Source: Methylobacterium mesophilicum SR1.6/6 (GTDB lineage Bacteria; Pseudomonadota; Alphaproteobacteria; Rhizobiales; Beijerinckiaceae). Taken from it: a stretch of 64,000 bases of DNA. The translations under genes were made by a program, and so were the position numbers. Positions 1 through 64,000 of this stretch are shown piece by piece (within the stretch, counting starts at the first letter, position 1; the number at the start of each line of letters is the position of its first letter). The DNA is taken from contig NZ_CP043538.1 in assembly GCF_000364445.2 (NCBI RefSeq), positions 3,801,447 to 3,865,446 of the forward strand, in the 5' to 3' direction. The notes under the pieces were generated by a model. That model saw only the letters and a list, made by a program, of their open reading frames with translations. It was not told the DNA's origin and ran no database searches.

Positions 1-2331
1 CGCTTCACGGTCCTGATGTGCGCCCCGGCCTTCGATCCGGACGATCTGGAAGGCGCGCGCGTCAACCAGATCGTGGCGGCCGTGGAGCAGCGCGGCTTCG
101 AGGTGGTGCGCGCCCGGCGCGTCGAGGACGCGGCCATCGCGGTTCAGACCGACGCGGCGGTGGGCTGCCTCGTGGTCGACTGGGGCAAGCGCGGCCTCGA
201 CGGCAAGGCCGCCGCCCTCATCGACATGATGAGGAAGCGCGGCCTGGAGATGCCGATCGTCATCATGGTCCGCCGCAAGCGGCTGGAGGACATCCCGGTC
301 GAGCTGCTCGACTTCATCGACGGCTACATCTTCCTCGCCGAGGAGACGCCGGAATTCATCGCCCGCGGCCTCGTCAGCCGGGTCACGCAATATGCCGAGA
401 CGCTGAAGACCCCGTTCTTCGGCGCGCTGGTCGACTACGCCGAGAAGGGCAACCAGCTCTGGACCTGCCCGGGCCACAACGGCGGCATTTTCTACAACCG
501 CTCCCCGATCGGGCGGATCTTCGTGGAACACCTCGGCGAGGCCATCTTCCGCGACGACCTCGACAACTCGGTCCTCGATCTCGGCGACCTCTTGACCCAT
601 GAGGGCCCGGCCCTGAAGGCCCAGAAGGAGGCGGCCCGGATCTTCGGGGCGGAGAAGACCTATTTCGTCCTCAACGGCACCTCGGCCTCCAACAAGATCG
701 TCCTGTCCTCCCTGGTGGCGGAGGACGACCTCGTCCTGTTCGACCGCAACAACCACAAGGCGGCCCACCACGGCGCCCTGTTCCTCGGCGGCGGCATCCC
801 GATTTTTCTGGAAACCGATCGCAACGCCTACGGGCTGATCGGGCCGATCTTCCACGAGGCCCTCGACGAGACCCGGATCCGCGAGAAGATCCGCCGCAAC
901 CCGCTCGTGACCGACCCGGAGGCGTGGCGGCGGGAGCGGCCGTTCCGCGTCGCGGTGATCGAGCAGTGCACCTACGACGGCACGATCTACGACGCCCAGG
1001 AGATCCTGGAGAAGATCGGCCACCTCTGCGACTACATCCTGTTCGACGAGGCCTGGGCGGGCTTCATGAAGTTCCACCCGCTCTACGCCCGCCGCTTCGC
1101 CATGGGGCTGACCGGCCTCGACGAGACCTCGCCCGGCATCGTCGCCACGCAATCGACCCACAAGCAGCTCGCGAGCTTCTCCCAGGCCTCGCAGATCCAC
1201 ACCCGGGACGGGCACATCCGTGGCCAGACCCGGCGGGTCGAGCACAAGCGGCTCAACGAGAGCTTTCTGGTCCACGCCTCCACGTCACCCTTCTATCCCC
1301 TGTTCGCCTCCCTCGACGTCGGCGCCCAGATGATGAAGGGGCGCTCGGGCATGATCCTGTGGGACGACACGATCCGGCTCGGGATCGAGTGGCGCAAGAA
1401 GGTCCGGGCGATCCGGCGGGAATTCGAGGAGAACGAGCGCGACCCCGCCCGGCGCTGGTTCTTCGACCCCTTCGTGCCGGACGTGACCCGGAACGCCGAC
1501 GGGGCCGAGGTGCCCTGGGAGAGCGTGCCGACCGACGAACTCGCCGCCACGCCCCGCCACTGGGAGCTGAAGCCCGGCGCGCGCTGGCACGGCTTCACCC
1601 ACGTGGCGCCGGGCTACGCCATCACCGACCCGAACAAGCTCACGGTGCTGACCCCGGGCTTCGACCGGAAGACCGGCGCCTACGCGCAGCACGGCGTGCC
1701 GGCGCCGATCGTGGCGCAATACCTGCGTGAGAACCGGATCGTCGCCGAGAAGAACGACCTGAACTCGCTGCTCTTCCTGCTGACCCCGGGAGTCGAATCC
1801 TCCAAGGCCGGCACGCTGATCTCGGGCCTCGTCGCCTTCAAGCGGCTCCACGACGACAACGTCCCGCTGGAGGAGGCCATGCCGGAATTCGTCAATCGCC
1901 GGCCGAACCGCTATCGCGGCGTGCGCCTGCGCGACCTCTGCGGCGAGTTCCACGCCTTCCACCGGGAGGCCGGCACCTCGGCGCTGCAGCGGCGCCAGTT
2001 CGCCCCGGAGCATCTGCCCGAGATGGTGATGCCGCCCAAGAAGGCCGCCCAGATGCTGACCCGCAACAAGGTCGACTACGTGCCGATCGCCGAGGCCGAG
2101 GGGCGGATCGCCACCACGCTGATGCTGGTCTATCCCCCGGGCATCGGCACGGTGCTGCCGGGCGAGCGGCTCGACGAGCGGGCCAAGCCCATGCTCGACT
2201 ATTTCAAGATGTTCGAGGCCTCGGCCAACCTGTTCCCGGGCTTCGAGGCCGAGATCCAGGGCGTCTACCGCGAGGTGGAGCCGGACGGGCGGATCCGCTT
2301 CCACACCTACGTGGTGCGCGAGGGGGCCTGA
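1..2331 (+). CDS. Orn/Lys/Arg decarboxylase, PLP-dependent (5' end outside window)
   Basis: Fold-type I basic amino-acid decarboxylase, which converts ornithine, lysine or arginine to the polyamine or diamine plus CO2. From the first ATG at 16 there are 771 residues, but the frame is open to base 1 and the preceding codons (RFTVL) read like the first strand of the N-terminal receiver-like wing domain, so the true start lies upstream. The PLP lysine is Lys383 (numbered from ATG 16) in STHKQLASFSQAS, and DEAWAGF holds the cofactor-binding Asp. The length fits the long E. coli LdcC/SpeF-type enzymes. Its stop overlaps the next gene's start by one base (TGATG), so the two are probably co-translated. 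Substrate cannot be told from sequence alone. Confidence 0.93.
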   Translation, partial: RFTVLMCAPAFDPDDLEGARVNQIVAAVEQRGFEVVRARRVEDAAIAVQTDAAVGCLVVDWGKRGLDGKAAALIDMMRKRGLEMPIVIMVRRKRLEDIPVELLDFIDGYIFLAEETPEFIARGLVSRVTQYAETLKTPFFGALVDYAEKGNQLWTCPGHNGGIFYNRSPIGRIFVEHLGEAIFRDDLDNSVLDLGDLLTHEGPALKAQKEAARIFGAEKTYFVLNGTSASNKIVLSSLVAEDDLVLFDRNNHKAAHHGALFLGGGIPIFLETDRNAYGLIGPIFHEALDETRIREKIRRNPLVTDPEAWRRERPFRVAVIEQCTYDGTIYDAQEILEKIGHLCDYILFDEAWAGFMKFHPLYARRFAMGLTGLDETSPGIVATQSTHKQLASFSQASQIHTRDGHIRGQTRRVEHKRLNESFLVHASTSPFYPLFASLDVGAQMMKGRSGMILWDDTIRLGIEWRKKVRAIRREFEENERDPARRWFFDPFVPDVTRNADGAEVPWESVPTDELAATPRHWELKPGARWHGFTHVAPGYAITDPNKLTVLTPGFDRKTGAYAQHGVPAPIVAQYLRENRIVAEKNDLNSLLFLLTPGVESSKAGTLISGLVAFKRLHDDNVPLEEAMPEFVNRRPNRYRGVRLRDLCGEFHAFHREAGTSALQRRQFAPEHLPEMVMPPKKAAQMLTRNKVDYVPIAEAEGRIATTLMLVYPPGIGTVLPGERLDERAKPMLDYFKMFEASANLFPGFEAEIQGVYREVEPDGRIRFHTYVVREGA

Positions 2332-2909
2332 TGGGGATCGCGGTCGAGACCCCCGGCCCCGTCGCGGCCCGGCCGTCCCCCGACATCGTCATCCGCGCCT
2401 CCTCGGACGCCGACGTCGAGGCGATGGTGGCGATCTACGAGCACCATATCGGCAAGGGCGTGGGCGATGTCGGCGCCTTCGAGGAGGGCCGCCTGCTCCC
2501 CGACGACCTGAAGCGGCGGCGCAAGTCGATGCGCAAGAAGCGCCTGCCGCACCTCGTGGCGGACCGCGCCGGGGCGGTGGCGGGCTACGCCTACGCGGTG
2601 CCGTTCCGGAAGCGCCCGGCCTATCGCTACACGCTCAAGCACTCGATCTACGTCCATCCCGACCACCTGCATGCCGGGATCGGAAGGCGGCTGCTGCCGG
2701 CCCTGATCGAGGCCTGCGCGGCCGGCGGCTACCGGCAGATCATCGGCTACATCGACGCCGAGAACGAGGCCTCGCTGCGCCTCCACGAGGCCTGCGGGTT
2801 CGAGCGGGTCGGCTTCCTGAAGGCGGTGGCGTTCAAGTACGGCCACTGGGCGGACAGCGTGATGGTCCAGCGGGCGCTGGGCACCGGATCGGAGGACCGG
2901 CCGGGATAG
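2331..2909 (+). CDS. GNAT N-acetyltransferase, phosphinothricin acetyltransferase-like
   Basis: 192-residue acetyl-CoA-dependent N-acetyltransferase of the Pat/Bar-like branch of GNAT. The acetyl-CoA-binding loop is HAGIGRRLL near residue 110, followed by the family-typical YIDAENEASLRLHEACGF segment. The start ATG shares its A with the stop codon of the upstream decarboxylase. A plausible but unproven role is acetylation of an amine made by that decarboxylase. The first 20 residues are low-complexity and probably disordered. Confidence 0.88.
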   Translation: MGIAVETPGPVAARPSPDIVIRASSDADVEAMVAIYEHHIGKGVGDVGAFEEGRLLPDDLKRRRKSMRKKRLPHLVADRAGAVAGYAYAVPFRKRPAYRYTLKHSIYVHPDHLHAGIGRRLLPALIEACAAGGYRQIIGYIDAENEASLRLHEACGFERVGFLKAVAFKYGHWADSVMVQRALGTGSEDRPG

Positions 2910-2980
2910 GGTGCGGCGCAGGATGCGCGATCGGGCGGCTCCGACAGGCCGTTCGATCGGGCTTGTCCAACCCGCGACCG

Positions 2981-3085
2981 CATCCTGAGGTGCTGCGCAG
3001 CAGCCTCGAAGGAGGGCTCCCGCCGGCCGCGCGACCTCTGGAGGGCTCCTTCGAGGCCTTCGCTCCGCTCCGGCATTTCAGGATG
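2981..3085. repeat. Dispersed intergenic palindrome, family A
   Basis: Imperfect inverted repeat. The left arm (about 2981-3020) begins CATCCTGAGGTGC and includes CCTCGAAGGAGGGCTCC. The right arm (about 3040-3085) mirrors it with GGAGGGCTCCTTCGAGG and ends TTTCAGGATG. It lies between the convergent acetyltransferase and YceI genes, where it could act as a two-way terminator. A partial relative (GTCATCCTGAGAGGCCTGG) occurs near 37497. Confidence 0.7.
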
Positions 3086-3164
3086 AGGGAGAGGCTTGGA
3101 TTCCCGTCGCTTGACGGGCGTGGGATCGAACAGGCTTCGTCCCGTCCGCGATCACGGCCCGCCC

Positions 3165-3785
3165 TCACTCCTGCTTCTCGAACGCCCCCGCGATGGTGAG
3201 GTGCAGCTCGTCGCCGATCAGCGGTACGTAGGTCTTCACGCCGAATTCCGAGCGCTTGAGCGTGCCGGTGGCCTCGAAGCCGACCGTGACCTTCTTGTTG
3301 AGCGGATTCACCCCGGCCCCCATCAGGGTGACGTCCAGCGTCACCGGCTTGGTCACGCCGTGGAGCGTCAGGTCGCCGGTCACCTTCGCGCGGTCCTTGC
3401 CCTCGGGCGTGATCTTGGTGGACACGAAGGTCATGGCGGGGAACTTGGCGGCGTCGAGCCACTGGTCGCCCTTGAGCTCGTCGGTGAGCTTGGCGCTGGT
3501 GGTCGCCACCGAGGCCACCGGGATCCTGACCGACAGCTTGGCGGCCGCCGGGTTCTTCGGCTGCAGCTCCAATGTGCCGGACACGTCCGAGAAGCCGCCC
3601 GCGTAGTTCGAGAAGCCCATATGGGAGACCCGCCAGCCGACCTGGGTGTGGTTGGGGTCGACCGCGTAGGTGCCGGCCTGGATCTGCGCCGGGTCGCGGG
3701 TCGGGGGGGTCTGGGCGAGGACCGGAGTGACCGCCGGGGTGGCGATCAGCAGGGCCAGAAGGCCGGAGGCGAGAATCGACTTCAC
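3165..3785 (-). CDS. YceI family periplasmic lipid-binding-like protein
   Basis: 206-residue secreted protein of the YceI lipocalin-like family, whose members bind isoprenoid lipids in the periplasm; the physiological role is usually unknown. Residues 1-24 are a signal peptide with a likely cut after VLAQ. Family hallmarks seen are YAVDPNHTQVGWRVSHMGFS, the WLDAAKFPAMTFVS segment and GDLTLHGVTKPVTL. It is divergent from a LysR regulator with about 100 bases between them, so the regulator may control it. Confidence 0.93.
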   Translation of the reverse strand: MKSILASGLLALLIATPAVTPVLAQTPPTRDPAQIQAGTYAVDPNHTQVGWRVSHMGFSNYAGGFSDVSGTLELQPKNPAAAKLSVRIPVASVATTSAKLTDELKGDQWLDAAKFPAMTFVSTKITPEGKDRAKVTGDLTLHGVTKPVTLDVTLMGAGVNPLNKKVTVGFEATGTLKRSEFGVKTYVPLIGDELHLTIAGAFEKQE

Positions 3786-3888
3786 GGGTGTCTCCTACAC
3801 GCGGCCGACGGTCGAGCGCGCTTCGACGCGCCGCGGCAGCCCTCTAGCCCCGTTCACCGCCCCGGTTGAGCCTGTTATCCGGAACCCC

Positions 3889-4845
3889 ATGGTTGCGAGA
3901 ACGGAAACCTTCCAGGGCGGCCTCGACGACGTGCGGGCCTTCTGCGCGGTGGTCGACCTCGGCACGGTGACGGCCGCCGCCGCCAGCCTGCGGGAGACCA
4001 AGGGCAGCGTCAGCCGGCGGATCTCCCGTCTGGAGCGGGCGCTGGGCGCCCGGCTGATGGCGCGGACCTCCCGGGCGGTCTCGCCTACCGCCGAGGGCCT
4101 CGCCTTCTACGCCAAGGCCCAGGAAAGCCTGACGCTCCTCGACGAGGCCGCCGAGACCGCCCGCGACGCCCGCACGGTACCGGCCGGCCACCTGCGGATC
4201 ACGACGTCCATCGATTTCGGCATCGAGGTGATGCCCGAGATCGTCGCGAGCTTCCGGACGGCCTATCCGCAGATCACCGTGGAGATGCTGAACACCGACG
4301 CGCGCCTCGACCTCGCGGCCAACCGAATCGACCTCGCCCTGCGGCTCGGCGGTGCGGAGGAGACCGGCTACCGCGCGATGGTCCTGGCGACCCTGGCGGT
4401 GGGCCTCTACGCCGCCCCCGCCTACCTGCTGCGCCACCCGGCGCCGACGCGCCTCGCGGATCTGGGCGAGCACGACCTGATCCTCGCCCGCGAGCGCTTC
4501 GGCGCCGCGCCGCTCGCCCTCACCGACGGCCAGGGCCGCACCGAGAAGCTGGCCCTCAGCCCCGCGATCCGGGTCAGCGACTTCGCCACCGCGCATCGGC
4601 TGACCCTGGCGGGCGCCGGGATCGGCCATCTCCCCGGCCTCGTCGCCGCCCGCGCGGTGGCGTCCGGGCAGATCGTGCGCGTGCTCGCCCCCTGGGCGAC
4701 CCGCGGCGCGCGCCTGCGCGCCGTCACCCTGGCGGGGCGCGAGCTGCCGGCCCGGGTTCACGTCTTCCGGGAGCATGTCCGCGGCGCGCTGGCGACGCGG
4801 GACGGCTCGCAAGAGTCCGGCGATTATAGCTACGAATACAGTTAA
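3889..4845 (+). CDS. LysR family transcriptional regulator
   Basis: 318-residue LysR-type regulator with an N-terminal winged helix-turn-helix (about residues 10-67, containing GTVTAAAASLRETKGSVSRR) and a C-terminal periplasmic-binding-protein-like effector domain (about 95-300). ATG 3889 is chosen over upstream starts because it gives a normal distance to the helix-turn-helix; the frame is open to 3670 but that stretch runs over the YceI promoter. The C-terminus (SQESGDYSYEYS) is unusually acidic and tyrosine-rich. Divergent orientation to yceI makes that gene the best target guess. Confidence 0.9.
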   Translation: MVARTETFQGGLDDVRAFCAVVDLGTVTAAAASLRETKGSVSRRISRLERALGARLMARTSRAVSPTAEGLAFYAKAQESLTLLDEAAETARDARTVPAGHLRITTSIDFGIEVMPEIVASFRTAYPQITVEMLNTDARLDLAANRIDLALRLGGAEETGYRAMVLATLAVGLYAAPAYLLRHPAPTRLADLGEHDLILARERFGAAPLALTDGQGRTEKLALSPAIRVSDFATAHRLTLAGAGIGHLPGLVAARAVASGQIVRVLAPWATRGARLRAVTLAGRELPARVHVFREHVRGALATRDGSQESGDYSYEYS

Positions 4846-5019
4846 ACTGGCTGTAGACCCGATATTAACACCGTACAGAGACGCATCCGATAAAATTTTA
4901 TCGATCGATGTATCGGGGTTTTGAGGGCCGGCCCGCAGGATGTGGTGCAGCGGCGCCCCGGGCCGCCCGGCGGCGGTTCACGGCCCCGGAACGCTTCAGA
5001 TCTCGCGCGGACGCCCGAC

Positions 5020-5382
5020 ATGCCCCCTCGCAGCAGGTGCCTGCACACCCTCTTGGTCGTCGGGACGCTCGCCCTGGCCGGTTCGGGCCTCGTGGCTGAG
5101 ACGGCCTGGGCGACGCTGTCGAGCGCGGCCCGGATCGTGCTGCAGAAGGGGCGTCACTACATGCCGACCGATCTGTACCTGCGCCGCGGCGACACGATCA
5201 CGCTGCGCAACGGCGACGAGAGCTTGACGCATCACGCCTTCATCGAGGCGGACCGGTTCACCTTCGATGCCGGGGACCAGGAACCCGGCACCGAGACGCG
5301 CCTGACGCTGGCCGAGCCGGGGGATTTCACGATCCAGTGCGGCATCCACCCGAAGATGAAGCTGACCATCCACGTCCAGTAG
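5020..5382 (+). CDS. Secreted cupredoxin-like copper protein
   Basis: 120-residue single-domain cupredoxin, a small periplasmic electron carrier. A signal peptide covers about residues 1-30 (ending AETAWA). Type I copper ligands are visible: His71 or His72 in THHAF, then Cys107, His110 and Met113 in QCGIHPKM, the C-x2-H-x2-M pattern of plastocyanin/amicyanin-type proteins. The frame extends upstream to 4921 but ATG 5020 starts the signal peptide. The 170 bases upstream are AT-rich for this genome and likely hold the promoter. No partner dehydrogenase is adjacent. Confidence 0.87.
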   Translation: MPPRSRCLHTLLVVGTLALAGSGLVAETAWATLSSAARIVLQKGRHYMPTDLYLRRGDTITLRNGDESLTHHAFIEADRFTFDAGDQEPGTETRLTLAEPGDFTIQCGIHPKMKLTIHVQ

Positions 5383-5402
5383 GCCCGGCGCCGGGCCCGG
5401 AC

Positions 5403-5951
5403 TCAGCTGTCACGGCCGAGGCCGAGGCCGCGGAGGATGTCGCCGATCGGGTCGATCCGCGAGGCGGCGGCGGGGGCGGGGGCGGCCTGCACGGCTTGGG
5501 GAGCCGCGGGGGCGGCGGTCCGGTCGACGGCCGCCGTGCGGGCGAGCGCGGCGTGGCGGAGGCGGGCGCTCCGGTGCGCGGCGCGCTCGTTGCCCTTGGG
5601 CCGGCGCGCCACCACGGCCTTGCGGAGCGGCTCGGACGAACCCGCCATCTCGGCCGGGAGCGGTGACGCGAGCGGCGGCATCACGGCCGCCTGCTGCGGG
5701 GCGGGGACCGCGGACGGGAGCGGGTTTGCCGGGACGACGCTGCGCAGATCCGTCCGGATCGCGCCCGTGGTCTCGGGAGCGGCCAGCCGGGCCGGCGGGT
5801 CCGTCCACGCGGCCGGCTGCACCACCGCCGCGACCGGACGAGGCGGAGTCGTCAGCACGTCGCGATTGGACGGATGCAGACTATGCGCGGCCACGGCCAG
5901 GCCGAATACGGCAATGGCGGTGGTTGCGAGTGTGGACCGGAAGTGTTCCAT
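5403..5951 (-). CDS. Hypothetical exported Pro/Ala-rich protein
   Basis: 182 residues from ATG 5951: a hydrophobic N-terminal helix (about residues 8-24) that is a signal anchor or signal peptide, then a long Pro/Ala/Arg-rich tail without recognisable domain, ending IGDILRGLGLGRDS. The frame continues to 6059 but the earlier residues do not look like protein. A perfect GGAAC-N16-CGTT sigma-EcfG-type promoter lies just upstream (5960-5984 on the minus strand); its predicted start site would fall only 2-4 bases before ATG 5951, giving an almost leaderless message. Function unknown. Confidence 0.65.
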   Translation of the reverse strand: MEHFRSTLATTAIAVFGLAVAAHSLHPSNRDVLTTPPRPVAAVVQPAAWTDPPARLAAPETTGAIRTDLRSVVPANPLPSAVPAPQQAAVMPPLASPLPAEMAGSSEPLRKAVVARRPKGNERAAHRSARLRHAALARTAAVDRTAAPAAPQAVQAAPAPAAASRIDPIGDILRGLGLGRDS

Positions 5952-5959
5952 GACGAAAG

Positions 5960-5984
5960 AACGAACGGCCAAGCTCCCGGTTCC
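5960..5984 (-). promoter_or_regulatory. Candidate sigma-EcfG promoter (GGAAC-N16-CGTT)
   Basis: Minus strand: GGAAC at 5984-5980, a 16-base spacer, CGTT at 5963-5960. This is an exact match to the alphaproteobacterial general-stress sigma factor consensus. It points at the exported protein gene starting at 5951. About half a chance match is expected in a window this size, so the intergenic position is the main support. Confidence 0.5.
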
Positions 5985-6047
5985 GCTTGACTGGTCGCTC
6001 GTCAGCCCTTCGCACACGCAACAGCCTGAGGCTGAGCGGCGGGAAAG

Positions 6048-6075
6048 AAAAAAGGCCACTCCCGAAGGAGCGGCC
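6048..6075 (-). terminator. Rho-independent terminator of small RNA copy 1
   Basis: On the minus strand GGCCGCTCC, a TTCG tetraloop and GGAGTGGCC form a 9-bp stem (one G-U pair) followed by six T residues. This is the clearest intrinsic terminator in the window. Confidence 0.85.
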
Positions 6076-6142
6076 CGAAGTCTAGGGAGGAAACGCCCAA
6101 GAAGGGCAGCGAGACCGCGACGCCATCGCGATCTCGCACTGC
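6048..6142 (-). ncRNA. Candidate small RNA, copy 1 (possible alpha-r8/suhB-like family)
   Basis: About 95 nt on the minus strand: a 5' hairpin (6137-6109), a core reading TTTCCTCCCTAGACTTCGG, and a strong terminator hairpin. A homologous element lies at 18408-18504. The 5' stem is GCGAGA/TCTCGC here but GCAGCAC/GTGCTGC in copy 2, while the inner loop region (GGCGTCGC) and core are kept, so the outer stem covaries. The single-stranded CCTCCC is complementary to Shine-Dalgarno sequences, as in several alphaproteobacterial trans-acting RNAs. Family assignment from memory of the UUUCCUCCCU motif is tentative. A weak TTGCAT / TATCTG promoter pair lies upstream. Confidence 0.65.
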
Positions 6143-6252
6143 ACAGATAGGATACTGCACTGCGGCATGCAACGGCCCGCAGGGCGTGAAGGTATGCATA
6201 TGCGCGGTGGGCTGACCGTCAGGGCATTCACAGAGGTCATGGCCGAGCCTGC

Positions 6253-6459
6253 CTAGGGAGAACCCGCCGTTCCGTCATGCCCGATCAGCCGCTCGACCTC
6301 GGCGAGGGCGACGGCGCGCGCGGCCCGCTCCGAGGCGTGCGGACGGTACGATCCCCGGACCAGCTTGCCGCGGTCGCGGATCGCCCAGGTGAATCGACCG
6401 GGATCGTGCCGGCTCGGCCTGACCTCGACCGTGTAGAGATGCCCGCCATTCGCACCCAT
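6253..6459 (-). CDS. Small conserved hypothetical protein
   Basis: 68 residues from ATG 6459. The sequence (GHLYTVEVRPSRHDPGRFTWAIRDRGKLVRGSYRPHASE in two overlapping halves) resembles a small basic protein type common in Methylobacterium, with an FTWAIRD-KLV core and an Ala/Glu-rich C-terminal helix. The frame is open to 6702 but the upstream part overlaps the neighbouring methyltransferase-like gene out of frame and is not protein-like. Function unknown. Confidence 0.6.
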   Translation of the reverse strand: MGANGGHLYTVEVRPSRHDPGRFTWAIRDRGKLVRGSYRPHASERAARAVALAEVERLIGHDGTAGSP

Positions 6460-6520
6460 GAGTAGAATGTGCGGGACATCGCGGTGTCGGGATAGGGGGT
6501 GCGACCGTGAGCGGCAGACG

Positions 6521-7249
6521 TTACCGGGCCGGCCGTAGCCGGCCGGTGTCGGTCCGGAGCGCCTCATCCGGGGCCGCGCTCCGGGTCGCGAGCCAGACCA
6601 CGTGCTTGGGACCGCTGCCCCGGCCGCTCGCGTGGACGCGCCGCTCGTCCACCACGAAGCCGGAGCGTTGCAGGCGGCCCTTGAACTTGCGGTCGGGCGC
6701 ACCCGACCAGACGCCGAGGATTCCCCCCGGCCGCAGCGCCCAGCGGGCCCGCTTGAGGCCCCAGTTGTCGTAGAGCCGATCGTTCGCCCGGCGCATCAGG
6801 CCCTCGGGGCCGTTGTCGACGTCGAGCAGGATCGCGTCGTAGCGCTCGGGGCCGGCCTGGATCAGGCGGTTCACGTCGGCCTCCTGCAGGTCGACGCGCG
6901 GATCGTCGAGGCAGCCGGCGAAGACGTGGGCCAGGGGCCCCCGCGCCCAGGCGATCACGGACGGGACCAGCTCGGCCACCACCACGTGCGCCTCCGGCCC
7001 GAGGCCCGCGAGGGCGGCCCGCAGGGTGAAGCCCATGCCGAGCCCGCCGATCAGGATCCGCGGCCGGGACCGGTCCCTCAGGCGGTCGCAGGTCAGCGCC
7101 GCGAGCGCCACCTCGGAGCCGCTGCGGCGGTTGTTCATCAGCTCGATCGTGTCGGCCAGGATCGCGAACTCGTCGCCCCGCCGCATCAGGCGCAGGTCGG
7201 TGCCGCCACCGGGAACGGTGCCGGTGTCGAGATGAACCCAGGGTATCAC
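6521..7249 (-). CDS. Spermidine synthase-like methyltransferase-fold protein
   Basis: 242 residues from GTG 7249, chosen because GAGGA sits 8 bases upstream and the protein then begins IPWVHLDTGTVPGGG, usual for this group. The S-adenosylmethionine-type Rossmann fold is seen in RILIGGLGMGFTLRAAL (motif I) and in YDAILLDVDNGPEGL, where spermidine synthases have their catalytic Asp region. Relatives are annotated as spermidine synthase-like or spermine/spermidine synthase domain proteins; true aminopropyl transfer is not established. Alternative GTG starts lie at 7264 and upstream. Confidence 0.85.
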   Translation of the reverse strand: MIPWVHLDTGTVPGGGTDLRLMRRGDEFAILADTIELMNNRRSGSEVALAALTCDRLRDRSRPRILIGGLGMGFTLRAALAGLGPEAHVVVAELVPSVIAWARGPLAHVFAGCLDDPRVDLQEADVNRLIQAGPERYDAILLDVDNGPEGLMRRANDRLYDNWGLKRARWALRPGGILGVWSGAPDRKFKGRLQRSGFVVDERRVHASGRGSGPKHVVWLATRSAAPDEALRTDTGRLRPAR

Positions 7250-7399
7250 GGACGGCGTCCTCACATGTGAGCGAAACTTGGCGGCGCGGCAGATCGCGGC
7301 GGGAGCGTGGCGGCTCCGGGTGCGGCTTGTGCGCGCCGCGCAACCCTCCGCCCGGTGCCGCACCTTGCCGCGATCGATTCCGGCGGCGTATCAGCACCT

Positions 7400-7651
7400 A
7401 TGGCCAAGCGCATCAAGTCGAGACCGCAGGAGCGGGGCTTTGTTCTGTTCGATATCGTCTACACGGACGGTTCCCGAGCCTCGAACCGGCGTGTGCCGGT
7501 GGAGCTCCTCGGCGGCCTGGACGGCGACGAGCCGGCCCGGCAGCTCATCGCCGAGCAGGAGGAGGAGATCGCCCTCAAGGCCGGACGGCCGGGCCGCGAG
7601 ATCCAGAGCCTGACGCGCTCGCCGATCGTCAAGCCGAAGCCGGTGGACTGA
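7400..7651 (+). CDS. Conserved hypothetical protein
   Basis: 83 residues from ATG 7400. Begins MAKRIKSRPQERGFVLFDIVY, then a predicted beta hairpin (YTDGSRASNRRVPVELL), an acidic helix (IAEQEEEIALKAG) and a basic tail. No domain recognised. The start is favoured because the residues before it read like a shadow of non-coding DNA. Single-gene unit facing away from the divergent methyltransferase-like gene. Confidence 0.65.
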   Translation: MAKRIKSRPQERGFVLFDIVYTDGSRASNRRVPVELLGGLDGDEPARQLIAEQEEEIALKAGRPGREIQSLTRSPIVKPKPVD

Positions 7652-7711
7652 CGCCGTCCCGGGCGCCCGGCGGCCTCGCCCTCTCCGGAAGCGCGACCCG
7701 GGTCGGCCGGG

Positions 7712-8167
7712 TCACGTCGCCTCGGCGATGCGGCGGGCGACCTCGTCCCGCAGCGCCTCGTTCATCGCGGCGCACCTCCCCTGCACGCGGTTCCGCAGCC
7801 ACGGGAACAGAGCCGGCGCGAGCAGGCCCGCGAAGGTCCCCGCCTGGACCACGCTGACGCCCTGCCGGGTCTCGATGATCCGGACGTCGTGACAGCCTGT
7901 GAGCAGGTGCGGCCGCGCGAAGCCGACGCGCCAGGTCAGCCGCCGGCCGGGCTCCCAGCAGATCACCTGCGCCCGCAGCGTCAGGGCGGCGCGCCCGTTC
8001 AAGGTCAGCTCCAGGCGCCAGCGCCCTCCCCGGCGCTGCGGCCCCTCCGCCTTGCGGATGACCGGGTTCCACGCGGAATAGGCATCCAGGTCCGTCAGGA
8101 CGGACCAGACCGTCCCGGCCCGCGCCGGAATCGCGATCTCGGCGCTGCTGACCCGGCCGACCGTCAT
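7712..8167 (-). CDS. SRPBCC family (polyketide cyclase/START-like) protein
   Basis: 151-residue helix-grip protein of the SRPBCC superfamily, which encloses hydrophobic ligands. Visible hallmarks are IAIPARAGTVWSVLTDLDAYSAWNPVI at the N-terminus (conserved W-N-P) and the C-terminal long helix starting near FPWLRNRVQ. Ligand and process cannot be told. It stands alone between convergent and divergent neighbours. Confidence 0.83.
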   Translation of the reverse strand: MTVGRVSSAEIAIPARAGTVWSVLTDLDAYSAWNPVIRKAEGPQRRGGRWRLELTLNGRAALTLRAQVICWEPGRRLTWRVGFARPHLLTGCHDVRIIETRQGVSVVQAGTFAGLLAPALFPWLRNRVQGRCAAMNEALRDEVARRIAEAT

Positions 8168-8234
8168 GTCTCCCTCCCGGACAAGTGCCCCCGTCGCGCG
8201 GCGCGCGGCTGATGCGTGCCGCCGGAGCGTGCCG

Positions 8235-8540
8235 TCAGAGCCCGCCCTCGACCACCTCCAGGGCCCGGAGGATCGCGAATCCGATCCGCTCGGCCTCGGC
8301 CTCCGCCCCGTCGGAGGCCGGCAGCAGCGCCACGGTCTCGACCACCGGATCCGCCTCAGGCCCCACCACCACCCGGACGACGTCGCCCTCCTCGGCGGCC
8401 GGGTCGCGGATCAGCCCGACCCGATGGCCGGCCCCGGTGCCGAGGACCCGCAGGGGCGCCTGCGCGGGCTCCGGCCCCTGGGCCGGCGCGCCCGGCCGGC
8501 GGGCGCCGAAGGCCGGGCGGATGACGTTGTCGTCGGGCAT
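8235..8540 (-). CDS. Hypothetical protein downstream of the M20 amidohydrolase
   Basis: 101 residues from ATG 8540, 11 bases after the amidohydrolase stop, so very likely in the same operon. Begins MPDDNVIRPAFGARRPG, then a Pro/Ala-rich linker and a compact segment with alternating strands (DVVRVVVGPEADPVVETVALL) and a C-terminal helix. No family recognised. A much longer frame runs upstream through the amidohydrolase but is an Arg/Pro/Gly-rich shadow. Confidence 0.7.
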   Translation of the reverse strand: MPDDNVIRPAFGARRPGAPAQGPEPAQAPLRVLGTGAGHRVGLIRDPAAEEGDVVRVVVGPEADPVVETVALLPASDGAEAEAERIGFAILRALEVVEGGL

Positions 8541-8551
8541 GGCGATCCCCT

Positions 8552-9829
8552 TCAGGCCCGCGCGGTGGCCAAGCCGGCCGTCGCGAGAACCGCGTCGGCC
8601 AGGACCTGCATCCCGGCGCCGGCCCAGTCCGGCGTGATGCTCTCGGCCTCGTTGTGGCTGATCCCGCCGTGGCAGGGGCAGAACACCAGGGCCGCCGGGA
8701 CCGTGCGGGCGCAGTAGACGGCATCGTGGTAGATCGCCGTCGGCATCCGGGTCCAGGCGTGGCCCCGCGCCTCCGCGGCCGCCTGGACGCGGTCCACCAG
8801 CACCGGGTCGAACGCGGTGGGCGGCGCCCGCCAGAACTCGTCGACGCGGATCGTGACGCCGCGCTCCGCCGCTAGGCCGTCGGCCCGGGCCAGGATCCGT
8901 GCCCGCATCGCCTCGAGCTGCTCCGTGTCGCCGTGGCGGGTGTCGAGGCTGAACCAGACGCGGCCGGGCGTGATGTTGCGGCTCGCCGGCTCGGCTTTCA
9001 GCACGCCCACGGTGGCCCGGCCGCGCTCGTCGCCGGCGCCGACCGCCGCCAAGGCGATGTCCTCCAGCGACGCGATCAGCGCCGCCGCGGCCATCATGGC
9101 GTCGCGCCGGCCGACCATGGGGCTGCCCGCATGGGCCTCCTCGCCCAGCACGGTGATCTCGTACCAGATCTGGGCGAGCGCCCGATCGACCACCCCGATG
9201 GTCAGACCGGCTTCCTCCAGGCGCTTGCCCTGCTCGATATGCAGCTCGAAATAGGCGCCGATCCCCCGCAGGCCGGCCGGGTCCGCCGCGCCCTGCCAGC
9301 CGATGCGCCGCAGCTCGTCCCCGAAGACGTGGCCGGCGAGGTCCCGGGTGGCCATCACGTCGGCCTCCGGAACGATGCCCATGGCGACGCCGCTGCCGCT
9401 CATCGGCGGCGCGAAGCGCGCGCCCTCCTCGTTGCACCAGTTGATCAGCAGGAGCGGCGCCTCGGTCTCGATCCCGGCTTCCTGCAGGGCGCGCATGATC
9501 TCGAGCCCGGCGAGCACGCCGAGGGGGCCGTCGAACTTGCCCCCGGTGGGCTGGGTGTCGAGGTGGCTGCCGATGGCGACGGGCTTCCGGGCCGGGTCCC
9601 GGCCCGGGCGGTGGAAGATCATGTTGCCGATCCGGTCGACGGCGAGGGTGAGCCCCGCGGCCTCGCCCCAGCGCTGGAAGAGGGCGCGCCCCTCGGCGTC
9701 GCGGTCGGTCAGGGTCTGGCGGTCGTTGCCGCCGTTGGGCAGCGCGCCGATCCGGGCAAGATCCATCAGGCTGGCCCAGAGCCGATCCTGCGACAGTGGG
9801 AGGTTGGTGCGGTCCGGATTGCGAACCAT
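8552..9829 (-). CDS. M20-family Zn-dependent amidohydrolase (N-carbamoyl amino acid/allantoate amidase type)
   Basis: 425-residue hydrolase of the beta-ureidopropionase, allantoate amidohydrolase and L-N-carbamoylase group, which cleaves a carbamoyl or ureido group from amino-acid-like substrates. The metal site is visible: GSHLDTQPTGGKFDG (His, Asp), NEEGARF (Glu pair), ELHIEQG, HAGSPM in the dimerisation domain, and GISHNEAE at the C-terminus. The segment YHDAVYCARTVPAAL replaces the more usual GHDA-x-MA pattern, so the substrate may be unusual. The small gene 11 bases downstream is likely co-transcribed. Confidence 0.9.
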   Translation of the reverse strand: MVRNPDRTNLPLSQDRLWASLMDLARIGALPNGGNDRQTLTDRDAEGRALFQRWGEAAGLTLAVDRIGNMIFHRPGRDPARKPVAIGSHLDTQPTGGKFDGPLGVLAGLEIMRALQEAGIETEAPLLLINWCNEEGARFAPPMSGSGVAMGIVPEADVMATRDLAGHVFGDELRRIGWQGAADPAGLRGIGAYFELHIEQGKRLEEAGLTIGVVDRALAQIWYEITVLGEEAHAGSPMVGRRDAMMAAAALIASLEDIALAAVGAGDERGRATVGVLKAEPASRNITPGRVWFSLDTRHGDTEQLEAMRARILARADGLAAERGVTIRVDEFWRAPPTAFDPVLVDRVQAAAEARGHAWTRMPTAIYHDAVYCARTVPAALVFCPCHGGISHNEAESITPDWAGAGMQVLADAVLATAGLATARA

Positions 9830-10307
9830 GGCGCCTCTGCGGGGTGCGTGCGGGGTGCGGCGAGGTTAGGCCGTGTCGCGGATGCGCACCAGGGACGGCG
9901 CTTCCCGACGGGCGAGGTCGGTCATCGCGGCCGGACGTCGAGGCTGTCGCCACGCCGACCCGCCGGTCCCGAACCGACGGATCGTGGCGCAGGACGATCC
10001 GCGAGAGATGAAGTCCCGCGGCCTCGCAGAGCGTCGCCGACGGAGGCGCGCGAAGTATCCGCAAGCCGCGATTCTACCTACGGACGCCCGCCCGCCGACA
10101 GGACTGGCGAGTCTGATACAATTCCCTCGCGCATGACAGATTAACCCCGAGGGTAATCATATTTGATCACCGCGACAACATGTCAGATGCTGATAAATAC
10201 CCAAAGCCCTCGACACCTCTGGACAGGGCAGCCACGGGCTGCCTGTGTCTTGATTGTTATGTCCATCACCGTACAAGCACAGGTTGGAACAATTCGAAGG
10301 GGGCCCG
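9830..10307. other. Intergenic region with AT-rich promoter zone
   Basis: 478 bases between the divergent amidohydrolase and PAS gene. Bases 9840-10060 show no gene. Bases 10080-10290 are much richer in A and T than the surroundings (for example GATTAACCCCGAGGGTAATC, a short palindrome around 10140), and probably hold the promoter of the PAS gene. No further structure recognised. Confidence 0.5.
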
Positions 10308-10859
10308 ATGCAGCTAGCGTCCGAGGCAGTCGCTGCCCTGCAGCCCGCGGGGTTCGTCGGGATCTGGGATACCGATGTCTCCGCCGGCCGGTCGGTGCTG
10401 GACGCGGGCGCCGCCGCCATGCTGGCCGGTAACCCGGGCCTCGCCGGTCAGCCCCTCGCCCTCGAGACCGCGCTGGGACGCATCCATCCGGAGGACCGCG
10501 ACTGGGTCTTCGGGAAGATCCGGCGCGTCCGGCAGACCGGCGGGCCGGTCTCCCTCGAATTCCGGGTCCTGTCGGGCCGGGGCGACGTCCGCTGGATCCT
10601 CAACCGGGGCTTCCTGGGCCCGGACGGCTCGGGCACGCTGCACGGGCGTGGTGCCTATCTCGACGTCACGGATCTCTACGCCCGGCCGGCACGCACCCCG
10701 GACGGCGCCCCGCTGCAGGCCGGCGACCTTGAGGCCGCCGCCGATCACTGCATCGACGCCCATGCGGCCCTCGACCGCTACGGGGACCCGTACCTGCAGA
10801 CGGTCTCCGGCATGCTGCTGCTCGGGATCGGCCGGACGCTGGCGCAGCGTCAGGCCTGA
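10308..10859 (+). CDS. Stand-alone PAS domain protein, paralogue of the gene at 28894
   Basis: 183 residues from ATG 10308, which follows GAAGGGGG. One PAS fold (about residues 12-125): GIWDTDVSAGRSVLDAGAA, then IHPEDRDWVFGKI and RWILNRGFLGPDGSG, ending DVTDLY. The C-terminal 55 residues are helical (AADHCIDAHAAL ... LLLGIGRTLAQ). There is no output domain. The gene at 28894 has the same order (GTWDWD, VHPDDHDWLL, RWLLSRG, DITEM, LLMSLGRAIA). Likely a signalling adaptor or a sensor for another protein; ligand unknown. Confidence 0.75.
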   Translation: MQLASEAVAALQPAGFVGIWDTDVSAGRSVLDAGAAAMLAGNPGLAGQPLALETALGRIHPEDRDWVFGKIRRVRQTGGPVSLEFRVLSGRGDVRWILNRGFLGPDGSGTLHGRGAYLDVTDLYARPARTPDGAPLQAGDLEAAADHCIDAHAALDRYGDPYLQTVSGMLLLGIGRTLAQRQA

Positions 10860-10874
10860 TCGGCGGCGCCGGAT

Positions 10875-11309
10875 TCAGGTCCGCCAGGGATGGGCCGGCA
10901 GCTCCGTGCGGCCGATGGCCTTGGCGCCGGCCTCCGCGACGGTGTGGTCGTTTTCCACGGTCGAGCCGCTGACCCCGATGGCGCCCGACATCACGCCGTC
11001 CGCGTCGACGATCGGGATCCCGCCCGGGAAGGTGATCAGGCCGTCATTCGAGTGCTCGATCCCGTAGAGCGGGCCGCCCGGCTGGGAAAGCTGGCCGATC
11101 TGGCCGGTCATCATGCCGAAGAACACCGAAGTCTTGGCCTTCTTGTGGGCGATGTCGATGGAACCGACCCACGCATCGTCCATGCGATGGAACGCCTTCA
11201 GGTTGCCGCCGGAATCCACCACGGCGATGCACATCTGGGTGCCGAGTTCCGTCGCCTTCGCCCGCGCGGCGGCGATGGCCTTCTCGGCCTGCTCAATCGT
11301 GACGTGCAT
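10875..11309 (-). CDS. GlcG/HbpS family heme-binding-like protein (DUF336)
   Basis: 144 residues from ATG 11309. Matches the GlcG/HbpS (DUF336) fold: [17 protein letters not shown], then [40 protein letters not shown] and a C-terminal AEAGAKAI helix. Family members bind heme or sit in glycolate and diol-oxidation operons; no such neighbour is present here, so the role is open. A GGGAG ribosome site precedes the start. The frame continues to 11402 but without protein-like sequence. Confidence 0.87.
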
Positions 11310-11586
11310 GGGACACTCCCGTTCGCGGTTTCTACGCGACAGGCTGTGACCCTTTGAAGCGTCCGGCGCAAGCAGGCCCGGTCGCAACGCGTTCAACGGC
11401 ACACGGCAGAGCGCCCTCTTGGACGTTCACACATCTCTGTCCGGAGCTCTCTCTTCTCCTCCCTGTGGGGCGGGAGACGCGCAACCCCCTCGCTTCCCTC
11501 CCGCCGAGAAAGACGTGTGACCATCCTAGCCCACCCAGTCGGTGCGGCACGGTCGAGGCCCCTGTTCTTCGGGCGGACGCACGAGC

Positions 11587-14500
11587 TCAGCCGGCGCGCT
11601 CCCGGGCAGCGCGCACGCGCTCCAGCAGCGCATCGGCCAGGGCAGCGCAATCCGCGGGGCCGGGACAGGGGCGCTTCCACACGACCCGCCCCTCGCGCAG
11701 GATGATCTCCTTCGCCGCCGCCATCGCGGGCAGCGGCCGGTCGGGCCTCAGATCGGCCGCCACGCCCTGCGGACCGCCCCGGAGCCGGGCCACGCCCAAT
11801 TCGCAGCAGGCGGCGCGCAGCCGGGCGAGGTCGAACAGGGCGAGCACCGGCGCGGGCGCCGCGCCGAACCGGTCCTCCACTTCCCCGGCGAGCGCCTCGA
11901 TCGCCTCGGCGTCGCGCAGGCGCAGGAGTCGCGTGTAGAGGCTCAGGCGGATCTCGGGCTCGGGCACGTAATCCGCGGGGATCCGGCTCGGCAGGCCGAG
12001 CTCGATCTCGGGGCTCCAATCCTCGGCCCGGCCGCCCTTGGCGGCGGTGAGCGCCAATTGCAGCAGGTGCTGGTAGAGGCCGAGTCCGACCAGCTTGGCG
12101 TGGCCGGCCTGATCCTCGCCGACGAGGTCGCCCGCGCCGCGCAGGTCGAGGTCGCGGGCGCTCACCGCGAAGCCGGCGCCGAGGCGGTCGAGGGCTTCCA
12201 GGGCGCGCAGGCGCTGAAGGGCCGCCGCGGGCGGGGGCGCGGCCGGGTCGCTGAGCAGGTGGACGGTGCCGCGCCGCTGGCCGCGGCCGACGCGCCCGCG
12301 CAGCTGATGGAGCTGCGCCAGCCCGAACCGGGCGGCGTCCCAGACCAGCATGGTGTTGGCCCGGGGCACGTCGAGCCCGCTCTCCACGATGGCGGTGGCG
12401 AGCAGCACGTCGCCGTCGCCCTCCGCGAAGCGGACCATGACCTCGTCCATGGCCGACGGCTTCAGGTCCCCGTGCGCCACGAGGATGTCCAGTCCCGGCA
12501 CCAGGGCGCGCAGGCGCTCGGCCATGGGACCGATATCCTCGATCCGCGGGCAGACCACGAAGCTCTGGCCGCTCCGGCGGTGCTCGCGGATGAGCGCCTC
12601 GCGGACCGCGTCCGCGTCGAAGGGCGCCACCACGGTGCGGACCGGCTGGCGCAGGGCCGGGGGCGTGGCGAGCACGCTCAGGCTCTGGAGGCCGACGAGG
12701 GCCGCCTGGAGGGTGCGGGGGATGGGGGTCGCGGTCAGCGTCAGCACGTGACCGCCCCCCCGGGGGCTCTCGGCCAAGCGACGCAGATCCGCCTTCAGCT
12801 TGGCGCCGAAGCGCTGCTCCTCGTCGATCACCGTCAGGCCGAGATCCGCAAAGGCGGCGCCGGCCAGCGCGTGGGTGCCGACCACGAGCCGGATCGTGCC
12901 GTCGGCGAGTCCCGCCTTGACGCGCTTGGCCTCGGCGGGCGCCACGAGGCGCGACAGCTGCGCGACCTCGATGCCGAAGCGTCCGAAGCGGCGACGCAGA
13001 ATCTCGGTGTGCTGGCGCGCCAGCACGGTGGTGGGGGCGATCAGCGCCGCCTGCTTGCCGGAGAAGATCGCCGCCGCCAGCGCCCGGAGCGCCACCTCGG
13101 TCTTGCCGAAGCCGACATCGCCGCAGACCAGCCGGTCCATGGGCCGGCCGGAGGCGAGATCGGCCATCAGCGCGTCGAAAGCCGCTGCCTGATCGGGGGT
13201 CGGCGCGAATCCGAAGCCGGCCGCGAAGCGCTCCATGTCGCGGGCCGGCGGCGCCAGGACCGGGGCCTCGGTCTCCCGGCGGGCGCGGGCCGCTTCCAGC
13301 ATCAGGCGGGCGGTGCGCGCCATGGTAGCCTCGGCCTCCAGGCGGCGCCGAGGCCAGGTGCCACCGTCGAGCTTGTCGAGGGTGACGGCATCGGGCTCCG
13401 GCCCGTAGCGGCCAGATCCGGTCGGCCTGGGTCACCGGCACCATCAGGATCGCGTCGCCGGCGAAGCGCAGGCGCAGGGCCTCGGAGGCCTCCGGGCCCT
13501 CGCCGCCCTCGCCGCCCCGCGCGGCGACCGGCTCCAGCCCCTCGAACACGCACAGGCCGTGATCGCGGTCCACGGCCACGTCGCCGGGGCGCAGGTCGAC
13601 CTCGCCCATCGGCAGGATCGCCCGGGCGCCCCCCGCCACCGCGGCCTCCGGCCCGAACAGGTCGGCGGCGGCGATCACGGTGGCGCCCTGCTCGGGCACC
13701 CGGAACCCGGCCGCCAGCGGCGCCTCCAGGGCGAGGACGTCGCCCGGGACCGCCTCGGCGACGTCGGCCCAGGCGTCGATCAGGCGGATCGGGCGCTCGG
13801 CGATCTTGCCGGCCTGGCGCACGAGGCGCCGGAGCGGCCGGACCGTGCCGGCGAGCACCACGATGTCGCCGGCCTTCAGCCGGTCGCGCATGACCTTCGC
13901 GAACGCCGTCCCCGGCCGGCGCTCCCGGGCGAAGGCCGGCATGGCGCGGGGCGCCCCGGCCGCCTCGGTGGCGGTGATGCGTTCGTGCGCCGCCACGATG
14001 TCGCGCCACGCGTCGCGCGCCAGGTAGAGGCCCGCGCCGGCCAAGCCACGCCCGTCGCGGGCCTTCAGCCGCCCGCGCGCCTCGTCCATCTGCTCGTAGA
14101 AGGCGTCGATTCGCGCCTGCGTGCCGTCCTCGACCACGAGGCGCGCCTCGGGCACGTAGTCCAGGAGGGTGACGAGGTGGGGATAGTAGCGGTCGAGGCG
14201 GTGCTCCTGGCCCGTGAACGGCTCGAAGCTCTGGCCGGAGCCCGGCTCCAGGATGATCTCGGTCGCCGGATCGATCACCAGTTCCATCGCGTCCGCCACC
14301 GAGCGCTGCGAGACCGGATCGTAGGAGCGGATCGCGGTCACGCGTCCACCCGCATGCTCGATCCGGCAGGGCCGCGGCGCGGCGGCGGGAAAGACCTCCA
14401 CGGTGCGGCCGCGGACGGCGATCTCGCCGGGCTCGTCGACCCGCTCGTCGAGGATGTAGCCGAGGCGCTTGAGGTCGGTCGTCGCGGCGGCGACGTCGAG

Positions 14501-14905
14501 GGTGTCGCCGACCCGCAGGGTCACGCGGGCCGTGGCCCAGGTCTCCGGCGGCGGCACGCGCTGGACGAGCGCCGGGGCGGTCGTCAGCACGAAGTCCGGC
14601 AGGGCGTCCGTGTCGGTCAGCCACCGCATCACCGCGGCCCGGGCGCCCATCGTGGCCCGCGACGGCGAGGCGTGGTCGAAGGGCAGGCAGTCCCATTCGG
14701 GATAGACCGCGACCTGCGCGTCGGGATCGAGCGCCCGGAGGGTCGCGGCGAGGTCCTCCAGGCGGCGCGCGTCCCGGGCGACGTGCACGACCGGCCCGGG
14801 TCCCGCGGCGAAGGCCAGCAGCGCCACCGCCAGGGCCCCGGTGGGCATCAGCGGCGCGTCCTCGAGTCCCTGCTGCGCGCCCGCCTTCGTCCTGCGCTTG
14901 GCCAT
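11587..14905 (-). pseudogene. Mfd-like (transcription-repair coupling factor type) helicase, frameshifted
   Basis: Reading from ATG 14905, about 498 residues match the front of Mfd: a UvrB-like domain (VYPEWDCLPFDHASPS) and a CarD-like RNA-polymerase-binding segment (RPGDVAVDRDHGLCVFEGLEP). The frame is then lost near 13410. The remainder is in another frame: helicase with Walker A GDVGFGKTE, DEEQRFG, LTATPIPRTLQ, HQLRGRVGRGQRRG, and a TRCF C-terminal domain ending 11587. The joint reads ATC TGG then CCGCTAC; removing one C restores IWRYG and continuous sequence across the gap. Repaired length is about 1,106 residues, close to E. coli Mfd (1,148). Probably a second, non-canonical Mfd; either a pseudogene or a base-calling error. 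Confidence 0.85.
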
Positions 14906-15333
14906 GCCTGATCCGAACCTGTCCCCTTCGAGCCGGCAACGCCGCATCCGCCGCCGAGGCTCCCGTCCGCGGCGATCGGATCCACAGGCGCGGCCTGACC
15001 ACCGACGGGCCGTCTGCGCGCGTGGCCCCGGGAACACGAGAACGTGAGCGCGCGGGCGCCGCCGCCCGGGGCCGTCGTCGCGCCGGACGGTGGACGCACG
15101 GATGTACAATTTGAAATTGTGGATACTGGTATCCGGGCACGTATCCGGGCTCGCTACCCGATCCGATGCAGCAACCGAAAAGAGGCCGCCGCGGCGGGAT
15201 CCGATGGGGCGCTTCAACAGCTTACCGTCACGGCAACGATCGGTTCGCCACGCCGCCAGAACTGCGTTGCATGGACTCACTTGGGAGGGTCAGGGACGTG
15301 GGCTATGACGCTCCCGTGTCGCGGAACAGGACA
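14906..15333. other. Intergenic region upstream of the hybrid kinase
   Basis: 428 bases between the divergent Mfd-like gene and the hybrid kinase. It holds a perfect odd palindrome ACAATTTGAAATTGT at 15106-15120, and just after it a tandem repeat of TATCCGGGC (about 15130-15154). The palindrome is the most AT-rich spot around and looks like an operator or promoter element. No gene seen. Confidence 0.5.
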
Positions 15334-18153
15334 ATGCCCCGCCCGTCGGGTTTCGAGCCCCAGCATCCCCAGCGGCTCGCCGCCCTGCGGGCCTACGCCA
15401 TCCTCGACACCCCGCCGGAGCGCGAGTTCGACGAGATCGCCGAGATGGCCGCCCAGGCCTGCGGCACGCCGATGGCGCATATCAACTTCGTCGATGCCGA
15501 CCGGCAATGGATCAAGGCCGCATTCGGCCACGCGGTGCGGGCGATGCCCCTCGACTTCGGGTTCTGCACCGAGGCAATGCGCGAGGAGGGCGCCCTCGTG
15601 CTGCCGGACCTCACAGCGATGCCGGACAGCGCCGCCAATCCCCTCGTCACCGGCGAGCCGCATCTGCGCTTCTACGCCGGCGTGCCCCTCGTGACGCCCG
15701 AGGGCTGGGCGATCGGGACGCTCTGCGTCCTCGACCGCGTGCCGCGCACGCTGACCGACCAGCAGCTGTTCATCCTCAAGGCGCTCGCCCGGACCGTGAT
15801 GACGCAGCTGGAGACCCGCTGCGCCGAGGCCGCCCTGCGCCGCAACGAGGAGCGCTACCGCTCGCTCTTCGCGTTCATCGAGTCCGGCTTCTGCCTCGTC
15901 GAGATGGTGTTCGGGGAAGGTGATCGCGCGATCGACGGACGCTTCCTGGAGGTCAATCCCGCCTTCGAGCGGCAGACGGGCCTGACAGACGCGGTCGGCC
16001 GACAGTTGCAGGATCTCGTGCCCGCACCCGAGCAGCGCTGGCTCGATCTCTACGGCCGGGTCGCCTTGACCGGGGAGCCCGTCCGCTTCGAGCAGGAGGC
16101 CAGGGCGCTGGGCCGCTGGTACGACGTCCACGCCTACCGGGTCGACGGGCCGGGGCGGAACCGGGTCGCCATCCTGTTCAACGACATCACCGAGCGCCGC
16201 TGGAGCGAGCTGGCGCTCCAGGCACGGGAGGCCGAACTCCGTCTGGTCGCGGACGCCATGCCGGTGCTGATCGCCTTCATCGACCGCAACCTCGTCTATC
16301 GGTTCGCCAACGCCGCCTACGAGACCTGGACGGGCCGGTCGGCCAGCGCGGTGGTCGGCCAGACGGTCCAGGGTCTCCTCGGCGCGGAGGGTTTCGAGGC
16401 GCGGCGCGCGGCCATCGCGCAGGCCCTCGCCGGGCACGAGGTCCGCCAGGAATGGGCCTGGACCTTCCCGGACGGGGAGGCCCGGACCGCCGACACCCGC
16501 TACCTCCCGCGCCGGGACGCGGAGGGGCGGGTCGACGGGTTCTACGTGTTCGCGCACGACGTCTCGGAGCGGACGCGGATCGAGGCGCTGCTCCAGAGCC
16601 GGGCGGAGCGCCTGGAGGCCCAGGTCGCCGCCCAGACCCGCGACCGCGACCGGGTCTGGACGCTCTCGCCGGTGCTGAAGCTCGTCGCGGACCGGGACGG
16701 GCGGGCGCATGCGGTGAACCCCTCCTGGAGCCGGGCGCTCGGCTGGTCGGAGGCCGAGACCCTGGGCCGGCCCGCCCTGGACTTCGTCGCGCCGCCGGAG
16801 CGCGCGGCGGCGCAGGCGGCCCTGGAGCCGCTCTGCGCGGATCGCCGCGTCGAGGACGTCGAGCTGTCCTGCCTGACCCGCGCGGGCGACCGGCGGCGCG
16901 TCCTCTGGACCGTGGTCCCGGAGGACGGGCTGTACTACGGGTTCGGGCGCGACATCACCGAGCAGCGCCAGGCCGAGGAGGCGCTGCGGCAGTCGCAGAA
17001 GCTCGAGGCCATCGGCCAGCTCACCGGCGGCGTGGCGCACGACTTCAACAACCTGCTGACCATCATCCGCTCGTCCGTCGAGTTCCTGCGCCGGCCCGAG
17101 CTCGCGGAGGAGCGCCGCCGCCGCTACCTCGACGCGGTCTCCGACACGGTCGACCGCGCCGCCAAGCTCACCGGCCAGCTCCTCGCCTTCGCCCGGCGGC
17201 AGGCGCTGAAGCCCCAGGTCTTCGACATCGGCGCGCGCCTGCGCAGCATCGCCGACATGCTCGACTCGGTCACCGGCGCGCGCATCCGCGTCGCCATCGA
17301 GCTGCCGGACGCGCCCCGGTTCGTGCGCGCCGACGAGAGCCAGTTCGAGACGGCGCTGATCAACATGGCGGTCAATGCCCGGGACGCCATGGACGGCGAG
17401 GGCGGCCTGACCCTGCGCCTCGAGAGCGACCGGCCGATGCCGCCGATCCGCGGGCATGCCGGCGCGCGCGGGCCGTTCGTGGCCGTCCGGGTCACCGACA
17501 CCGGTGCGGGCATACCGGCCTCGGATCTCGGGCGGATCTTCGAGCCGTTCTTCACCACCAAGGAGATCGGCAAGGGTACCGGGCTCGGCCTCAGCCAGGT
17601 GATCGGCTTCGCCAAGCAATCGGGCGGCGACATCGACGTGGAGAGCGCCGTCGGCTGCGGCACCACCTTCACCCTGTACCTGCCGCAGGTCGAGGCCTCC
17701 GCGGCGTCGGACGATGCTGGGTCCGACGACCGTCGCGAGGTGGAGCCCCAGAGGGGCCTGTGCATCCTCGTGGTGGAGGACAATCTCGGGGTCGGGCGGT
17801 TCTGCACCCAGATCCTGGAGGATCTGGGCCACGCGCCGGTCTGGACGAAATCCGCCGAGGAGGCACTGGCCGAACTCGACAGGACGCCGGACCGGTTCGA
17901 CGTGGTCTTCTCGGACGTGGTCATGCCGGGCATGGGCGGCTTCGCCCTCGCGCGGCACCTGCAGGCGAGCCGCCCCGACCTGCCGGTGGTGCTGACGTCC
18001 GGCTACAGCCACGTCCTCGCCAAGGACGACACCCACGGCTTCGCCCTGGTGCGCAAACCCTATTCCGCCCAGCAGCTCGCCCAGGTGCTCTACGGGGCGG
18101 CGAAACGGCGGATCCGGCCGCGCCACGCTGCAGATGAGCTCGCGCACGACTGA
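15334..18153 (+). CDS. Hybrid sensor histidine kinase (GAF, PAS x3, HisKA, HATPase, receiver)
   Basis: 939 residues from ATG 15334, preceded by CAGGA. No membrane segments: a cytoplasmic sensor. Order: GAF domain (about 8-170, beginning RLAALRAYAILDTPPE), three PAS domains (about 175-295, 300-425 and 440-555), HisKA with phospho-acceptor His569 in VAHDFNNLLT, HATPase (NMAVNARDAMDG near 676, DTGAGIP, GTGLGLS near 749), then a receiver (about 810-925) with Asp861 in FSDVVMPGMGG and Lys in LVRKPYS. The H-D-F-N-N-L box marks the HisKA group common with intramolecular receivers. No response regulator is adjacent. Confidence 0.93.
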   Translation: MPRPSGFEPQHPQRLAALRAYAILDTPPEREFDEIAEMAAQACGTPMAHINFVDADRQWIKAAFGHAVRAMPLDFGFCTEAMREEGALVLPDLTAMPDSAANPLVTGEPHLRFYAGVPLVTPEGWAIGTLCVLDRVPRTLTDQQLFILKALARTVMTQLETRCAEAALRRNEERYRSLFAFIESGFCLVEMVFGEGDRAIDGRFLEVNPAFERQTGLTDAVGRQLQDLVPAPEQRWLDLYGRVALTGEPVRFEQEARALGRWYDVHAYRVDGPGRNRVAILFNDITERRWSELALQAREAELRLVADAMPVLIAFIDRNLVYRFANAAYETWTGRSASAVVGQTVQGLLGAEGFEARRAAIAQALAGHEVRQEWAWTFPDGEARTADTRYLPRRDAEGRVDGFYVFAHDVSERTRIEALLQSRAERLEAQVAAQTRDRDRVWTLSPVLKLVADRDGRAHAVNPSWSRALGWSEAETLGRPALDFVAPPERAAAQAALEPLCADRRVEDVELSCLTRAGDRRRVLWTVVPEDGLYYGFGRDITEQRQAEEALRQSQKLEAIGQLTGGVAHDFNNLLTIIRSSVEFLRRPELAEERRRRYLDAVSDTVDRAAKLTGQLLAFARRQALKPQVFDIGARLRSIADMLDSVTGARIRVAIELPDAPRFVRADESQFETALINMAVNARDAMDGEGGLTLRLESDRPMPPIRGHAGARGPFVAVRVTDTGAGIPASDLGRIFEPFFTTKEIGKGTGLGLSQVIGFAKQSGGDIDVESAVGCGTTFTLYLPQVEASAASDDAGSDDRREVEPQRGLCILVVEDNLGVGRFCTQILEDLGHAPVWTKSAEEALAELDRTPDRFDVVFSDVVMPGMGGFALARHLQASRPDLPVVLTSGYSHVLAKDDTHGFALVRKPYSAQQLAQVLYGAAKRRIRPRHAADELAHD

Positions 18154-18378
18154 GCACGACTGAGACCGTGTCCGGTTGATCCCTTCGGCGCCGCCGCCCT
18201 TGTGGGCGCAGCGAAGCGCCTCCGGGGTTGGGCTCCACGTCGTTCGGCCTCGCGCCAGCCCTGGGGCGCTTCGCTGCGTCGCTCGATCCGGCCGCGGCGT
18301 CCCTGCAGGGGCTGACGACGCTGGAGCGGACTTCCCCGGCCGGCTCCGAGCGGGAACGCGGCGGTGATCGCGAGCCCA

Positions 18379-18404
18379 GGAACAAGGTCATCCGACTCGG
18401 GTTG
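18379..18404 (+). promoter_or_regulatory. Candidate sigma-EcfG promoter of small RNA copy 2
   Basis: GGAAC at 18379-18383, a 16-base spacer, then GGTT at 18400-18403. This differs from the GGAAC-N16-CGTT consensus in one base. A start site 6-8 bases downstream would place the RNA 5' end at about 18410, immediately before the conserved 5' hairpin that begins at 18413. The fit between promoter position and RNA boundary is the main support. Confidence 0.55.
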
Positions 18405-18407
18405 ACC

Positions 18408-18504
18408 GCAGTGCAGCACCGCGACGGCGTCGCCGTGCTGCAGCCCCTCGTGGGCGTTTCCTCCCTAGACTTCGGACCGCTTCCTCAAGGGCGGTCTTTT
18501 TTTT
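18408..18504 (+). ncRNA. Candidate small RNA, copy 2 (possible alpha-r8/suhB-like family)
   Basis: About 97 nt: 5' hairpin with outer stem GCAGCAC (18413-18419) and GTGCTGC (18435-18441), inner stem GCGAC/GTCGC, then the core TTTCCTCCCTAGACTTCGG (about 18457-18475), and a terminator. Compared with copy 1 at 6048-6142, the core is identical, the outer stem differs on both sides but still pairs, and the terminator differs in sequence but not in shape. That pattern argues for a structured RNA, not a random repeat. A CCTCCC anti-Shine-Dalgarno stretch suggests action on mRNAs by base pairing. Confidence 0.7.
18475..18504 (+). terminator. Rho-independent terminator of small RNA copy 2
   Basis: GACCGC (18475-18480) pairs with GCGGTC (18491-18496) across a TTCCTCAAGG centre, and is followed by eight T residues (18497-18504). 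Confidence 0.8.
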
Positions 18505-18812
18505 GCGCGTCGCCCGGCAGTCACGGCCGGACAGGCCGAAAATCGTCGCCGGGTTCGGAACCCGCCGGGGGATACACCATCCATCGGCGTCCTGCGGCCG
18601 GGCTCGCTCCGCCGCGCCAACCGCGCCGTTCGGGCGGCAAGCGCACCCGTGGACGCGCGGACGTCCCCACGGGCGGGGCCACGGATCCGGGACTGGCGCG
18701 CGGTCAGGAACCGCGGCGTATCCGGATCGCGTCGCTGCGCTCGCAAGGACGATCGGTTCGCATGACGACTTTGGGCGGCGGGGACCAAGCTGTCCCACGC
18801 CGCCCGGTCCGC

Positions 18813-19010
18813 TTACTCCGCGGCGGTCATCTCCGGCGTGTAGTGGCCGCACCAATCCTGGGCGGCGACCACGGGCCAGAGCCCCTTGGACTCGGGGGCG
18901 GGCTGGCTCACGGGCGGGTTGAAGCGGCACAGGCCGGCATCGTTCTGCGCGACGACACCGTTGCCCTTGTGCTCATCGAAGAACCGGCAGGTCTCGCACT
19001 TCGCGTTCAT
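18813..19010 (-). CDS. Small four-cysteine protein, putative metal-binding
   Basis: 65 residues: starts MNAKCETCRFFDEHKG, has a third Cys in GLCRFNPPV and a fourth in DWCGHYTPE. The C-x2-C ... C ... C pattern with WPVV-x-DWCG is a recurring small-protein type in proteobacteria and suggests one metal or iron-sulfur site. Role unknown. Monocistronic. Confidence 0.75.
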   Translation of the reverse strand: MNAKCETCRFFDEHKGNGVVAQNDAGLCRFNPPVSQPAPESKGLWPVVAAQDWCGHYTPEMTAAE

Positions 19011-19288
19011 GGTCAGGCTCCTGGGAAATCGGCGGCGCGGGGCCGCCCGGCAGGGAGAGTCGCCTTGGACCTTAGAAATGATCCAATCTGCTGGACCAAC
19101 GATCGGGCGGAGGGCCGGTTCCTCCGACCGGCCGGCGCCGGAACCGCGCCCCTGGGCCGAAGAACTCCCGTCACCCGGGCACCATGCGCCGGATCAGCCC
19201 TGCGCGGCGGGGCCCGTGGACGACCCGCTCCGCGCGGGGGTTCGCTCCGCGCCGGATCGTCCGCCCGATCCCTCCGCTGTGGAGACGC

Positions 19289-19747
19289 TCAGGCGCGGCC
19301 GTCGCGATCCGGCGCCGCGAATCCCTTCAGCAGGCGCTGGAGTTCGTCCTCGTGGACGAGGCGCGCCGCCTCCTCCGGGCGAAACCACCGCAGCGTGCGC
19401 TGATGCCGCTCCGGCCAGCGCTCGTGCTGGACCTCGACCCGCAGCGGGAAGACGCGCACCTTGCAGGGGAGCGCCAGACCGTGATCCAGGCGCTTCTCGT
19501 AGCGGTACCGGCCGACCGGGCTCGCGGCGATCCGCCCCTGAAGGCCGGCCTCCTCGTAGGCCTCGCGCTCGGCCGCGCGGTGCGCCTTCCGGCCGATCAT
19601 CGGCCAGCCCTTGGGAATGATCCAGCGCCCGGTATCGCGCGAGGTGATCAGCAGCACCTCGAGCCGGCCGTCCGCACCGACCCGGAACGGAAGGGCCGCA
19701 ACCTGCTTGAGCGGCTTGGCCTGCGCCTTCCGCAGAAGCTTCTTCAT
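19289..19747 (-). CDS. Nudix hydrolase, diphosphoinositol-polyphosphate-hydrolase-like
   Basis: 152 residues from ATG 19747 (MKKLLRKAQAK). Hydrolyses a nucleoside-diphosphate-linked or diphosphoinositol-type substrate. The Nudix box spans GWPMIGRKAHRAAEREAYEE then AGL: the REAYEE catalytic core is intact, but the first Glu of G-x5-E is Arg. Many alphaproteobacterial members of this branch show the same change, so it does not imply loss of activity. ATG 19825 is possible but adds an unconserved basic stretch. Divergent from the CYTH gene. Confidence 0.87.
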   Translation of the reverse strand: MKKLLRKAQAKPLKQVAALPFRVGADGRLEVLLITSRDTGRWIIPKGWPMIGRKAHRAAEREAYEEAGLQGRIAASPVGRYRYEKRLDHGLALPCKVRVFPLRVEVQHERWPERHQRTLRWFRPEEAARLVHEDELQRLLKGFAAPDRDGRA

Positions 19748-19992
19748 GTTGGGCCGCTTGGATACCGTCTTCAGCGCTGACCTCGAGGATAAAAGGGGAC
19801 GATTGTTCCGGGCGTGATTCTGCAATCGCCGAGCGCCCCGTGCTTTTACATAGTTGAAGATGGCGAATTTACATCCGGTCGCGCTGGTCGGCGCGCCATG
19901 CCTGTAACGCTGTGCTCAGCGGCGCGCGCACCGCTTGTGTTGCGCGCCCTTGTCCGCGTAACCACTTCCAGCCCATGGCAGCGAGTTGCGGC

Positions 19993-20466
19993 ATGCCTGT
20001 CGAGATCGAGCGCAAATTCATCGCGCACCCGTCCGTGCTGGCCCTGTGCCGGTCGGGAACGCATTTTGTTCAGGGCTATCTCTACACCGACGACGCCAAC
20101 ACGATCCGCATCCGACAAGCGGGCGAGCGCGCGCTGATCACCTGGAAGAGCCCCCGGCGCGGCGCCTGCCGGGACGAGATCGAGTTCGCCATCGAGCCGG
20201 AGGACGGGGCCGCCCTGCTGGCCGCCGTGCCGGCCGGCCGGCGCCTCGAGAAGACCCGCTATCGGGTCGATCATGCCGGTGCCGTCTGGGACGTCGACGT
20301 GTTCGGCGGCGCGCTCTCGGGCCTGATCCTGGCGGAGATCGAACTCGAGCGCGAGGACCAGCCGGTGGTGCTGCCGCCCTGGATCGAGGGCGAGGTCACG
20401 GCGGACGCGCGCTACCGCAACTCTCGGCTGGCCGCCGGGGCCCTGCCGGAGCGACGGGCGGCGTGA
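19993..20466 (+). CDS. CYTH domain protein (inorganic triphosphatase-like)
   Basis: 157 residues from ATG 19993. Starts MPVEIERKFI, the ExExK signature of CYTH enzymes, which hydrolyse triphosphates (tripolyphosphate, thiamine triphosphate) inside a metal-lined tunnel. Further charged tunnel strands are visible: TIRIRQAGERALITWKS, EIEFAIE, RRLEKTRYRV, WDVDVFGG and AEIELERED. The nearby start 19975 would add six residues. The 245-base divergent spacer to the Nudix gene is AT-rich and could carry both promoters. Confidence 0.87.
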   Translation: MPVEIERKFIAHPSVLALCRSGTHFVQGYLYTDDANTIRIRQAGERALITWKSPRRGACRDEIEFAIEPEDGAALLAAVPAGRRLEKTRYRVDHAGAVWDVDVFGGALSGLILAEIELEREDQPVVLPPWIEGEVTADARYRNSRLAAGALPERRAA

Positions 20467-20503
20467 GACGTGAACGTCCGGGCTCGGGCGCCGTTCTCAG
20501 GGC

Positions 20504-20752
20504 ATGCCTCAGAGCCTGATCACCTGGACCCAGGACGTGACCGCCGGCGTGCCGCTCCCGCGCTTCATCGGGCGGGTCGGCGCCGTCCAGGTCGGGATCT
20601 GCGAGTACGACGGCTCGAACCGGCTCTGGACGTGGTGGAGCCCCCTCGCCGAGGAGATCTGGGGCCACGGGCAGGATGCCGCGGGCGCCCAGCAGGGCTG
20701 CGAGGCGTGGCTGCGCGGCTGGATCGAGAACTTCAGACCGTTCTTCACCTGA
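20504..20752 (+). CDS. Small hypothetical protein, Trp-rich
   Basis: 82 residues starting MPQSLITWTQDV. Six tryptophans and a YDGSNRLWTWWSPLAEEIWG segment give it a distinctive composition; it is acidic, lacks a signal peptide and has a C-terminal amphipathic helix (WLRGWIENFRPFFT). 37 bases after the CYTH gene. No family recognised. A weak promoter-like TGAAC-N16-CGTT at 20471-20495 lies just upstream. Confidence 0.6.
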   Translation: MPQSLITWTQDVTAGVPLPRFIGRVGAVQVGICEYDGSNRLWTWWSPLAEEIWGHGQDAAGAQQGCEAWLRGWIENFRPFFT

Positions 20753-20791
20753 GGCTGCGGAACGCCGCAACCTGCAGGCTCAAGGCGCTCC

Positions 20792-21337
20792 TCAGCGGGC
20801 GTAGTGCGGCAGGCGCCGCTTCCAGCGCTCGCCGAGCCGCAATTCCTTCGTGCGGCGCCACGACGTGGGGCGGGGCGACGGGTCCTCGCCGGCCGCGGCC
20901 GGTGACGTGCGCAGGGGCGACGCTGCGACGGCAGGTTCAGGACGGGGAGCGGCCGGTGGGACCTGCAGTGCCGGCTCCACCACGGGCTCGGCGCGCGTGG
21001 CTTGAGCCGCCGCGGGCGCCCGCTCGCGCCGCGTCCGCCGGGCCGGCGGCGCGACAGGCTCGGGCTCGGGCTCGGCCGGGACCTCAAACATCGGGACAAG
21101 GCTCGGCAGAACGCGCCGGGCCGGCGCCGGCGGCTCCTTCTGCTCCGGCCGCTGCGCCGAAGGCGCCGGAACGTCCGGTCTTGGCGACGGCTGCGGCGGC
21201 GCCACCGCGGCCTGAGCCAGTTCCGGCCACAGGCCGGCGTCCGGGCGCGACCGCATGTCGGGGGAGGTCAACGTTGCGCGTGCGCCACGGGTGCTCTTGA
21301 CTTCGACCATGAATGGTCGCGCGCTGCGGCGCTTCAT
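20792..21337 (-). CDS. Hypothetical basic Pro/Ala-rich protein
   Basis: 181 residues from ATG 21337: MKRRSARPFMVEVKSTRG at the N-terminus and ELRLGERWKRRLP at the C-terminus, joined by a long Pro/Ala/Glu-rich, probably disordered middle. Short conserved ends on a variable linker are typical of this Methylobacterium-style protein. Function unknown. Residues upstream of 21337 in the same frame look non-coding. Confidence 0.6.
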   Translation of the reverse strand: MKRRSARPFMVEVKSTRGARATLTSPDMRSRPDAGLWPELAQAAVAPPQPSPRPDVPAPSAQRPEQKEPPAPARRVLPSLVPMFEVPAEPEPEPVAPPARRTRRERAPAAAQATRAEPVVEPALQVPPAAPRPEPAVAASPLRTSPAAAGEDPSPRPTSWRRTKELRLGERWKRRLPHYAR

Positions 21338-21522
21338 GTAAAACGATCTCCGGAAGCATTCGAGCCGGCACTTCAACGGCACGAACACACATAGGCTAAG
21401 CCTGATCTGCGGAAATGTCCAGAAAGACAAATCCGTACCCATCAGGTTTCTCTGGGTTTTTCGCCGCGATTAAGGGCCGGCGGCGGCGAAACCGCCCGGA
21501 GGCGGGCGCGCCGCCGGATCGA

Positions 21523-21756
21523 TCAGGCGGCCCGGGCCGGAACCGGCGCGGCCTTCGACGGGGCGCGGCCGGCCTCGAACAGCGACTGGTACAGGGCGGC
21601 CGGCGTCCGGGTCCGGCCATTGCCGTCCGTGATCGTCACCTCGGCCATCCCGGCCGCGATCAGGCTCATGCCCTGGTCCAGGGCGGTAAGCAGGGACGCG
21701 TGCTGATAGGCGAACCGGCGCGCGGACAGGCGTGCGGACACGATGAAGTTCATCAA
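21523..21756 (-). CDS. Small conserved hypothetical protein
   Basis: 77 residues starting MMNFIVSARLSARRFAYQHA. A helical first half with ALLDQG-like spacing (TALDQGMSLIAAGMAEV) is followed by a short beta unit (TITDGNGRTRTPAALYQSLF) seen in many small rhizobial proteins. No catalytic residues evident. Second Met (21753) may be the true start. Confidence 0.65.
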   Translation of the reverse strand: MMNFIVSARLSARRFAYQHASLLTALDQGMSLIAAGMAEVTITDGNGRTRTPAALYQSLFEAGRAPSKAAPVPARAA

Positions 21757-22100
21757 GACAATCCTGGAATGCCCCGCCCGCTGACGGGACCGGTCTGGCA
21801 GCAGCGCCGAAGTCGGGAGCGCCCCCGAGCGGCACCCCGTTGGCCGGGCCCGGTGACGTCTCTCCAGTGGCCACAGATAAAGTCTTTATCTTGACGAAAG
21901 CTTGTTCACACAGCTTTCCACAGGCCCAATGTGGTTTTGACAAACTAAGCCGGCTGGCGCCGAGCCGTGGCACCGGGACGGGTCCGGCGATCCCGACGGC
22001 GGAAAGCCGGAGCCGCGAAGCGGCTTGGCATACCCCGTATCAATCCATGGCCCGGCGCATGCTACGATCCATCGGTCTTCACCGGATGGAACAGGCTGGC
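21757..22100. other. Intergenic region upstream of the peptide-type binding protein
   Basis: 344 bases. Bases 21868-21950 are AT-rich, with the palindrome ATAAAGTCTTTAT (about 21875-21887) and a TTGACA at 21937-21942 that could be a -35 element, though no convincing -10 follows at normal spacing. No gene seen. Confidence 0.4.
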
Positions 22101-23672
22101 ATGCTGAACAGACGGACTTTCGTGGCGCTCTCGGGCGCCGCTCTCGCGGCCCCGGCACTGGCGCAGGGTACGGCCGCCCGGACCCTCAAGTTCATCCCGC
22201 AGGCCGACCTGACGGTGCTCGATCCGATCTGGACCACCGCCTACGTCACCCGCAATCACGGGCTCGCGGTGTTCGACACGCTCTACGGCACGGATTCGGC
22301 CTACGCGGCCCAGCCGCAGATGGTGGCCGGCCACACGGTCGAGGACGACGGCAAGCTCTGGCGCCTGACCCTGCGGCCCGGGCTGACCTTCCACGACGGC
22401 AGCCCCGTACTGGCCCGCGACTGTGTGGCGAGCGTCGCCCGCTGGGGCAAGCGCGACGCCATGGGCCAGACCCTCATGGCCTACACGGACGAACTCTCGG
22501 CCCCGGATGACCGGACGATCCAGTTCCGCCTGAAGAAGCCCTTCGCGCTCCTGCCGGACGCGCTCGGCAAGGTCGGCTCCTCGATCTGCGCCATCATGCC
22601 GGAGCGCCTCGCGAAGACCGACCCGTTCACGCAGGTGACCGAGATGGTCGGCAGCGGCCCGTTCCGCTTCAAGGCGGACGAGCGCGTGGTCGGCGCCCGG
22701 GTGGTCTACGAGCGCTTCGACGGCTATGTCCCCCGCGAGGGCGGCACGCCGCAATGGACGTCGGGTCCCAAGCGCGCCTTCGTCGACCGGGTCGAGTGGA
22801 CCATCATCCCCGATCAGGCGACCGCCGCCTCGGCCATGCAGACGGGCGAGATGGATTGGTGGGAGCAGCCGCCGGCCGATCTCGTGCCCACGCTGCGCGG
22901 GCTGACGACGCGGATCACCGACCCGACCGGCCTGATCGGCTGCCTGCGGATGAACCAGCTCCAGCCGCCCTTCGACAACCCGGCGATCCGGCAGGTGCTG
23001 CTGAAGGTCGTCGACCAGACCGACTTCATGCAGGCGGTGACCGGCACCGACCCCAAGCTGATCCACGTGCCGACCGGCTTCTTCTGTCCCGGCCTGCCGA
23101 TGGCGAGCGATGTCGGCCTCGACGCGCTGACGGCCAAGCGCGACTATGCGGGCGCCAAGGCGGCGCTGGCGGCGGCCGGCTACAAGGGCGAGAAGGTGGT
23201 GCTGATGGGCGCCTCCGACTTCCCCAGCCTGAAGGCGCTGGCGGACGTCGCGGCCGACATGCTCACCCGTGCCGGCTTCAATGTCGACTACCAGATCATG
23301 GACTGGGGCTCGGTGGTGCAGCGGCGCGCCAAGAAGGACCCGGTCGCGCAGGGCGGCTGGAGCGCCTTCTGCACCTTCTGGGCCGGGCTCGACCAGGCGA
23401 ATCCGGCGGTCAGCGCCTTCCTGCGCGGGACGGGGCAGACCGCCGCCATCGGCTGGCCCACCAGCGACAGGATCGAGGCCCTGCGGGATCAGTGGCTCGA
23501 CGCGCCCGACACCGCCGCGCGGAAGGCGCTCGCGGGCGACCTGCAGAAGCAGGCCTTCATCGACCTGCCCTACCTACCCCTCGGGCAGTACTTCAACCAG
23601 ACCTCGTACAAGCCGTCGCTCACGGGGGTCCTCGAGGGCGTGCCGGTGTTCTGGAACGTCAAGAAGGGGTGA
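22101..23672 (+). CDS. ABC transporter substrate-binding protein, family 5 (peptide/nickel/opine type)
   Basis: 523-residue periplasmic solute-binding protein. Start ATG 22101 gives a Tat-like signal, MLNRRTFVALSGAALAAPALAQ. Family-5 landmarks: LDPIWTTAYVTRNHGLAVFDTLY, LRPGLTFHDGSPVLARDCVASV, and VGSGPFRFK. It would deliver oligopeptides or similar ligands to an ABC permease, but no permease or ATPase genes are adjacent, so it is an orphan in this window. Followed by about 660 bases rich in repeats. Confidence 0.9.
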   Translation: MLNRRTFVALSGAALAAPALAQGTAARTLKFIPQADLTVLDPIWTTAYVTRNHGLAVFDTLYGTDSAYAAQPQMVAGHTVEDDGKLWRLTLRPGLTFHDGSPVLARDCVASVARWGKRDAMGQTLMAYTDELSAPDDRTIQFRLKKPFALLPDALGKVGSSICAIMPERLAKTDPFTQVTEMVGSGPFRFKADERVVGARVVYERFDGYVPREGGTPQWTSGPKRAFVDRVEWTIIPDQATAASAMQTGEMDWWEQPPADLVPTLRGLTTRITDPTGLIGCLRMNQLQPPFDNPAIRQVLLKVVDQTDFMQAVTGTDPKLIHVPTGFFCPGLPMASDVGLDALTAKRDYAGAKAALAAAGYKGEKVVLMGASDFPSLKALADVAADMLTRAGFNVDYQIMDWGSVVQRRAKKDPVAQGGWSAFCTFWAGLDQANPAVSAFLRGTGQTAAIGWPTSDRIEALRDQWLDAPDTAARKALAGDLQKQAFIDLPYLPLGQYFNQTSYKPSLTGVLEGVPVFWNVKKG

Positions 23673-23727
23673 GGCGCAGGGCCACGAACGCGGGTTGACG
23701 AGGCTTGGCGGAACCGCGGATCGACAG

Positions 23728-23771
23728 CGCCGTCGTTCCGGGACTGCGCAGCGGGGCCCGGAACGACGGCG
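23728..23771. repeat. Intergenic palindrome, family C, copy 1
   Basis: A perfect 15-bp inverted repeat, CGCCGTCGTTCCGGG (23728-23742) and CCCGGAACGACGGCG (23757-23771), with a 14-base centre. Related copies at 55371-55406 and 63719-63862. Confidence 0.8.
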
Positions 23772-23945
23772 TTGTCGTTACACGGAAATCGACACACCGA
23801 AGCGTTGCAATGCGGGAACCCGATTTCGCCGCCCTGGCCCATGGCGCGGGATCGGCGGGTCGGGGCTCGTGCGCGCCCTTCTTCCGGCTCCCCGAACGGA
23901 GAAACGGTCGCGTTCCTGTCCAGGGATCGTGCAGAATCGGCTTCG

Positions 23946-24036
23946 CGTCTTTGCGCGCGCAGCGAAGCAATCCAGCGGCGCCCCGCCTGACCGAGGCCCC
24001 GCATCCCCGGTTTGCTTCGCTGCGCGCGCAAAGACG
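23946..24036. repeat. Intergenic palindrome, family B, copy 1
   Basis: Perfect 25-bp inverted repeat: left arm 23946-23970 begins CGTCTTTGCGCGCGCAGCG, right arm 24012-24036 is its exact reverse complement. About 41 bases separate the arms. Related copies at 52574-52663 and 60431-60525. Confidence 0.85.
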
Positions 24037-24333
24037 AGCCGGCAACCGGCCCCTGCGGCACCTCTGCAAGAGCCTACTCTGTCGCCGGTTCGGCGTTCTT
24101 CCACGGTATCCTGCCAGACGAATACACCGTCACGGTCAACAGATCCGGTCCATTGAAGCTCCGTGAGCGCTTCCCAGCCGCGTCGGGAACGGGTTAAGCA
24201 GGGTCGGCACAGGTCGCCGCCAGAGCTGACCGGCCCGCGAGGAAGCCCGGGATGTCCGTCTCATCGCCAGCGCGGCGGTGCCTCGACGCCCTCGACGCCG
24301 CGCGGATTCCCTGACGCGACGAGGACACGCTCG

Positions 24334-25668
24334 ATGACAGGCTTGGCGACAGGCTCCCCGGACGAGGCCGCCCTGGAACGCTCGGCGATGCGCCGGATCG
24401 GCTGGCGGCTCGTGCCGTTCCTGATCCTCGCCTACTTCGTCTCGTTCCTGGACCGGGTGAATGTCGGCTTCGCGGCGATCCAGATGAACCACGATGTCGG
24501 CCTGTCGGCCACCGTATTCGGCTGGGGCGCCGGCATCTTCTTCCTCGGCTACTTCCTGATGGAGATCCCCAGCAACCTGATGCTGGAGCGCTTCGGGGCC
24601 CGGCTCTGGATCGCTCGGATCATGGCGACCTGGGGGCTGATCTCCGCCGCCATGGCGCTCGTGCAGGGGCCGTGGTCGTTCATCGGCCTGCGCTTCCTGC
24701 TGGGGCTCGCCGAGGCCGGCTTCTTCCCCGGCGTGATCCTCTACCTCACCTACTGGTTCCCCTCTGCCTACCGGGCGCGGATCATCGGGGTCTTCATGAT
24801 CTCGATCCCGATCTCGTCGTTCCTCGGCTCGCCGATCTCCGGTGCGCTCCTCAACGTCACGGGCTTCGGCCTCGCCGGCTGGCAGTGGCTGTTCATCCTC
24901 GAAGGGTTGCCGGCGGTGCTGCTCGCCGTCGCGGTCCTGTGGCTGCTGCCGGACGGCCCCCGCGACGCGGCCTGGCTGCCGCCGGCCGAGCGGGACTGGC
25001 TGGAGCGGCAGCTCCAGGCCGAGGCGGCGCGCAACACACGGCGCGGCCAGCCGGCGAAGCCGCCGCTGCGGGAGATCCTGAGCGACCGGCGGCTCCTGCT
25101 GTTCGCCGCCATCTATTTCGGCTCGACGGCGAGCAGCTACGGGCTCTCGTTCTGGACGCCGCAGATCGTGAAGAGCTTCGGCCTCGGCAATGTCGAGACC
25201 GGCCTCCTCAACAGCATCCCGTACGGCTTCGCCTCGGTGGCCATGATCCTCTGGGGCCGGCACAGCGACAAGACCGCCGAGCGGCGCTGGCACCTCGCGC
25301 TCTCGTTCCTGGTCCTGGCGCTGGGGCTGGCGGGCGGCACGGTGCTCACGGGCCTCGGTCCGGTGGTCGCCGCGCTGACGGTGGCGGCGGTGGGCGTCTA
25401 CATGCTGAAAGGTCCGTTCTGGGCGCTCGCCACCGAGCAGATGCCCCCCGCCACGGCGGCGGCGAGCATCGCGGCGATCAACGCGGTGGGCAACCTCGGC
25501 GGCTTCCTCGGCCCCTACCTGATCGGCGCCATCAAGGACGGGACCGGCAGCTTCACCCTGAGCCTCGTGCCGCTGGTGCTGTTCGCCCTGATCTCCGCCG
25601 GCCTGTCGCTGGTCCCGGGCCGGACCCCGCGGCCGGACCCGGGCGCGCCGCGCCCATCGACCGCCTGA
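24334..25668 (+). CDS. MFS transporter, anion:cation symporter (ACS) family
   Basis: 444 residues from ATG 24334, preceded by GAGGA. Twelve predicted membrane helices. The family signature FLDRVNVGFAAIQM occurs in helix 1, and EIPSNLMLERFGARLW in the helix 2-3 loop, as in phthalate, tartrate and glucarate carriers. An inner-membrane proton symporter for an organic anion is likely; the substrate is not predictable. Residues upstream of 24334 in the same frame are not protein-like. Confidence 0.92.
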   Translation: MTGLATGSPDEAALERSAMRRIGWRLVPFLILAYFVSFLDRVNVGFAAIQMNHDVGLSATVFGWGAGIFFLGYFLMEIPSNLMLERFGARLWIARIMATWGLISAAMALVQGPWSFIGLRFLLGLAEAGFFPGVILYLTYWFPSAYRARIIGVFMISIPISSFLGSPISGALLNVTGFGLAGWQWLFILEGLPAVLLAVAVLWLLPDGPRDAAWLPPAERDWLERQLQAEAARNTRRGQPAKPPLREILSDRRLLLFAAIYFGSTASSYGLSFWTPQIVKSFGLGNVETGLLNSIPYGFASVAMILWGRHSDKTAERRWHLALSFLVLALGLAGGTVLTGLGPVVAALTVAAVGVYMLKGPFWALATEQMPPATAAASIAAINAVGNLGGFLGPYLIGAIKDGTGSFTLSLVPLVLFALISAGLSLVPGRTPRPDPGAPRPSTA

Positions 25669-25811
25669 GCGACCGCCTGGACGCGGCCCGGCCGCGAACC
25701 GGGACCGGGATCGGCCGGTTGGCCCCGGTGCAGGCATCGCCCGGCGCGGGGCCGATCCGCACCGGATCGGATCCCGCGGGCCGGGCGCGCCGATGACCGG
25801 GAGCGGGAACC

Positions 25812-25991
25812 ATGACCCTGGACGACGCCGTGCGGGACGCCATCCTGGCGGAGCTGAAGCGCCAGGCCGAAGCGGAGGATCCCGCGCCGCAGGTGGACCT
25901 GTCGGAGCCGGGCTACGCGCGGATCACGGGGCGGATCGACCTCGAGGCCCTGCAGATGGTGATCGCCGGCGCGACCGCCGGGGGACCGTGA
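25812..25991 (+). CDS. Small acidic hypothetical protein
   Basis: 59 residues: MTLDDAVRDAILAELKRQAE at the start, then a Pro/Asp linker and ARITGRIDLEALQMVIAGA. Ribosome site GGAGCGGG precedes the ATG. Composition and clear helix-linker-helix layout are protein-like, and the start sits 143 bases after the MFS gene. No family recognised. Confidence 0.6.
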   Translation: MTLDDAVRDAILAELKRQAEAEDPAPQVDLSEPGYARITGRIDLEALQMVIAGATAGGP

Positions 25992-26067
25992 GGCCCGCGA
26001 CCCGACGCCGGAATCCCCGCCGGGCGGCCGCGGGCCGCCGCGCCTGAGCGGCTGACGGGAGGTCGTC

Positions 26068-26481
26068 ATGCCCAAGCTCAACGCCATCCTGGAGACGGCG
26101 CTGTACGTCGCGGATCTCGACCGCGCGGAGGCCTTCTACCGCGACACTATGGGGTTGCCCTGCATTTACACCGACTTCCGCATGCGGAGCTTCGACGTCG
26201 CCGGCCGCGGCGTCCTGCTGCTCTTTCCGGAAGGCGGCTCCCTGCAGCCGATCGCGACGCCGGGCGGCCTCATCCCGCCCCATGACGGCCGCGGTCCGGC
26301 CCATGTGGCGTTCTCCATCGACGCCGATGCCCTCGCGGCCTGGGAGGACCATCTCGCGGCCTCCGGCGTGACCATCGAGGGGCGCACGCGCTGGCCACGG
26401 GGCGGCATCAGCGTCTACTTCCGCGATCCGGACGGGCACCTGCTCGAACTCGCCACCCCCGGCCTCTGGAAGGGTTACTGA
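26068..26481 (+). CDS. VOC family (glyoxalase/extradiol dioxygenase fold) protein
   Basis: 137 residues. Two beta-alpha-beta-beta-beta modules: the first begins ILETALYVADLDRAEAFYRDTMGL, the second contains GPAHVAFSIDADALAAWEDH and ends FRDPDGHLLELATPGLW. The metal ligands expected for the superfamily are present as His in AHVAF and Glu in LLELATPG. Could be a glyoxalase, a fosfomycin-resistance-like protein or a dioxygenase; not distinguishable here. Confidence 0.87.
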   Translation: MPKLNAILETALYVADLDRAEAFYRDTMGLPCIYTDFRMRSFDVAGRGVLLLFPEGGSLQPIATPGGLIPPHDGRGPAHVAFSIDADALAAWEDHLAASGVTIEGRTRWPRGGISVYFRDPDGHLLELATPGLWKGY

Positions 26482-26606
26482 GCCGGCCGGACGAGCCCGT
26501 CGCCGCCGAGCAGCCGGCCGCGCATCGTCGTCCTCGCGAGCGCAAGCGGGGGAGGTTCGTCCGATCGCAGGGACGTCGGCCTGAAGGACACGGCCTGAAC
26601 GGCGAA

Positions 26607-26634
26607 GAGGCCGCCCCCTCGCGGAAGCGGCCCC
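26607..26634 (-). terminator. Possible terminator hairpin after the porin gene
   Basis: On the minus strand GGCCGC and GCGGCC flank a TTCCGCGAGGGG centre, about 70 bases after the porin stop at 26704. There is only a weak TCTTC tract after the stem, so it may instead be a Rho-dependent end or a repeat fragment. Confidence 0.4.
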
Positions 26635-26703
26635 TCCAGATGCCGGATCGGCATCGCGCGGGGTGCGCGCAGCGGTCGGGATCCCGACCGCTGCGGCGTG
26701 GTC

Positions 26704-27540
26704 TCAGTACGAGCCGAACTTGTAGTTCAGGCCGGCGCGGACGACGGCGAACTCGTCGGCGCGTCGTCCGATCGGGCTGTAGACGGCCGGGACGTTGTTG
26801 GCGGCGTTGATGACGAACGCGCCCTGGTTGCGGGTGTTGCGGTCGAGGTTGACGTACAGGCCTTCGACCTTGAGCGTGACGGCCGAGGAGCGGAAGAAGT
26901 TCAGGAAGGAGTCGGTGGGCAGGGCGTACTCGATGCCGCCGCCGACGGCCCATCCGGTGCGGAAGCTGTCGTTGCCGGCAAAGCCGCCGAAGGAGCGGTC
27001 GGCGCTGCCCGAGCCGTAGGCGAAGCCGCCGGTGCCGTAGACGAGGGTGCGGTCGAAGGCGTAGCCGAGGCGGCCGCGCACGGTGCCGAAGAAGTCGAGG
27101 CTGGAGAGGCCGCGCGGGTCGGTGACGTAGTAGCCGGGGGCCAGGGCGCCGGAGAGGAAGGCGTTGTTCCGGTTGCGGCCGAAGTCGAGGTACTGGGCGT
27201 CGGCCTCGACGCCGATGACCACGCCCGAGCCCGGGGTGAACTGGTAGTTGTAGCCGACCTGGCCACCGCCGGAGAAGCCGTCCTGGCTGCGGTTGCGGAA
27301 GGTGGCCACCGTGCCGGGGGCGGCGTAGGGGAAGGGCACGCCGAAGGTGTTGCCGGTGTTGCGGTCGCTGGCGTCGAAGGCGTAGCCGGCGTTGATACCG
27401 AAGTAGGCGCCGGTCCAGGTGAACACCGGCACGGGGGTGAACACCGGCGGCGGCGCGGCACGGCGCGGAAGGTCGGCCGCCGAGGCGGCGCCGGTCAGGA
27501 GCGCCGTCGCGGCGCTGGCGAGAAGAAGCTTCTTGATCAT
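26704..27540 (-). CDS. Outer membrane beta-barrel protein, Omp25/RopB-like
   Basis: 278 residues from ATG 27540, preceded by GAGGACC. Signal peptide 1-22 (ends AASAADLP). The body is alternating strands with family phrases FTWTGAYFGINAGYAF near the N-terminus, FSGGGQVGYNYQF, FGTVRGRLGYAFDRTLVYGTGGFAYG, and a C-terminal RAGLNYKFGSY ending as required for barrel assembly (a bulky aromatic last residue). An eight-stranded surface porin is likely. It is followed by a hairpin and preceded by a 425-base untranslated spacer. Confidence 0.92.
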   Translation of the reverse strand: MIKKLLLASAATALLTGAASAADLPRRAAPPPVFTPVPVFTWTGAYFGINAGYAFDASDRNTGNTFGVPFPYAAPGTVATFRNRSQDGFSGGGQVGYNYQFTPGSGVVIGVEADAQYLDFGRNRNNAFLSGALAPGYYVTDPRGLSSLDFFGTVRGRLGYAFDRTLVYGTGGFAYGSGSADRSFGGFAGNDSFRTGWAVGGGIEYALPTDSFLNFFRSSAVTLKVEGLYVNLDRNTRNQGAFVINAANNVPAVYSPIGRRADEFAVVRAGLNYKFGSY

Positions 27541-27965
27541 CTGGTCCTCTGTCTCCCGTTGGACGGGATGTGTGCGGTGCGACAGGAACTGCAGGATGTC
27601 CTCGGGCGATAGTGCACGGATGCAACAGCGCCCGAGCCCGTCCGGAACGGTTCGGCCGAAAGGTGCGTTAGAGCACATCATCGCGGTGTCGTGATCGATC
27701 GGAGGGAACTATTTGAGGAGTTCTGCTGCGGAACAGCGGTTTGGCCGCAGAATACCGCCGGTATCCGGGGAGAGATCTCCGGCGCCGTCGCGGGTGCTCG
27801 CCTCGATCGTATCAGACGGCGCCGAAATCCTATCGCAGGTTGTCGTCGCACTGATCCGAAGCGCGCTCGCCGGCAGGTCCGCCTCGCGGGGCGACCCCGA
27901 AGGCCGCGGGCGCCATCGTAGACTGCCGCGTGGACCCGGCAGCTTCTTTCCGCTACGCCATCGTC
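27541..27965. other. Intergenic region between porin and GAF gene
   Basis: 425 bases separating two divergent genes. The 60 bases next to the porin start hold its ribosome site. AT-richer patches at 27690-27760 may be promoters. I see no gene, repeat or RNA element. Confidence 0.4.
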
Positions 27966-28493
27966 ATGGCTGAGACGCTTTTCCTACCCGACCGGGGTCT
28001 GGCGCAGGCCACGGCAGCCCTGGCAGCCGCCGGCTCGCTCAGCGAGGTCGTGACCATCCTCAAGCGGACCGCGCGGGCCATCGCGGGGTCCGACGGCATC
28101 GCCGTGGTTCTGCGGGAGGGCGACACATCGTTCTACGTGGCCGAGGACGCCATCGAGCCGCTCTGGTGCGGTCGAAAATTTCCGCTGACGGCCTGCGTCT
28201 CGGGTTGGGCCATGCTCAACGACGCGACCGCGATCGTGCCGGACATCGAATGCGATGTCCGCGTCCCGGCCGAGCTCTACCGCCTCACCTCGATGCGCAG
28301 CCTCGCCATGGTGCCGATCGGTTCGCCCGAACCGACGGCCGCGCTCGGTGCCTATTGGTGCGCGTCGGTCATCCCCGACGACGCGACCGTCTGCCGGCTC
28401 GAAGCGCTGGCCCAGGGCGCCGCCGCCGCCCTGGCGCGGGTGCGGACCGAGCCTTCCGCTCCTCGACCGGCGGCGGCGCCCCCCAAGCCGTAG
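27966..28493 (+). CDS. Stand-alone GAF domain protein
   Basis: 175 residues from ATG 27966 (187 from GTG 27930). One GAF fold: LAQATAALAAAGSLSEVVTI at the N-terminus, DGIAVVLREGD, PLTACVSGWAML and RSLAMVPIGSPEPTAALGAYW. No output domain, and a Pro/Ala-rich tail. Small-molecule or redox sensing by partner interaction is plausible. A Cys in LTACVSGW and WCGRKF could be of interest for redox or heme binding, but this is inference. Confidence 0.8.
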   Translation: MAETLFLPDRGLAQATAALAAAGSLSEVVTILKRTARAIAGSDGIAVVLREGDTSFYVAEDAIEPLWCGRKFPLTACVSGWAMLNDATAIVPDIECDVRVPAELYRLTSMRSLAMVPIGSPEPTAALGAYWCASVIPDDATVCRLEALAQGAAAALARVRTEPSAPRPAAAPPKP

Positions 28494-28591
28494 GGGACGC
28501 GACGGGATGTCGGGCAGGCGGCGGGATCGTTCCGGGTGTCCCGACGGTTCCCGGGCATCGATCTCTCCGTCCGGACACCTCTGTTCAGCCC

Positions 28592-28741
28592 ATGAAGCGC
28601 CTGACCCTCATCGGCATCTTCGCGGCCATGCTGGCCGCCATCGTGCTGATCGCCGCCACGTGGTCGACGGTAACTCCGGTCAACCCGCCCGTATCGCCGG
28701 ACACCTCCGCTACGCCCAATCCCACCGGCCAGCGCAAGTAG
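28592..28741 (+). CDS. Small single-span membrane protein
   Basis: 49 residues: MKRLTLIGIFAAMLAAIVLI begins a basic start plus one hydrophobic helix (residues 5-27), followed by a Pro/Ser/Thr-rich tail that ends QRK. No Cys for lipidation. The ribosome site is poor, so the call rests on composition. About 100 bases after the GAF gene. Confidence 0.5.
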   Translation: MKRLTLIGIFAAMLAAIVLIAATWSTVTPVNPPVSPDTSATPNPTGQRK

Positions 28742-28778
28742 CCAGCGGCCGGTCCGCCGCCCGCGCGGCCCTGCGCGC

Positions 28779-28866
28779 GGATGAGCCGGACGACAGGTCG
28801 ATTCATCGCGGAGCCGTGATATTGCTGCGGACCGGGGTGAATTGGCACGATCTTGCGCCAGATTAG
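28779..28866 (+). pseudogene. Possible IS5-type transposase remnant
   Basis: A short open stretch reads IHRGAVILLRTGVNWHDLAP then a stop. It resembles the N-terminal conserved block of IS5-family transposases (a LRTG-x-W-x-DLP motif). There are no terminal inverted repeats and nothing further of the transposase, so if real it is a relic of an old insertion. Confidence 0.35.
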
Positions 28867-28893
28867 TCTGAACGGTCAGGGAGGTTTTGGGCG

Positions 28894-29502
28894 ATGGGAC
28901 AGCGTTCGAAGGCGCCGATCAACGCGATCGACGGCTTCAGCGAACCGCTCGACAGGCTGCGCGCCGCCCTGGACGCCTCCTGCGTGGTTGGGACCTGGGA
29001 CTGGGACATCGTGCGCAGCACCATGGTGTACGATACCGGCGCGGCGCGGCTCCTGACCGGCGACCCCTCGCGCGCCGAGACCGAGATCAGCGGTCCCGAG
29101 ACCTTGGCGGCCGTGCATCCGGACGACCACGACTGGCTGCTGGATCATGTCCAGCGGACCGTGAGGGCGGGGGGGCTGGTGCTGGCCGAGTACCGCGTCG
29201 TGGCCGCGGACGGGACGGTGCGCTGGCTGCTCAGCCGCGGGCGGACCTTCCAGAACGCGATCGGCCACCCGGTGCGGGCCCGCGGCATCATCATCGACAT
29301 CACCGAGATGCGCGAGGGCGAGGATCGCTACGTCTTCAGCGGCGAGGCTGCGGTGGGCAACCCCCTGGAGCGGGCCACCGACTTGGCCATCGCCCTCAAG
29401 CGGACGCTGGGCGACGACGCGGCCGCGGAGGTCCGGATCGCCACCGACATGCTGCTGATGAGCCTCGGGCGCGCCATTGCGCGCGATCACGGATCCCACT
29501 GA
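28894..29502 (+). CDS. Stand-alone PAS domain protein, paralogue of the gene at 10308
   Basis: 202 residues from ATG 28894, preceded by AGGGAGG. PAS fold about residues 22-145 (GTWDWDIVRSTMVYDTGAAR, VHPDDHDWLLDHVQ, RWLLSRGRTF, IDITEM) and a helical C-terminus (ALKRTLGDDAAAEVRIATDM, then LLMSLGRAIA). Same layout as the gene at 10308 with related sequence throughout. No output domain. The two proteins may have split roles or form dimers. Confidence 0.78.
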   Translation: MGQRSKAPINAIDGFSEPLDRLRAALDASCVVGTWDWDIVRSTMVYDTGAARLLTGDPSRAETEISGPETLAAVHPDDHDWLLDHVQRTVRAGGLVLAEYRVVAADGTVRWLLSRGRTFQNAIGHPVRARGIIIDITEMREGEDRYVFSGEAAVGNPLERATDLAIALKRTLGDDAAAEVRIATDMLLMSLGRAIARDHGSH

Positions 29503-29660
29503 CCCGGCGCAACCGGCATCCGCCGGGGACGGCGGGAAGCGGGAGGCGCCCGGCACAGGTGCGTGACGGACCGCCGGCCTCGCGCGCGGGCTCGGGAACT
29601 TGCCCTGGACTGCGGTTTTGGCCTGTCACAGCCTGCGGAAAGGCTGGACAGGAGGGGTGC

Positions 29661-29885
29661 ATGGGACAGGATGTCGAGGCCGCGCGGGAAGCCTTCCGCT
29701 CGGTTCCGCCGGGTCGGCCGGCCCGTGAGACGAAGGCGGTCGATCCCGCGATCGGCGGAAGCGGCCCGCACGCGCCGGGCCCCGCGGATCCCGCTTCCGA
29801 TGCGGCCCCCGAGAGCGGCGGCTACGATGACAGGCCGACGCCGCGCCAGCCGGACAACCGCAAGGGCGGGTACGGGGCCGGCTGA
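29661..29885 (+). CDS. Small disordered hypothetical protein (GGY-tail type)
   Basis: 74 residues from ATG 29661, preceded by GGAGG. Pro/Gly/Ala/Asp-rich, almost certainly unstructured, ending RKGGYGAG. A protein of the same style and length at 33037 ends AGGYRGA. No domain recognised. Confidence 0.55.
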   Translation: MGQDVEAAREAFRSVPPGRPARETKAVDPAIGGSGPHAPGPADPASDAAPESGGYDDRPTPRQPDNRKGGYGAG

Positions 29886-30502
29886 CGCGGCCGGATGCGA
29901 CGGCCCCCCACGCGGATACGGCGCGGCCATCCCGCCGGTCCGGGTCGGCGGGCGAGGGTCCGATACCCCGCGCGCCCGCGCCCAGGGCTTGCGGAGCCAC
30001 CCGCCTCGGTCTGACGCCATTGTCCGAACACGAGCACCCTTGTCCCCGCCCCTGGCGATCCCGGCCTCGCCCGGGATCGCTCGAGGGCGTGGGGACGGGC
30101 CAGGGGTGGGGGTTCGTGAAGGGTCCAGCGAAACGGTGCCGCCTGCACCGCCCCTGCGTGGGATCTCCGATCCCCCGACCCAGCCCCGCGATGGCCGGGA
30201 ACGACACAGGTTCGTGGTCTCAGCGCGCGCACCCGCCCGCTTGAGAAGGGGCCTCTCCCCTGGCCTGCCCGGGAGAAGGCGCGCGTCGCGTTCCGTCACA
30301 GGCCTGCGGCCGACGATCCGGCCTCACCGGGCGGTCCCCGCCTGAAGAAACGCCTCGGCCTCCCGCGATGCGGAGCCGGCTTCACGTCCACGCATCGCCG
30401 GATCTTTACGATATATTAACCATAATGAGTCGAATCTACTTCCTTTAAATCTTTCCGCAGCCCAGATTATAGCCAGCCGCACCATGTTCTAAAGGACATC
30501 TT
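29886..30502. other. Long intergenic region with hairpins and MucR-gene promoter
   Basis: 617 bases. Includes a perfect 10-bp hairpin, GCGATCCCGG (30055-30064) and CCGGGATCGC (30071-30080), inside a larger CCCC/GGGG-rich inverted array to about 30115. Bases 30400-30480 are strongly AT-rich with several T-A steps (ATATATTAACCATAATGAG), which fits a promoter and the AT-rich sites that MucR-type proteins bind, possibly for self-regulation. No gene seen. Confidence 0.55.
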
Positions 30503-30967
30503 ATGATCGAAGCATCCGACGAGAAGGCCGGAGCCCTGACCGCGCTCACCGCCGAGCTTGTCGCCGCCTACGTGTCGAACAACTCCGTTCCGCCCGCCGA
30601 GCTGCCGGCGCTGATCGCCCGCGTGCACGGCGCGATCGCCGGCCTCGTCGCCGGTACGCTGACGGTCGAGACCGGCGCGGCGGCCCCGGCGGACGTCGAC
30701 AAGCCCGGCGCGGCCCAGATCCGCAAGTCGGTCCGGCCCGACGGCATCGTCAGCTTCATCGACGGCAAGACCTACAAGACGCTCAAGCGCCACCTCACCA
30801 GCCACGGCCTCGACCCGAAGAGCTACCGTGAGCGCTACGGCCTGCCGGCCGACTACCCGATGGTCGCCCCCAGCTACGCCGAGCAGCGCTCCGCCCTCGC
30901 CAAGGCCATCGGCCTCGGACAGCCCGGCGCAATGGCCGAGCGCGAGCGCAAGGGCCGGGCCGCCTGA
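30503..30967 (+). CDS. MucR/Ros-family transcriptional regulator with altered zinc site
   Basis: 154 residues. MucR-family DNA-binding protein (global regulator of surface polysaccharide, motility and cell-cycle genes in rhizobia). The N-terminus (LTAELVAAYVSNNSVPPAELP) is the oligomerisation part. The finger region reads DGIVSFIDGKTYKTLKRHLTSHG, in which the usual C-x2-C-x9-H-x3-H ligands are Ser84, Asp87, His97 and His101: the first Cys is lost. Then YRERYGLPADYPMVAPSYAE, the family signature. Zinc-free relatives are known, so it is probably still functional. The upstream AT-rich promoter may be autoregulated. Confidence 0.88.
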   Translation: MIEASDEKAGALTALTAELVAAYVSNNSVPPAELPALIARVHGAIAGLVAGTLTVETGAAAPADVDKPGAAQIRKSVRPDGIVSFIDGKTYKTLKRHLTSHGLDPKSYRERYGLPADYPMVAPSYAEQRSALAKAIGLGQPGAMAERERKGRAA

Positions 30968-31070
30968 ACGGTCTTCCTGTCCCGGCCGGCCCCCCGGGGC
31001 CGCGCCGGGATGACGGACGGCGGATGCGCGCCGCAGCGGAACGAGAGCCTCCGACGCGCCCGAACCGCCG

Positions 31071-31325
31071 TCACCGCCGATCCAGGCGCGGGATTAGGAC
31101 AGACCCGCACGCGCCCGTTCGCCCGCGGGCATAGCCGCGCGAGATCAACGCGCCCTGCCGCGCGATGCAGCGCTCCGCCTCGTCGAGGTCGGCGAGTGCG
31201 TCCGCGATGGCCGCCACCAGGGCCCCCCAGACATCGCCCCGCGCCGCCCGATGGTAGGCGCCGGCGATCAGCTCGGCCTCCCTGAGACGAATCTCCACAG
31301 GCGCATCGTCGGGATCTGCGTGCAT
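31071..31325 (-). CDS. Small hypothetical protein
   Basis: 84 residues from ATG 31325 (94 from ATG 31355). Begins MHADPDDAPVEIRLREAELI and continues as a nearly all-helical Ala-rich segment with three Cys. Neither start has a good ribosome site. No family recognised. Confidence 0.5.
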   Translation of the reverse strand: MHADPDDAPVEIRLREAELIAGAYHRAARGDVWGALVAAIADALADLDEAERCIARQGALISRGYARGRTGACGSVLIPRLDRR

Positions 31326-31447
31326 CGCGGCTCGAATCCGATTAGAACATTTCATGAACAAAGCGCATTGGCCCGGGTAGTTCAACCGGCGGAGCGACGC
31401 GTTTTCGGATCGCGGTGGAGCGCTGTGGATTGATCGAGGAAACGTCA

Positions 31448-31696
31448 ATGCCGATGAGGCTTTACCGCTTCCACTGCACGGACGGCCACGAGCTGGTGAC
31501 CGACCTGAGGGGCAGTCGGCTGCCGAACGCGGCGCAGATGCGGGTCCATGCCGAGCGGGTGGCGCTCGCCCTGATGGAGCGGGTCGTGGAGCGGTTCGAT
31601 TGGTTCGGCTGGCAGGTCGAGGTCTATGACGCGCGCGGACGGCGGGTCTGGATCAAGGCCTTTCCGGACGTGAACGTCGACGCCCGGGCCGCGTGA
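31448..31696 (+). CDS. DUF6894 family protein
   Basis: 82 residues from ATG 31448, preceded by GAGGAA. Fits the DUF6894 pattern: MPMRLYRFHCTDGHELVTDL, then GSRLPNAAQMRVHAERVALA. These small proteins are numerous in Methylobacterium and Bradyrhizobium; function unknown. The C-terminal strand VEVYDARGRRVWIKAF is typical. Confidence 0.75.
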   Translation: MPMRLYRFHCTDGHELVTDLRGSRLPNAAQMRVHAERVALALMERVVERFDWFGWQVEVYDARGRRVWIKAFPDVNVDARAA

Positions 31697-31765
31697 GCGG
31701 GACCGGCTCTTGGGTCTGAGAGACCTGGACCGGAGAGACTCGGACCGGAGAGAAGGAGGAGCAGG

Positions 31766-32044
31766 ATGGGTTTCAAGCCGAAGACGGCCGCCGAGACGAA
31801 GGCCCGGGATCTGGGCCTCGCCCTCGCACGGATCGCCGAGGGCGAGGGCGTGCCGGCCAGCATCGCGGTCGATCAGCTGCGCCGGGCGAGCCCGCGGCTG
31901 ACGCCCCTCGCGGTCGGCCAGATGGTGCGCAAGGAGCGGGAGACCGTCGCGGCGACGCTGGCCGAGCGCGGCTTGGCGCTCGTCGATTATTCCGACCACG
32001 GTCCGGGCCGCGGGATGGCCTTCACCATCGACGCGGCGCCGTGA
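31766..32044 (+). CDS. Hypothetical protein with strong ribosome site
   Basis: 92 residues preceded by AAGGAGGAG, the strongest ribosome site in this part. Begins MGFKPKTAAETKARDLGLAL, has helix-rich body and a C-terminal beta end (GPGRGMAFTIDAAP). No domain recognised; 69 bases after DUF6894, perhaps co-transcribed. Confidence 0.65.
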   Translation: MGFKPKTAAETKARDLGLALARIAEGEGVPASIAVDQLRRASPRLTPLAVGQMVRKERETVAATLAERGLALVDYSDHGPGRGMAFTIDAAP

Positions 32045-32053
32045 CCCGTCCGG

Positions 32054-32182
32054 TCAGGCGGCGGCCGGACGGCTCCGCACGAGGCGGCCGATGAGCCGGA
32101 ACGGCAGGAGCGGCAGCTTGATCAGCGCGGTGACCGCCAGGACCACGACGACCGTGAGCAGGGCCAGGACAGAGTTCATCAT
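32054..32182 (-). CDS. Small membrane protein
   Basis: 42 residues from ATG 32182 (next Met 32179): MMNSVLALLTVVVVLAVTAL then LIKLPLLPFRLIGRLVRSRP. One hydrophobic span with a basic, amphipathic end. GGGAG lies about 10 bases upstream. Convergent with the preceding gene. Such short single-span proteins are hard to prove from sequence. Confidence 0.5.
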   Translation of the reverse strand: MMNSVLALLTVVVVLAVTALIKLPLLPFRLIGRLVRSRPAAA

Positions 32183-32393
32183 GCCGTCGTTCTCCCAGAA
32201 CTGGGGGCCCTTCCGGGCTGAAGTCGCCACGTGGCGCCCGGAACACGGCGAGACTATGAACGCCCCCGCGGCCATCGCGTCGCAGGCCGCGGCTGGCCGG
32301 AATGCGGAAACGGCGGAGGCATCAGGCGGTTCTCACCGACGAGCGGTGCCCGGCCCGGCCGCCGCGATCGGCACAGGCGGGACGAGGTTCGGG

Positions 32394-32894
32394 ATGACGA
32401 CGCGCGCTTCCGGTGCCTGGGCCGGTCTCACCCTCGCGGCGTTGCTGAGCGCCGGGCCGGCGCTGGCGGACGTGCAGGTGCGCTATGCCGCACCGGAGCG
32501 CTTCACCGATGCCGAGAACCGGTTCGGATCCGGGCTGCCGCTCCGGGTCACCCTGGCGGAGCTGACCCGGATCTTCCAGGATCTCGGCAACGCCCGCCTC
32601 CGGCCCGGGGAGCGGCTCGACATCACCGTCCTCGATGTCGACCTCGCGGGTTTCGACCGCCCGGGTTTCTCGACGCCGACGGGCCTCCGGGTGGTGACCG
32701 ACGCGACGCCGCCGCGGATCCGCCTCGCCTACACCCTGCGCCGTGGCGGCCGTATCGTCGCGCAGGGCGAGGATACGGTCACCGACATCAACTTCCTGCT
32801 GACGTCCAACCCGCGCTTCTCCACCGGCGGCCTCTATTACGAGCGCCAGATCCTGCGGGACTGGTTCGCCCGGCGCTTCCCGGAGAACGGCTAG
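32394..32894 (+). CDS. DUF3016 family secreted protein
   Basis: 166 residues from ATG 32394, with GAGG upstream. Signal peptide about 1-25 (ends GPALA). The mature part begins DVQVRYAAPERFTDAENRF and shows DUF3016 traits: LRPGERLDITVLDVDLAGF, a conserved region with TDATPPRIRLAYTLRRGG, and a C-terminal Y-Y-E-R-x-x-L-x-D-W-F. Function unknown, periplasmic. Confidence 0.82.
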   Translation: MTTRASGAWAGLTLAALLSAGPALADVQVRYAAPERFTDAENRFGSGLPLRVTLAELTRIFQDLGNARLRPGERLDITVLDVDLAGFDRPGFSTPTGLRVVTDATPPRIRLAYTLRRGGRIVAQGEDTVTDINFLLTSNPRFSTGGLYYERQILRDWFARRFPENG

Positions 32895-33036
32895 AGTTTC
32901 AGGCCGCAAGGAAGGGCGCCGGCGCTCGGGAATGGATGATGAAGGAACGGCGGGCCGGGGCATCGTGCCGGGAGCCGGAACCGGGTCGGCCGCGGATCCT
33001 TGCCCAGAACGACCGTCCCACGACCAAGAGGCCGCG

Positions 33037-33258
33037 ATGCCCGAATCCGACCCGGGCCCCGCCCGCGAGACCCTTGCCGAGGATCCCCCGAGTGGCCGCC
33101 CCTATCCGCCGGAGCCGGTGGCGAAGCGGGCGCAGGGAGCCCGCTCGCCGGGCCAGTCCGAACCCGGCGACATGGGCGCCTTCGACACCACGACCGGCGC
33201 GCAGCCCCGGCACGAGAGCCCGTCCGGCAACGGCGCCGGGGGCTATCGCGGCGCCTGA
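33037..33258 (+). CDS. Small disordered hypothetical protein (GGY-tail type)
   Basis: 73 residues from ATG 33037, with AAGAGG upstream. Pro/Gly/Ser/Glu-rich and probably unstructured; ends NGAGGYRGA. Companion in style to the gene at 29661. It lies directly before the DUF892 gene, about 80 bases apart. No domain recognised. Confidence 0.55.
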   Translation: MPESDPGPARETLAEDPPSGRPYPPEPVAKRAQGARSPGQSEPGDMGAFDTTTGAQPRHESPSGNGAGGYRGA

Positions 33259-33279
33259 CGGCGCCCCCGGACGCTCCCC

Positions 33280-33304
33280 GGAACACCGCTTCTCGACCGG
33301 GGTT
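33280..33304 (+). promoter_or_regulatory. Candidate sigma-EcfG promoter of the DUF892 gene
   Basis: GGAAC at 33280-33284, a 16-base spacer, GGTT at 33301-33304. It ends 33 bases before the DUF892 start at 33338, leaving room for a short leader with the AGGAGG ribosome site. DUF892/YciF-type proteins are usual members of general-stress regulons, which strengthens the call beyond the sequence match. Confidence 0.6.
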
Positions 33305-33337
33305 CACCGGGCATCGGCAACCCATCAGGAGGCTTCG

Positions 33338-33832
33338 ATGTCGGCACCCGGCAGCCTGAAAGAGATCTACCTCGACGAGATGCAGGATCTCTGGTCGGCC
33401 AACGATCAGATGGTGAGGGCCGTGCAACAGCTCGGCGGTCAGGTCAGCGACGCCAAGCTGAAGCAGATGCTGGATCACGCGGTGGGCGGGATCCAGAAGC
33501 ACACCGACGTGCTGAAGAGCCTGATCCAGGCCAATGGCGGCGAGACCAAGCCCGAGCATTGCAAGGGCATGGAGGGCCTCGTGGCCGAGGCCTTGAAGCA
33601 CGGCGTCAAGGAAGCCCCGGGCGACGGCAAGCTGCGCGACGTGGCGATCATCGCGCAGTACCAGCGCATGTCGCATTACGGCCTGGCCGGATTCGGCTCG
33701 GCGGCCGCCTACGCCAAGGCCCTCGGCCGCACGGAGGACGCGTCCAGGCTCAAGCAGGCGGTGGACGAGATCTACAAGGGCGACGAGGCCGCGAGCCGCC
33801 TCGCCGAGGCCGTCGAGAGGGCCGCGGCCTGA
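33338..33832 (+). CDS. DUF892 (YciE/YciF) ferritin-like stress protein
   Basis: 164 residues from ATG 33338, preceded by AGGAGG. Four-helix ferritin-like fold: LKEIYLDEMQDLWSANDQMV, the ETKPEHCKGMEGLVAEA segment and VAIIAQYQRMSHYGLAGFGS with carboxylate/His residues in positions used for metal binding. Typically induced in osmotic, heat and stationary stress. The sigma-EcfG-type sequence upstream agrees. Confidence 0.9.
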   Translation: MSAPGSLKEIYLDEMQDLWSANDQMVRAVQQLGGQVSDAKLKQMLDHAVGGIQKHTDVLKSLIQANGGETKPEHCKGMEGLVAEALKHGVKEAPGDGKLRDVAIIAQYQRMSHYGLAGFGSAAAYAKALGRTEDASRLKQAVDEIYKGDEAASRLAEAVERAAA

Positions 33833-34141
33833 TCCAGGCGTCGCGGAGCCGCTGGACCCTACACAGGGAAATCGCCGTATAGTAGCGTCGCGGCCGGATC
33901 GGCGGCTCGGTCGGTCCGGCCGGCGCCCCCACGGCGCCTTCATGCCTGCCGCGGGATCGCCGCCATCTCTGCCCGTCCTGCGCTCGACCCGTCAGACGAT
34001 CAGACCGCCGGCCTCCATGGGCGGGAGGCCTGGATCCTCCCGGGCGGCTGCGGCGAGCTGTCCGATCTCGTCCGCACTTACGACTGGAGCCGGACCCCCC
34101 TGGGCCCGATCCACACTTGGCCCCAGAGCCTGATCTTCGCG
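33833..34141 (+). other. Upstream segment coding for the missing N-terminus of the HWE kinase
   Basis: The frame of the downstream kinase is open back through this whole region. From about 34011 it reads family-like protein, including GELSDLVRTYDWSRTPLGP and WPQSL, which is the usual N-terminal block of these kinases. No ATG, GTG or TTG occurs in this frame. An ATG at 33942 is in another frame. So the start is either unconventional or a base has been gained or lost between 33942 and about 34010. Confidence 0.6.
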
Positions 34142-35506
34142 GTGCGGACGCTGCTGCTGTCGCCGGTGCCGATCGTGCTGCTGTGGGGGCCGGACGGGAT
34201 CATGATCTACAACGATGCCTATTCGGGCTTCGCGGGCGGCCGACATCCGCAGCTCCTCGGCTCCAAGGTGCGCGAGGGCTGGCCGGAAGTCGCCGCGTTC
34301 AACGATCACGTGATGCGCGTCGGGCTGGCCGGCGGAACGCTCTCCTACCGCGACCAGGAACTCACCCTCCATCGCTACGGCCGGCCCGAGCCGGTCTGGA
34401 TGAACCTCGATTACTCGCCGGTCTTCGACGAGGCCGGGCGCCCCGCCGGCGTCATCGCGATCGTGGTCGAGAGCACCGAGCGGGTGCTGGCCGAGCGGCG
34501 CCTGCGCGAGAGCGAGGCGCTGTTCCGCACCCTGACCCAGGGCATCCCGCAACTGGTCTGGCGCGCCGCGATCGACGGCACCTGCATCTGGTCGAGCCCG
34601 CAATGGCTCGCCTATACCGGCCAGAGCGACAGCGGGAGCCTCGGCTGGGGCTGGCTCGAGGCGGTCCATCCCGATGACGTCGCGACCGCCCAGGCGGCGT
34701 GGCGGGACGCGGCCGTCAGCGGCCACCTCTCGTACGAGCACCGGCTCTGCAACGTCGGCGCGAAGCGCTACCGCTGGTTCCAGACCCGTGCCACGGCGGT
34801 GCGCGACGGCCAGGGCCGGATCGTCGAGTGGCTCGGCACGTCCACCGACATCGACGACCTGCGCCAGTTCCAGGAGCAGCAGCAGGTCATGGTCGCCGAG
34901 CTGCAGCACCGCACCCGCAACCTCCTCGGCGTCGTCCGCGCCATCGCCAAGCAGACGATGGCGGTGACCGGGCCGGGCGAGCGCTTCAAGGAGCAGTTCA
35001 ACGACCGGCTGTCCGCGCTCTCGCGCGTCCAGGGTCTGCTGTCGCGCTCGGATCAAGAGCCGATCACGCTGCGGGCCCTGATCGAGACCGAACTCGCCGC
35101 CCTCGATGCCCCGGCCCTAGAGGCGCGGATCCGGCTCGACGGGCCGGTGGTGCGCCTGCGCAAGGCGACGGTGCAGACCTTCGCGCTCGCCCTGCACGAG
35201 CTGGCGACCAACGCGCTCAAATACGGCGCCCTGACCACGCCGCACGGACGCCTGAGCGTGACGTGGCGGACCTGCAGGGCGGAGGATGGCGGCCGGCTCC
35301 ACATGGAATGGGTGGAAGAGGGCCTCGTCCGCGCGCGGGACGGCCAGAGCCCGGTCACGCAGGGCGGGTACGGGCGCGAACTGATCGAGCGGGCCCTGCC
35401 CTACGCGCTCAAGGCGAAGACCCGCTACGCGCTGAGCGACACGGCGCTCCACTGCACCATCAACCTCCCCCTCCCCGACGGAGAAGCCACAGGGAGAACC
35501 GCGTGA
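34142..35506 (+). CDS. HWE-family histidine kinase with two PAS domains (N-terminus probably incomplete)
   Basis: 454 residues from the first in-frame start, GTG 34142, but homology extends at least 40 residues upstream (see 33833-34141). Two PAS domains (about 1-118 and 124-245), then an HWE kinase core: phospho-acceptor His256 in ELQHRTRNLLG, the N box LHELATNALKYGAL, and the WVEEGL motif (W-x-E) that names the family. Catalyses autophosphorylation; cytoplasmic. It overlaps the response regulator at 35503 (GTGA), so the two are a co-translated two-component pair. Confidence 0.88.
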   Translation: MRTLLLSPVPIVLLWGPDGIMIYNDAYSGFAGGRHPQLLGSKVREGWPEVAAFNDHVMRVGLAGGTLSYRDQELTLHRYGRPEPVWMNLDYSPVFDEAGRPAGVIAIVVESTERVLAERRLRESEALFRTLTQGIPQLVWRAAIDGTCIWSSPQWLAYTGQSDSGSLGWGWLEAVHPDDVATAQAAWRDAAVSGHLSYEHRLCNVGAKRYRWFQTRATAVRDGQGRIVEWLGTSTDIDDLRQFQEQQQVMVAELQHRTRNLLGVVRAIAKQTMAVTGPGERFKEQFNDRLSALSRVQGLLSRSDQEPITLRALIETELAALDAPALEARIRLDGPVVRLRKATVQTFALALHELATNALKYGALTTPHGRLSVTWRTCRAEDGGRLHMEWVEEGLVRARDGQSPVTQGGYGRELIERALPYALKAKTRYALSDTALHCTINLPLPDGEATGRTA

Positions 35507-35868
35507 CCGCTTCTGCCCACTCCCTCACCGGCAGGCGGGTCCTGCTGGTCGAGGACGATTACTTCATCGCCGTCGATCTCAAGAGCTGGTTCGAGGAGGG
35601 CGGTGCCCAGGTTATCGGCCCCGTCCCCAGCGTGGACGAGGCGCTGACGCTGATCGCCCGCACGGACACGATCGACGGGGCGGTGCTCGACATCAACCTG
35701 CAGGATGAACTCGTCTACCCCGTCGCCGACGCCCTGCAGGCGCGCGGCGTGCCGTTCCTGTTCGCCACCGGCTACGATCCCGGCACCGTGCCACCGCCCC
35801 ACGGGGCCGTGGCCCTCTGTCAGAAGCCGATCGATCCGCAGGCGGTGGCGCGCGCCCTGTTCGGCTGA
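35503..35868 (+). CDS. Single-domain response regulator
   Basis: 121 residues from GTG 35503, which overlaps the kinase stop. A receiver domain only: RRVLLVEDDYFIAVDL (acidic pocket), phospho-acceptor Asp63 in GAVLDINLQD, Thr/Ala in FLFATGYD and Lys in LCQKPID. No DNA-binding output, as is common for partners of HWE kinases. It likely acts by protein contact. Confidence 0.92.
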   Translation: MTASAHSLTGRRVLLVEDDYFIAVDLKSWFEEGGAQVIGPVPSVDEALTLIARTDTIDGAVLDINLQDELVYPVADALQARGVPFLFATGYDPGTVPPPHGAVALCQKPIDPQAVARALFG

Positions 35869-35875
35869 GGCGCCG

Positions 35876-37258
35876 CTACCGGACCGGGGCGAGCAGCCCG
35901 CCGACCACGGATTCGATGTGGTGGGCGATGTCGGCGGCGCCGGTCATCTCGCCGAAGCTGCCCCGGGTCATCGGGCCGAAGGCGTAGAGGCCGGGTTGGC
36001 GTGCTCCCGCCGCATCCAGCACGCGGCTGCATCGATCGACGGCGAGGCCGAGGTCGGCCGCGTCGCGCCGTGCGGTGCCGGCCGCGAGCAGGCCGGCCAC
36101 CAGCGGATTGCGCGCGCTGTCGCGCTGCGGCCCGGTGCAGAGCACCACCGCGTCGAACAGGCGCTGCTCCGGCCTGCCGCCCCGGCGCAGCTCGGCCGCG
36201 AGGCGCCCGTCCCCGGAGAGCCGCAGCCCCGTCACCGCGGCCCGCGCGACGATGAGATGTCCCTCCGCCCGCGCCCGGGCGAGGCCGGCCGCGATCTGCG
36301 GCGCGATGCGGAACCGGTGCACCTCCCAGTACGGCAGGAGATGCCGGACGAGGCGGCGCTTCTCGCCGGGCGGCAGGGTTGCCCAGACATCCGGCAGGAC
36401 CTTGCGGAAGGAATCGACGACGGGCTGCCAGCCGAGGGCCGGATCGACCGCCGCGGCCTGTCGCCGGAGGTGGCGCAGCAGTTCCAGGGCCGTCTCCGGA
36501 CGGCGGACGCCCAGCACGTCGAGGGTGGTCAGGAAGACGCCGTGCGCCTGGGGCAGGAGGCCGCGCCGCGACAGCGCGGTGATCGGGCCGCGATGGCCGT
36601 TGGCGCGCAGGCTCGTCACCGCGTCGGCCATGGTCAGGCCGGTGCCGACGATCAGGACCGAGGCGTCGGGACCGAGTGCCGCCAGGGCATCGTCCGCCCA
36701 GGGGTTCGGAATGAAGCCGCGGCTCGCGGCGACGCCGGGGCCAAGGGGGCACGGCGGGGCCGGAAGCCCGTGGCCGAAGCAGAGCGCGACGCGATCGGCC
36801 GCGACCGCCGCGCCGGTCCCGGTCTCCACCCGCCAGCCCCGGTCCTGCGGTATCACCGCGGTGGCGATCGTCCGCCGATGGCGCAGGCGCACCCGATCCC
36901 CGGCCGCCTCGCAGGTTCGCCGGACCAGGTCAGCCAGATAGGCGCCGTAGGTCGCCCGGGGAACGTAGCTGTCGTCCTCCCCCGCGCCGTTCAGGAGGCC
37001 GCGCGCCCGGAACCATGCGGATGCCGCCCCCGATGCCGCAGCGGCGATGTCCATGCGGTCGCTCGGCACGTTGATGCGGTGGTTCGGATCCCGCGTGCTG
37101 TAGGCGATGCCGCGCCCGAGTTCGGCCCGGGGCTCCAGCACGGTGATATCGAGCGGCCGGTTCGCCGCCCGCACCGCGTGGATGGCGAGCGCCGCGCCGG
37201 TGAACCCACCACCAACGACGACGAGGTGCAGGGCGTCCCGAGCGGAAGTCAGGGCCAC
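35876..37258 (-). CDS. FAD/NAD(P)-binding oxidoreductase
   Basis: 460 residues from GTG 37258, with GGAGA upstream. N-terminal dinucleotide fold VVVGGGFTGAALAIHAV, then the conserved GRGIAYSTRDPNHRINVPSD of the FAD/NAD(P)-binding group (NAD_binding_9 type), a second Rossmann-like segment VLIVGTGLTMADAV, and a C-terminal GLYAFGPMTRGSFGEMTG. Related proteins are flavoenzymes of unclear substrate. It sits convergent to the response regulator (7 bases between the stops). Confidence 0.85.
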   Translation of the reverse strand: MALTSARDALHLVVVGGGFTGAALAIHAVRAANRPLDITVLEPRAELGRGIAYSTRDPNHRINVPSDRMDIAAAASGAASAWFRARGLLNGAGEDDSYVPRATYGAYLADLVRRTCEAAGDRVRLRHRRTIATAVIPQDRGWRVETGTGAAVAADRVALCFGHGLPAPPCPLGPGVAASRGFIPNPWADDALAALGPDASVLIVGTGLTMADAVTSLRANGHRGPITALSRRGLLPQAHGVFLTTLDVLGVRRPETALELLRHLRRQAAAVDPALGWQPVVDSFRKVLPDVWATLPPGEKRRLVRHLLPYWEVHRFRIAPQIAAGLARARAEGHLIVARAAVTGLRLSGDGRLAAELRRGGRPEQRLFDAVVLCTGPQRDSARNPLVAGLLAAGTARRDAADLGLAVDRCSRVLDAAGARQPGLYAFGPMTRGSFGEMTGAADIAHHIESVVGGLLAPVR

Positions 37259-38103
37259 ACAGAGTCTCCAGGGACTTCGATCGTTAGGATTTCGGCCGGC
37301 ATCGACCTGTCAACCACATGCATGAGCCGGGCGCATCGATAACAATGATGCGGCGTGACGATGCGGTGTGACGTGGCAGACCCATTCGTGCGCAGACCGA
37401 GCTGCCATGGCCAGCGCTCCAGATCCGCTGCGTACCGAGGGGACAACACACGATATAAAATCCGGAAGCCTTGGATCGACCCTCCGATCCACCCCGTCAT
37501 CCTGAGAGGCCTGGGGATCACACAGCGGCTCGATCACGGCACCGGGCCGTGTCTCGTCGTGACCGACGGATAAGGCCACGTTTCACGTGAAACATTAACC
37601 ATGCGGCGAGGCCCCAATTCCGTGTGGCATTGACCGGCGCCGCCCCATGCGCAGCGTCGAGGCCGACGGTTCGCAGCCCGCGCGTTGAAGGCCGAAGTCA
37701 GGCTACGATCAGCTTTTCCGGCCGCGATGCGATGTCTCGCGCCTCGTTCGGGCCTTGAGCCCTGCATCTCGCCCCCGCCGTCTCGGGCTGGATTCGTGGG
37801 CGAATCTGGCACGGCCGGCGACGTCCTTGAGACGCAAGATTCCCGGGCGATGCATCAAAACAGCGGACGGTTTTCATGCCACGCGATCGTGGCTATCGGA
37901 CCGTCTTTGCAGGTATGGGTCAAAACGAAAGTCGGATTGCCGTGTCCGCTCGTCTCCGCTCCATCTGCAGGCCCTCGATTTCCGATGCCGGATGATCCCT
38001 GCGTCTTCCCAGTTTACCGTCAGGCACCCGTGGGATGGCTGGAACGCGCGATCGGCGTTTCGGCCGGATGCCGGCCGCGTGTTCTCATGTGACGGCCTCG
38101 CAG
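37259..38103. other. Long intergenic region holding a parS-like site
   Basis: 845 bases between two divergent genes. It holds the parS-like palindrome at 37579-37594 and a partial relative of palindrome A near 37497. Frames of 70-135 codons here have the composition of non-coding DNA. Upstream of the AraC gene an AT-richer stretch (37850-37990) may hold its promoter. Confidence 0.55.
37579..37594. other. parS-like ParB binding site
   Basis: CGTTTCACGTGAAACA matches the universal chromosomal parS sequence (TGTTTCACGTGAAACA) in 15 of 16 positions, with a perfect 14-bp palindrome at 37580-37593. parS sites load ParB for chromosome segregation and cluster near replication origins. I found no second site in the window and no parA/parB gene nearby. 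Confidence 0.65.
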
Positions 38104-39156
38104 ATGTCCTCTGACAAGTCCGGCTCCGCCCCGGCCTCACCGGAGATCGAGGAGACGCAGGGAGCCGGGATCGCCTGCCTGCGCTTCGAGCCACCCGATG
38201 ATCCGAACGCGCTCGGTCAGGCATGGCGGGAGCATCTGGCACCGGTCTTCGCGGTCGGCTTCCGGCCCGAGACCGATCTGACGCGCCCGATCGCGATGCG
38301 CAGCTACCATCTCGGCGATCTCATCGTCGGCGACGTGATCGCGCCGGCCCACACGCTGGTGCGGTCGCGGGAGATGGTCACCCAGCAGGGCCTCGACCAC
38401 ATCCTGCTGCAGTTCTACCGCAGCGGGCAGAGCCGCGTGGAGACGGAGCGGTGCGTCCATCCCGTCACCGAGGTGCAGTGCATCGTCTTCGACCTCGCGC
38501 AGCCGGTGCGCATCGTGGCCGGTCCGGTGGACGCCACGAACGTCCTGATCCCCCGCTCCCTGCTTGAGCAGCAGGGCTGCCACCCGGACGCCCTGCACGG
38601 CCGCCCCCTCGATCATGACGGCGACCCGTTCGGGCGTCTGGTCCACACCTTCGTGGCGAACGTGGTCGCCTGCGGCGACCTGCTGGACCGGCGCGAGGCC
38701 CTGTCGGCCTCGGCGGCGATCACCCAGCTCTGCGCCAGCTGGTTGCGCGGGCAGGCGGACGAGCGCCCGTTCCCGCATCAGGACGTCCGGATCCGGGTCC
38801 GGCGCCTCGTCGAGGCGGAACTCGGCAACCCGAAGCTGACGCCGGCGGTGATCGCCGCGCGGCTGGGACTGTCGCGCTCGACGCTGTATCGCCTGTTCGC
38901 GCCGAACGGCATCGTCACCTATATCCGCGACCGGCGCCTCATGGCGGCGATGCGGATGCTCGCCCGGCACGAGCCGGGGCGGCCGCCGCGGATCTCGCAG
39001 GTCGCCTACGCGGTCGGCTTCTCGGACGAGCGGACCTTCCGGCGCGCGTTCAAGCGCCGCTTCGGCTTCATCCCCAGCGACGCGCCTCACCGGCTGGAGA
39101 CCGGTCCGGGCCACGGTCCGGGGGCACTCCTGCGCAACTGGATCGAGAGTCTGTGA
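38104..39156 (+). CDS. AraC family transcriptional regulator
   Basis: 350 residues from ATG 38104. N-terminal AraC-type ligand domain (about 60-210) and a C-terminal double helix-turn-helix (about 240-340) with LTPAVIAARLGLSRSTLYRLF and ISQVAYAVGFSDERTFRRAFKRRFG. It lies 9 bases from, and convergent with, the LLM monooxygenase gene, so it is not divergent to its likely target. The ATG at 38035 adds an unlikely N-terminus. Confidence 0.88.
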   Translation: MSSDKSGSAPASPEIEETQGAGIACLRFEPPDDPNALGQAWREHLAPVFAVGFRPETDLTRPIAMRSYHLGDLIVGDVIAPAHTLVRSREMVTQQGLDHILLQFYRSGQSRVETERCVHPVTEVQCIVFDLAQPVRIVAGPVDATNVLIPRSLLEQQGCHPDALHGRPLDHDGDPFGRLVHTFVANVVACGDLLDRREALSASAAITQLCASWLRGQADERPFPHQDVRIRVRRLVEAELGNPKLTPAVIAARLGLSRSTLYRLFAPNGIVTYIRDRRLMAAMRMLARHEPGRPPRISQVAYAVGFSDERTFRRAFKRRFGFIPSDAPHRLETGPGHGPGALLRNWIESL

Positions 39157-39165
39157 GGCGGCGGC

Positions 39166-40584
39166 TCACCGCGCGGCGGCCGGGTGCCGGAAGGTGTCGG
39201 CCGGGTGGCGCCCGGGCAACCGGTCGCCCCGGCGGAAGAGTTTGGCCCGCAGGGAGCCCTCGGCATAGGCGGTCTTGTAGAGGCCGCGGTCCTGAAGCTC
39301 CGGGATCACGATGTCGATGAAATCGGAAAAGCTCTCCGGCACGACGATCCGGCTGAGGTTGAACCCGTCGACCTCGCCATCCGTGATCCAGGCCTGCAGT
39401 TCGTCGGCGATCGAGACCGCGTCGCCGGTGAGCACCGCGTAGCGGCCGCCGAGCTGCAGTTCGGCGAGGAGGTCGCGCTTCGTCAGCCCGCGCTTGGCCG
39501 CCGCCGCGGTGGCCGACTGGATCGCGTTGCCCGGCGCGTAGGGGATCGGCTCGTCGAGCCCGTAGCGGGCGAAGTCGATCCCCGTGGAGGCGGAGAAATG
39601 CGCGAGGCCCGCCTCCGGGCTGGCGTAGCGCAGGTACTCGTCCCGCTTCGCCTCGGCCTCGGCGCGCGTCCGTCCGGGAATGACCGCGAGGCCGACGAAG
39701 ACCTTCACGTCGTCGGGCTTCCGGCCGGCCGCGACCGCCTCGGACCGGATGGCGCGAACCGCGTCGCGGGCGGTGGCCGGATCGCGGGCGGAGATGAACA
39801 CGCATTCCGCGTGGCGGCCCGCGAAGGCGCGTCCGCGGCCCGAGGCGCCCGCCTGGTAGAGGACCGGCGTCCGCTGCGGCGACGGCTCCGACAGGTGATA
39901 GCCCGCGACCGAGAAGAACTCGCCCCGGTGCACCACCGGCCGGATATGGGCTGGATCGCTGAACACCCGGGCCTCCCGGTCGCGGCGCACGGCCGCGTCG
40001 TCCCAGCTTCCCTCCCAGAGCCGGTAGAGCACCTCCAGATACTCGTCCGCGTAGTCGTAGCGTCGGTCGTGCGCCGGCAAAGCGCCGCCGCTCTGGCCGC
40101 GATGGGCGCTGTCGAGATAGCCGGTGACGACGTTCCAGCCGATCCGACCGCCGGTCAGATGGTCGAGGGTCGAGAGGCGGCGGGCGAAGGTGTAGGGCGC
40201 CTCCTGGTGGACGTTGATGGTCACGCCGAATCCAAGATGCTCGGTCACCGCCGCCATGGCGGAGATCATCAGCGTCGGGTCGTTGACCGGAAGCTGCACG
40301 GCCTCCCGGGCGGTGACGTCGATGCCGCCGCCGTAGATGTCGTAGACGCCGATGATGTCGGCGATGAACAGGCCGTCGAACAGCCCGCGCTCCAGGAGCT
40401 TCGCCTGCCCGGTCCAGTAGGACAGCGTGTTGTAGTCCGACGAGCGGTCGCGCGGATGGGTCCAGAGGCCGTGGTTGATGTGGCCCACGCAGGTCATGTC
40501 GAAGGCGTTCAACAGGATCTGCTTCCGTCCAGCCGGCGTCGCTCCGGTGGTTTCGGAGGCCGAATCGTCTAGGTGCAGGGTCAT
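39166..40584 (-). CDS. LLM-class FMN-dependent monooxygenase (NtaA/SnaA/SoxA type)
   Basis: 472-residue two-component flavin monooxygenase, bacterial luciferase-like fold. Family landmarks: ILLNAFDMTCVGHINHGLW, ERGLFDGLFIADIIGVYD, the GRIGWNVVTGYLDSAHRG flavin-site segment and QAGASGRGRAFAGRHAE. This group uses FMNH2 to break C-S or C-N bonds in nitrilotriacetate, sulfonates, dimethylsulfone and similar compounds. Directly downstream of the MetI-N-Q genes, so it probably degrades the imported organosulfur compound. A separate NADH:FMN reductase is not in the window. Confidence 0.9.
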   Translation of the reverse strand: MTLHLDDSASETTGATPAGRKQILLNAFDMTCVGHINHGLWTHPRDRSSDYNTLSYWTGQAKLLERGLFDGLFIADIIGVYDIYGGGIDVTAREAVQLPVNDPTLMISAMAAVTEHLGFGVTINVHQEAPYTFARRLSTLDHLTGGRIGWNVVTGYLDSAHRGQSGGALPAHDRRYDYADEYLEVLYRLWEGSWDDAAVRRDREARVFSDPAHIRPVVHRGEFFSVAGYHLSEPSPQRTPVLYQAGASGRGRAFAGRHAECVFISARDPATARDAVRAIRSEAVAAGRKPDDVKVFVGLAVIPGRTRAEAEAKRDEYLRYASPEAGLAHFSASTGIDFARYGLDEPIPYAPGNAIQSATAAAAKRGLTKRDLLAELQLGGRYAVLTGDAVSIADELQAWITDGEVDGFNLSRIVVPESFSDFIDIVIPELQDRGLYKTAYAEGSLRAKLFRRGDRLPGRHPADTFRHPAAAR

Positions 40585-40639
40585 GGTGGCGGCCTCCCGG
40601 TCGCAGGATCAGGGCGGATCGCCTGGGGATGCGGATCCG

Positions 40640-41293
40640 TCAGCGGGCGCGCAGCCGCCGCACCGCGGTGTCGCCCACGAGCTGCACGAGGCAGACCAGG
40701 GCGATCAGGATCGCGATCACCACCATCATCACGGTGGTGTCGAAGCGCTGATAGCCGTACCGGATGGCGACGTCGCCGAGCCCGCCCGCGCCCACCGCGC
40801 CCGCCATCGCGGAGGCACCGATCATCGACACCACCGTGATGGTGAAGCCGCCGACGATGCCGGGCAGCGCCTCGGGCAGGAGCACGTGGGCGAGGATGTG
40901 CCGGCGCCGGCAGCCGATGGATTGCGCCGCCTCGATCAGGCCGGCATCCACCTCCCGGAGCGAGACCTCGGCGATCCGGGCGAAGAACGGGGTGGCGCTC
41001 ACCGAGAGGGGCACGATCGCCGCCCAGACGCCGATGGTGGTGCCGGCGACCAGCCGGGTGAACGGGATCAGCGCCACCAGCAGCACGATGAAGGGCACGG
41101 CGCGGAAGCCGTTGACCAGGGTGCCGACCACCCGGTTGGCCCGCGGCGCCGGGAAGATGCCACCGGGCCCGGAGGTGACGAGGAACAGCGCCAGCGGGAT
41201 GCCGGCCAGCACCGCGATCCCGGCCGAGATGCCGACCATGAACAGCGTGTCCAGGGAGGCCTGCCAGAGGCGGTCGATCATCTGCGGGGTCAT
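40640..41293 (-). CDS. metI: ABC transporter permease, MetI type
   Basis: 217 residues, five predicted membrane helices, with the EAA loop EAAQSIGCRRRHILAHVLLP that contacts the ATPase, and the family segment NGFRAVPFIVLLVALIPFTR. Belongs to the methionine-uptake permeases (DL-methionine and related sulfur compounds). Lies 46 bases after MetN in one operon. Confidence 0.92.
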   Translation of the reverse strand: MTPQMIDRLWQASLDTLFMVGISAGIAVLAGIPLALFLVTSGPGGIFPAPRANRVVGTLVNGFRAVPFIVLLVALIPFTRLVAGTTIGVWAAIVPLSVSATPFFARIAEVSLREVDAGLIEAAQSIGCRRRHILAHVLLPEALPGIVGGFTITVVSMIGASAMAGAVGAGGLGDVAIRYGYQRFDTTVMMVVIAILIALVCLVQLVGDTAVRRLRAR

Positions 41294-41339
41294 GGCGGGG
41301 CTCCGGGTTGGGTGCGGTTACAGCGGCTCGCCGGCGGCC

Positions 41340-42491
41340 TCACGCCGCCTCGAAGTCCGGGCCGACATAGCCGAGCCGCTCGACCTCCCCGCCGAGCGCC
41401 CGCAGCCGCTCCGCCACGTCCGGATCCGTCCCCGGCACGGCGACCAGCATCCGGCCGACCGCGTGGCCCTGGATCCGCTCGATGCCGGCCTGAAGCAATC
41501 GCACCGGCGCCCCCGCGGCCGCCGCGAGGCCCGTGAGGTCGGGCGCGCCCTGCCCGGCACAGGTGATCCGCAGGATCGCGGACCCGCCGGGCACGGGGTG
41601 GGGCTGCAGCCGGGCCGCCAGATCCGCCGGCAGGCCGCGGGTGAGCGGTTCGAGGAGCGCCCGCGTCGTCGGGTGCTCGGGCGCCCCGAACACGCGCCAG
41701 ACCGGCCCGGTCTCGACCACGCGGCCTCCCTCCAGCACCACCACGTCGCTGCAGATCTCGCGGATCACGCTCATCTCGTGGGTGATCAGGATGACGGTGA
41801 TCCCGAGCCGGCGGTTGATGTCCCGCAACAGGTCGAGGATTGCCAGCGTCGTCTCCGGGTCGAGGGCGGAGGTCGCCTCGTCGCAGAGCAGGATCTCGGG
41901 GCTGCTCACGAGCGCCCGGGCGATGCCGACCCGCTGCTTCTGCCCGCCGGAGAGCCGGGACGGGTAGGTGTCGGCCTTGTCCTCCAGCCCGACGAGGCGC
42001 AGCGCCTCCGCGACCCGGGGGCCGATCTCGGCCCTGGGAATTTCCGCCACCGACAGCGGCAGCGCCACGTTCTGCCGGACGGTCTTGGCCGCCAGCAGGT
42101 TGAAGTGCTGGAAGATCATGCCGATGCGGCGGCGCAGGGCCACGAGGCCGTCCGTGTCGAGGGCGTCGATGGGCGCGCCGTCGACGAGCACCCGGCCGGA
42201 ACTCGGTGACTCCAGCCGGTTGACGGTGCGCAGCAGGCTCGACTTGCCCGCCCCCGAGCGGCCGATGATGCCGAAGATCGCCCCGGCCGGGATGGCGAGA
42301 TCGACGCCGTCGAGGGCCTGGACCGGCCCGGCGGCGGTCCGGTAGGTCTTGGAGACCGCCTCGAACCGCACCGTGCCGGCGGCCCGGCCGGGCGAGGTCG
42401 TCACGGTCGCCTGTGCGGCGGTCCGGCGCCGCGGTCCGGCGGCGATCCGGTCGCCCGGATCGCGCAGGCTGTCGAAGACGAGGCCGACCAT
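41340..42491 (-). CDS. metN: ABC transporter ATP-binding protein, MetN type
   Basis: 383 residues from ATG 42491, whose first base is the last base of the metQ stop. Walker [11 protein letters not shown] loop [11 protein letters not shown], signature [13 protein letters not shown], Walker [13 protein letters not shown], His switch ILITHEMSV, then a C-terminal NIL (ACT-like) regulatory domain (about 290-380) that senses the substrate inside the cell in this family. Start ATG 42503 would add four residues. Confidence 0.93.
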
Positions 42492-43291
42492 CAGTTCTGC
42501 CACGCCAGCAGGTACAGCTTGTCGCTGTCGGCGAAGGACTTGCGGATCTGCTGCTTCACGGCGTCCGAGTTCTGGAACAGCTTGACGAACTTGGCGATGG
42601 CCGGGTCGTCCTTGCGGGACGCCTTGGTGACGAAGCTCACGGCGAAGAGCTTGTCCTCGATGCCGGAGTAGATCAGGCCGCTTGTCGGGTCGAAGCTGCC
42701 GGACGCCACGATGAAGTGCGGGTAGCCCTGTGCGAGATCGACGTCGCGGGTGATCCGGACGAGTTGCGGCCCCTCGACCTCGGTGAATCGCAGTGTCTTG
42801 GGGTTCGCGGTGATGTCGTCGAGGGTGCCGAGGAAGCCGACCCCGTCTTTCAGCGTGATCAGCCCGGCCTTCTGGAGCAGCAGCAGGGCGCGACCCTGGT
42901 TCACGGGATCGTTGGCGATCGCCACCGTGCCGCCCGTCGGGATCTCGGCGAAGCTCTTATGCTTCAGGGAATACAGGCCGATATTCTGCAGGATCCCGAG
43001 GCCCACGATCGCGAACTGGTAGCCCTTCTGCTTCGCGGCGTTCTCCATGAAGGGCCGGTGCTGGAAGAAGTTCACGTCGACGTCGCCGGCATCCAGCGCG
43101 ACGTTCGGCGTCGTCCAGTCGCTGAACTCGATGACCTGGACGTCGAGGCCCTGGGCCTTGGCCTCCCGGGCCGCCACGTGGGCGGCGTCGCTGTAGGCGC
43201 CCGGGACGGTGCCGATCTTGAGGCTCTCGGCCCGGGCCGAGACTGCGCAGAGGGCGAGTCCCAGGGCGGCGAGGAAACGCAGGAACGTCAT
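42491..43291 (-). CDS. metQ: ABC transporter substrate-binding protein, MetQ/NlpA type
   Basis: 266 residues from ATG 43291. Signal peptide 1-20 (ends AVSARA) without a lipobox Cys. MetQ landmarks: [36 protein letters not shown], and [20 protein letters not shown]. It is first of the operon metQ-metN-metI and then the LLM monooxygenase, which suggests the ligand is an organosulfur compound rather than methionine itself. Confidence 0.92.
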
Positions 43292-43557
43292 CGGGCGGAA
43301 CTCTGGCTCGCGGCGGCTCGATCGAGCCAGGGCAGGGTGTGGAGGGCGGGATCGTGCGCGGAGGCGGCCTTCCTGCGCGCACCGGCGCACGGCCGGCCAT
43401 CCCGCAGGATGAGCGGCGCAAGTGCCTCCGGCTGATCTTGTTGAGCACTGTCTAGATCAAGTACACCGGGCCGAACATTCTAAAGATCGAGATCTGCCGA
43501 TACGAACGATCTCCGCTCGCGCGATTTCTTAAATCGGAATGCTGCGACCCACTGGGT

Positions 43558-44040
43558 TCAGGCCGGGGTGCCTCCACCGCGCGGATCCAGGGGCGGCGCG
43601 GCCGTGTCCCGGCGCTCCGCAGCGCCGCGCCCGAGATCGTGGAGCGCCATCCCGGCGAGCATGGCGGCGACGAAGACGAGGACCGGGGTCGCGCCCGTGG
43701 AGAGCGCCGCGACGGCCGGGCCGGGGCAGAAACCCGAGAGCCCCCAGCCGATCCCGAACAGGGCCGCCCCGCCGACGAGCGGCGCGTCGATCCGGCGCTT
43801 GCTGGGCCCATCGAACCGGGTCCCCAGCACCGGTCCGGACCGGCGGCGGCTCAGGAAATAGCCCAGCCCCGAGACCGTGACGGCGCCGCCGAGGACGAAG
43901 ACGAGGGTCGGATCCCAGGCGCCCGCGACGTCGAGGAAGCCGCGCACGCGGGCCGGGTCGAGCATCCCCGACAGGGCGAGGCCGAGCCCGAAGATGAGCC
44001 CCGACGCGAGGGCCACGGCGACGCGCAGGGCCACGCTCAC
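43558..44040 (-). CDS. YeeE/YedE family membrane protein, second subunit (DUF6691 type)
   Basis: 160 residues from GTG 44040, which overlaps the preceding stop (GTGA). Four hydrophobic segments and the motif GWGLSGFCPGPAV, with the conserved Cys used for thiosulfate handling in YeeE proteins. Acts with the upstream half as a split YeeE/YedE sulfur-compound channel. C-terminus ends DPRGGGTPA. Confidence 0.85.
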   Translation of the reverse strand: MSVALRVAVALASGLIFGLGLALSGMLDPARVRGFLDVAGAWDPTLVFVLGGAVTVSGLGYFLSRRRSGPVLGTRFDGPSKRRIDAPLVGGAALFGIGWGLSGFCPGPAVAALSTGATPVLVFVAAMLAGMALHDLGRGAAERRDTAAPPLDPRGGGTPA

Positions 44041-44447
44041 GCCAGCCCCCGCACGGCGGCGACCGTCAGCATGCCGGTGGCGAGGAACACCAGCACCGCC
44101 ACGATCGACCGCGGCGACAGCCGGGCAAGGCCGCAGACGCCGTGCCCGGAGGTGCAGCCGGAGCCGAGGCGGGTGCCGAAGCCGACCAGCAGCCCGGCCA
44201 GCGCCAGGACCGGCAACCCGGCCTGGATTCGCATGTCCGGCCAGTGCCCGGCCAGCAGCGCGAAGGCCGGCGGCCCGAGGACCAGGCCGAGCAGGAAGGC
44301 GGCATCGGCGAGGCGGTGGCCGCCCGGGCGGCCAAGGCTCGCGACGAGGCCGCTGATGCCGGCGATCCGGCCGTTCAGGAGGAGCAGCAGCGCGGCCGAT
44401 GCGCCGATCAGCAGGCCGCCGGCCAACGCGGGGAGGTAGGTGCCCAT
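44037..44447 (-). CDS. YeeE/YedE family membrane protein, first subunit
   Basis: 136 residues from ATG 44447. Hydrophobic throughout with motif GSGCTSGHGVCGLARLSPRS (Cys-x5-Cys), the hallmark of YeeE/YedE transporters that import thiosulfate or related sulfur species. The GTGA overlap with the next gene shows the two halves are translated together. The frame is open to 44555 but the residues before ATG 44447 are not protein-like. No persulfide dioxygenase or ArsR-type regulator, which often accompany such pairs, is next to it here. Confidence 0.88.
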   Translation of the reverse strand: MGTYLPALAGGLLIGASAALLLLLNGRIAGISGLVASLGRPGGHRLADAAFLLGLVLGPPAFALLAGHWPDMRIQAGLPVLALAGLLVGFGTRLGSGCTSGHGVCGLARLSPRSIVAVLVFLATGMLTVAAVRGLA

Positions 44448-44711
44448 GGACGGTCCCGGGTCGCGATTCGCCTGGCCGCAGGCGCGGCCGCGTGCGGATT
44501 GGTAGCGCTCCCTCGGGGCCGGAACAAGCCTTGCCGGATCCGGCTTCAGCTGCAATTATCACGATATCGCAACGGCTTAGTGAAGATCATGCTCTTCCGC
44601 GAGCACTCCGCGAACGAAACCTCCTCCGCGTCCCGGGAGGCGGGGGAAGAGCCTTCCCGAGAGGATGCGGCACCCCGCCGACCTCATCGGGCGGCCTGGC
44701 CCGCTCCGGCC

Positions 44712-44903
44712 ATGTCGCAGGGCGACGAGGTCATGTTCGAGCGACTCGACCTCGCCGAGATCCTGGGAATCTGGCGCCATGCCCGCGGCCGGGTGGTGGG
44801 CGTGCATCGGCCGGGCGGCGCCGCACCCACCGTGGACGTGAAGTTCGAGGGGCACGATACGCTGGAGCGCTACCTGCCGGACCTGTTCCGCCGCGTGCAC
44901 TGA
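44712..44903 (+). CDS. Small hypothetical protein
   Basis: 63 residues from ATG 44712: MSQGDEVMFERLDLAEILGI, then GRVVGVHRPGGAAPTVDVKF and YLPDLFRRVH. Looks like a small SH3-like beta protein fused to an N-terminal helix. An earlier in-frame start (44580 or 44589) would add an unlikely leader. No family recognised. Confidence 0.6.
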   Translation: MSQGDEVMFERLDLAEILGIWRHARGRVVGVHRPGGAAPTVDVKFEGHDTLERYLPDLFRRVH

Positions 44904-45254
44904 GCCGTCTGCGGAAGTCTCTGCCCGCGCCCGGCGAGCTCTGCCCGGACCGCGCAACTGTCGTCCCCGAAGGCGCGAGGCATGTCGGGGAAGAAGACAC
45001 GAGGTGTCTGCTTTCCCGACACTTCCCGCCTCTGACCCGTCTTCGGAGCATCGATCACGAAAAAGTAGGTGCCCGCTCCCGCACGCCACCTCCGAGCACC
45101 GGAACCCGGCCGTGTCCGAAACGTCAGGCCGGTCGCAACAGCCGCGGCCGATCTCCGGCCGGGGGTGTCGGGCCTGTCCGGGGGGTACGATGGCTCAGGG
45201 GGTTCACGGATCGCGCAGGTCGGATGCCGTCGCATCCGGCACCTCGGGCGCGCG
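44904..45254. other. Intergenic region before the phosphoesterase operon
   Basis: 351 bases. No gene seen. GGAAC-N16-CGTC at 45101-45125 resembles a sigma-EcfG promoter with one mismatch and lies about 130 bases before the first gene of the operon; too weak to call alone. Confidence 0.4.
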
Positions 45255-46478
45255 ATGAGCGTGCATCACCGCGTGTTCGCCTTCGCGCATATCGGCGACC
45301 TTCATCTGGAGCGGGCGGGCGACCGCAACGCCGACGACCTGCGGGCGATCCTCGCCGAGGTGGCGGGCCTGCACGGGAACGGCCTCCTCGACTTCGCCTA
45401 CCTGCCGGGTGACCTCGCCGAGGATGGCCGGGCGGAGCAGTACGCCCTCCTGCGCGACGCGCTCGACCGGCACCCGGACCTGCCGGTGCGCCTGATCGCC
45501 GGGGACCACGACCGCCAGTACGGCACGATGACGGACTTCGGCGCCCTGTTCGCCGCGGTCGCCGGCAGCCCCCGCGGCGGCGGGCACGCGGCGCTCCGGC
45601 ACGACCTGCCCCGCCCGCGCGACCCGGCGCCCGTCACGCAGACCTACTACGCCGAGACCGTCGCGGGGGTGCGCTGCCTGTTCCTCGACATGATCAGCGC
45701 CGGCTACGGCGAGAAGGGGTTCGGCCTCGATTTCCGCCTCGGTCCGCGCCAGCTCGCGTGGCTCGCCGACGAGCTGGCCCAGGCGGACGAACGAGGCCTG
45801 CCCTGCGCGATCTTCACCCACACCTACCCGGACGACCTCCGCGTGCCCGACGAGCGGGAGGAACTCTCCGGCCTGATCCGCCACCACGGCGTGCGCCTCG
45901 TCGAGATGGGCCACACCCACTACAACGAGCTCGCCCCGGACGGGCGCACGCTCTACGCGGCGGCCCGCTCGGTCGGACAGAACGAGGACGGCTCGGTGGG
46001 CTACGCGGTCGCGGCGATCGACGGGCCCGTGACGAGCTGGCGGTTCAAGCCCCTCGACCGGGCGCTGCCCTTCGTCATGGTCACGAGCCCCGCCGACCGG
46101 CGCCTCGCCACCGCGCCCCTCGACGTGCCCGACGGCACGATCTCGGCGCGGGCCCTCGTGCTGTCGGGCCGGCCGCAGGCCGACTGGCGCTGCCACCTGC
46201 GCGTCGATGGCGGTCCGCCCCACCCGATGCGGCCCGATGGCCCCCGCACGGTCCATGCCCGGATCCCGTGGCGGGAGGGCATGCGCCGCCTCGCCGTCAC
46301 GGTCGCGGACGGCTCCGGCACGGACGACACCGAGGTGATCGAGCCCGTGGGCCCGAGCTTCGTGCCGCCCCCCGCGCATGACCGCCCCGGCAGCGACGCC
46401 CACCGGCTCTCCGCCTGGCCCGAGAAGGGTCTCCGGGGCGACCAGCTCGGCCCGAACCGCCACGGCCGGGACTGGTAG
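45255..46478 (+). CDS. Metallophosphoesterase, CpdA-like
   Basis: 407 residues from ATG 45255. Calcineurin-like fold with its metal motifs: FAHIGDLHLE (D-x-H), YLPGDLAEDG (GD-x2-x-D), AGDHDRQYG (GDHD in place of GNHD), IFTHTYPDD and MGHTHYNEL (GH-x-H). Residues about 290-407 form an extra C-terminal domain. Class III cAMP phosphodiesterases (CpdA) share this set, so cAMP is one candidate substrate; this is inference. It heads a run of five genes in the same direction, ending with an adenylate cyclase. Confidence 0.85.
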   Translation: MSVHHRVFAFAHIGDLHLERAGDRNADDLRAILAEVAGLHGNGLLDFAYLPGDLAEDGRAEQYALLRDALDRHPDLPVRLIAGDHDRQYGTMTDFGALFAAVAGSPRGGGHAALRHDLPRPRDPAPVTQTYYAETVAGVRCLFLDMISAGYGEKGFGLDFRLGPRQLAWLADELAQADERGLPCAIFTHTYPDDLRVPDEREELSGLIRHHGVRLVEMGHTHYNELAPDGRTLYAAARSVGQNEDGSVGYAVAAIDGPVTSWRFKPLDRALPFVMVTSPADRRLATAPLDVPDGTISARALVLSGRPQADWRCHLRVDGGPPHPMRPDGPRTVHARIPWREGMRRLAVTVADGSGTDDTEVIEPVGPSFVPPPAHDRPGSDAHRLSAWPEKGLRGDQLGPNRHGRDW

Positions 46479-46547
46479 TCCCCAGCCCCGAAGCGCTCCA
46501 CACCGCACCGCACGATTCGAAACCCCGATAGAGGACGACCGGACCCG

Positions 46548-47816
46548 ATGGGCGCGCTGACGCTGACCCCCAACATCACGACCTGGGCGATCGCGGCCCT
46601 CGCGACCCTCGGCGTCATCCTGCGGCCGTTCTCCTGGCCGGAGGCGATCTGGGCGGTGCTCGGCGCCGGCGCCCTCGTCGCCCTCGGCCTGCTCGCCCCC
46701 GCCACCGCCTGGGAAGGCGTGCTGAAGGGGACCGACGTCTACCTGTTCCTCGTCGGCATGATGCTGATGTCGGAGGTCGCCCGGAAGGAGGGCCTGTTCG
46801 ACTGGCTCGCCGGAATCGCGGTGCGCGCCGCCAAGGGCTCGGCGACGCGGCTGTTCACCCTCGTCTACCTCGTCGGCACCGTCGTGACGGTGTTCCTGTC
46901 GAACGACGCCTGCGCGGTGGTGCTCACCCCGGCCGTCTACGCGGCCACCAAGGCCGCCAAGGTGGAGAACCCCCTTCCCTACCTGTTCATCTGCGCCTTC
47001 ATCGCCAACGCGGCGAGCTTCGTGCTGCCGATCTCGAACCCCGCCAACCTCGTGGTCTTCGCCGAGCACATGCCGCCGCTGGTGCGCTGGCTCGGCCTGT
47101 TCGCCCTGCCCTCCCTGCTCGCCATCGTGACGACCTACGCGGTGCTGCGGCTGACGCAGGCGAAGACCCTGCGCGGCCAGACGGTCGCCACCGACGTCGA
47201 GGCCGTAGCGCTCACCCGCACCGGCCTCGTGGCGGGGATCGGCATCGTGGCGACCGGCGGCGTGCTGATCGGCGCCTCGGCGCTCGGCCTCGATCTCGGC
47301 CTGCCGACCTTCGTGGCCGGCCTCGCCACCACGATCGTGGTGCTGCTCCTCAAGCGCGGCGGCCTCGTCGAGGTGGCCAAGGACGTGTCGTGGAGCGTGC
47401 TGCCGCTGGTGGCCGGCCTGTTCGTGCTCGTGGAGGCCCTGGAGAAGACCGGCGTGCTCGCCATGCTGGCCGATCTCCTCAAGGGCTACGCACAGGCCGC
47501 CCCGGAGGCCACCGCCTGGGGCGCGGGCGGCCTGATCGCGGTGCTGTGCAACCTCGTCAACAACCTGCCGGCCGGCCTGATCGCGGGGGCCGCCGTGCAG
47601 GCCTCCCACGTCCCCGAGAAGGTGGCGGGCGCGATCCTGATCGGCGTCGATCTGGGGCCCAACCTCTCGGTGACGGGCTCGCTGGCGACCATCCTGTGGC
47701 TCACCGCCATCCGCCGCGAGGGCCAGGATGTCGGCGCCTGGACCTTCCTCAAGCTCGGCCTGCTGGTGATGCCCCCGGCCCTCGTGCTGGCGCTGGCCGG
47801 CCTGCTCCTCCTCTGA
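46548..47816 (+). CDS. ArsB/NhaD-type ion transporter
   Basis: 422 residues, about 11 membrane helices. The motif FLSNDACAVVLTPAVYAATK and the SNPANLVVFAE segment match the arsenite/anion (ArsB-type) branch of the ion transporter superfamily; NLVNNLPAGLIAGAA in the second half is the repeat-related counterpart. No ArsR regulator or ArsC reductase is adjacent, so arsenite is not certain. Follows the phosphoesterase by 69 bases. Confidence 0.85.
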   Translation: MGALTLTPNITTWAIAALATLGVILRPFSWPEAIWAVLGAGALVALGLLAPATAWEGVLKGTDVYLFLVGMMLMSEVARKEGLFDWLAGIAVRAAKGSATRLFTLVYLVGTVVTVFLSNDACAVVLTPAVYAATKAAKVENPLPYLFICAFIANAASFVLPISNPANLVVFAEHMPPLVRWLGLFALPSLLAIVTTYAVLRLTQAKTLRGQTVATDVEAVALTRTGLVAGIGIVATGGVLIGASALGLDLGLPTFVAGLATTIVVLLLKRGGLVEVAKDVSWSVLPLVAGLFVLVEALEKTGVLAMLADLLKGYAQAAPEATAWGAGGLIAVLCNLVNNLPAGLIAGAAVQASHVPEKVAGAILIGVDLGPNLSVTGSLATILWLTAIRREGQDVGAWTFLKLGLLVMPPALVLALAGLLLL

Positions 47817-47841
47817 CCCCCCGAACCCAAGGTCCGCGCGC

Positions 47842-48762
47842 GTGACGGCTGCCCTCCTCTATCCCTTCATCCTGGTGGCGGGCGCGCTGCAGGCGATCGG
47901 CAACGCCATGAACGCGCAGCTGCGCGGCAGGCTCGTCAACCCGTGGCTCGCCGCGACGGTGTCGTTCCTGCCCATCGTCTTCGTGTTCACGACCCTGTTC
48001 CTAACCATGCCGACGCCGCTGCCGAGCCTCGAATCCCTCGGCAAGATGCCCTGGTACGCGCCGCTCGGGGGGCTCGCCGGCGCGGTGGCGGTGTTCGGCG
48101 GCCTCGCCTTCATCGACAAGGTCGGCGCCGGGCCGTTCAACGGCCTGACGCTCACCGCCAACATCCTCACCTCGCTCGCGATGGACGCGCTCGGGCTGTT
48201 CGGCCTGCAGGCCGCGGGCTTCAAGCCGATGCCCTGGCTCGGCGGCCTGCTGATGGCGGTGGGCGTCACCTTCATCGCGCGCTCGGGCGGCAAGAAGGAC
48301 GGCGGCGAGTCCGGCGTCGGCGGCAAGCTGCTCTACCCGTTCATCCTCGTGGCGGGCGCCCTCATGGCGATCGGCGTCGTCTGGAACGCGCAGCTCCGGG
48401 GCGCCCTGGAGAACCCCTGGCTCGCCGCCACGGTGTCGTTCGTGCCCGTGGTGTTCGTGTTCGCGCTTGTCTTCCTGCTGCGGCCCTCGCCGCTGCCGAC
48501 CCGCGAGGACATCGCGGGGGTCCGCTGGTGGATGCCGCTCGCCGGGATCACCGGCGCGGTGGCGGTGTTCGCCGGGCTGCTCTTCGTCGACAAGGTCGGG
48601 GCCGGCGCCTTCAACGGCCTGCTCATCACCGCCAACCTCCTGACCTCGGTGGCGCTGGACCATTTCGGCTGGTTCGGCATGAAGCAGGTCAAGGCGGGGC
48701 CGCCGCGCCTGATCGGCGCCGCCGTGATGGTCGCCGGCATCGTGCTGATCTCGCTGTTCTGA
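47842..48762 (+). CDS. YdcZ (DUF606) family transporter, internally duplicated
   Basis: 306 residues from GTG 47842 (AAGG upstream). Two near-identical halves: residues about 4-150 and 162-306 both start LLYPFILVAGAL and share NPWLAATVSF, AGAVAVFGGL/TGAVAVFAGL and DKVGAG-FNGL. Normal YdcZ proteins are about 150 residues with four or five helices and work as pairs, so this is a fused tandem. A member of the DMT superfamily; substrate unknown. Confidence 0.87.
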   Translation: MTAALLYPFILVAGALQAIGNAMNAQLRGRLVNPWLAATVSFLPIVFVFTTLFLTMPTPLPSLESLGKMPWYAPLGGLAGAVAVFGGLAFIDKVGAGPFNGLTLTANILTSLAMDALGLFGLQAAGFKPMPWLGGLLMAVGVTFIARSGGKKDGGESGVGGKLLYPFILVAGALMAIGVVWNAQLRGALENPWLAATVSFVPVVFVFALVFLLRPSPLPTREDIAGVRWWMPLAGITGAVAVFAGLLFVDKVGAGAFNGLLITANLLTSVALDHFGWFGMKQVKAGPPRLIGAAVMVAGIVLISLF

Positions 48763-48774
48763 GGTCCCGGCGCG

Positions 48775-50172
48775 ATGTGGACCCTCCCCGCCTGGCTCCT
48801 GCGCCGCGAGATCCTGCTGCTGGCGGGCGCCGCGCTCCTCGGCGCGGGCGGGGTCGCGGCGTGGGTCCTGCTCCAGGCGACGGTCCTGACCATCGCGGTC
48901 GCCCCCCGCGACGGCACCGAGCCCGGTCTGATCAAGGCCTACGCGGACGCCCTCGACGCCGGCCGCGAGAACGTCCGGCTGAAGATCCTGTCCTTCGACG
49001 ACGTGCGCGAGAGCGCCGCCGCCCTGCAGGACGGCCGGGCCGACCTCGCGGTGGTCCGCCCCGACGTGCTGCTGCCGACCAACGGGCTGACCCTGGCGAT
49101 CCTGCGCGATCAGGCGATGGTGATCGCCTCCCCGGAACAGGCCGGGATCAAGAGCTTCCCGAAGCTCGCCGGCAAGCGGCTCGGCATCGCGGCCCACCGC
49201 GACGCAGACCTCTGGCTCCTGCGGAACATCCTCGGCTATTACGGCCTCACCCTGGAGGAGGCGGAGGGCCCGGCGCGGGATTCCACGGTCCGGCTGGTCC
49301 CGGTCGACCAGGAGGCGGTGGCGGGCGCCTTCCGCGAGAAGCGGATCGACGCCTTCGTCAGCATCATCGCCCCCTCGGCACCCAAGGCGCTGGCCCTGGT
49401 GGCGGCGGTGCAGGGGGTCGCCCGCGGCGGCAGGGTGGACTTCGTCGCCGTGGAGGACGACGGCGCCGTGATCGAGCGCTTTCCCCGGCTCCAGGCGGTG
49501 ACGATCCCGGGGGGCCTGTTCGGCGGCCGTCCCAAGCTGCCGGCGGACGACGTGAAGACGGTGGGCGCCTCCTACCGGCTGATGGCGCGCGCCTCCCTGA
49601 GCCGCGTGGTGGCCGCCGACGTGACCCAGCAGCTCTTCGAGAAGCGCACCGCCGCCGCGCAAGGAACCGACGCCGCCGAGTACGTCCAGGCCCCGGCCTA
49701 CGACACGACCGTGGCGGCGACCAGCGCCCGCATCCCGATCCATCCCGGCGCGATCGACTATTACGAGCGCGACCAGCACGGCTTCATCGAGCGCTACGGC
49801 GACACGCTCTACCTCCTGGGCGCGCTGGCCGGCGGCCTCGTGTCGGTGCTCGCCTGGATCCGGCAGCGCCTCGCCGGCCTGCGCCGCGAGCGGATCGACG
49901 AGATCATGGACCGGCTCCTGGAGATCGCCGGGCAGGCCCGGGCGCTGCGCGACCCGGCGGCGATCGAGGCGCTCACTGTCGAGGTCGACGCGCTCGCCAT
50001 GGACGTGGTGCGCTACGCCCGGGAACGGGAGCCCGACACGAAGACGATGTCGGCCGCCGCGGTCGCGATCGACACGGCCCGGGCGACCATCGCGGATTGC
50101 CGGACACGGGCGGACGCCGCCGAGGCGCGGACAGGCCGCCCCGTCCGGCTGCACGGGGCGGCCGGCGCCTGA
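48775..50172 (+). CDS. TAXI-family solute-binding protein, membrane-anchored at both ends
   Basis: 465 residues. Membrane helix 1 (about 11-36), a periplasmic TAXI-type (TRAP-transporter-associated) binding domain (about 38-335) with IAVAPRDGTEPGLIKAYADA and GRADLAVVRPDVL, a second helix (about 343-365) and a cytosolic helical tail (366-465) likely to form a coiled coil (RERIDEIMDRLLEIAGQARA). There is no TRAP permease gene nearby. Anchoring plus a cytosolic tail point to sensing, not uptake. Only one base separates it from the cyclase gene. Confidence 0.87.
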   Translation: MWTLPAWLLRREILLLAGAALLGAGGVAAWVLLQATVLTIAVAPRDGTEPGLIKAYADALDAGRENVRLKILSFDDVRESAAALQDGRADLAVVRPDVLLPTNGLTLAILRDQAMVIASPEQAGIKSFPKLAGKRLGIAAHRDADLWLLRNILGYYGLTLEEAEGPARDSTVRLVPVDQEAVAGAFREKRIDAFVSIIAPSAPKALALVAAVQGVARGGRVDFVAVEDDGAVIERFPRLQAVTIPGGLFGGRPKLPADDVKTVGASYRLMARASLSRVVAADVTQQLFEKRTAAAQGTDAAEYVQAPAYDTTVAATSARIPIHPGAIDYYERDQHGFIERYGDTLYLLGALAGGLVSVLAWIRQRLAGLRRERIDEIMDRLLEIAGQARALRDPAAIEALTVEVDALAMDVVRYAREREPDTKTMSAAAVAIDTARATIADCRTRADAAEARTGRPVRLHGAAGA

Positions 50173-50173
50173 C

Positions 50174-51616
50174 ATGGCTGTCTCGACCACCAGCGGGCGT
50201 CTTCCAGCCGCCGATCGGACCGTTCCGGCGCCGACCGATGTTCCGATGCGGGCGCGGGTCGCCGGACGGGTGAGGCGGACCTTGCGCTCGCGCACGGTGA
50301 CGTGGATGACGGTGGGATTCGCCACGATCCTGGTGATGACCGCCATCGCGCTCGGCGCCTTCCTCTACCAGCAGCGCGGCATCGACGCCGTGCGCCACAC
50401 CGTGGCGGTCGACGGGCGCCTCGCCCGGGTGCTGTCGGCGGTGCAGGACGCCGAGACCGGCCAGCGGGGCTACCTGCTCACCGGCGACGAGGCCTTCCTG
50501 CTGCCCTTCACGGAAGGCCGCGTGAACGTCGACCGCCAGCTCGATCTGCTGCGCGACCTCGTCCAGGACGATCCCGACCAGCGGGCCGAGTGCGACGTCC
50601 TGACCGGGCTGATCCGCGAGAAGCTCGACGAACTCGACGCCAGCGTCGCCCTCAGCCGCGGGGGCGACGCCGCGGCGGCCCGCGCCGCCGTGGCCAAGGG
50701 CCGGGGCAAGCCCGTGATGGACGCGATCCGCGACCTCGTGCGCCGCATGGAGGCGCACGAGGCGGACAGGATGGAGCGGCGCCAGGCGGAGGTCTCACGG
50801 ATCGCCCTGGCGATCTGGATCCTGGTCGGCCTCCTCACCGTGCTGTTCGTGCTGTTCGCCATCTCGGGCCTCCGGGAGGCGAACCGGCGCAACCGGCTGT
50901 CGCGCTTCCTGCCGCGGGAGCTGGTCCTACGGCTCGCCGACGACGACGGGAGTCTCAGGGCCGGACGCCGCCAAGACGCCGCGATCGTGTTCGTCGACAT
51001 GCGCGGCTCGACCGCCCTGGCCGAGAGCCTGGACCCGCACGCCCTCTCCGAGTTCCTGTCCGCCTTCCGGCGGCGGGTCACGCGGCTGGCCCGGCTGCGG
51101 GGCGGCGTGGTCGACAAGTTCATCGGCGACGGCGCCCTGGTGGTGTTCGGGCTGCCCGAGCCCCGGCCCGACGACGCCACCCGCGCCCTCGCCTTCGCCC
51201 GGGACCTCGTCGCGGTGATCGCCCGCTGGACCGCCAGGGCCGCGCGGGCGGAGCCCGTGCGCATCGGGGTCGGCGTCCACTATGGCGAGGTGTTCTGCGG
51301 GATCATCGGCGAGGAGGCGCGCTACGAGTTCACGGTGCTGGGCGACGCCGTCAACGTTGCGGCCCGCCTGGAGCAGGCGACCAAGCAGCACGGCGTCCCG
51401 ATCCTGGCCTCCGAGGCGGCGCGCCGGGCCGCCGGAGAGCCCCCTGGGGCGTGGCGCCAGGTCAGCCGCGAGCCCCTGCGGGGCCGCCGGGAACCCATGC
51501 CCTATCACACCCCGGCGGGAACGACCCCGGACGGCTCCGGCCGGGGGCATGAATCGGGCTTGCCGGGTCCTGATCGGGACCGAGAGAAGAAGATGTTCGC
51601 AACCCGGCGCGGGTAG
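50174..51616 (+). CDS. Adenylate/guanylate cyclase with CHASE3 sensor domain
   Basis: 480 residues. Membrane helices at about 42-66 and 210-233 flank a periplasmic CHASE3 domain with the typical AVQDAETGQRGYLLTGDEAF. The class III cyclase catalytic domain (about 268-430) has its first metal Asp in VFVDMRGSTALA, the substrate-selecting Lys in DKFIGDGALVVFG (second metal Asp in GDG), and VLGDAVNVAARLEQ with the transition-state Asn and Arg. Makes cAMP most likely. It follows the TAXI protein by one base, which argues that the two act together. Confidence 0.92.
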   Translation: MAVSTTSGRLPAADRTVPAPTDVPMRARVAGRVRRTLRSRTVTWMTVGFATILVMTAIALGAFLYQQRGIDAVRHTVAVDGRLARVLSAVQDAETGQRGYLLTGDEAFLLPFTEGRVNVDRQLDLLRDLVQDDPDQRAECDVLTGLIREKLDELDASVALSRGGDAAAARAAVAKGRGKPVMDAIRDLVRRMEAHEADRMERRQAEVSRIALAIWILVGLLTVLFVLFAISGLREANRRNRLSRFLPRELVLRLADDDGSLRAGRRQDAAIVFVDMRGSTALAESLDPHALSEFLSAFRRRVTRLARLRGGVVDKFIGDGALVVFGLPEPRPDDATRALAFARDLVAVIARWTARAARAEPVRIGVGVHYGEVFCGIIGEEARYEFTVLGDAVNVAARLEQATKQHGVPILASEAARRAAGEPPGAWRQVSREPLRGRREPMPYHTPAGTTPDGSGRGHESGLPGPDRDREKKMFATRRG

Positions 51617-51697
51617 AGAACAAGTGTCTCTCGCACCCGCGAAATACGAAAGACGCCTCCATTGCGCGGAGACGTCCCGGACGCGACATTTCCCGAC

Positions 51698-51934
51698 ATG
51701 CGCAGCCTCTCCGAAACCCAGGCGACGACCTTCGATCCGTTCGGCGAGCCCGTCGCGGACGGCGTCGCGCGCACCTGTGCGGACACGGCCGGCGATCGCA
51801 CCGCCCGGCGCGTCGGCAGCGCGGTTTTCTGGACGCTGGCCCTGGCGATCCTGGCCGGCCGCGTCTACGCCTACGATCTGCCGACGGTACAGCACGTCGC
51901 CACGCAGGCGGTGCAGATGCTCGCCCTGCGCTGA
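51698..51934 (+). CDS. Small single-span membrane protein
   Basis: 78 residues from ATG 51698. A polar N-terminus (MRSLSETQATTFDPFGEPVA) and one helix VFWTLALAILAGRVYAYDLP near residues 40-60, then a short tail. Similar small proteins occur in Methylobacterium; no function known. ATG 51662 would add 12 residues. Confidence 0.6.
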   Translation: MRSLSETQATTFDPFGEPVADGVARTCADTAGDRTARRVGSAVFWTLALAILAGRVYAYDLPTVQHVATQAVQMLALR

Positions 51935-52092
51935 GCGCGCCAAAGCCGAGAACCTGTTCAAGTTCATGAGCGAGACCGGCCCGCGGGCTGCTTTCGCGCG
52001 CCGGAGGCACGGTCTGGGACTGCGCCGCGGCCGGTGAGCTCCCTTTCTGTTACGAGCGCTCTCGCGCCTGCCGACGCGGCGCGGAAGCGGTG

Positions 52093-52545
52093 TCAGCGCC
52101 TTCCCCAGTGCCTTCCGAGGAGCGGCCGGTCGGGCAGGAAGTCGGCATCGGTCAGAGCGGCCGCCACCACCGCGAGCAGGCCGAGATGCAGCGCCGCCGC
52201 CGCGAGGGCGGGGCTGTGGAGCGTCCCCAGCGCCAGCGCCCCGGCCGCCATGGCCGGCGGGCCGGCCACGTAGATCGCCGTCCGCCAGGGCGCCGCCGGC
52301 CGGGCGAGGCGCCAGAAACCGGCCGCGAGCGCGGCCAGCGCGAACCCGCCCTTGATCACCGCCATGAAGCGGATCACCCGCGCGAGGTCGGGCTCGACGG
52401 GAACGGCCGGCGACCGTACGGCCACGGCGGCGGTGCCGAGCAGGGCGGCGGCCGTCAGCAGGACGAGGGCGAGGCGTGCCGGCCCGATCCGACCGGCTGC
52501 GCGGGCGGGGGGCGCCACGGCGACGGGATGCGCGTCAGTCCACAT
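52093..52545 (-). CDS. Hypothetical membrane protein
   Basis: 150 residues with four predicted membrane helices (LALVLLTAAALLGTAAVAV; FMAVIKGGFALAALAAGFW; YVAGPPAMAAGALALG; ALHLGLLAVVAAALTDA). No family recognised. Upstream of it lies palindrome family B, copy 2. Confidence 0.7.
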   Translation of the reverse strand: MWTDAHPVAVAPPARAAGRIGPARLALVLLTAAALLGTAAVAVRSPAVPVEPDLARVIRFMAVIKGGFALAALAAGFWRLARPAAPWRTAIYVAGPPAMAAGALALGTLHSPALAAAALHLGLLAVVAAALTDADFLPDRPLLGRHWGRR

Positions 52546-52573
52546 GGATTCCTCCTGTCGATGCGGGGCCAGC

Positions 52574-52663
52574 CGTCTTTGCGAGCGGAGCGAAGCAATC
52601 CAGCTGCGCCACGTTTGCCGAGGTCGCGCTGCCCTGGGTTGCTTCGCGCCGCTCGCAAGGACG
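52574..52663. repeat. Intergenic palindrome, family B, copy 2
   Basis: Left arm 52574-52598 begins CGTCTTTGCGAGCGGAGCG, right arm 52639-52663 mirrors it with a few mismatches. Centre shares CCGAGGTCGCGCTGCCCTGG with the other B copies in part. Lies between two minus-strand genes. Confidence 0.75.
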
Positions 52664-52672
52664 CGGCGGATC

Positions 52673-52942
52673 TCAGCGCAGCTTCTGCTCCTCCTTCTCC
52701 CGCTCGGTCGGCGGGCGGGCCCGGTCGGCCCCCTCGGCGGCCGGCGTGGCGGCGGGGGCCTGCGGGTAAGCCACGTTCGGGGTCTGGCCGGTGCTGCCGA
52801 CCGTGCTGTTGTTCGTACCGGGCGTCGCCGCCGCGTCCGGCGGCAGCGCGTCGCCGGGGCGGGGTTGGGCCTGGGCGGCGCCCGAGAGCGCCGCGACGAG
52901 GAGGGCGAGGGACCAGGTCCGGAAGCGGCGCGGGCGCATCAT
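52673..52942 (-). CDS. Small exported hypothetical protein in the GMC operon
   Basis: 89 residues from ATG 52942. Signal peptide 1-25 (RRFRTWSLALLVAALSGAAQA), then a Pro/Ala/Thr-rich mature part, ending EREKEEQKLR. Its ATG shares a base with the GMC stop (TGATG), so it is translated with it. Cytochrome c subunits often fill this place in gluconate-dehydrogenase-type operons, but there is no CxxCH here. Confidence 0.7.
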   Translation of the reverse strand: MMRPRRFRTWSLALLVAALSGAAQAQPRPGDALPPDAAATPGTNNSTVGSTGQTPNVAYPQAPAATPAAEGADRARPPTEREKEEQKLR

Positions 52943-54510
52943 CAGATCTCGCCCCGGCTCATCATCCCGGCCATCGTGTCGGCCTGCCGGATGGCGAGGG
53001 CCACGATGGTCAGGGTCGGGTTGCAGGCCGCGCTCGTGGTGAACTGGCTGCCGTCGGAGACGAACAGGTTCTTCACGTCGTGAGTCTGCCCGAGGGCGTT
53101 GACCACGCCGTCCTGCGGCTTGGCGCTCATCCGGTTGGTGCCGAGGTTGTGCGTGCTCGGATAGGGCGGGGTCGGGAAGGTTTTCGTGGCGCCCACCGCC
53201 TCGTAGATCGCCGCCCCCTGGCGGAACGCGTGGGCGCGCATCGCCGTGTCGTTGGGGTGGTCGTCGTAGTGGACGCTCGCCACCGGCATGCCCTGCGCGT
53301 CCTTGACCGCCGGGTCGAGGGTGATGCGGTTCTGGGCCTGGGGCAGATCCTCGCCGACGATCCACATCCCCGCGAGGTTGGCGTAGTTGTCGAGCACCGA
53401 GGTGAAGCCGCGGCCCCAGGCGCCGGGATTGAGGAACGCCGCCATGAACGGCACGCCCAGCGAGAGCGTCTCCAGCTCGTAGCCGCCCGCGAAGCCCCGG
53501 GACGGGTCGTGGCGGGCCTCGTCGCGCACGATCCCCGCCATGGTGGTGCCCCGGTACATGTGCACCGGCCGCTCGAACATCCCGTAGACCGTGCCGGTGG
53601 TGTGCCGCATGTAGTTGCGCCCGACCTGGCCGGAGGAGTTGGCGAGGCCGTCAGGGAACCGCGCCGAGGCCGAGTTGAGCAGGAGCCGCGGGCTCTCGAT
53701 CGAGTTGCCCGCCACCGCGACGATCCGGGCCTTCTGGCGCTGCATCGCGCCGGTGGCGTCGGCGTAGACCACGCCGGTAACCTTGCCGGCCGCGTCGTGC
53801 TCGATCTTGACCACCATGGATTTCGGGCGGACCTCCAGATAGCCCGTCTCCTCGCCCTTGGGGATCTCGGTGTAGAGAGTCGACCACTTCGCCCCCGACT
53901 TGCAGCCCTGGAAGCAGAAGCCGATCTGCATGCACGAGGAGCGGTCGTCCCGGGGCACGCTGTTGATCGCCATGCGCCCGGTATGGACCTCCCGGTAGCC
54001 GATCTTGGTGGCGCCGGCCTGCAGCACCTTGAAATTGTTGTTCCCCGGCAGGCCCGGCAGGCCGTTGGTGCGGGTCACGCCCATCTTGTCCTCGGCGCGG
54101 GCGTACCAGGGCTCCAGCTCGGCGAGCGTCACCGGCCAGTCGAGGAGGTTCGCTCCGGCGACGTCGCCGTAATGGTCGCGGGTGCGGAACTCGTGGTCCT
54201 CGAAGCGCAGCGAGGCGCCCGCCCAGTGGGTCGTCGTCCCACCCACCGCCTTGACGATCCAGGCCGGCAGGTTGGGGAAGTCGCGCGCCACCCGCCAGTC
54301 GCCCGAGGTGGTGCGCGCGTCCTTCCAGGCGAGCTGGGCGAAACTCTCCCACTCGTCGTTGACGAAATCGGCGATCTCGTAGCGGTCGCCGGCCTCCAGG
54401 ATCACGGTCTTGATGCCCCGCTGGGCCAATTCGTTGCCGAGCGTCCCGCCGCCCGCGCCGGAGCCGACGATGACGACGACCGAGTCGTCGGTGAGGTCGA
54501 AGCGTGCCAT
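52942..54510 (-). CDS. GMC oxidoreductase, large (FAD) subunit of a gluconate-dehydrogenase-like enzyme
   Basis: 522 residues from ATG 54510. FAD fold VVVIVGSGAGGGTLGNELAQ, the GMC C-terminal His-Asn active site in STHNLGTNRM and LTIVALAIRQAD with TSAACNPTLT before it. FGCFQG-like SSCMQIGFCFQGCKSGAKWS holds four Cys, perhaps an iron-sulfur site. No signal peptide of its own: it would be exported with the Tat-signal-bearing small subunit encoded just upstream. Oxidises a polyol or sugar acid; exact substrate not predictable. Confidence 0.9.
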   Translation of the reverse strand: MARFDLTDDSVVVIVGSGAGGGTLGNELAQRGIKTVILEAGDRYEIADFVNDEWESFAQLAWKDARTTSGDWRVARDFPNLPAWIVKAVGGTTTHWAGASLRFEDHEFRTRDHYGDVAGANLLDWPVTLAELEPWYARAEDKMGVTRTNGLPGLPGNNNFKVLQAGATKIGYREVHTGRMAINSVPRDDRSSCMQIGFCFQGCKSGAKWSTLYTEIPKGEETGYLEVRPKSMVVKIEHDAAGKVTGVVYADATGAMQRQKARIVAVAGNSIESPRLLLNSASARFPDGLANSSGQVGRNYMRHTTGTVYGMFERPVHMYRGTTMAGIVRDEARHDPSRGFAGGYELETLSLGVPFMAAFLNPGAWGRGFTSVLDNYANLAGMWIVGEDLPQAQNRITLDPAVKDAQGMPVASVHYDDHPNDTAMRAHAFRQGAAIYEAVGATKTFPTPPYPSTHNLGTNRMSAKPQDGVVNALGQTHDVKNLFVSDGSQFTTSAACNPTLTIVALAIRQADTMAGMMSRGEI

Positions 54511-54520
54511 CGGTGCCCCC

Positions 54521-55060
54521 TCAGACCTTGTCGACCCAGTCGATGTCGTTGAACCCGCGCTCCAGGTAGCCGCCGTGCTCCGCCGAGGAGCCCTCGTAGC
54601 CGAGCTTCCGCCACAGCGGCTTCTGGTTGTAGAGCGAGACGACCAGATCGGCGCGGATCTTCTTGAAGAACTCGCCCGTCTCGATGCCCCGCAGCAGGGG
54701 CACCCGGTCGTCCTCCCAGCCGACGTCGAGATAGGGTTTGCCGTGCTGGGCCTTCGCGGCGGCGTCGAGGCCGGCGACGCCCTCCTCCAGCAGGGTGCGG
54801 GTGCCGGCATCCGCGGCTGCCTTGGCGTCCCAGGGCAGGATCGCGGTGCGGTAGTATTGGTCCGAGAGCTGGTCGTGCGGGTAGATGTCCCGCGCCATTA
54901 GCACCAGGGTCTTGAGGCTGTGGGGGGTGAGCGCCTGCGCGCCCTCGGCCCAGGCCTCGGAGGTGACCCTGGAGGCCAGTGCGGCCGCCGGTGCGGCGGC
55001 GGCCGCACCCTTGAGGAAAGTCCGCCGGTCGACCGGCGTGCGCCTGTCTACGAGCCTCAT
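54521..55060 (-). CDS. Gluconate 2-dehydrogenase subunit 3 family protein, Tat-exported
   Basis: 179 residues from ATG 55060, preceded by GGGAGGAACG. Tat signal DRRTFLKGAAAAAPAAALAS with the twin Arg at the start. The mature part matches the small subunit that accompanies GMC large subunits (LMARDIYPHDQLSDQYY, RTLLEEGVAGLDAAAKA, GYEGSSAEHGGYLERG). It probably carries the FAD subunit across the membrane. First gene of the operon. Confidence 0.87.
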   Translation of the reverse strand: MRLVDRRTPVDRRTFLKGAAAAAPAAALASRVTSEAWAEGAQALTPHSLKTLVLMARDIYPHDQLSDQYYRTAILPWDAKAAADAGTRTLLEEGVAGLDAAAKAQHGKPYLDVGWEDDRVPLLRGIETGEFFKKIRADLVVSLYNQKPLWRKLGYEGSSAEHGGYLERGFNDIDWVDKV

Positions 55061-55613
55061 CGTTCCTCCCGGCGGATGGTACCCGCCTGCCCCTTCGGCG
55101 GGGCCATCTCGATTTTGAACGATTAAAGCGTGTGCTCCGGCGCCTGTCCACCGGAATACCCGGCGCCCGAATGCCGCGATGACACTGTCATCCAGATGTT
55201 TTCCTTCAGACGACTCGATGAGAATACAACATTCAAAAAAGATCACATCCAGTCCGACTGCCAAGCCTCACGAACTGCCAAGCCTCACGGAGCGATTGCG
55301 GGCGTCCGCTGCTCCCAAGATCAGGGGCCTGGGCTCCCATGACTGCCCTCTGCGCCAGGACTGTTAACCTGTCATTCCGGAACTGCGCAGGCGAGCCCGG
55401 AATGACGGCGCGGGTGTCGTACGACGCCCCCTGCTCGACGACAGCCCATCCCGCAATCCGCATTCACCGCGCGTGATCCCGAGTGACGATCCCGGGCCAT
55501 CCTCTCATTTCCGTGAAGCTCGGGTGGCTGGCGGGATGGACATCTTGGCATCCGGTATGGAGCATCCACGCCAACGCCGGGCCTCGAGCATCGGCGATGG
55601 GACGGATACGCCA
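55061..55613. other. Intergenic region with palindrome C2
   Basis: 553 bases between divergent genes. AT-richer parts at 55170-55260 (TTCAAAAAAGATCACATCC) may hold promoters for the GMC operon. Palindrome C2 lies at 55371-55406. No gene seen. Confidence 0.5.
55371..55406. repeat. Intergenic palindrome, family C, copy 2
   Basis: GTCATTCCGG (55371-55380) and CCGGAATGAC (55397-55406) form a perfect 10-bp inverted repeat around AACTGCGCAGGCGAGC, matching the copies at 23728 and 63719. Confidence 0.7.
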
Positions 55614-56777
55614 ATGACGACGACGCGTCGCGTTTTTCTGACCGGTGCCGCCTCCGCGCTCGCGGGCGGTCTGGCGCCGGGGGTGATCCGCTCGGCCTGC
55701 GCGCAGGGCGCCGGGTCGACGGTGCGGATCGGCATGGTGCTGCCGGTGACCGGCCCCGGCGCCGATGCCGGGCGCTACGCGCTCGCCGGCGCCAAGATCG
55801 CCCTGGAGGCGGTCAACAAGGCGGGCGGGGTGCTGGGCAAGCCGCTGGAGATCGTCACCGAGGACGACCAGACCACCAATCCCGGCGCGGTCTTCGCCTT
55901 CTCCAAGCTCGCCTCGCAGAGCGACCTCGTGGGCTTCCTGGGCTCGATCCGATCGACCCAGAACCACGCCATGGCGCCCGACATCCTGAAGACGGGCAAG
56001 CCGGTCTGCTTCGGCGGCACCGACCCGGTGCTGACACAGCTCGGCAATCCGTGGCTGTTCCGCTTCCGGCCCAACGACAGCTTCTCGGCCCAGGTGATCG
56101 CCGAGCACGGCGTCAACGGGCTCGGCAAGAAGAAGTGGGCGATCATCCACTCCACCGACGCCTTCGGCACCAGCGGCGCCAAGGCGCTGACCGAGAGCCT
56201 CGGCAAGGGCGGCGCCACGGTCGCCCTCGACCAGGGCTACACCAACCAGAGCCAGGACTTCACCCCGGTGGTGCTGGCGATCCGCCAGTCGGGCGCCGAC
56301 GTGATCGGCTCGTACTTCACCTTCGAGAACGACATCGGCATCTTCGCCCGGCAGCTGCGCCAGCTCGGCGTCACCGCGCCCTGGGTCGGCTCGCCGTCGA
56401 TCACCAACGTGACCGCCCTGAAGCTCGCCGGGCCGTCGCTGTACGGCACCTACGGCGTGGCCGACTACGCCGAGGAATCGAGCGACGCCGCCCGCGCCTA
56501 CGGCAAGGCCTACCGGGCGGTGATGAAGATCGCCCCCGACAACCAGTCGTCCTGGACCTTCGACGCCGTGACGGTGCTGGCCAAGGCGATCAACGCGGCG
56601 GGCAAGACCGACCCGCAGGCGATCCGCGAGGCGATCCTGGCGGTGCGCGGCCACGAGGGCGCCGAGGGCACCTACAACTTCGACAAGAACGGCGACGGCC
56701 TGCACGGCTACAACGTCGTGCGCAACGACAAGGGCAACATCGTCTTCGACCGGCGGATCGACTTCTACAAGGGTTGA
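55614..56777 (+). CDS. ABC transporter substrate-binding protein, branched-chain amino acid type (LivK-like)
   Basis: 387 residues from ATG 55614. Tat-like signal TTTRRVFLTGAASALAGG, cut near CAQG. Type I periplasmic fold: IRIGMVLPVTGPGADAGRYA-like entry, GFLGSIRSTQNHAMAPDI, and IHSTDAFGTSGAKALTESLG. It binds an amino acid or short organic acid for the LivH-LivMG-LivF importer that follows. Between it and livH is palindrome D1. Confidence 0.92.
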   Translation: MTTTRRVFLTGAASALAGGLAPGVIRSACAQGAGSTVRIGMVLPVTGPGADAGRYALAGAKIALEAVNKAGGVLGKPLEIVTEDDQTTNPGAVFAFSKLASQSDLVGFLGSIRSTQNHAMAPDILKTGKPVCFGGTDPVLTQLGNPWLFRFRPNDSFSAQVIAEHGVNGLGKKKWAIIHSTDAFGTSGAKALTESLGKGGATVALDQGYTNQSQDFTPVVLAIRQSGADVIGSYFTFENDIGIFARQLRQLGVTAPWVGSPSITNVTALKLAGPSLYGTYGVADYAEESSDAARAYGKAYRAVMKIAPDNQSSWTFDAVTVLAKAINAAGKTDPQAIREAILAVRGHEGAEGTYNFDKNGDGLHGYNVVRNDKGNIVFDRRIDFYKG

Positions 56778-56802
56778 GATGCGCGTGTTTCCTGCCGGCG
56801 CG

Positions 56803-56833
56803 CCTTCCCTCCCCCGCAGAGGGGGGAGGGAGA
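56803..56833. repeat. Intergenic palindrome, family D, copy 1
   Basis: CCCTCCCCCGCAGAGGGGGG is the core of an inverted repeat of C- and G-runs, within the 169-base gap between the binding-protein gene and livH. Copies at 62001-62024 and 62138-62174. Confidence 0.65.
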
Positions 56834-56946
56834 GGCGCGGAGACGTCTCCGACCCGGCTGCGTGAACGGCATAAGCCGCCCGCGATCGGGCACGGCTCCA
56901 GGACCATCGGACCCATCACCGAAGGACACATGAGAGTGCGGACCGC

Positions 56947-57822
56947 ATGGACCTGATCCTGCAGCTTCTCTTCACCGGGATCGGCATCGGCTCCGTCTAC
57001 GCCCTGGTGGCGCTCGGCTTCGTGCTGATCTTCCGCGCCACCAACGTGGTGAACTTCGCCCAAGGCGAGTTCTCGATGGTGGCGGCCTTCCTGATGGTGG
57101 TCTTCGCCGTCGACCTCCAGTGGCCCTACTGGCTGTCGCTGCTCCTCACCTTGGGCGGGATGGCGCTGCTCGGCGCCCTGTTCAACCTCGGCGTCTACTA
57201 TCCCCTGCGCCACCGCAGCTACCTGCCGGTGATCATCTCCACCATCGGCGCATCGATCTTCCTGGCCAACACCACGCTCGCCCTCTACGGGCCGCAGCCG
57301 CAGGTGCTCCCGCCCGTCTTCGAGACGCAGGGGTTCCTGCTCGGCCCGGTCTTCCTCGACAGCCAGTACCTGCTGATCATCGCGGTGACGGCGGCCCTGG
57401 TGGCGTTCCAGTACTGGTTCTTCGAGCACACGCTCGTCGGCAAGAAGCTGCAGGCGACCTCGCAGGACAAGGAAATGGCCGCCCTGCTGGGCATCCCGGT
57501 GGCCGGGATGATCATGCTGACCTTCGTGTACAGCGCCGTGCTCGGCGGCATCGCCGGCATCCTGGTGGCGCCGGTGCTGTTCGTGTCGATCCAGATGGGC
57601 GCCACCATCGCGCTGAAGGCCTTCGCGGCGACCATCATCGGCGGCTTCGGCGACGTCACCGGGGCGATCATCGGGGGTCTCGCCCTCGGCATCATCGAGA
57701 CCTTCGGGGCGGCCTACGTCTCGGTGCCCTACAAGGACGCCTTCGCGTTCCTGGTCCTGATCGTCTTCCTGGTCGTGCGCCCGCAGGGCCTGTTCGGCGA
57801 GCGCGTGGCGGAGAAGGCGTGA
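56947..57822 (+). CDS. livH: Branched-chain amino acid-type ABC permease, LivH
   Basis: 291 residues with eight predicted membrane helices. Landmarks: GIGIGSVYALVALGFVLIFR, the NFAQGEFSMVAAF motif typical of LivH, and the cytosolic loop ATSQDKEMAALLGIPV, which meets the ATPase. Pairs with the LivM half of the next gene, 7 bases downstream. Confidence 0.94.
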   Translation: MDLILQLLFTGIGIGSVYALVALGFVLIFRATNVVNFAQGEFSMVAAFLMVVFAVDLQWPYWLSLLLTLGGMALLGALFNLGVYYPLRHRSYLPVIISTIGASIFLANTTLALYGPQPQVLPPVFETQGFLLGPVFLDSQYLLIIAVTAALVAFQYWFFEHTLVGKKLQATSQDKEMAALLGIPVAGMIMLTFVYSAVLGGIAGILVAPVLFVSIQMGATIALKAFAATIIGGFGDVTGAIIGGLALGIIETFGAAYVSVPYKDAFAFLVLIVFLVVRPQGLFGERVAEKA

Positions 57823-57829
57823 GGACGGC

Positions 57830-59656
57830 ATGAGCGGCACCCCCTCCCCCATCGCCGCCGCGGCGCCGGTGCCCGCCCCGCGTCGGTTCCCCCTCGGCAG
57901 CCTCGCCTACGCGGTCCTGGCCGCCGGCCTCGTGGCGCTCGCCGCCACGACGCCGCTCAACGGCTACGCCCTCAACATCCTGATGCAGGCGGCGACCTAC
58001 GCCATCGCGGTGATCGGGCTCACCGTGGTGCTGGGTCTGTGCGGGCAGATCAACCTCGCCCAGGCGGGCTTCTTCGGGATCGGCGCCTACGCGGTCGGCC
58101 TCGGCACGGTCGACGGGGGGCTGAACTTCTGGATCTGCCTCATCACCGGCCTCGGCCTCGCGGTGGTGCTCGGCGCTGCGCTCGGCGCCTCGACGCTGCG
58201 CCTCGGCGGCCACTACCTCGCCATGGTGACGATCTCGTTCCAGCAGATCCTGACCCTGGTGCTGACCAACTGGATCCCCGTCACCCACGGGCCCGACGGC
58301 GTGCCGAACATCCGCCGCCCGGCCCTGTTCGCCGACGGGCAGAGCTACCTCGCGCTCTGCGTGCTGGTGCTGGCGATCGTCGGCTGGCTGGTCTGGCACA
58401 TGCCGCGGACCCGCCTCGGGCGCGCCATGCGGGCGGTGCGCGACAACGAGCTGGCGGCGGGGGTGTCGGGCATCGACATCTACCGCACCAAGGTCGCGGC
58501 CTTCGCCCTGGGGGCGCTGCTGGCGGGGCTCGGCGGCGGGCTGTTTGCCGGCAGCTTCACCTATATCAGCCCGGACCAGTTCTCCTTCGCCGAGTCGATC
58601 GTCTTCCTGACGATGGCGCTGCTCGGCGGCGTCGGCTCGCCGGTCGGCGCCGTGATCGGCACCGCCCTGCTGATCCTGATCCCGGAATGGCTCCGCTTCC
58701 TCAAGGAGATCCCGGGGCTCTACCTCGCGATCTACGGGCTCGCGGTGATCCTGATCGTGGTGTTCATGCCGGACGGGATCTGGGGTTTTCTGGGCGATCA
58801 GGTCCGGCGCCTGCGCCGGGCCCGCCCGGCCCCGGCCCCCGCCGCCGAGCTGACCCTGAGCCAGGGCGAGGCCTCCGGGGCGCCGATGCTGGAGGTGTCG
58901 GAGCTCGCCAAGCATTTCGGCGGCCTCAAGGCCGTGGACGCGGTGAGCTTCACGGTGGCGCGGGGCGGCATCCACGCGCTGATCGGCCCGAACGGCTCGG
59001 GCAAGACCACGACGCTCAACGTCCTCTCGGGCCTCTACAGCCCCACGGGCGGCACCGTGCGGCTCGCCGGGCAGGACGTCACGCGCCTGCCGCCGCACCG
59101 GCGGGCGGCCGCCGGGATCGGGCGCACCTTCCAGAACATCCGCCTGTTCCGCTCGATGAGCGCCCTGGAGAACGTCGTCATCGGCGCCGAGCGGCCCAAC
59201 AACCCGCTGGGCGCGAGCGACCGGGCGAGCCTGGAGGCCCGCGCCCGAGCGGCCTTGGCCTTCGTCGGCCTGGAGGGGCGGGCGGAGGAGCCGATCTCGG
59301 GCTTCTCGTACGGCCACCAGCGGCTGATCGAGATCGCCCGGGCGCTGGCCGGCAACCCCGTGCTGCTCCTCCTCGACGAGCCGGCCGCCGGGCTCAATTC
59401 CAGCGAGAAGAACGCCCTGACGGTGCTCCTGCGCCGGATGGCCGCCAAGGGCCTGACCATCCTGATCATCGACCACGACATGACGCTGGTGAGCGACGTG
59501 GCGAGCCACGTCACCGTGCTGAATTTCGGCCGCCGCATCGCCGACGGCGTCACCGCGACCGTGCTGCGCGAGCCGGCGGTGATCCAGGCCTATCTCGGCG
59601 AGGACGCCGCCGCCGGCCCGGCGGCGAGCCTCAAGACCGACCTCGCACCGGTGTGA
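57830..59656 (+). CDS. LivM-LivG fusion: permease plus ATPase
   Basis: 608 residues. Residues 1-335 are LivM (permease, about nine helices, VLGLCGQINLAQAGFFGIGAY near 75, AVRDNELAAGVSGIDI loop). Residues 350-608 are LivG: Walker A GPNGSGKTT near 386, Q loop IGRTFQNIRLFRSM, signature FSYGHQRLIEIARAL, Walker B VLLLLDEPAAGL, IIDHDMTLV. In most bacteria these are two genes; fused forms are known. The linker is about 15 residues of Pro/Ala. Confidence 0.92.
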   Translation: MSGTPSPIAAAAPVPAPRRFPLGSLAYAVLAAGLVALAATTPLNGYALNILMQAATYAIAVIGLTVVLGLCGQINLAQAGFFGIGAYAVGLGTVDGGLNFWICLITGLGLAVVLGAALGASTLRLGGHYLAMVTISFQQILTLVLTNWIPVTHGPDGVPNIRRPALFADGQSYLALCVLVLAIVGWLVWHMPRTRLGRAMRAVRDNELAAGVSGIDIYRTKVAAFALGALLAGLGGGLFAGSFTYISPDQFSFAESIVFLTMALLGGVGSPVGAVIGTALLILIPEWLRFLKEIPGLYLAIYGLAVILIVVFMPDGIWGFLGDQVRRLRRARPAPAPAAELTLSQGEASGAPMLEVSELAKHFGGLKAVDAVSFTVARGGIHALIGPNGSGKTTTLNVLSGLYSPTGGTVRLAGQDVTRLPPHRRAAAGIGRTFQNIRLFRSMSALENVVIGAERPNNPLGASDRASLEARARAALAFVGLEGRAEEPISGFSYGHQRLIEIARALAGNPVLLLLDEPAAGLNSSEKNALTVLLRRMAAKGLTILIIDHDMTLVSDVASHVTVLNFGRRIADGVTATVLREPAVIQAYLGEDAAAGPAASLKTDLAPV

Positions 59657-59664
59657 GTGCCGCG

Positions 59665-60417
59665 ATGACGACGCCCCTCCTGGAGATCCGCGACCTCGTG
59701 GTCCGCTACGGCGAGATCGAGGCCGTGCGCGGCCTGTCCTTCTCGGTCGGCGCCGGGGAGGTGGTGACGCTCTTGGGCTCCAACGGCGCCGGCAAGTCCA
59801 CCACCCTGAAGGCGATCTCGGGACTGGTGCGGCCCGCCGCCGGCACGATCCTGCTGGAGGGCAAGCCCCTGGAGGGCCTGAAGCCCGAGGCGATCGTGCG
59901 CCTCGGCGTCGCCCACGTGCCGGAGGGCCGCCGGGTCTTCCCGGGGCTGACGGTGCGCGAGAACATCATGCTGGGCGCCTCGAACCGGTCGGGCCTGTCC
60001 AAGCGGGCGCTGCGCGACGAGGTCGAGGCGATGTTCGACCTGTTCCCGGATATCCGCCGGTTCGGCGACGCGCTGGGCTGGACGCTGTCGGGCGGCCAGC
60101 TCCAGATGGTGGCGCTCGCCCGCGGCCTGATGGCCAAGCCCCGCATCCTGCTCCTCGACGAGCCCTCGCTCGGCCTCGCCCCGGTGATCGTCCAGGCGGT
60201 GTTCGCGATCATCGCCGAGGTGCGCCGCCGCGGCACCACGGTGCTGCTGGTCGAGCAGAACGCCCGAATGGGCCTCTCGGTGGCCGACCGCGGCTACGTG
60301 CTGGAGACCGGGCGGCTGGTCCTCTCGGGCGATCCGGAATCGCTCTGGGCGAATGACGAGATCCGGTCGGCCTATCTCGGCGGGCGCGCGAAGGCGGAGG
60401 CGCTGGCGGCGGGGTGA
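59665..60417 (+). CDS. livF: Branched-chain amino acid-type ABC ATPase, LivF
   Basis: 250 residues from ATG 59665 (GTG 59653 in the same frame overlaps the preceding stop). Walker A GSNGAGKST near 37, signature LSGGQLQMVALAR, Walker B ILLLDEPSLGL, and the LivF-typical VEQNARMGLSVADRGYVLE. Second ATPase of the importer. Last gene of the operon, followed by palindrome B3. Confidence 0.94.
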   Translation: MTTPLLEIRDLVVRYGEIEAVRGLSFSVGAGEVVTLLGSNGAGKSTTLKAISGLVRPAAGTILLEGKPLEGLKPEAIVRLGVAHVPEGRRVFPGLTVRENIMLGASNRSGLSKRALRDEVEAMFDLFPDIRRFGDALGWTLSGGQLQMVALARGLMAKPRILLLDEPSLGLAPVIVQAVFAIIAEVRRRGTTVLLVEQNARMGLSVADRGYVLETGRLVLSGDPESLWANDEIRSAYLGGRAKAEALAAG

Positions 60418-60430
60418 GGGTGTTTCCCAC

Positions 60431-60525
60431 CGTCATCGCGAGCGAAGCGGAGCGACCCAGGGTCGCGCGAGGTTCGGAAAACGTGGCGCTGCCCTGGATG
60501 GCTTCGCTTACGCTCGCAACGACGG
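60431..60525. repeat. Intergenic palindrome, family B, copy 3
   Basis: Left arm 60431-60460 (CGTCATCGCGAGCGAAGCGG start) and right arm 60494-60525 (CTGGATGGCTTCGCTTACGC start) form an imperfect inverted repeat. Sits between livF and a convergent gene and may act as a two-way terminator. Confidence 0.75.
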
Positions 60526-60529
60526 CGGC

Positions 60530-61960
60530 TCAGTCCAGCGCGTAGCCCAGAAGGCCCTCGGCGGTCTGCCCCTCGCAGCCCTTGTCCAGCGACACGAAGT
60601 GGTCGTGGCCGCCGGCGTTGCAGCGGTAGAGCGGGTGGCTGCCCCGGTGCGGGGCCTCGTAGACGTAGCCGGTCTGCCCCAGCGGCGTGTGCCCCTCGCA
60701 GTTCGGGTCGCGGCTGAGGAAGTGGTCGGCGCCGGCCACGCAGCTCATCAGCTTCGCGGTGCCGGGCCGGGGCAGCGTGAACACGGATCCGAGGGTGGAT
60801 TCGATCGTGTAGTCCGGCGCCGTGTAGCCCGTGGTGACCCAGTGCCCGGCCGGCCCGACCGCCCGCTTCAGGGGCACGCGGTCGGAGGCCGGGTCGAGCG
60901 TCGCGGTCGCGATGCGCCACGTGCCGGGATAGGGATCGCCGCCCGAGAAGAACACCGTGACGGCAGGCAGGAACGGCGTGAGGGTTCCGCGGGCATCGCG
61001 CTGAAAGCCGGGGCTGTGATTGAGATAGAAGCCCGTGACGTCGGAGTTCAGGGTGCCGGCCGGCGTCCAGCGCGCGGGCGTGCCGCTGAGCAGGGTTTTG
61101 AGCGGCATCCGGTAGAGACCCATCTGGTAGGTCTCGCGATCGGGGTTGCGAGCCGGATCCTTGCAGGCGACCTGCTGGCAGTTGCGGCCCGCGAGGCCGG
61201 TGATCACGTAGATCTCGCCGGAGGCCGGGTCGTAGCCGAAATCGGAGTTCGGGTTGATCGTCGTGCCGTCGGCGGTCCCGTTCGGGACCCGCACCGGCGG
61301 ATCGAAATGCACCCCGTCGGCCGTGCGCCGCACGTAGAGGTCGCCGAAGCCGGCCACGCCCTGCGGCCCAGTCAGGTCGGTGGTGAAGACCATGAGGCTC
61401 GACCGGCCGTCGAGGCTGACGGTCGCCGGCTGCCCCGCGCCGTAATTGCCCTGGGCGACGGCCGGGTTGAGGGGCGCGATCACCGGGTTCGGATAATCCA
61501 CCCAGGTGACCTTGTCGTTGGAGAAGGCGAGCCCCGTCTGGTTGTTGTGCCCCGGCAGGTTGTCGGCACCGGAATAGTACATCGCGTAGGCGTAGCGCTG
61601 GCCGTCGACCGGGTTGGTGAAGCTGCCCTTGATCACGCTCGGATCGCAGACGTACTGGCGGTTCCAGGACCCGGGCGTCGGCTGGAACACGATCCGGGCC
61701 GGCGAGAAGCCGGTCTGCGGGTCGTAGGCGCGATGATAGATGACGTCGGTCTTGCCCTGCCCGCACCACCAGATGTCGGTGGTCCCGTTCTCGGTGATCA
61801 GGCTCGGGGCGTAGTTGTAGCCCTTCGGATTCGCCTCGTTGACGAAGAGCGGCTGGCCCTCCGGCCCCGTCCAGCCGGCCCGCGCCGGCCCCGCGCAGGC
61901 GAGGGCCGCGAGGAGGAAGGCGCGGCGCAGTGCGGATAGTCTGCGGACTTGCATGTTCAC
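60530..61960 (-). CDS. Secreted propeller-like protein with two C-terminal Cys repeats
   Basis: 476 residues from ATG 61960. Signal peptide 1-28 (ends CAGPARAG). The body resembles five-bladed glycosidase-type propellers (YNYAPSLITENGTTDIWWCG, QYVCDPSVIKGSF, FGYDPASGEIYVITG). The C-terminus has two copies of a Cys unit: CVAGADHFLSRDPNCEGHTP then CNAGGHDHFVSLDKGCEGQT, as in DUF5648-type tails. Secreted glycan-active enzyme or lectin-like protein are the best guesses; catalytic residues not identified. Confidence 0.75.
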   Translation of the reverse strand: MNMQVRRLSALRRAFLLAALACAGPARAGWTGPEGQPLFVNEANPKGYNYAPSLITENGTTDIWWCGQGKTDVIYHRAYDPQTGFSPARIVFQPTPGSWNRQYVCDPSVIKGSFTNPVDGQRYAYAMYYSGADNLPGHNNQTGLAFSNDKVTWVDYPNPVIAPLNPAVAQGNYGAGQPATVSLDGRSSLMVFTTDLTGPQGVAGFGDLYVRRTADGVHFDPPVRVPNGTADGTTINPNSDFGYDPASGEIYVITGLAGRNCQQVACKDPARNPDRETYQMGLYRMPLKTLLSGTPARWTPAGTLNSDVTGFYLNHSPGFQRDARGTLTPFLPAVTVFFSGGDPYPGTWRIATATLDPASDRVPLKRAVGPAGHWVTTGYTAPDYTIESTLGSVFTLPRPGTAKLMSCVAGADHFLSRDPNCEGHTPLGQTGYVYEAPHRGSHPLYRCNAGGHDHFVSLDKGCEGQTAEGLLGYALD

Positions 61961-62000
61961 ACGTCTCCATCGGAGAGGGGCTGAACGGCTCCGCGGATTT

Positions 62001-62024
62001 CCCTCCCCCCTGTGCGGGGGAGGG
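62001..62024. repeat. Intergenic palindrome, family D, copy 2
   Basis: CCCTCCCCCC (62001-62010) and GGGGGAGGG (62016-62024) around TGTGC. Lies in the 248-base spacer after the SAF-domain oxidoreductase gene. Confidence 0.6.
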
Positions 62025-62137
62025 TGGCCCCCGAAGGCGGTCGGGCCGGGACGTAGTCCCGCAAGAGGGGAGCCCGGCTTCAGGATTTAATAGAGCCGTC
62101 GTGAAGGCCGGCGCTTCGGTCTGCACCGTCGCTCCCC

Positions 62138-62174
62138 TCTCCCGCCCTCCCCCGCAGAGGGGGGGAGGGAGAGA
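62138..62174. repeat. Intergenic palindrome, family D, copy 3
   Basis: CTCTCCCGCCCTCCCCCGCA begins the element and GGGGGGAGGGAGAG ends it, an inverted repeat with a short loop close to the stop codon of the SAF-domain oxidoreductase. Might serve as its terminator. Confidence 0.65.
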
Positions 62175-62208
62175 AGCGGCGATGTTTCTGATGTCATCCG
62201 GATCCGGA

Positions 62209-63570
62209 TCAACCAGCCGCGCCACCCCACTCCGTCCGGAACAGGTCCTCCATGTCGCGCCGGACGCGGATCGCCTCCTGCCCCGCGTCGAACGCCACGT
62301 CGCTCCAGCGCACGATCCGCCCCGCGGGAACGTCGGTCTTCAGGACCATGTTGTGGGCGAGACCGATCGGCAGGGCGTCCTGCGCCAGGGCGTCGGCCGC
62401 CGGGATCAGCTTGCCGTAGACGGTGAAGCCGCCCTCCCCGTCGAGCGTCTCCCCCGCCCGCAGGGCCCGCTTGGCGGTGGCCGCCACGTCGCCGCGCCAG
62501 TCGCCCGTCGCCCCCGTGGCCTCGCCGCGGACCGCGATGGAGGCCACCGAGATCCCGAGTTCCAGGCCGATCAGGTGGTAGGGCTTGTAGGTGGCGGCGT
62601 AGAGCCCGCTGTCGTCGGTCTTCAGGCCGTACTGGGCGAAGCAGTTGCGCACGTAAGGACTCGGTGCCGCGAACACCGCGTAGACGCCCCAGCGCAGGTC
62701 CCGGAACACCGGCCGTCCGTCCCGCTCCAGGGACGAGACCACCTCGACCGTGCCGCGCTCCGCCAGGATTCCGCCATCCGCCGCGGGCCGCAGGACGCTC
62801 GGCAGGTCGTCGACGCCGCAGGGCGGGAAGGCGAGGCCGTCGCGCGGGGGCGTCAGCCCGCAGGCATTGGCCACCGCGGCCATCTCCAGCGCCGACTTGG
62901 TGCCGTCCAGGAAGGAGTTGAACATCTGCGGGTTGAAGTCGCCGCCCGCGACCTGGTCCTCGCTGAACCCGTAATGGCCCCAGACCGTGTCGGGCGTGGA
63001 GGCGTGGTAGGCCGGCAGGTACTTGGTGCCCTTGCCGGCGCAGACCACCTCCAGCCCGATCGTGCGCGCCCAGTCGACCAGCTCGGCGATCAGCGCCGGC
63101 TGGTCGCCCGAGGCCATGGAGTAGATCACCCCGGCCTCGGCGGCCCTGCGCGCCAGCAGCGGCCCGGCGAGCACGTCGGCCTCGACGTTGACCATCACGA
63201 CGTGCTTTCCGTGCGCGAAGGCCTTGAGCGCGTGGCGGATGCCGGCGGCGGGGCTGCCGGTGGCGTCGATGACGATGTCCACGAAGGGGCTCGCGATCAT
63301 CGCGTCGGCATCCGCGGTGACGAAGGTGGTGCCGTCCCGCGCGGCCTCCTCCAGCCCGCGCGCGGCGAAGCGGGCGTCGTCCCAGCCCACCCGGCGCAGC
63401 GACGCGCGCGCCCGGTCCGGCGACAGGTCGGCCAGCGCGGTCAGGTGGATGCCGGGGGTGCGTGGCGCCTGGGACAGGTACATGGAGCCGAACTTGCCGG
63501 CCCCGATCAGGCCGACCCGGACGGGCCGGCCCTCGCCGGCGCGCCGCTGCAGCTTTGCGAAGAGGGACAT
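62209..63570 (-). CDS. NAD(P)-dependent oxidoreductase with SAF-like C-terminus (homoserine-dehydrogenase-like)
   Basis: 453 residues from ATG 63570. Rossmann fold VRVGLIGAGKFGSMYLSQAP near residue 17, then DIVIDATGSPAAGIRHALKA and a homoserine-dehydrogenase-like catalytic part (YSMASGDQPALIAELVDWAR). Residues about 345-453 form a SAF-like domain (GFTVYGKLIPAADALAQD). Relatives include the DXR-like (DRL) family proposed to make MEP in Brucella and others; membership here is a guess. No isoprenoid genes adjoin. Confidence 0.8.
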   Translation of the reverse strand: MSLFAKLQRRAGEGRPVRVGLIGAGKFGSMYLSQAPRTPGIHLTALADLSPDRARASLRRVGWDDARFAARGLEEAARDGTTFVTADADAMIASPFVDIVIDATGSPAAGIRHALKAFAHGKHVVMVNVEADVLAGPLLARRAAEAGVIYSMASGDQPALIAELVDWARTIGLEVVCAGKGTKYLPAYHASTPDTVWGHYGFSEDQVAGGDFNPQMFNSFLDGTKSALEMAAVANACGLTPPRDGLAFPPCGVDDLPSVLRPAADGGILAERGTVEVVSSLERDGRPVFRDLRWGVYAVFAAPSPYVRNCFAQYGLKTDDSGLYAATYKPYHLIGLELGISVASIAVRGEATGATGDWRGDVAATAKRALRAGETLDGEGGFTVYGKLIPAADALAQDALPIGLAHNMVLKTDVPAGRIVRWSDVAFDAGQEAIRVRRDMEDLFRTEWGGAAG

Positions 63571-63914
63571 GGGGCGTTCTCCCTGATCGGCGCACGGTCG
63601 GGGCCGGGCTCCGCCGCGTTGGCCTTGTGCTTGAAGACGGACCTAGCACTGGAAGGCGCAGACGCCCACGCAAAGGACCGCGACGGCGGAGACCAAAAGC
63701 GTGGCGCGATGGCCCCTTCGTCGTCCCGGGGCCGCGCGGCGGAGCCCGGGATCCAGACCCGCCGACGTGCCAAAACCCTGCGCCGACAGCGGATCTGGGT
63801 TGCCCGCCTCCGGCGTGCCCCTTCGGGTCCGGGCTCGCCTGCGGCGCCCCGGAACGACGGCGTGAGACCCGGGGCCTGTCGCCGAAGCGATCTCGCCCCG
63901 CGACGGTGCGCGCG
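63571..63914. other. Intergenic region with palindrome C3
   Basis: 344 bases between two minus-strand genes. 63719-63862 is a long member of family C. The rest shows no gene. Confidence 0.5.
63719..63862. repeat. Intergenic palindrome, family C, copy 3 (long form)
   Basis: CGTCGTCCCGGGG at 63719 and CCCCGGAACGACGG at 63847 are inverted, with GGAGCCCGGGATCCAG and GGTCCGGGCTCGCC as inner arms. The element is longer than the other C copies, perhaps two elements nested. Confidence 0.6.
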
Positions 63915-64000
63915 TCAGGCGGATGTCTCCTGCCCCGCCCGGCTCTCCGCCTCCACGTCGAGCAGCCAGCGGCGGAAGGCTCGGATCTTCGCCAGCGTCT
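63915..64000 (-). CDS. C-terminal end of a LysR-type regulator (partial)
   Basis: The minus strand from the window edge reads TLAKIRAFRRWLLDVEAESR then a short tail and stop at 63917-63915. The K-I-R-A-F-R-x-W-L-L phrase is the usual end of GcvA-like LysR regulators. Only 27 codons are inside the window. Confidence 0.55.
   Translation of the reverse strand, partial: TLAKIRAFRRWLLDVEAESRAGQETSA

Follow-up and report, generated by a model that had tools for sequence, protein, structure and literature searches.

The window analysed here, 64,000 nt of the Methylobacterium mesophilicum SR1.6/6 genome, contains two members of the suhB/MmgR or alpha-R8 family (Rfam RF00519), hereafter copy 1 (6048-6142, minus strand) and copy 2 (18408-18504, plus strand). 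We hold with considerable confidence that both are genes of trans-acting alpha-R8 sRNAs, copy 1 with a PhaR-boxed promoter of housekeeping type and copy 2 with a predicted sigma-EcfG promoter and a PhaR-like box. The analysis shows family membership, a conserved structure, synteny and conserved promoter motifs; transcription, Hfq binding, control by PhaR and sigma-EcfG, and the targets are what we infer. Already in print are the family itself, the way its seed acts, the existence of multi-copy genomes and PhaR control of one member. New here are additional members of this known family, one of them with a new predicted input that would make it a stress-wired branch.

An earlier note, made from the DNA letters, had placed the two elements at precisely these positions and strands and had suggested that they may belong to the suhB (MmgR)/alpha-r8 family. 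The positions were read again from the sequence and the name is correct. The covariance-model search with Rfam that the note had asked for matched RF00519 over model positions 1-77 both at copy 1 (72.2 bits, E-value 5.8e-13) and at copy 2 (66.0 bits, E-value 2.2e-11), with a gathering cut-off of 41 bits; beyond these two matches, no family reached its cut-off in the 64-kb window. The copies have in common the core TTTCCTCCCTAGACTTCGG that had been described, including an identical seed, UUUCCUCCCU. The statement that the element is present twice stands for the window, where both copies are real; the genome (a single contig of 6,555,179 bases) harbours five more, and each of its seven RF00519 matches exceeds the cut-off. 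The parts of the two elements are listed below; transcription would start near 6138 (copy 1) and near 18410 (copy 2), giving RNAs of about 92-95 nt.

6145-6172, minus strand: copy 1, putative promoter, TTGCAT (6172-6167), 16 bases and CTATCT (6150-6145), from conserved blocks in 11 sequences
6156-6164, minus strand: copy 1, PhaR-like box CGCAGTGCA within the spacer of the putative promoter (sequence motif)
6135-6143, minus strand: copy 1, PhaR-like box TGCAGTGCG at the putative transcript start (sequence motif)
6109-6137, minus strand: copy 1, 5′ hairpin of 13 pairs with a GGC loop, outside the Rfam model (fold and pair counts)
6095-6107, minus strand: copy 1, small hairpin GCCC-UUCUU-GGGC (Rfam structure)
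6084-6093, minus strand: copy 1, exposed seed UUUCCUCCCU, the 10-mer named in PMC12559287 (sequence; unpaired in the fold)
6048-6076, minus strand: copy 1, Rho-independent terminator with T-run at 6053-6048 (terminator search)
15166-18153, plus strand: hybrid histidine kinase gene (GAF, PAS, HisKA, HATPase_c, receiver) upstream of copy 2, used as syntenic marker
18379-18403, plus strand: copy 2, sigma-EcfG-type motif GGAAC-N16-GGTT (consensus from PMC4814048)
18407-18415, plus strand: copy 2, PhaR-like box CGCAGTGCA (sequence motif)
18413-18441, plus strand: copy 2, 5′ hairpin with 12 of 13 positions paired (fold and pair counts)
18443-18455, plus strand: copy 2, small hairpin GCCC-CUCGU-GGGC (Rfam structure and orthologue pair counts)
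18457-18466, plus strand: copy 2, exposed seed UUUCCUCCCU (sequence; unpaired in the fold)
18474-18504, plus strand: copy 2, Rho-independent terminator with T-run at 18497-18504 (terminator search)

RNA folding of both copies, also called for earlier, gave 5′ hairpins and whole elements that beat their shuffles. The hairpin regions fold at -24.7 kcal/mol in copy 1 (z -3.79) and -23.1 kcal/mol in copy 2 (z -2.77), and the whole elements reach z -4.85 and -2.82, respectively. Once the 5′ hairpin is removed, copy 2 is no more stable than its shuffles (z -0.31), and the case there therefore rests on homology. Each region has the terminator with T-run that had been claimed, the shuffles yielding means of 0.2 and 0.3. 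The outer stems GCGAGA/TCTCGC (copy 1, 6137-6109) and GCAGCAC/GTGCTGC (copy 2, 18413-18441) both pair, as had been said. The inner hairpin, previously written GCGA-GGCG-TCGC, is present in both, but with the loops written in full it reads GCGA-UGGCG-UCGC (copy 1) and GCGA-CGGCG-UCGC (copy 2). The 5′ stem lies outside the Rfam model because the RF00519 model begins where this hairpin ends.

From loci L001-L183, to which a scan of named records contributed at least 118, 157 distinct copies were collected by the regular expression G[CT]GTTTCCTCCC with a downstream T5 (164 hits, some of which may be spurious; L007 is absent from the set). The GGC loop is in register in 100 of the 157, and we counted all 62 distinct hairpins, poor pairers included. 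In this set, 90.9% of cells pair, with two-sided changes at 10 of the 13 pairs, and none of 500 shuffles matched this. The hairpins have 78 cells changed on both sides, where shuffles give 20.7 (sd 6.5) and slid controls 17-21. Related sequences may surpass shuffles even without structure; notwithstanding this kinship caveat, the slid controls speak for a genuine 5′ helix. Over the whole structure, the 17 copy 2 orthologues described below have 14 two-sided cells where 4.3 are expected. The covariation first proposed from two copies is thus upheld in both samples. The small GCCC/GGGC hairpin is invariant, and pair counts therefore give no covariation evidence for it. In the 62-hairpin set, GCGAUGGCGUCGC at the top of the 5′ hairpin hardly changes across the genus, and the lower stem varies freely. 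Within this genome, L001-L005 fold a 5′ hairpin of the same shape and L007 folds a different one. The latter (G000:C1:6094163-6094238, minus strand) is the weakest copy of the genome, lacks a T-run behind its terminator stem and may be decayed or a chance match.

The region upstream of copy 1 was aligned in 11 sequences, namely the window's, nine that share its flanking genes and L085, a 125-base match only. Four blocks are conserved: TTGC and a TATCCTATCT-like block, each of them followed by a YGCRNYGCR box. The TTGC and TATCCTATCT-like blocks look like the -35 and -10 elements of copy 1. The putative -35 is weak, and a sigma-70 consensus scan, which demands closer matches, returned no promoter-like site at copy 1 or copy 2. 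The YGCRNYGCR blocks match the core of the S. meliloti PhaR (AniA) site; PhaR binds the mmgR promoter of that species in EMSA, as described in PMC12542648. Both boxes of copy 1 are kept in 11/11 related sequences. The PhaR motif was scored by its core palindrome, which occurs twice at copy 1 and once at copy 2. Among the matches listed, it is found at -120 to -38 of the GCGTTTCC anchor in 143 of the 157 copies, its positions clustering at -47 (77 copies) and between -66 and -69; the expectation is 0.091 per region, and resampled upstream sequence averages 35/157 (maximum 45). After removal of similar upstream regions, 43 of 55 copies listed retain a box, and in other genera of the taxonomic family it precedes 24 of the 26 copies among the matches listed. 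In this genome, six copies were scanned, and L001-L004 have a box while L005 and L006 lack one. A PHB_acc/PhaR-type gene is present in the genome, together with four phasin matches. As the boxes are widespread, the PHB-sensing link known for one alpha-R8 member probably extends to many siblings.

At copy 2, GGAAC-N16-GGTT (18379-18403) conforms to GAAC-N16,17-C/GGTT, the consensus given in PMC4814048 for sigma-EcfG promoters of M. extorquens. Because a motif-based choice of copies had to be avoided, orthologues of the upstream kinase served as the sample. The kinase search gave matches in 79/79 genomes; 30 loci were fetched, and the 19 with 83-100% identity were treated as orthologues. An alpha-R8 copy lies downstream on the same strand at 17 of these 19 loci (that of L259 has lost one seed T), and none was found at L262 and L274. 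The other 11 loci, at 69-73% identity, gave no exact-seed copy downstream, L281 and L283 being incomplete sequences. The full EcfG motif is in place at 16 of the 17 kinase-linked copies, 73-75 bases before the anchor (at the corresponding place in L259), and L268 has it with one mismatch; since the kinase orthologues share descent, these motif counts are not independent. A PhaR-like box follows the EcfG motif in 12 of 16 scanned kinase-linked copies and is absent in four. Among the matches listed, GGAAC-N16/17-GTT precedes 4 of the 157 copies, all kinase-linked, and RpoN sites (TGGCAC-N5-TTGC) precede none, with three in a looser form. NepR is matched eight times in this genome, six times over the cut-off, which accords with the several NepR proteins of M. 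extorquens described in PMC4814048. The open literature on MmgR and EcfG together yielded only PMC6520949, in whose available text MmgR is under AniA and sRNAs are not examined.

These upstream motifs could have another meaning. The RNAs would then still be alpha-R8 sRNAs, with the palindromes as sites of another factor or as part of the RNA 5′ end, and GGAAC-N16-GGTT would not be used by sigma-EcfG. We regard this as unlikely, although several points favour it: support in the genus comes from sequence motifs, of the full PhaR motif with its AT-rich arms the core palindrome was scored, the -47 box overlaps the putative transcript start, and the copy 2 spacer, too, shows fair conservation (76% mean identity in the kinase-linked copies). 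Against it stands the box in the untranscribed spacer (-70 to -60), where, among the matches listed, it occurs in 84/157 copies and 23/55 non-redundant ones (expected 0.012 each), whereas the control region at -100 to -80 is near background (5/157 and 3/55). As to the EcfG motif, GGAAC and GGTTGA are 94-100% identical in the kinase-linked copies, against a mean of 57% in the 27 bases upstream, and base-shuffled upstream regions yield the pattern in only 0.28/157 on average (maximum 3). We favour control by PhaR and, at copy 2, by sigma-EcfG.

The genomic settings of the copies bear on two further explanations. The usual place of the alpha-R8 family is beside the FGase gene (PMC12559287). In this genome, only L003 (2197607-2197682) adjoins such a gene (2196755-2197450), and the FGase neighbour is absent at both window copies. 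It is not required for membership, since three of the four Caulobacter siblings sit elsewhere. The window copies are paralogues away from FGase, and other genomes of the genus Methylobacterium have counterparts of both with the same neighbouring genes; the window DNA matches that of Methylobacterium sp. 2A (L066) at 94.5% over 2.9 kb and that of M. brachiatum (L107) at 90.6% over 2.3 kb. All 41 Methylobacterium genomes searched, this one included, have 4-16 RF00519 matches, and in the taxonomic family 97 of 99 genomes have a match, which exceeds the cut-off in 95. One tandem array comprises four matches on one strand within ~1.1 kb (G045:C3:4132730-4133858).

The terminator of copy 1 ends ~96 bases ahead of the ATG of a same-strand gene (5403-5951, minus), and copy 1 might accordingly be a leader or attenuator of this gene and give no free sRNA. 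We consider this very improbable, as the RNA is found at seven genomic places, L003 points to the opposite-strand FGase gene and copy 2 to an opposite-strand ORF, and the alpha-R8 family consists of free sRNAs. The product of the gene is 182 residues long, rich in Ala and Pro and signal-like at its start, and a Pfam search with it gave no match. Functionless copies of a selfish repeat, which the numerous scattered matches (4-16 per genome in the genus) might bring to mind, are hardly credible at all given a helix maintained by two-sided changes, the same gene neighbours in several species and conserved upstream motifs.

If both elements are indeed trans-acting sRNA genes, each RNA would consist of a 5′ hairpin free in sequence but kept in shape, the GCCC/GGGC hairpin, the exposed seed UUUCCUCCCU and the terminator. 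With the help of Hfq, for which the genome has one match, the seed would pair with Shine-Dalgarno regions and block the translation of several mRNAs, as judged from the Caulobacter siblings; these mRNAs would probably belong to carbon metabolism. In Caulobacter, SisA uses the same 10-mer to pair with mRNAs and repress them, as compensatory mutations showed; its interaction with a sponge depends on Hfq, and the CrfA sponge titrates four siblings (PMC12559287). The masking of ribosome sites by CCUCCC, suggested in the earlier note and seen for SisA (PMC12559287), may by analogy apply to this organism. The siblings would share one seed and differ in their inputs. Copy 1 would be driven by a promoter of housekeeping type on which two boxes for PhaR, a PHB-sensing repressor, are superimposed, and copy 2 by a general stress (sigma-EcfG) promoter with one PhaR-like box.

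Nine-base complements of the seed lie just before an ATG at nine places of the genome, one of which is the antisense of L006. The reversed pattern gives 0, but this difference is no evidence of targeting because AGGAGG is itself a Shine-Dalgarno sequence. At L190 and L191, two of the sites, the frames that follow run to just 97 and 74 codons. The sites other than the L006 antisense include genes that look like those of formate-tetrahydrofolate ligase, an oxalate/formate-type transporter, a second MFS transporter and a fructose PTS component. The ftfL-like gene was rejected as a genus-wide target, the exact AGGGAGGAA being present at 3 of 30 loci and GGGAGG at 6 of 30 (L212 is incomplete), and so was the OxlT-like gene as a general target, with an exact match at 2 of 16 loci, several of which start at another residue. 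The ftfL-like match is conserved in close relatives only, and these genes are candidates rather than targets. At L031 and L035, from another genus of the family, TTTTTAGGGAGGGCAGCGACTATG lies just 3′ of the sRNA terminator and is possibly the start site of the next gene complementing the sRNA's own seed; AGGGAGG lies downstream of 2 of the 157 copies among the matches listed.

A broader proposal, to which we give slightly less than even chances, is that the alpha-R8 siblings of Methylobacterium combine one seed with split inputs, PhaR gating most of them and the kinase-linked branch having been captured by EcfG to repress carbon-assimilation mRNAs. If this is true, the general stress response would directly repress such mRNAs (candidates being those of the ftfL-like gene, the oxalate/formate-type transporter and the fructose PTS component), and a single seed would connect general stress and PHB storage to translation. 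Most of what is known about the function of alpha-R8 RNAs comes from Caulobacter and Sinorhizobium. PMC12559287 leaves open why several siblings with a common seed are kept in so many alpha-Proteobacteria; Methylobacterium, with 4-16 siblings per genome, conserved PhaR-like boxes and a predicted stress-wired branch, offers a direct way to test this.

Among known systems, MmgR of Sinorhizobium meliloti belongs to RF00519, whose model cut-off the window copies exceed, and has three stem-loops, an anti-Shine-Dalgarno motif and a PhaR/AniA promoter site, as described in PMC7143759 and PMC12542648. It differs in being present in a single copy, in contrast with seven in this genome, in its listed length of 77 nt, against the predicted 92-95 nt or so, and in its promoters, which are listed as RpoD/RpoN, whereas copy 2 has an EcfG-type motif. 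SisA-D of Caulobacter crescentus are likewise scattered siblings of the alpha-R8 family that share this 10-mer seed and whose promoters are unrelated; the available text of PMC12559287 contains neither 'sigma factor' nor 'PhaR' and mentions no sigma-EcfG promoter or PhaR site. Finally, the AbcR sRNAs (alpha-r15) resemble the window elements in their anti-Shine-Dalgarno seeds, their use of Hfq and a partial likeness to the suhB model (PMC7143759), but they form a separate family of 114-120 nt with two seeds, whereas the elements described here span all 77 positions of that model.
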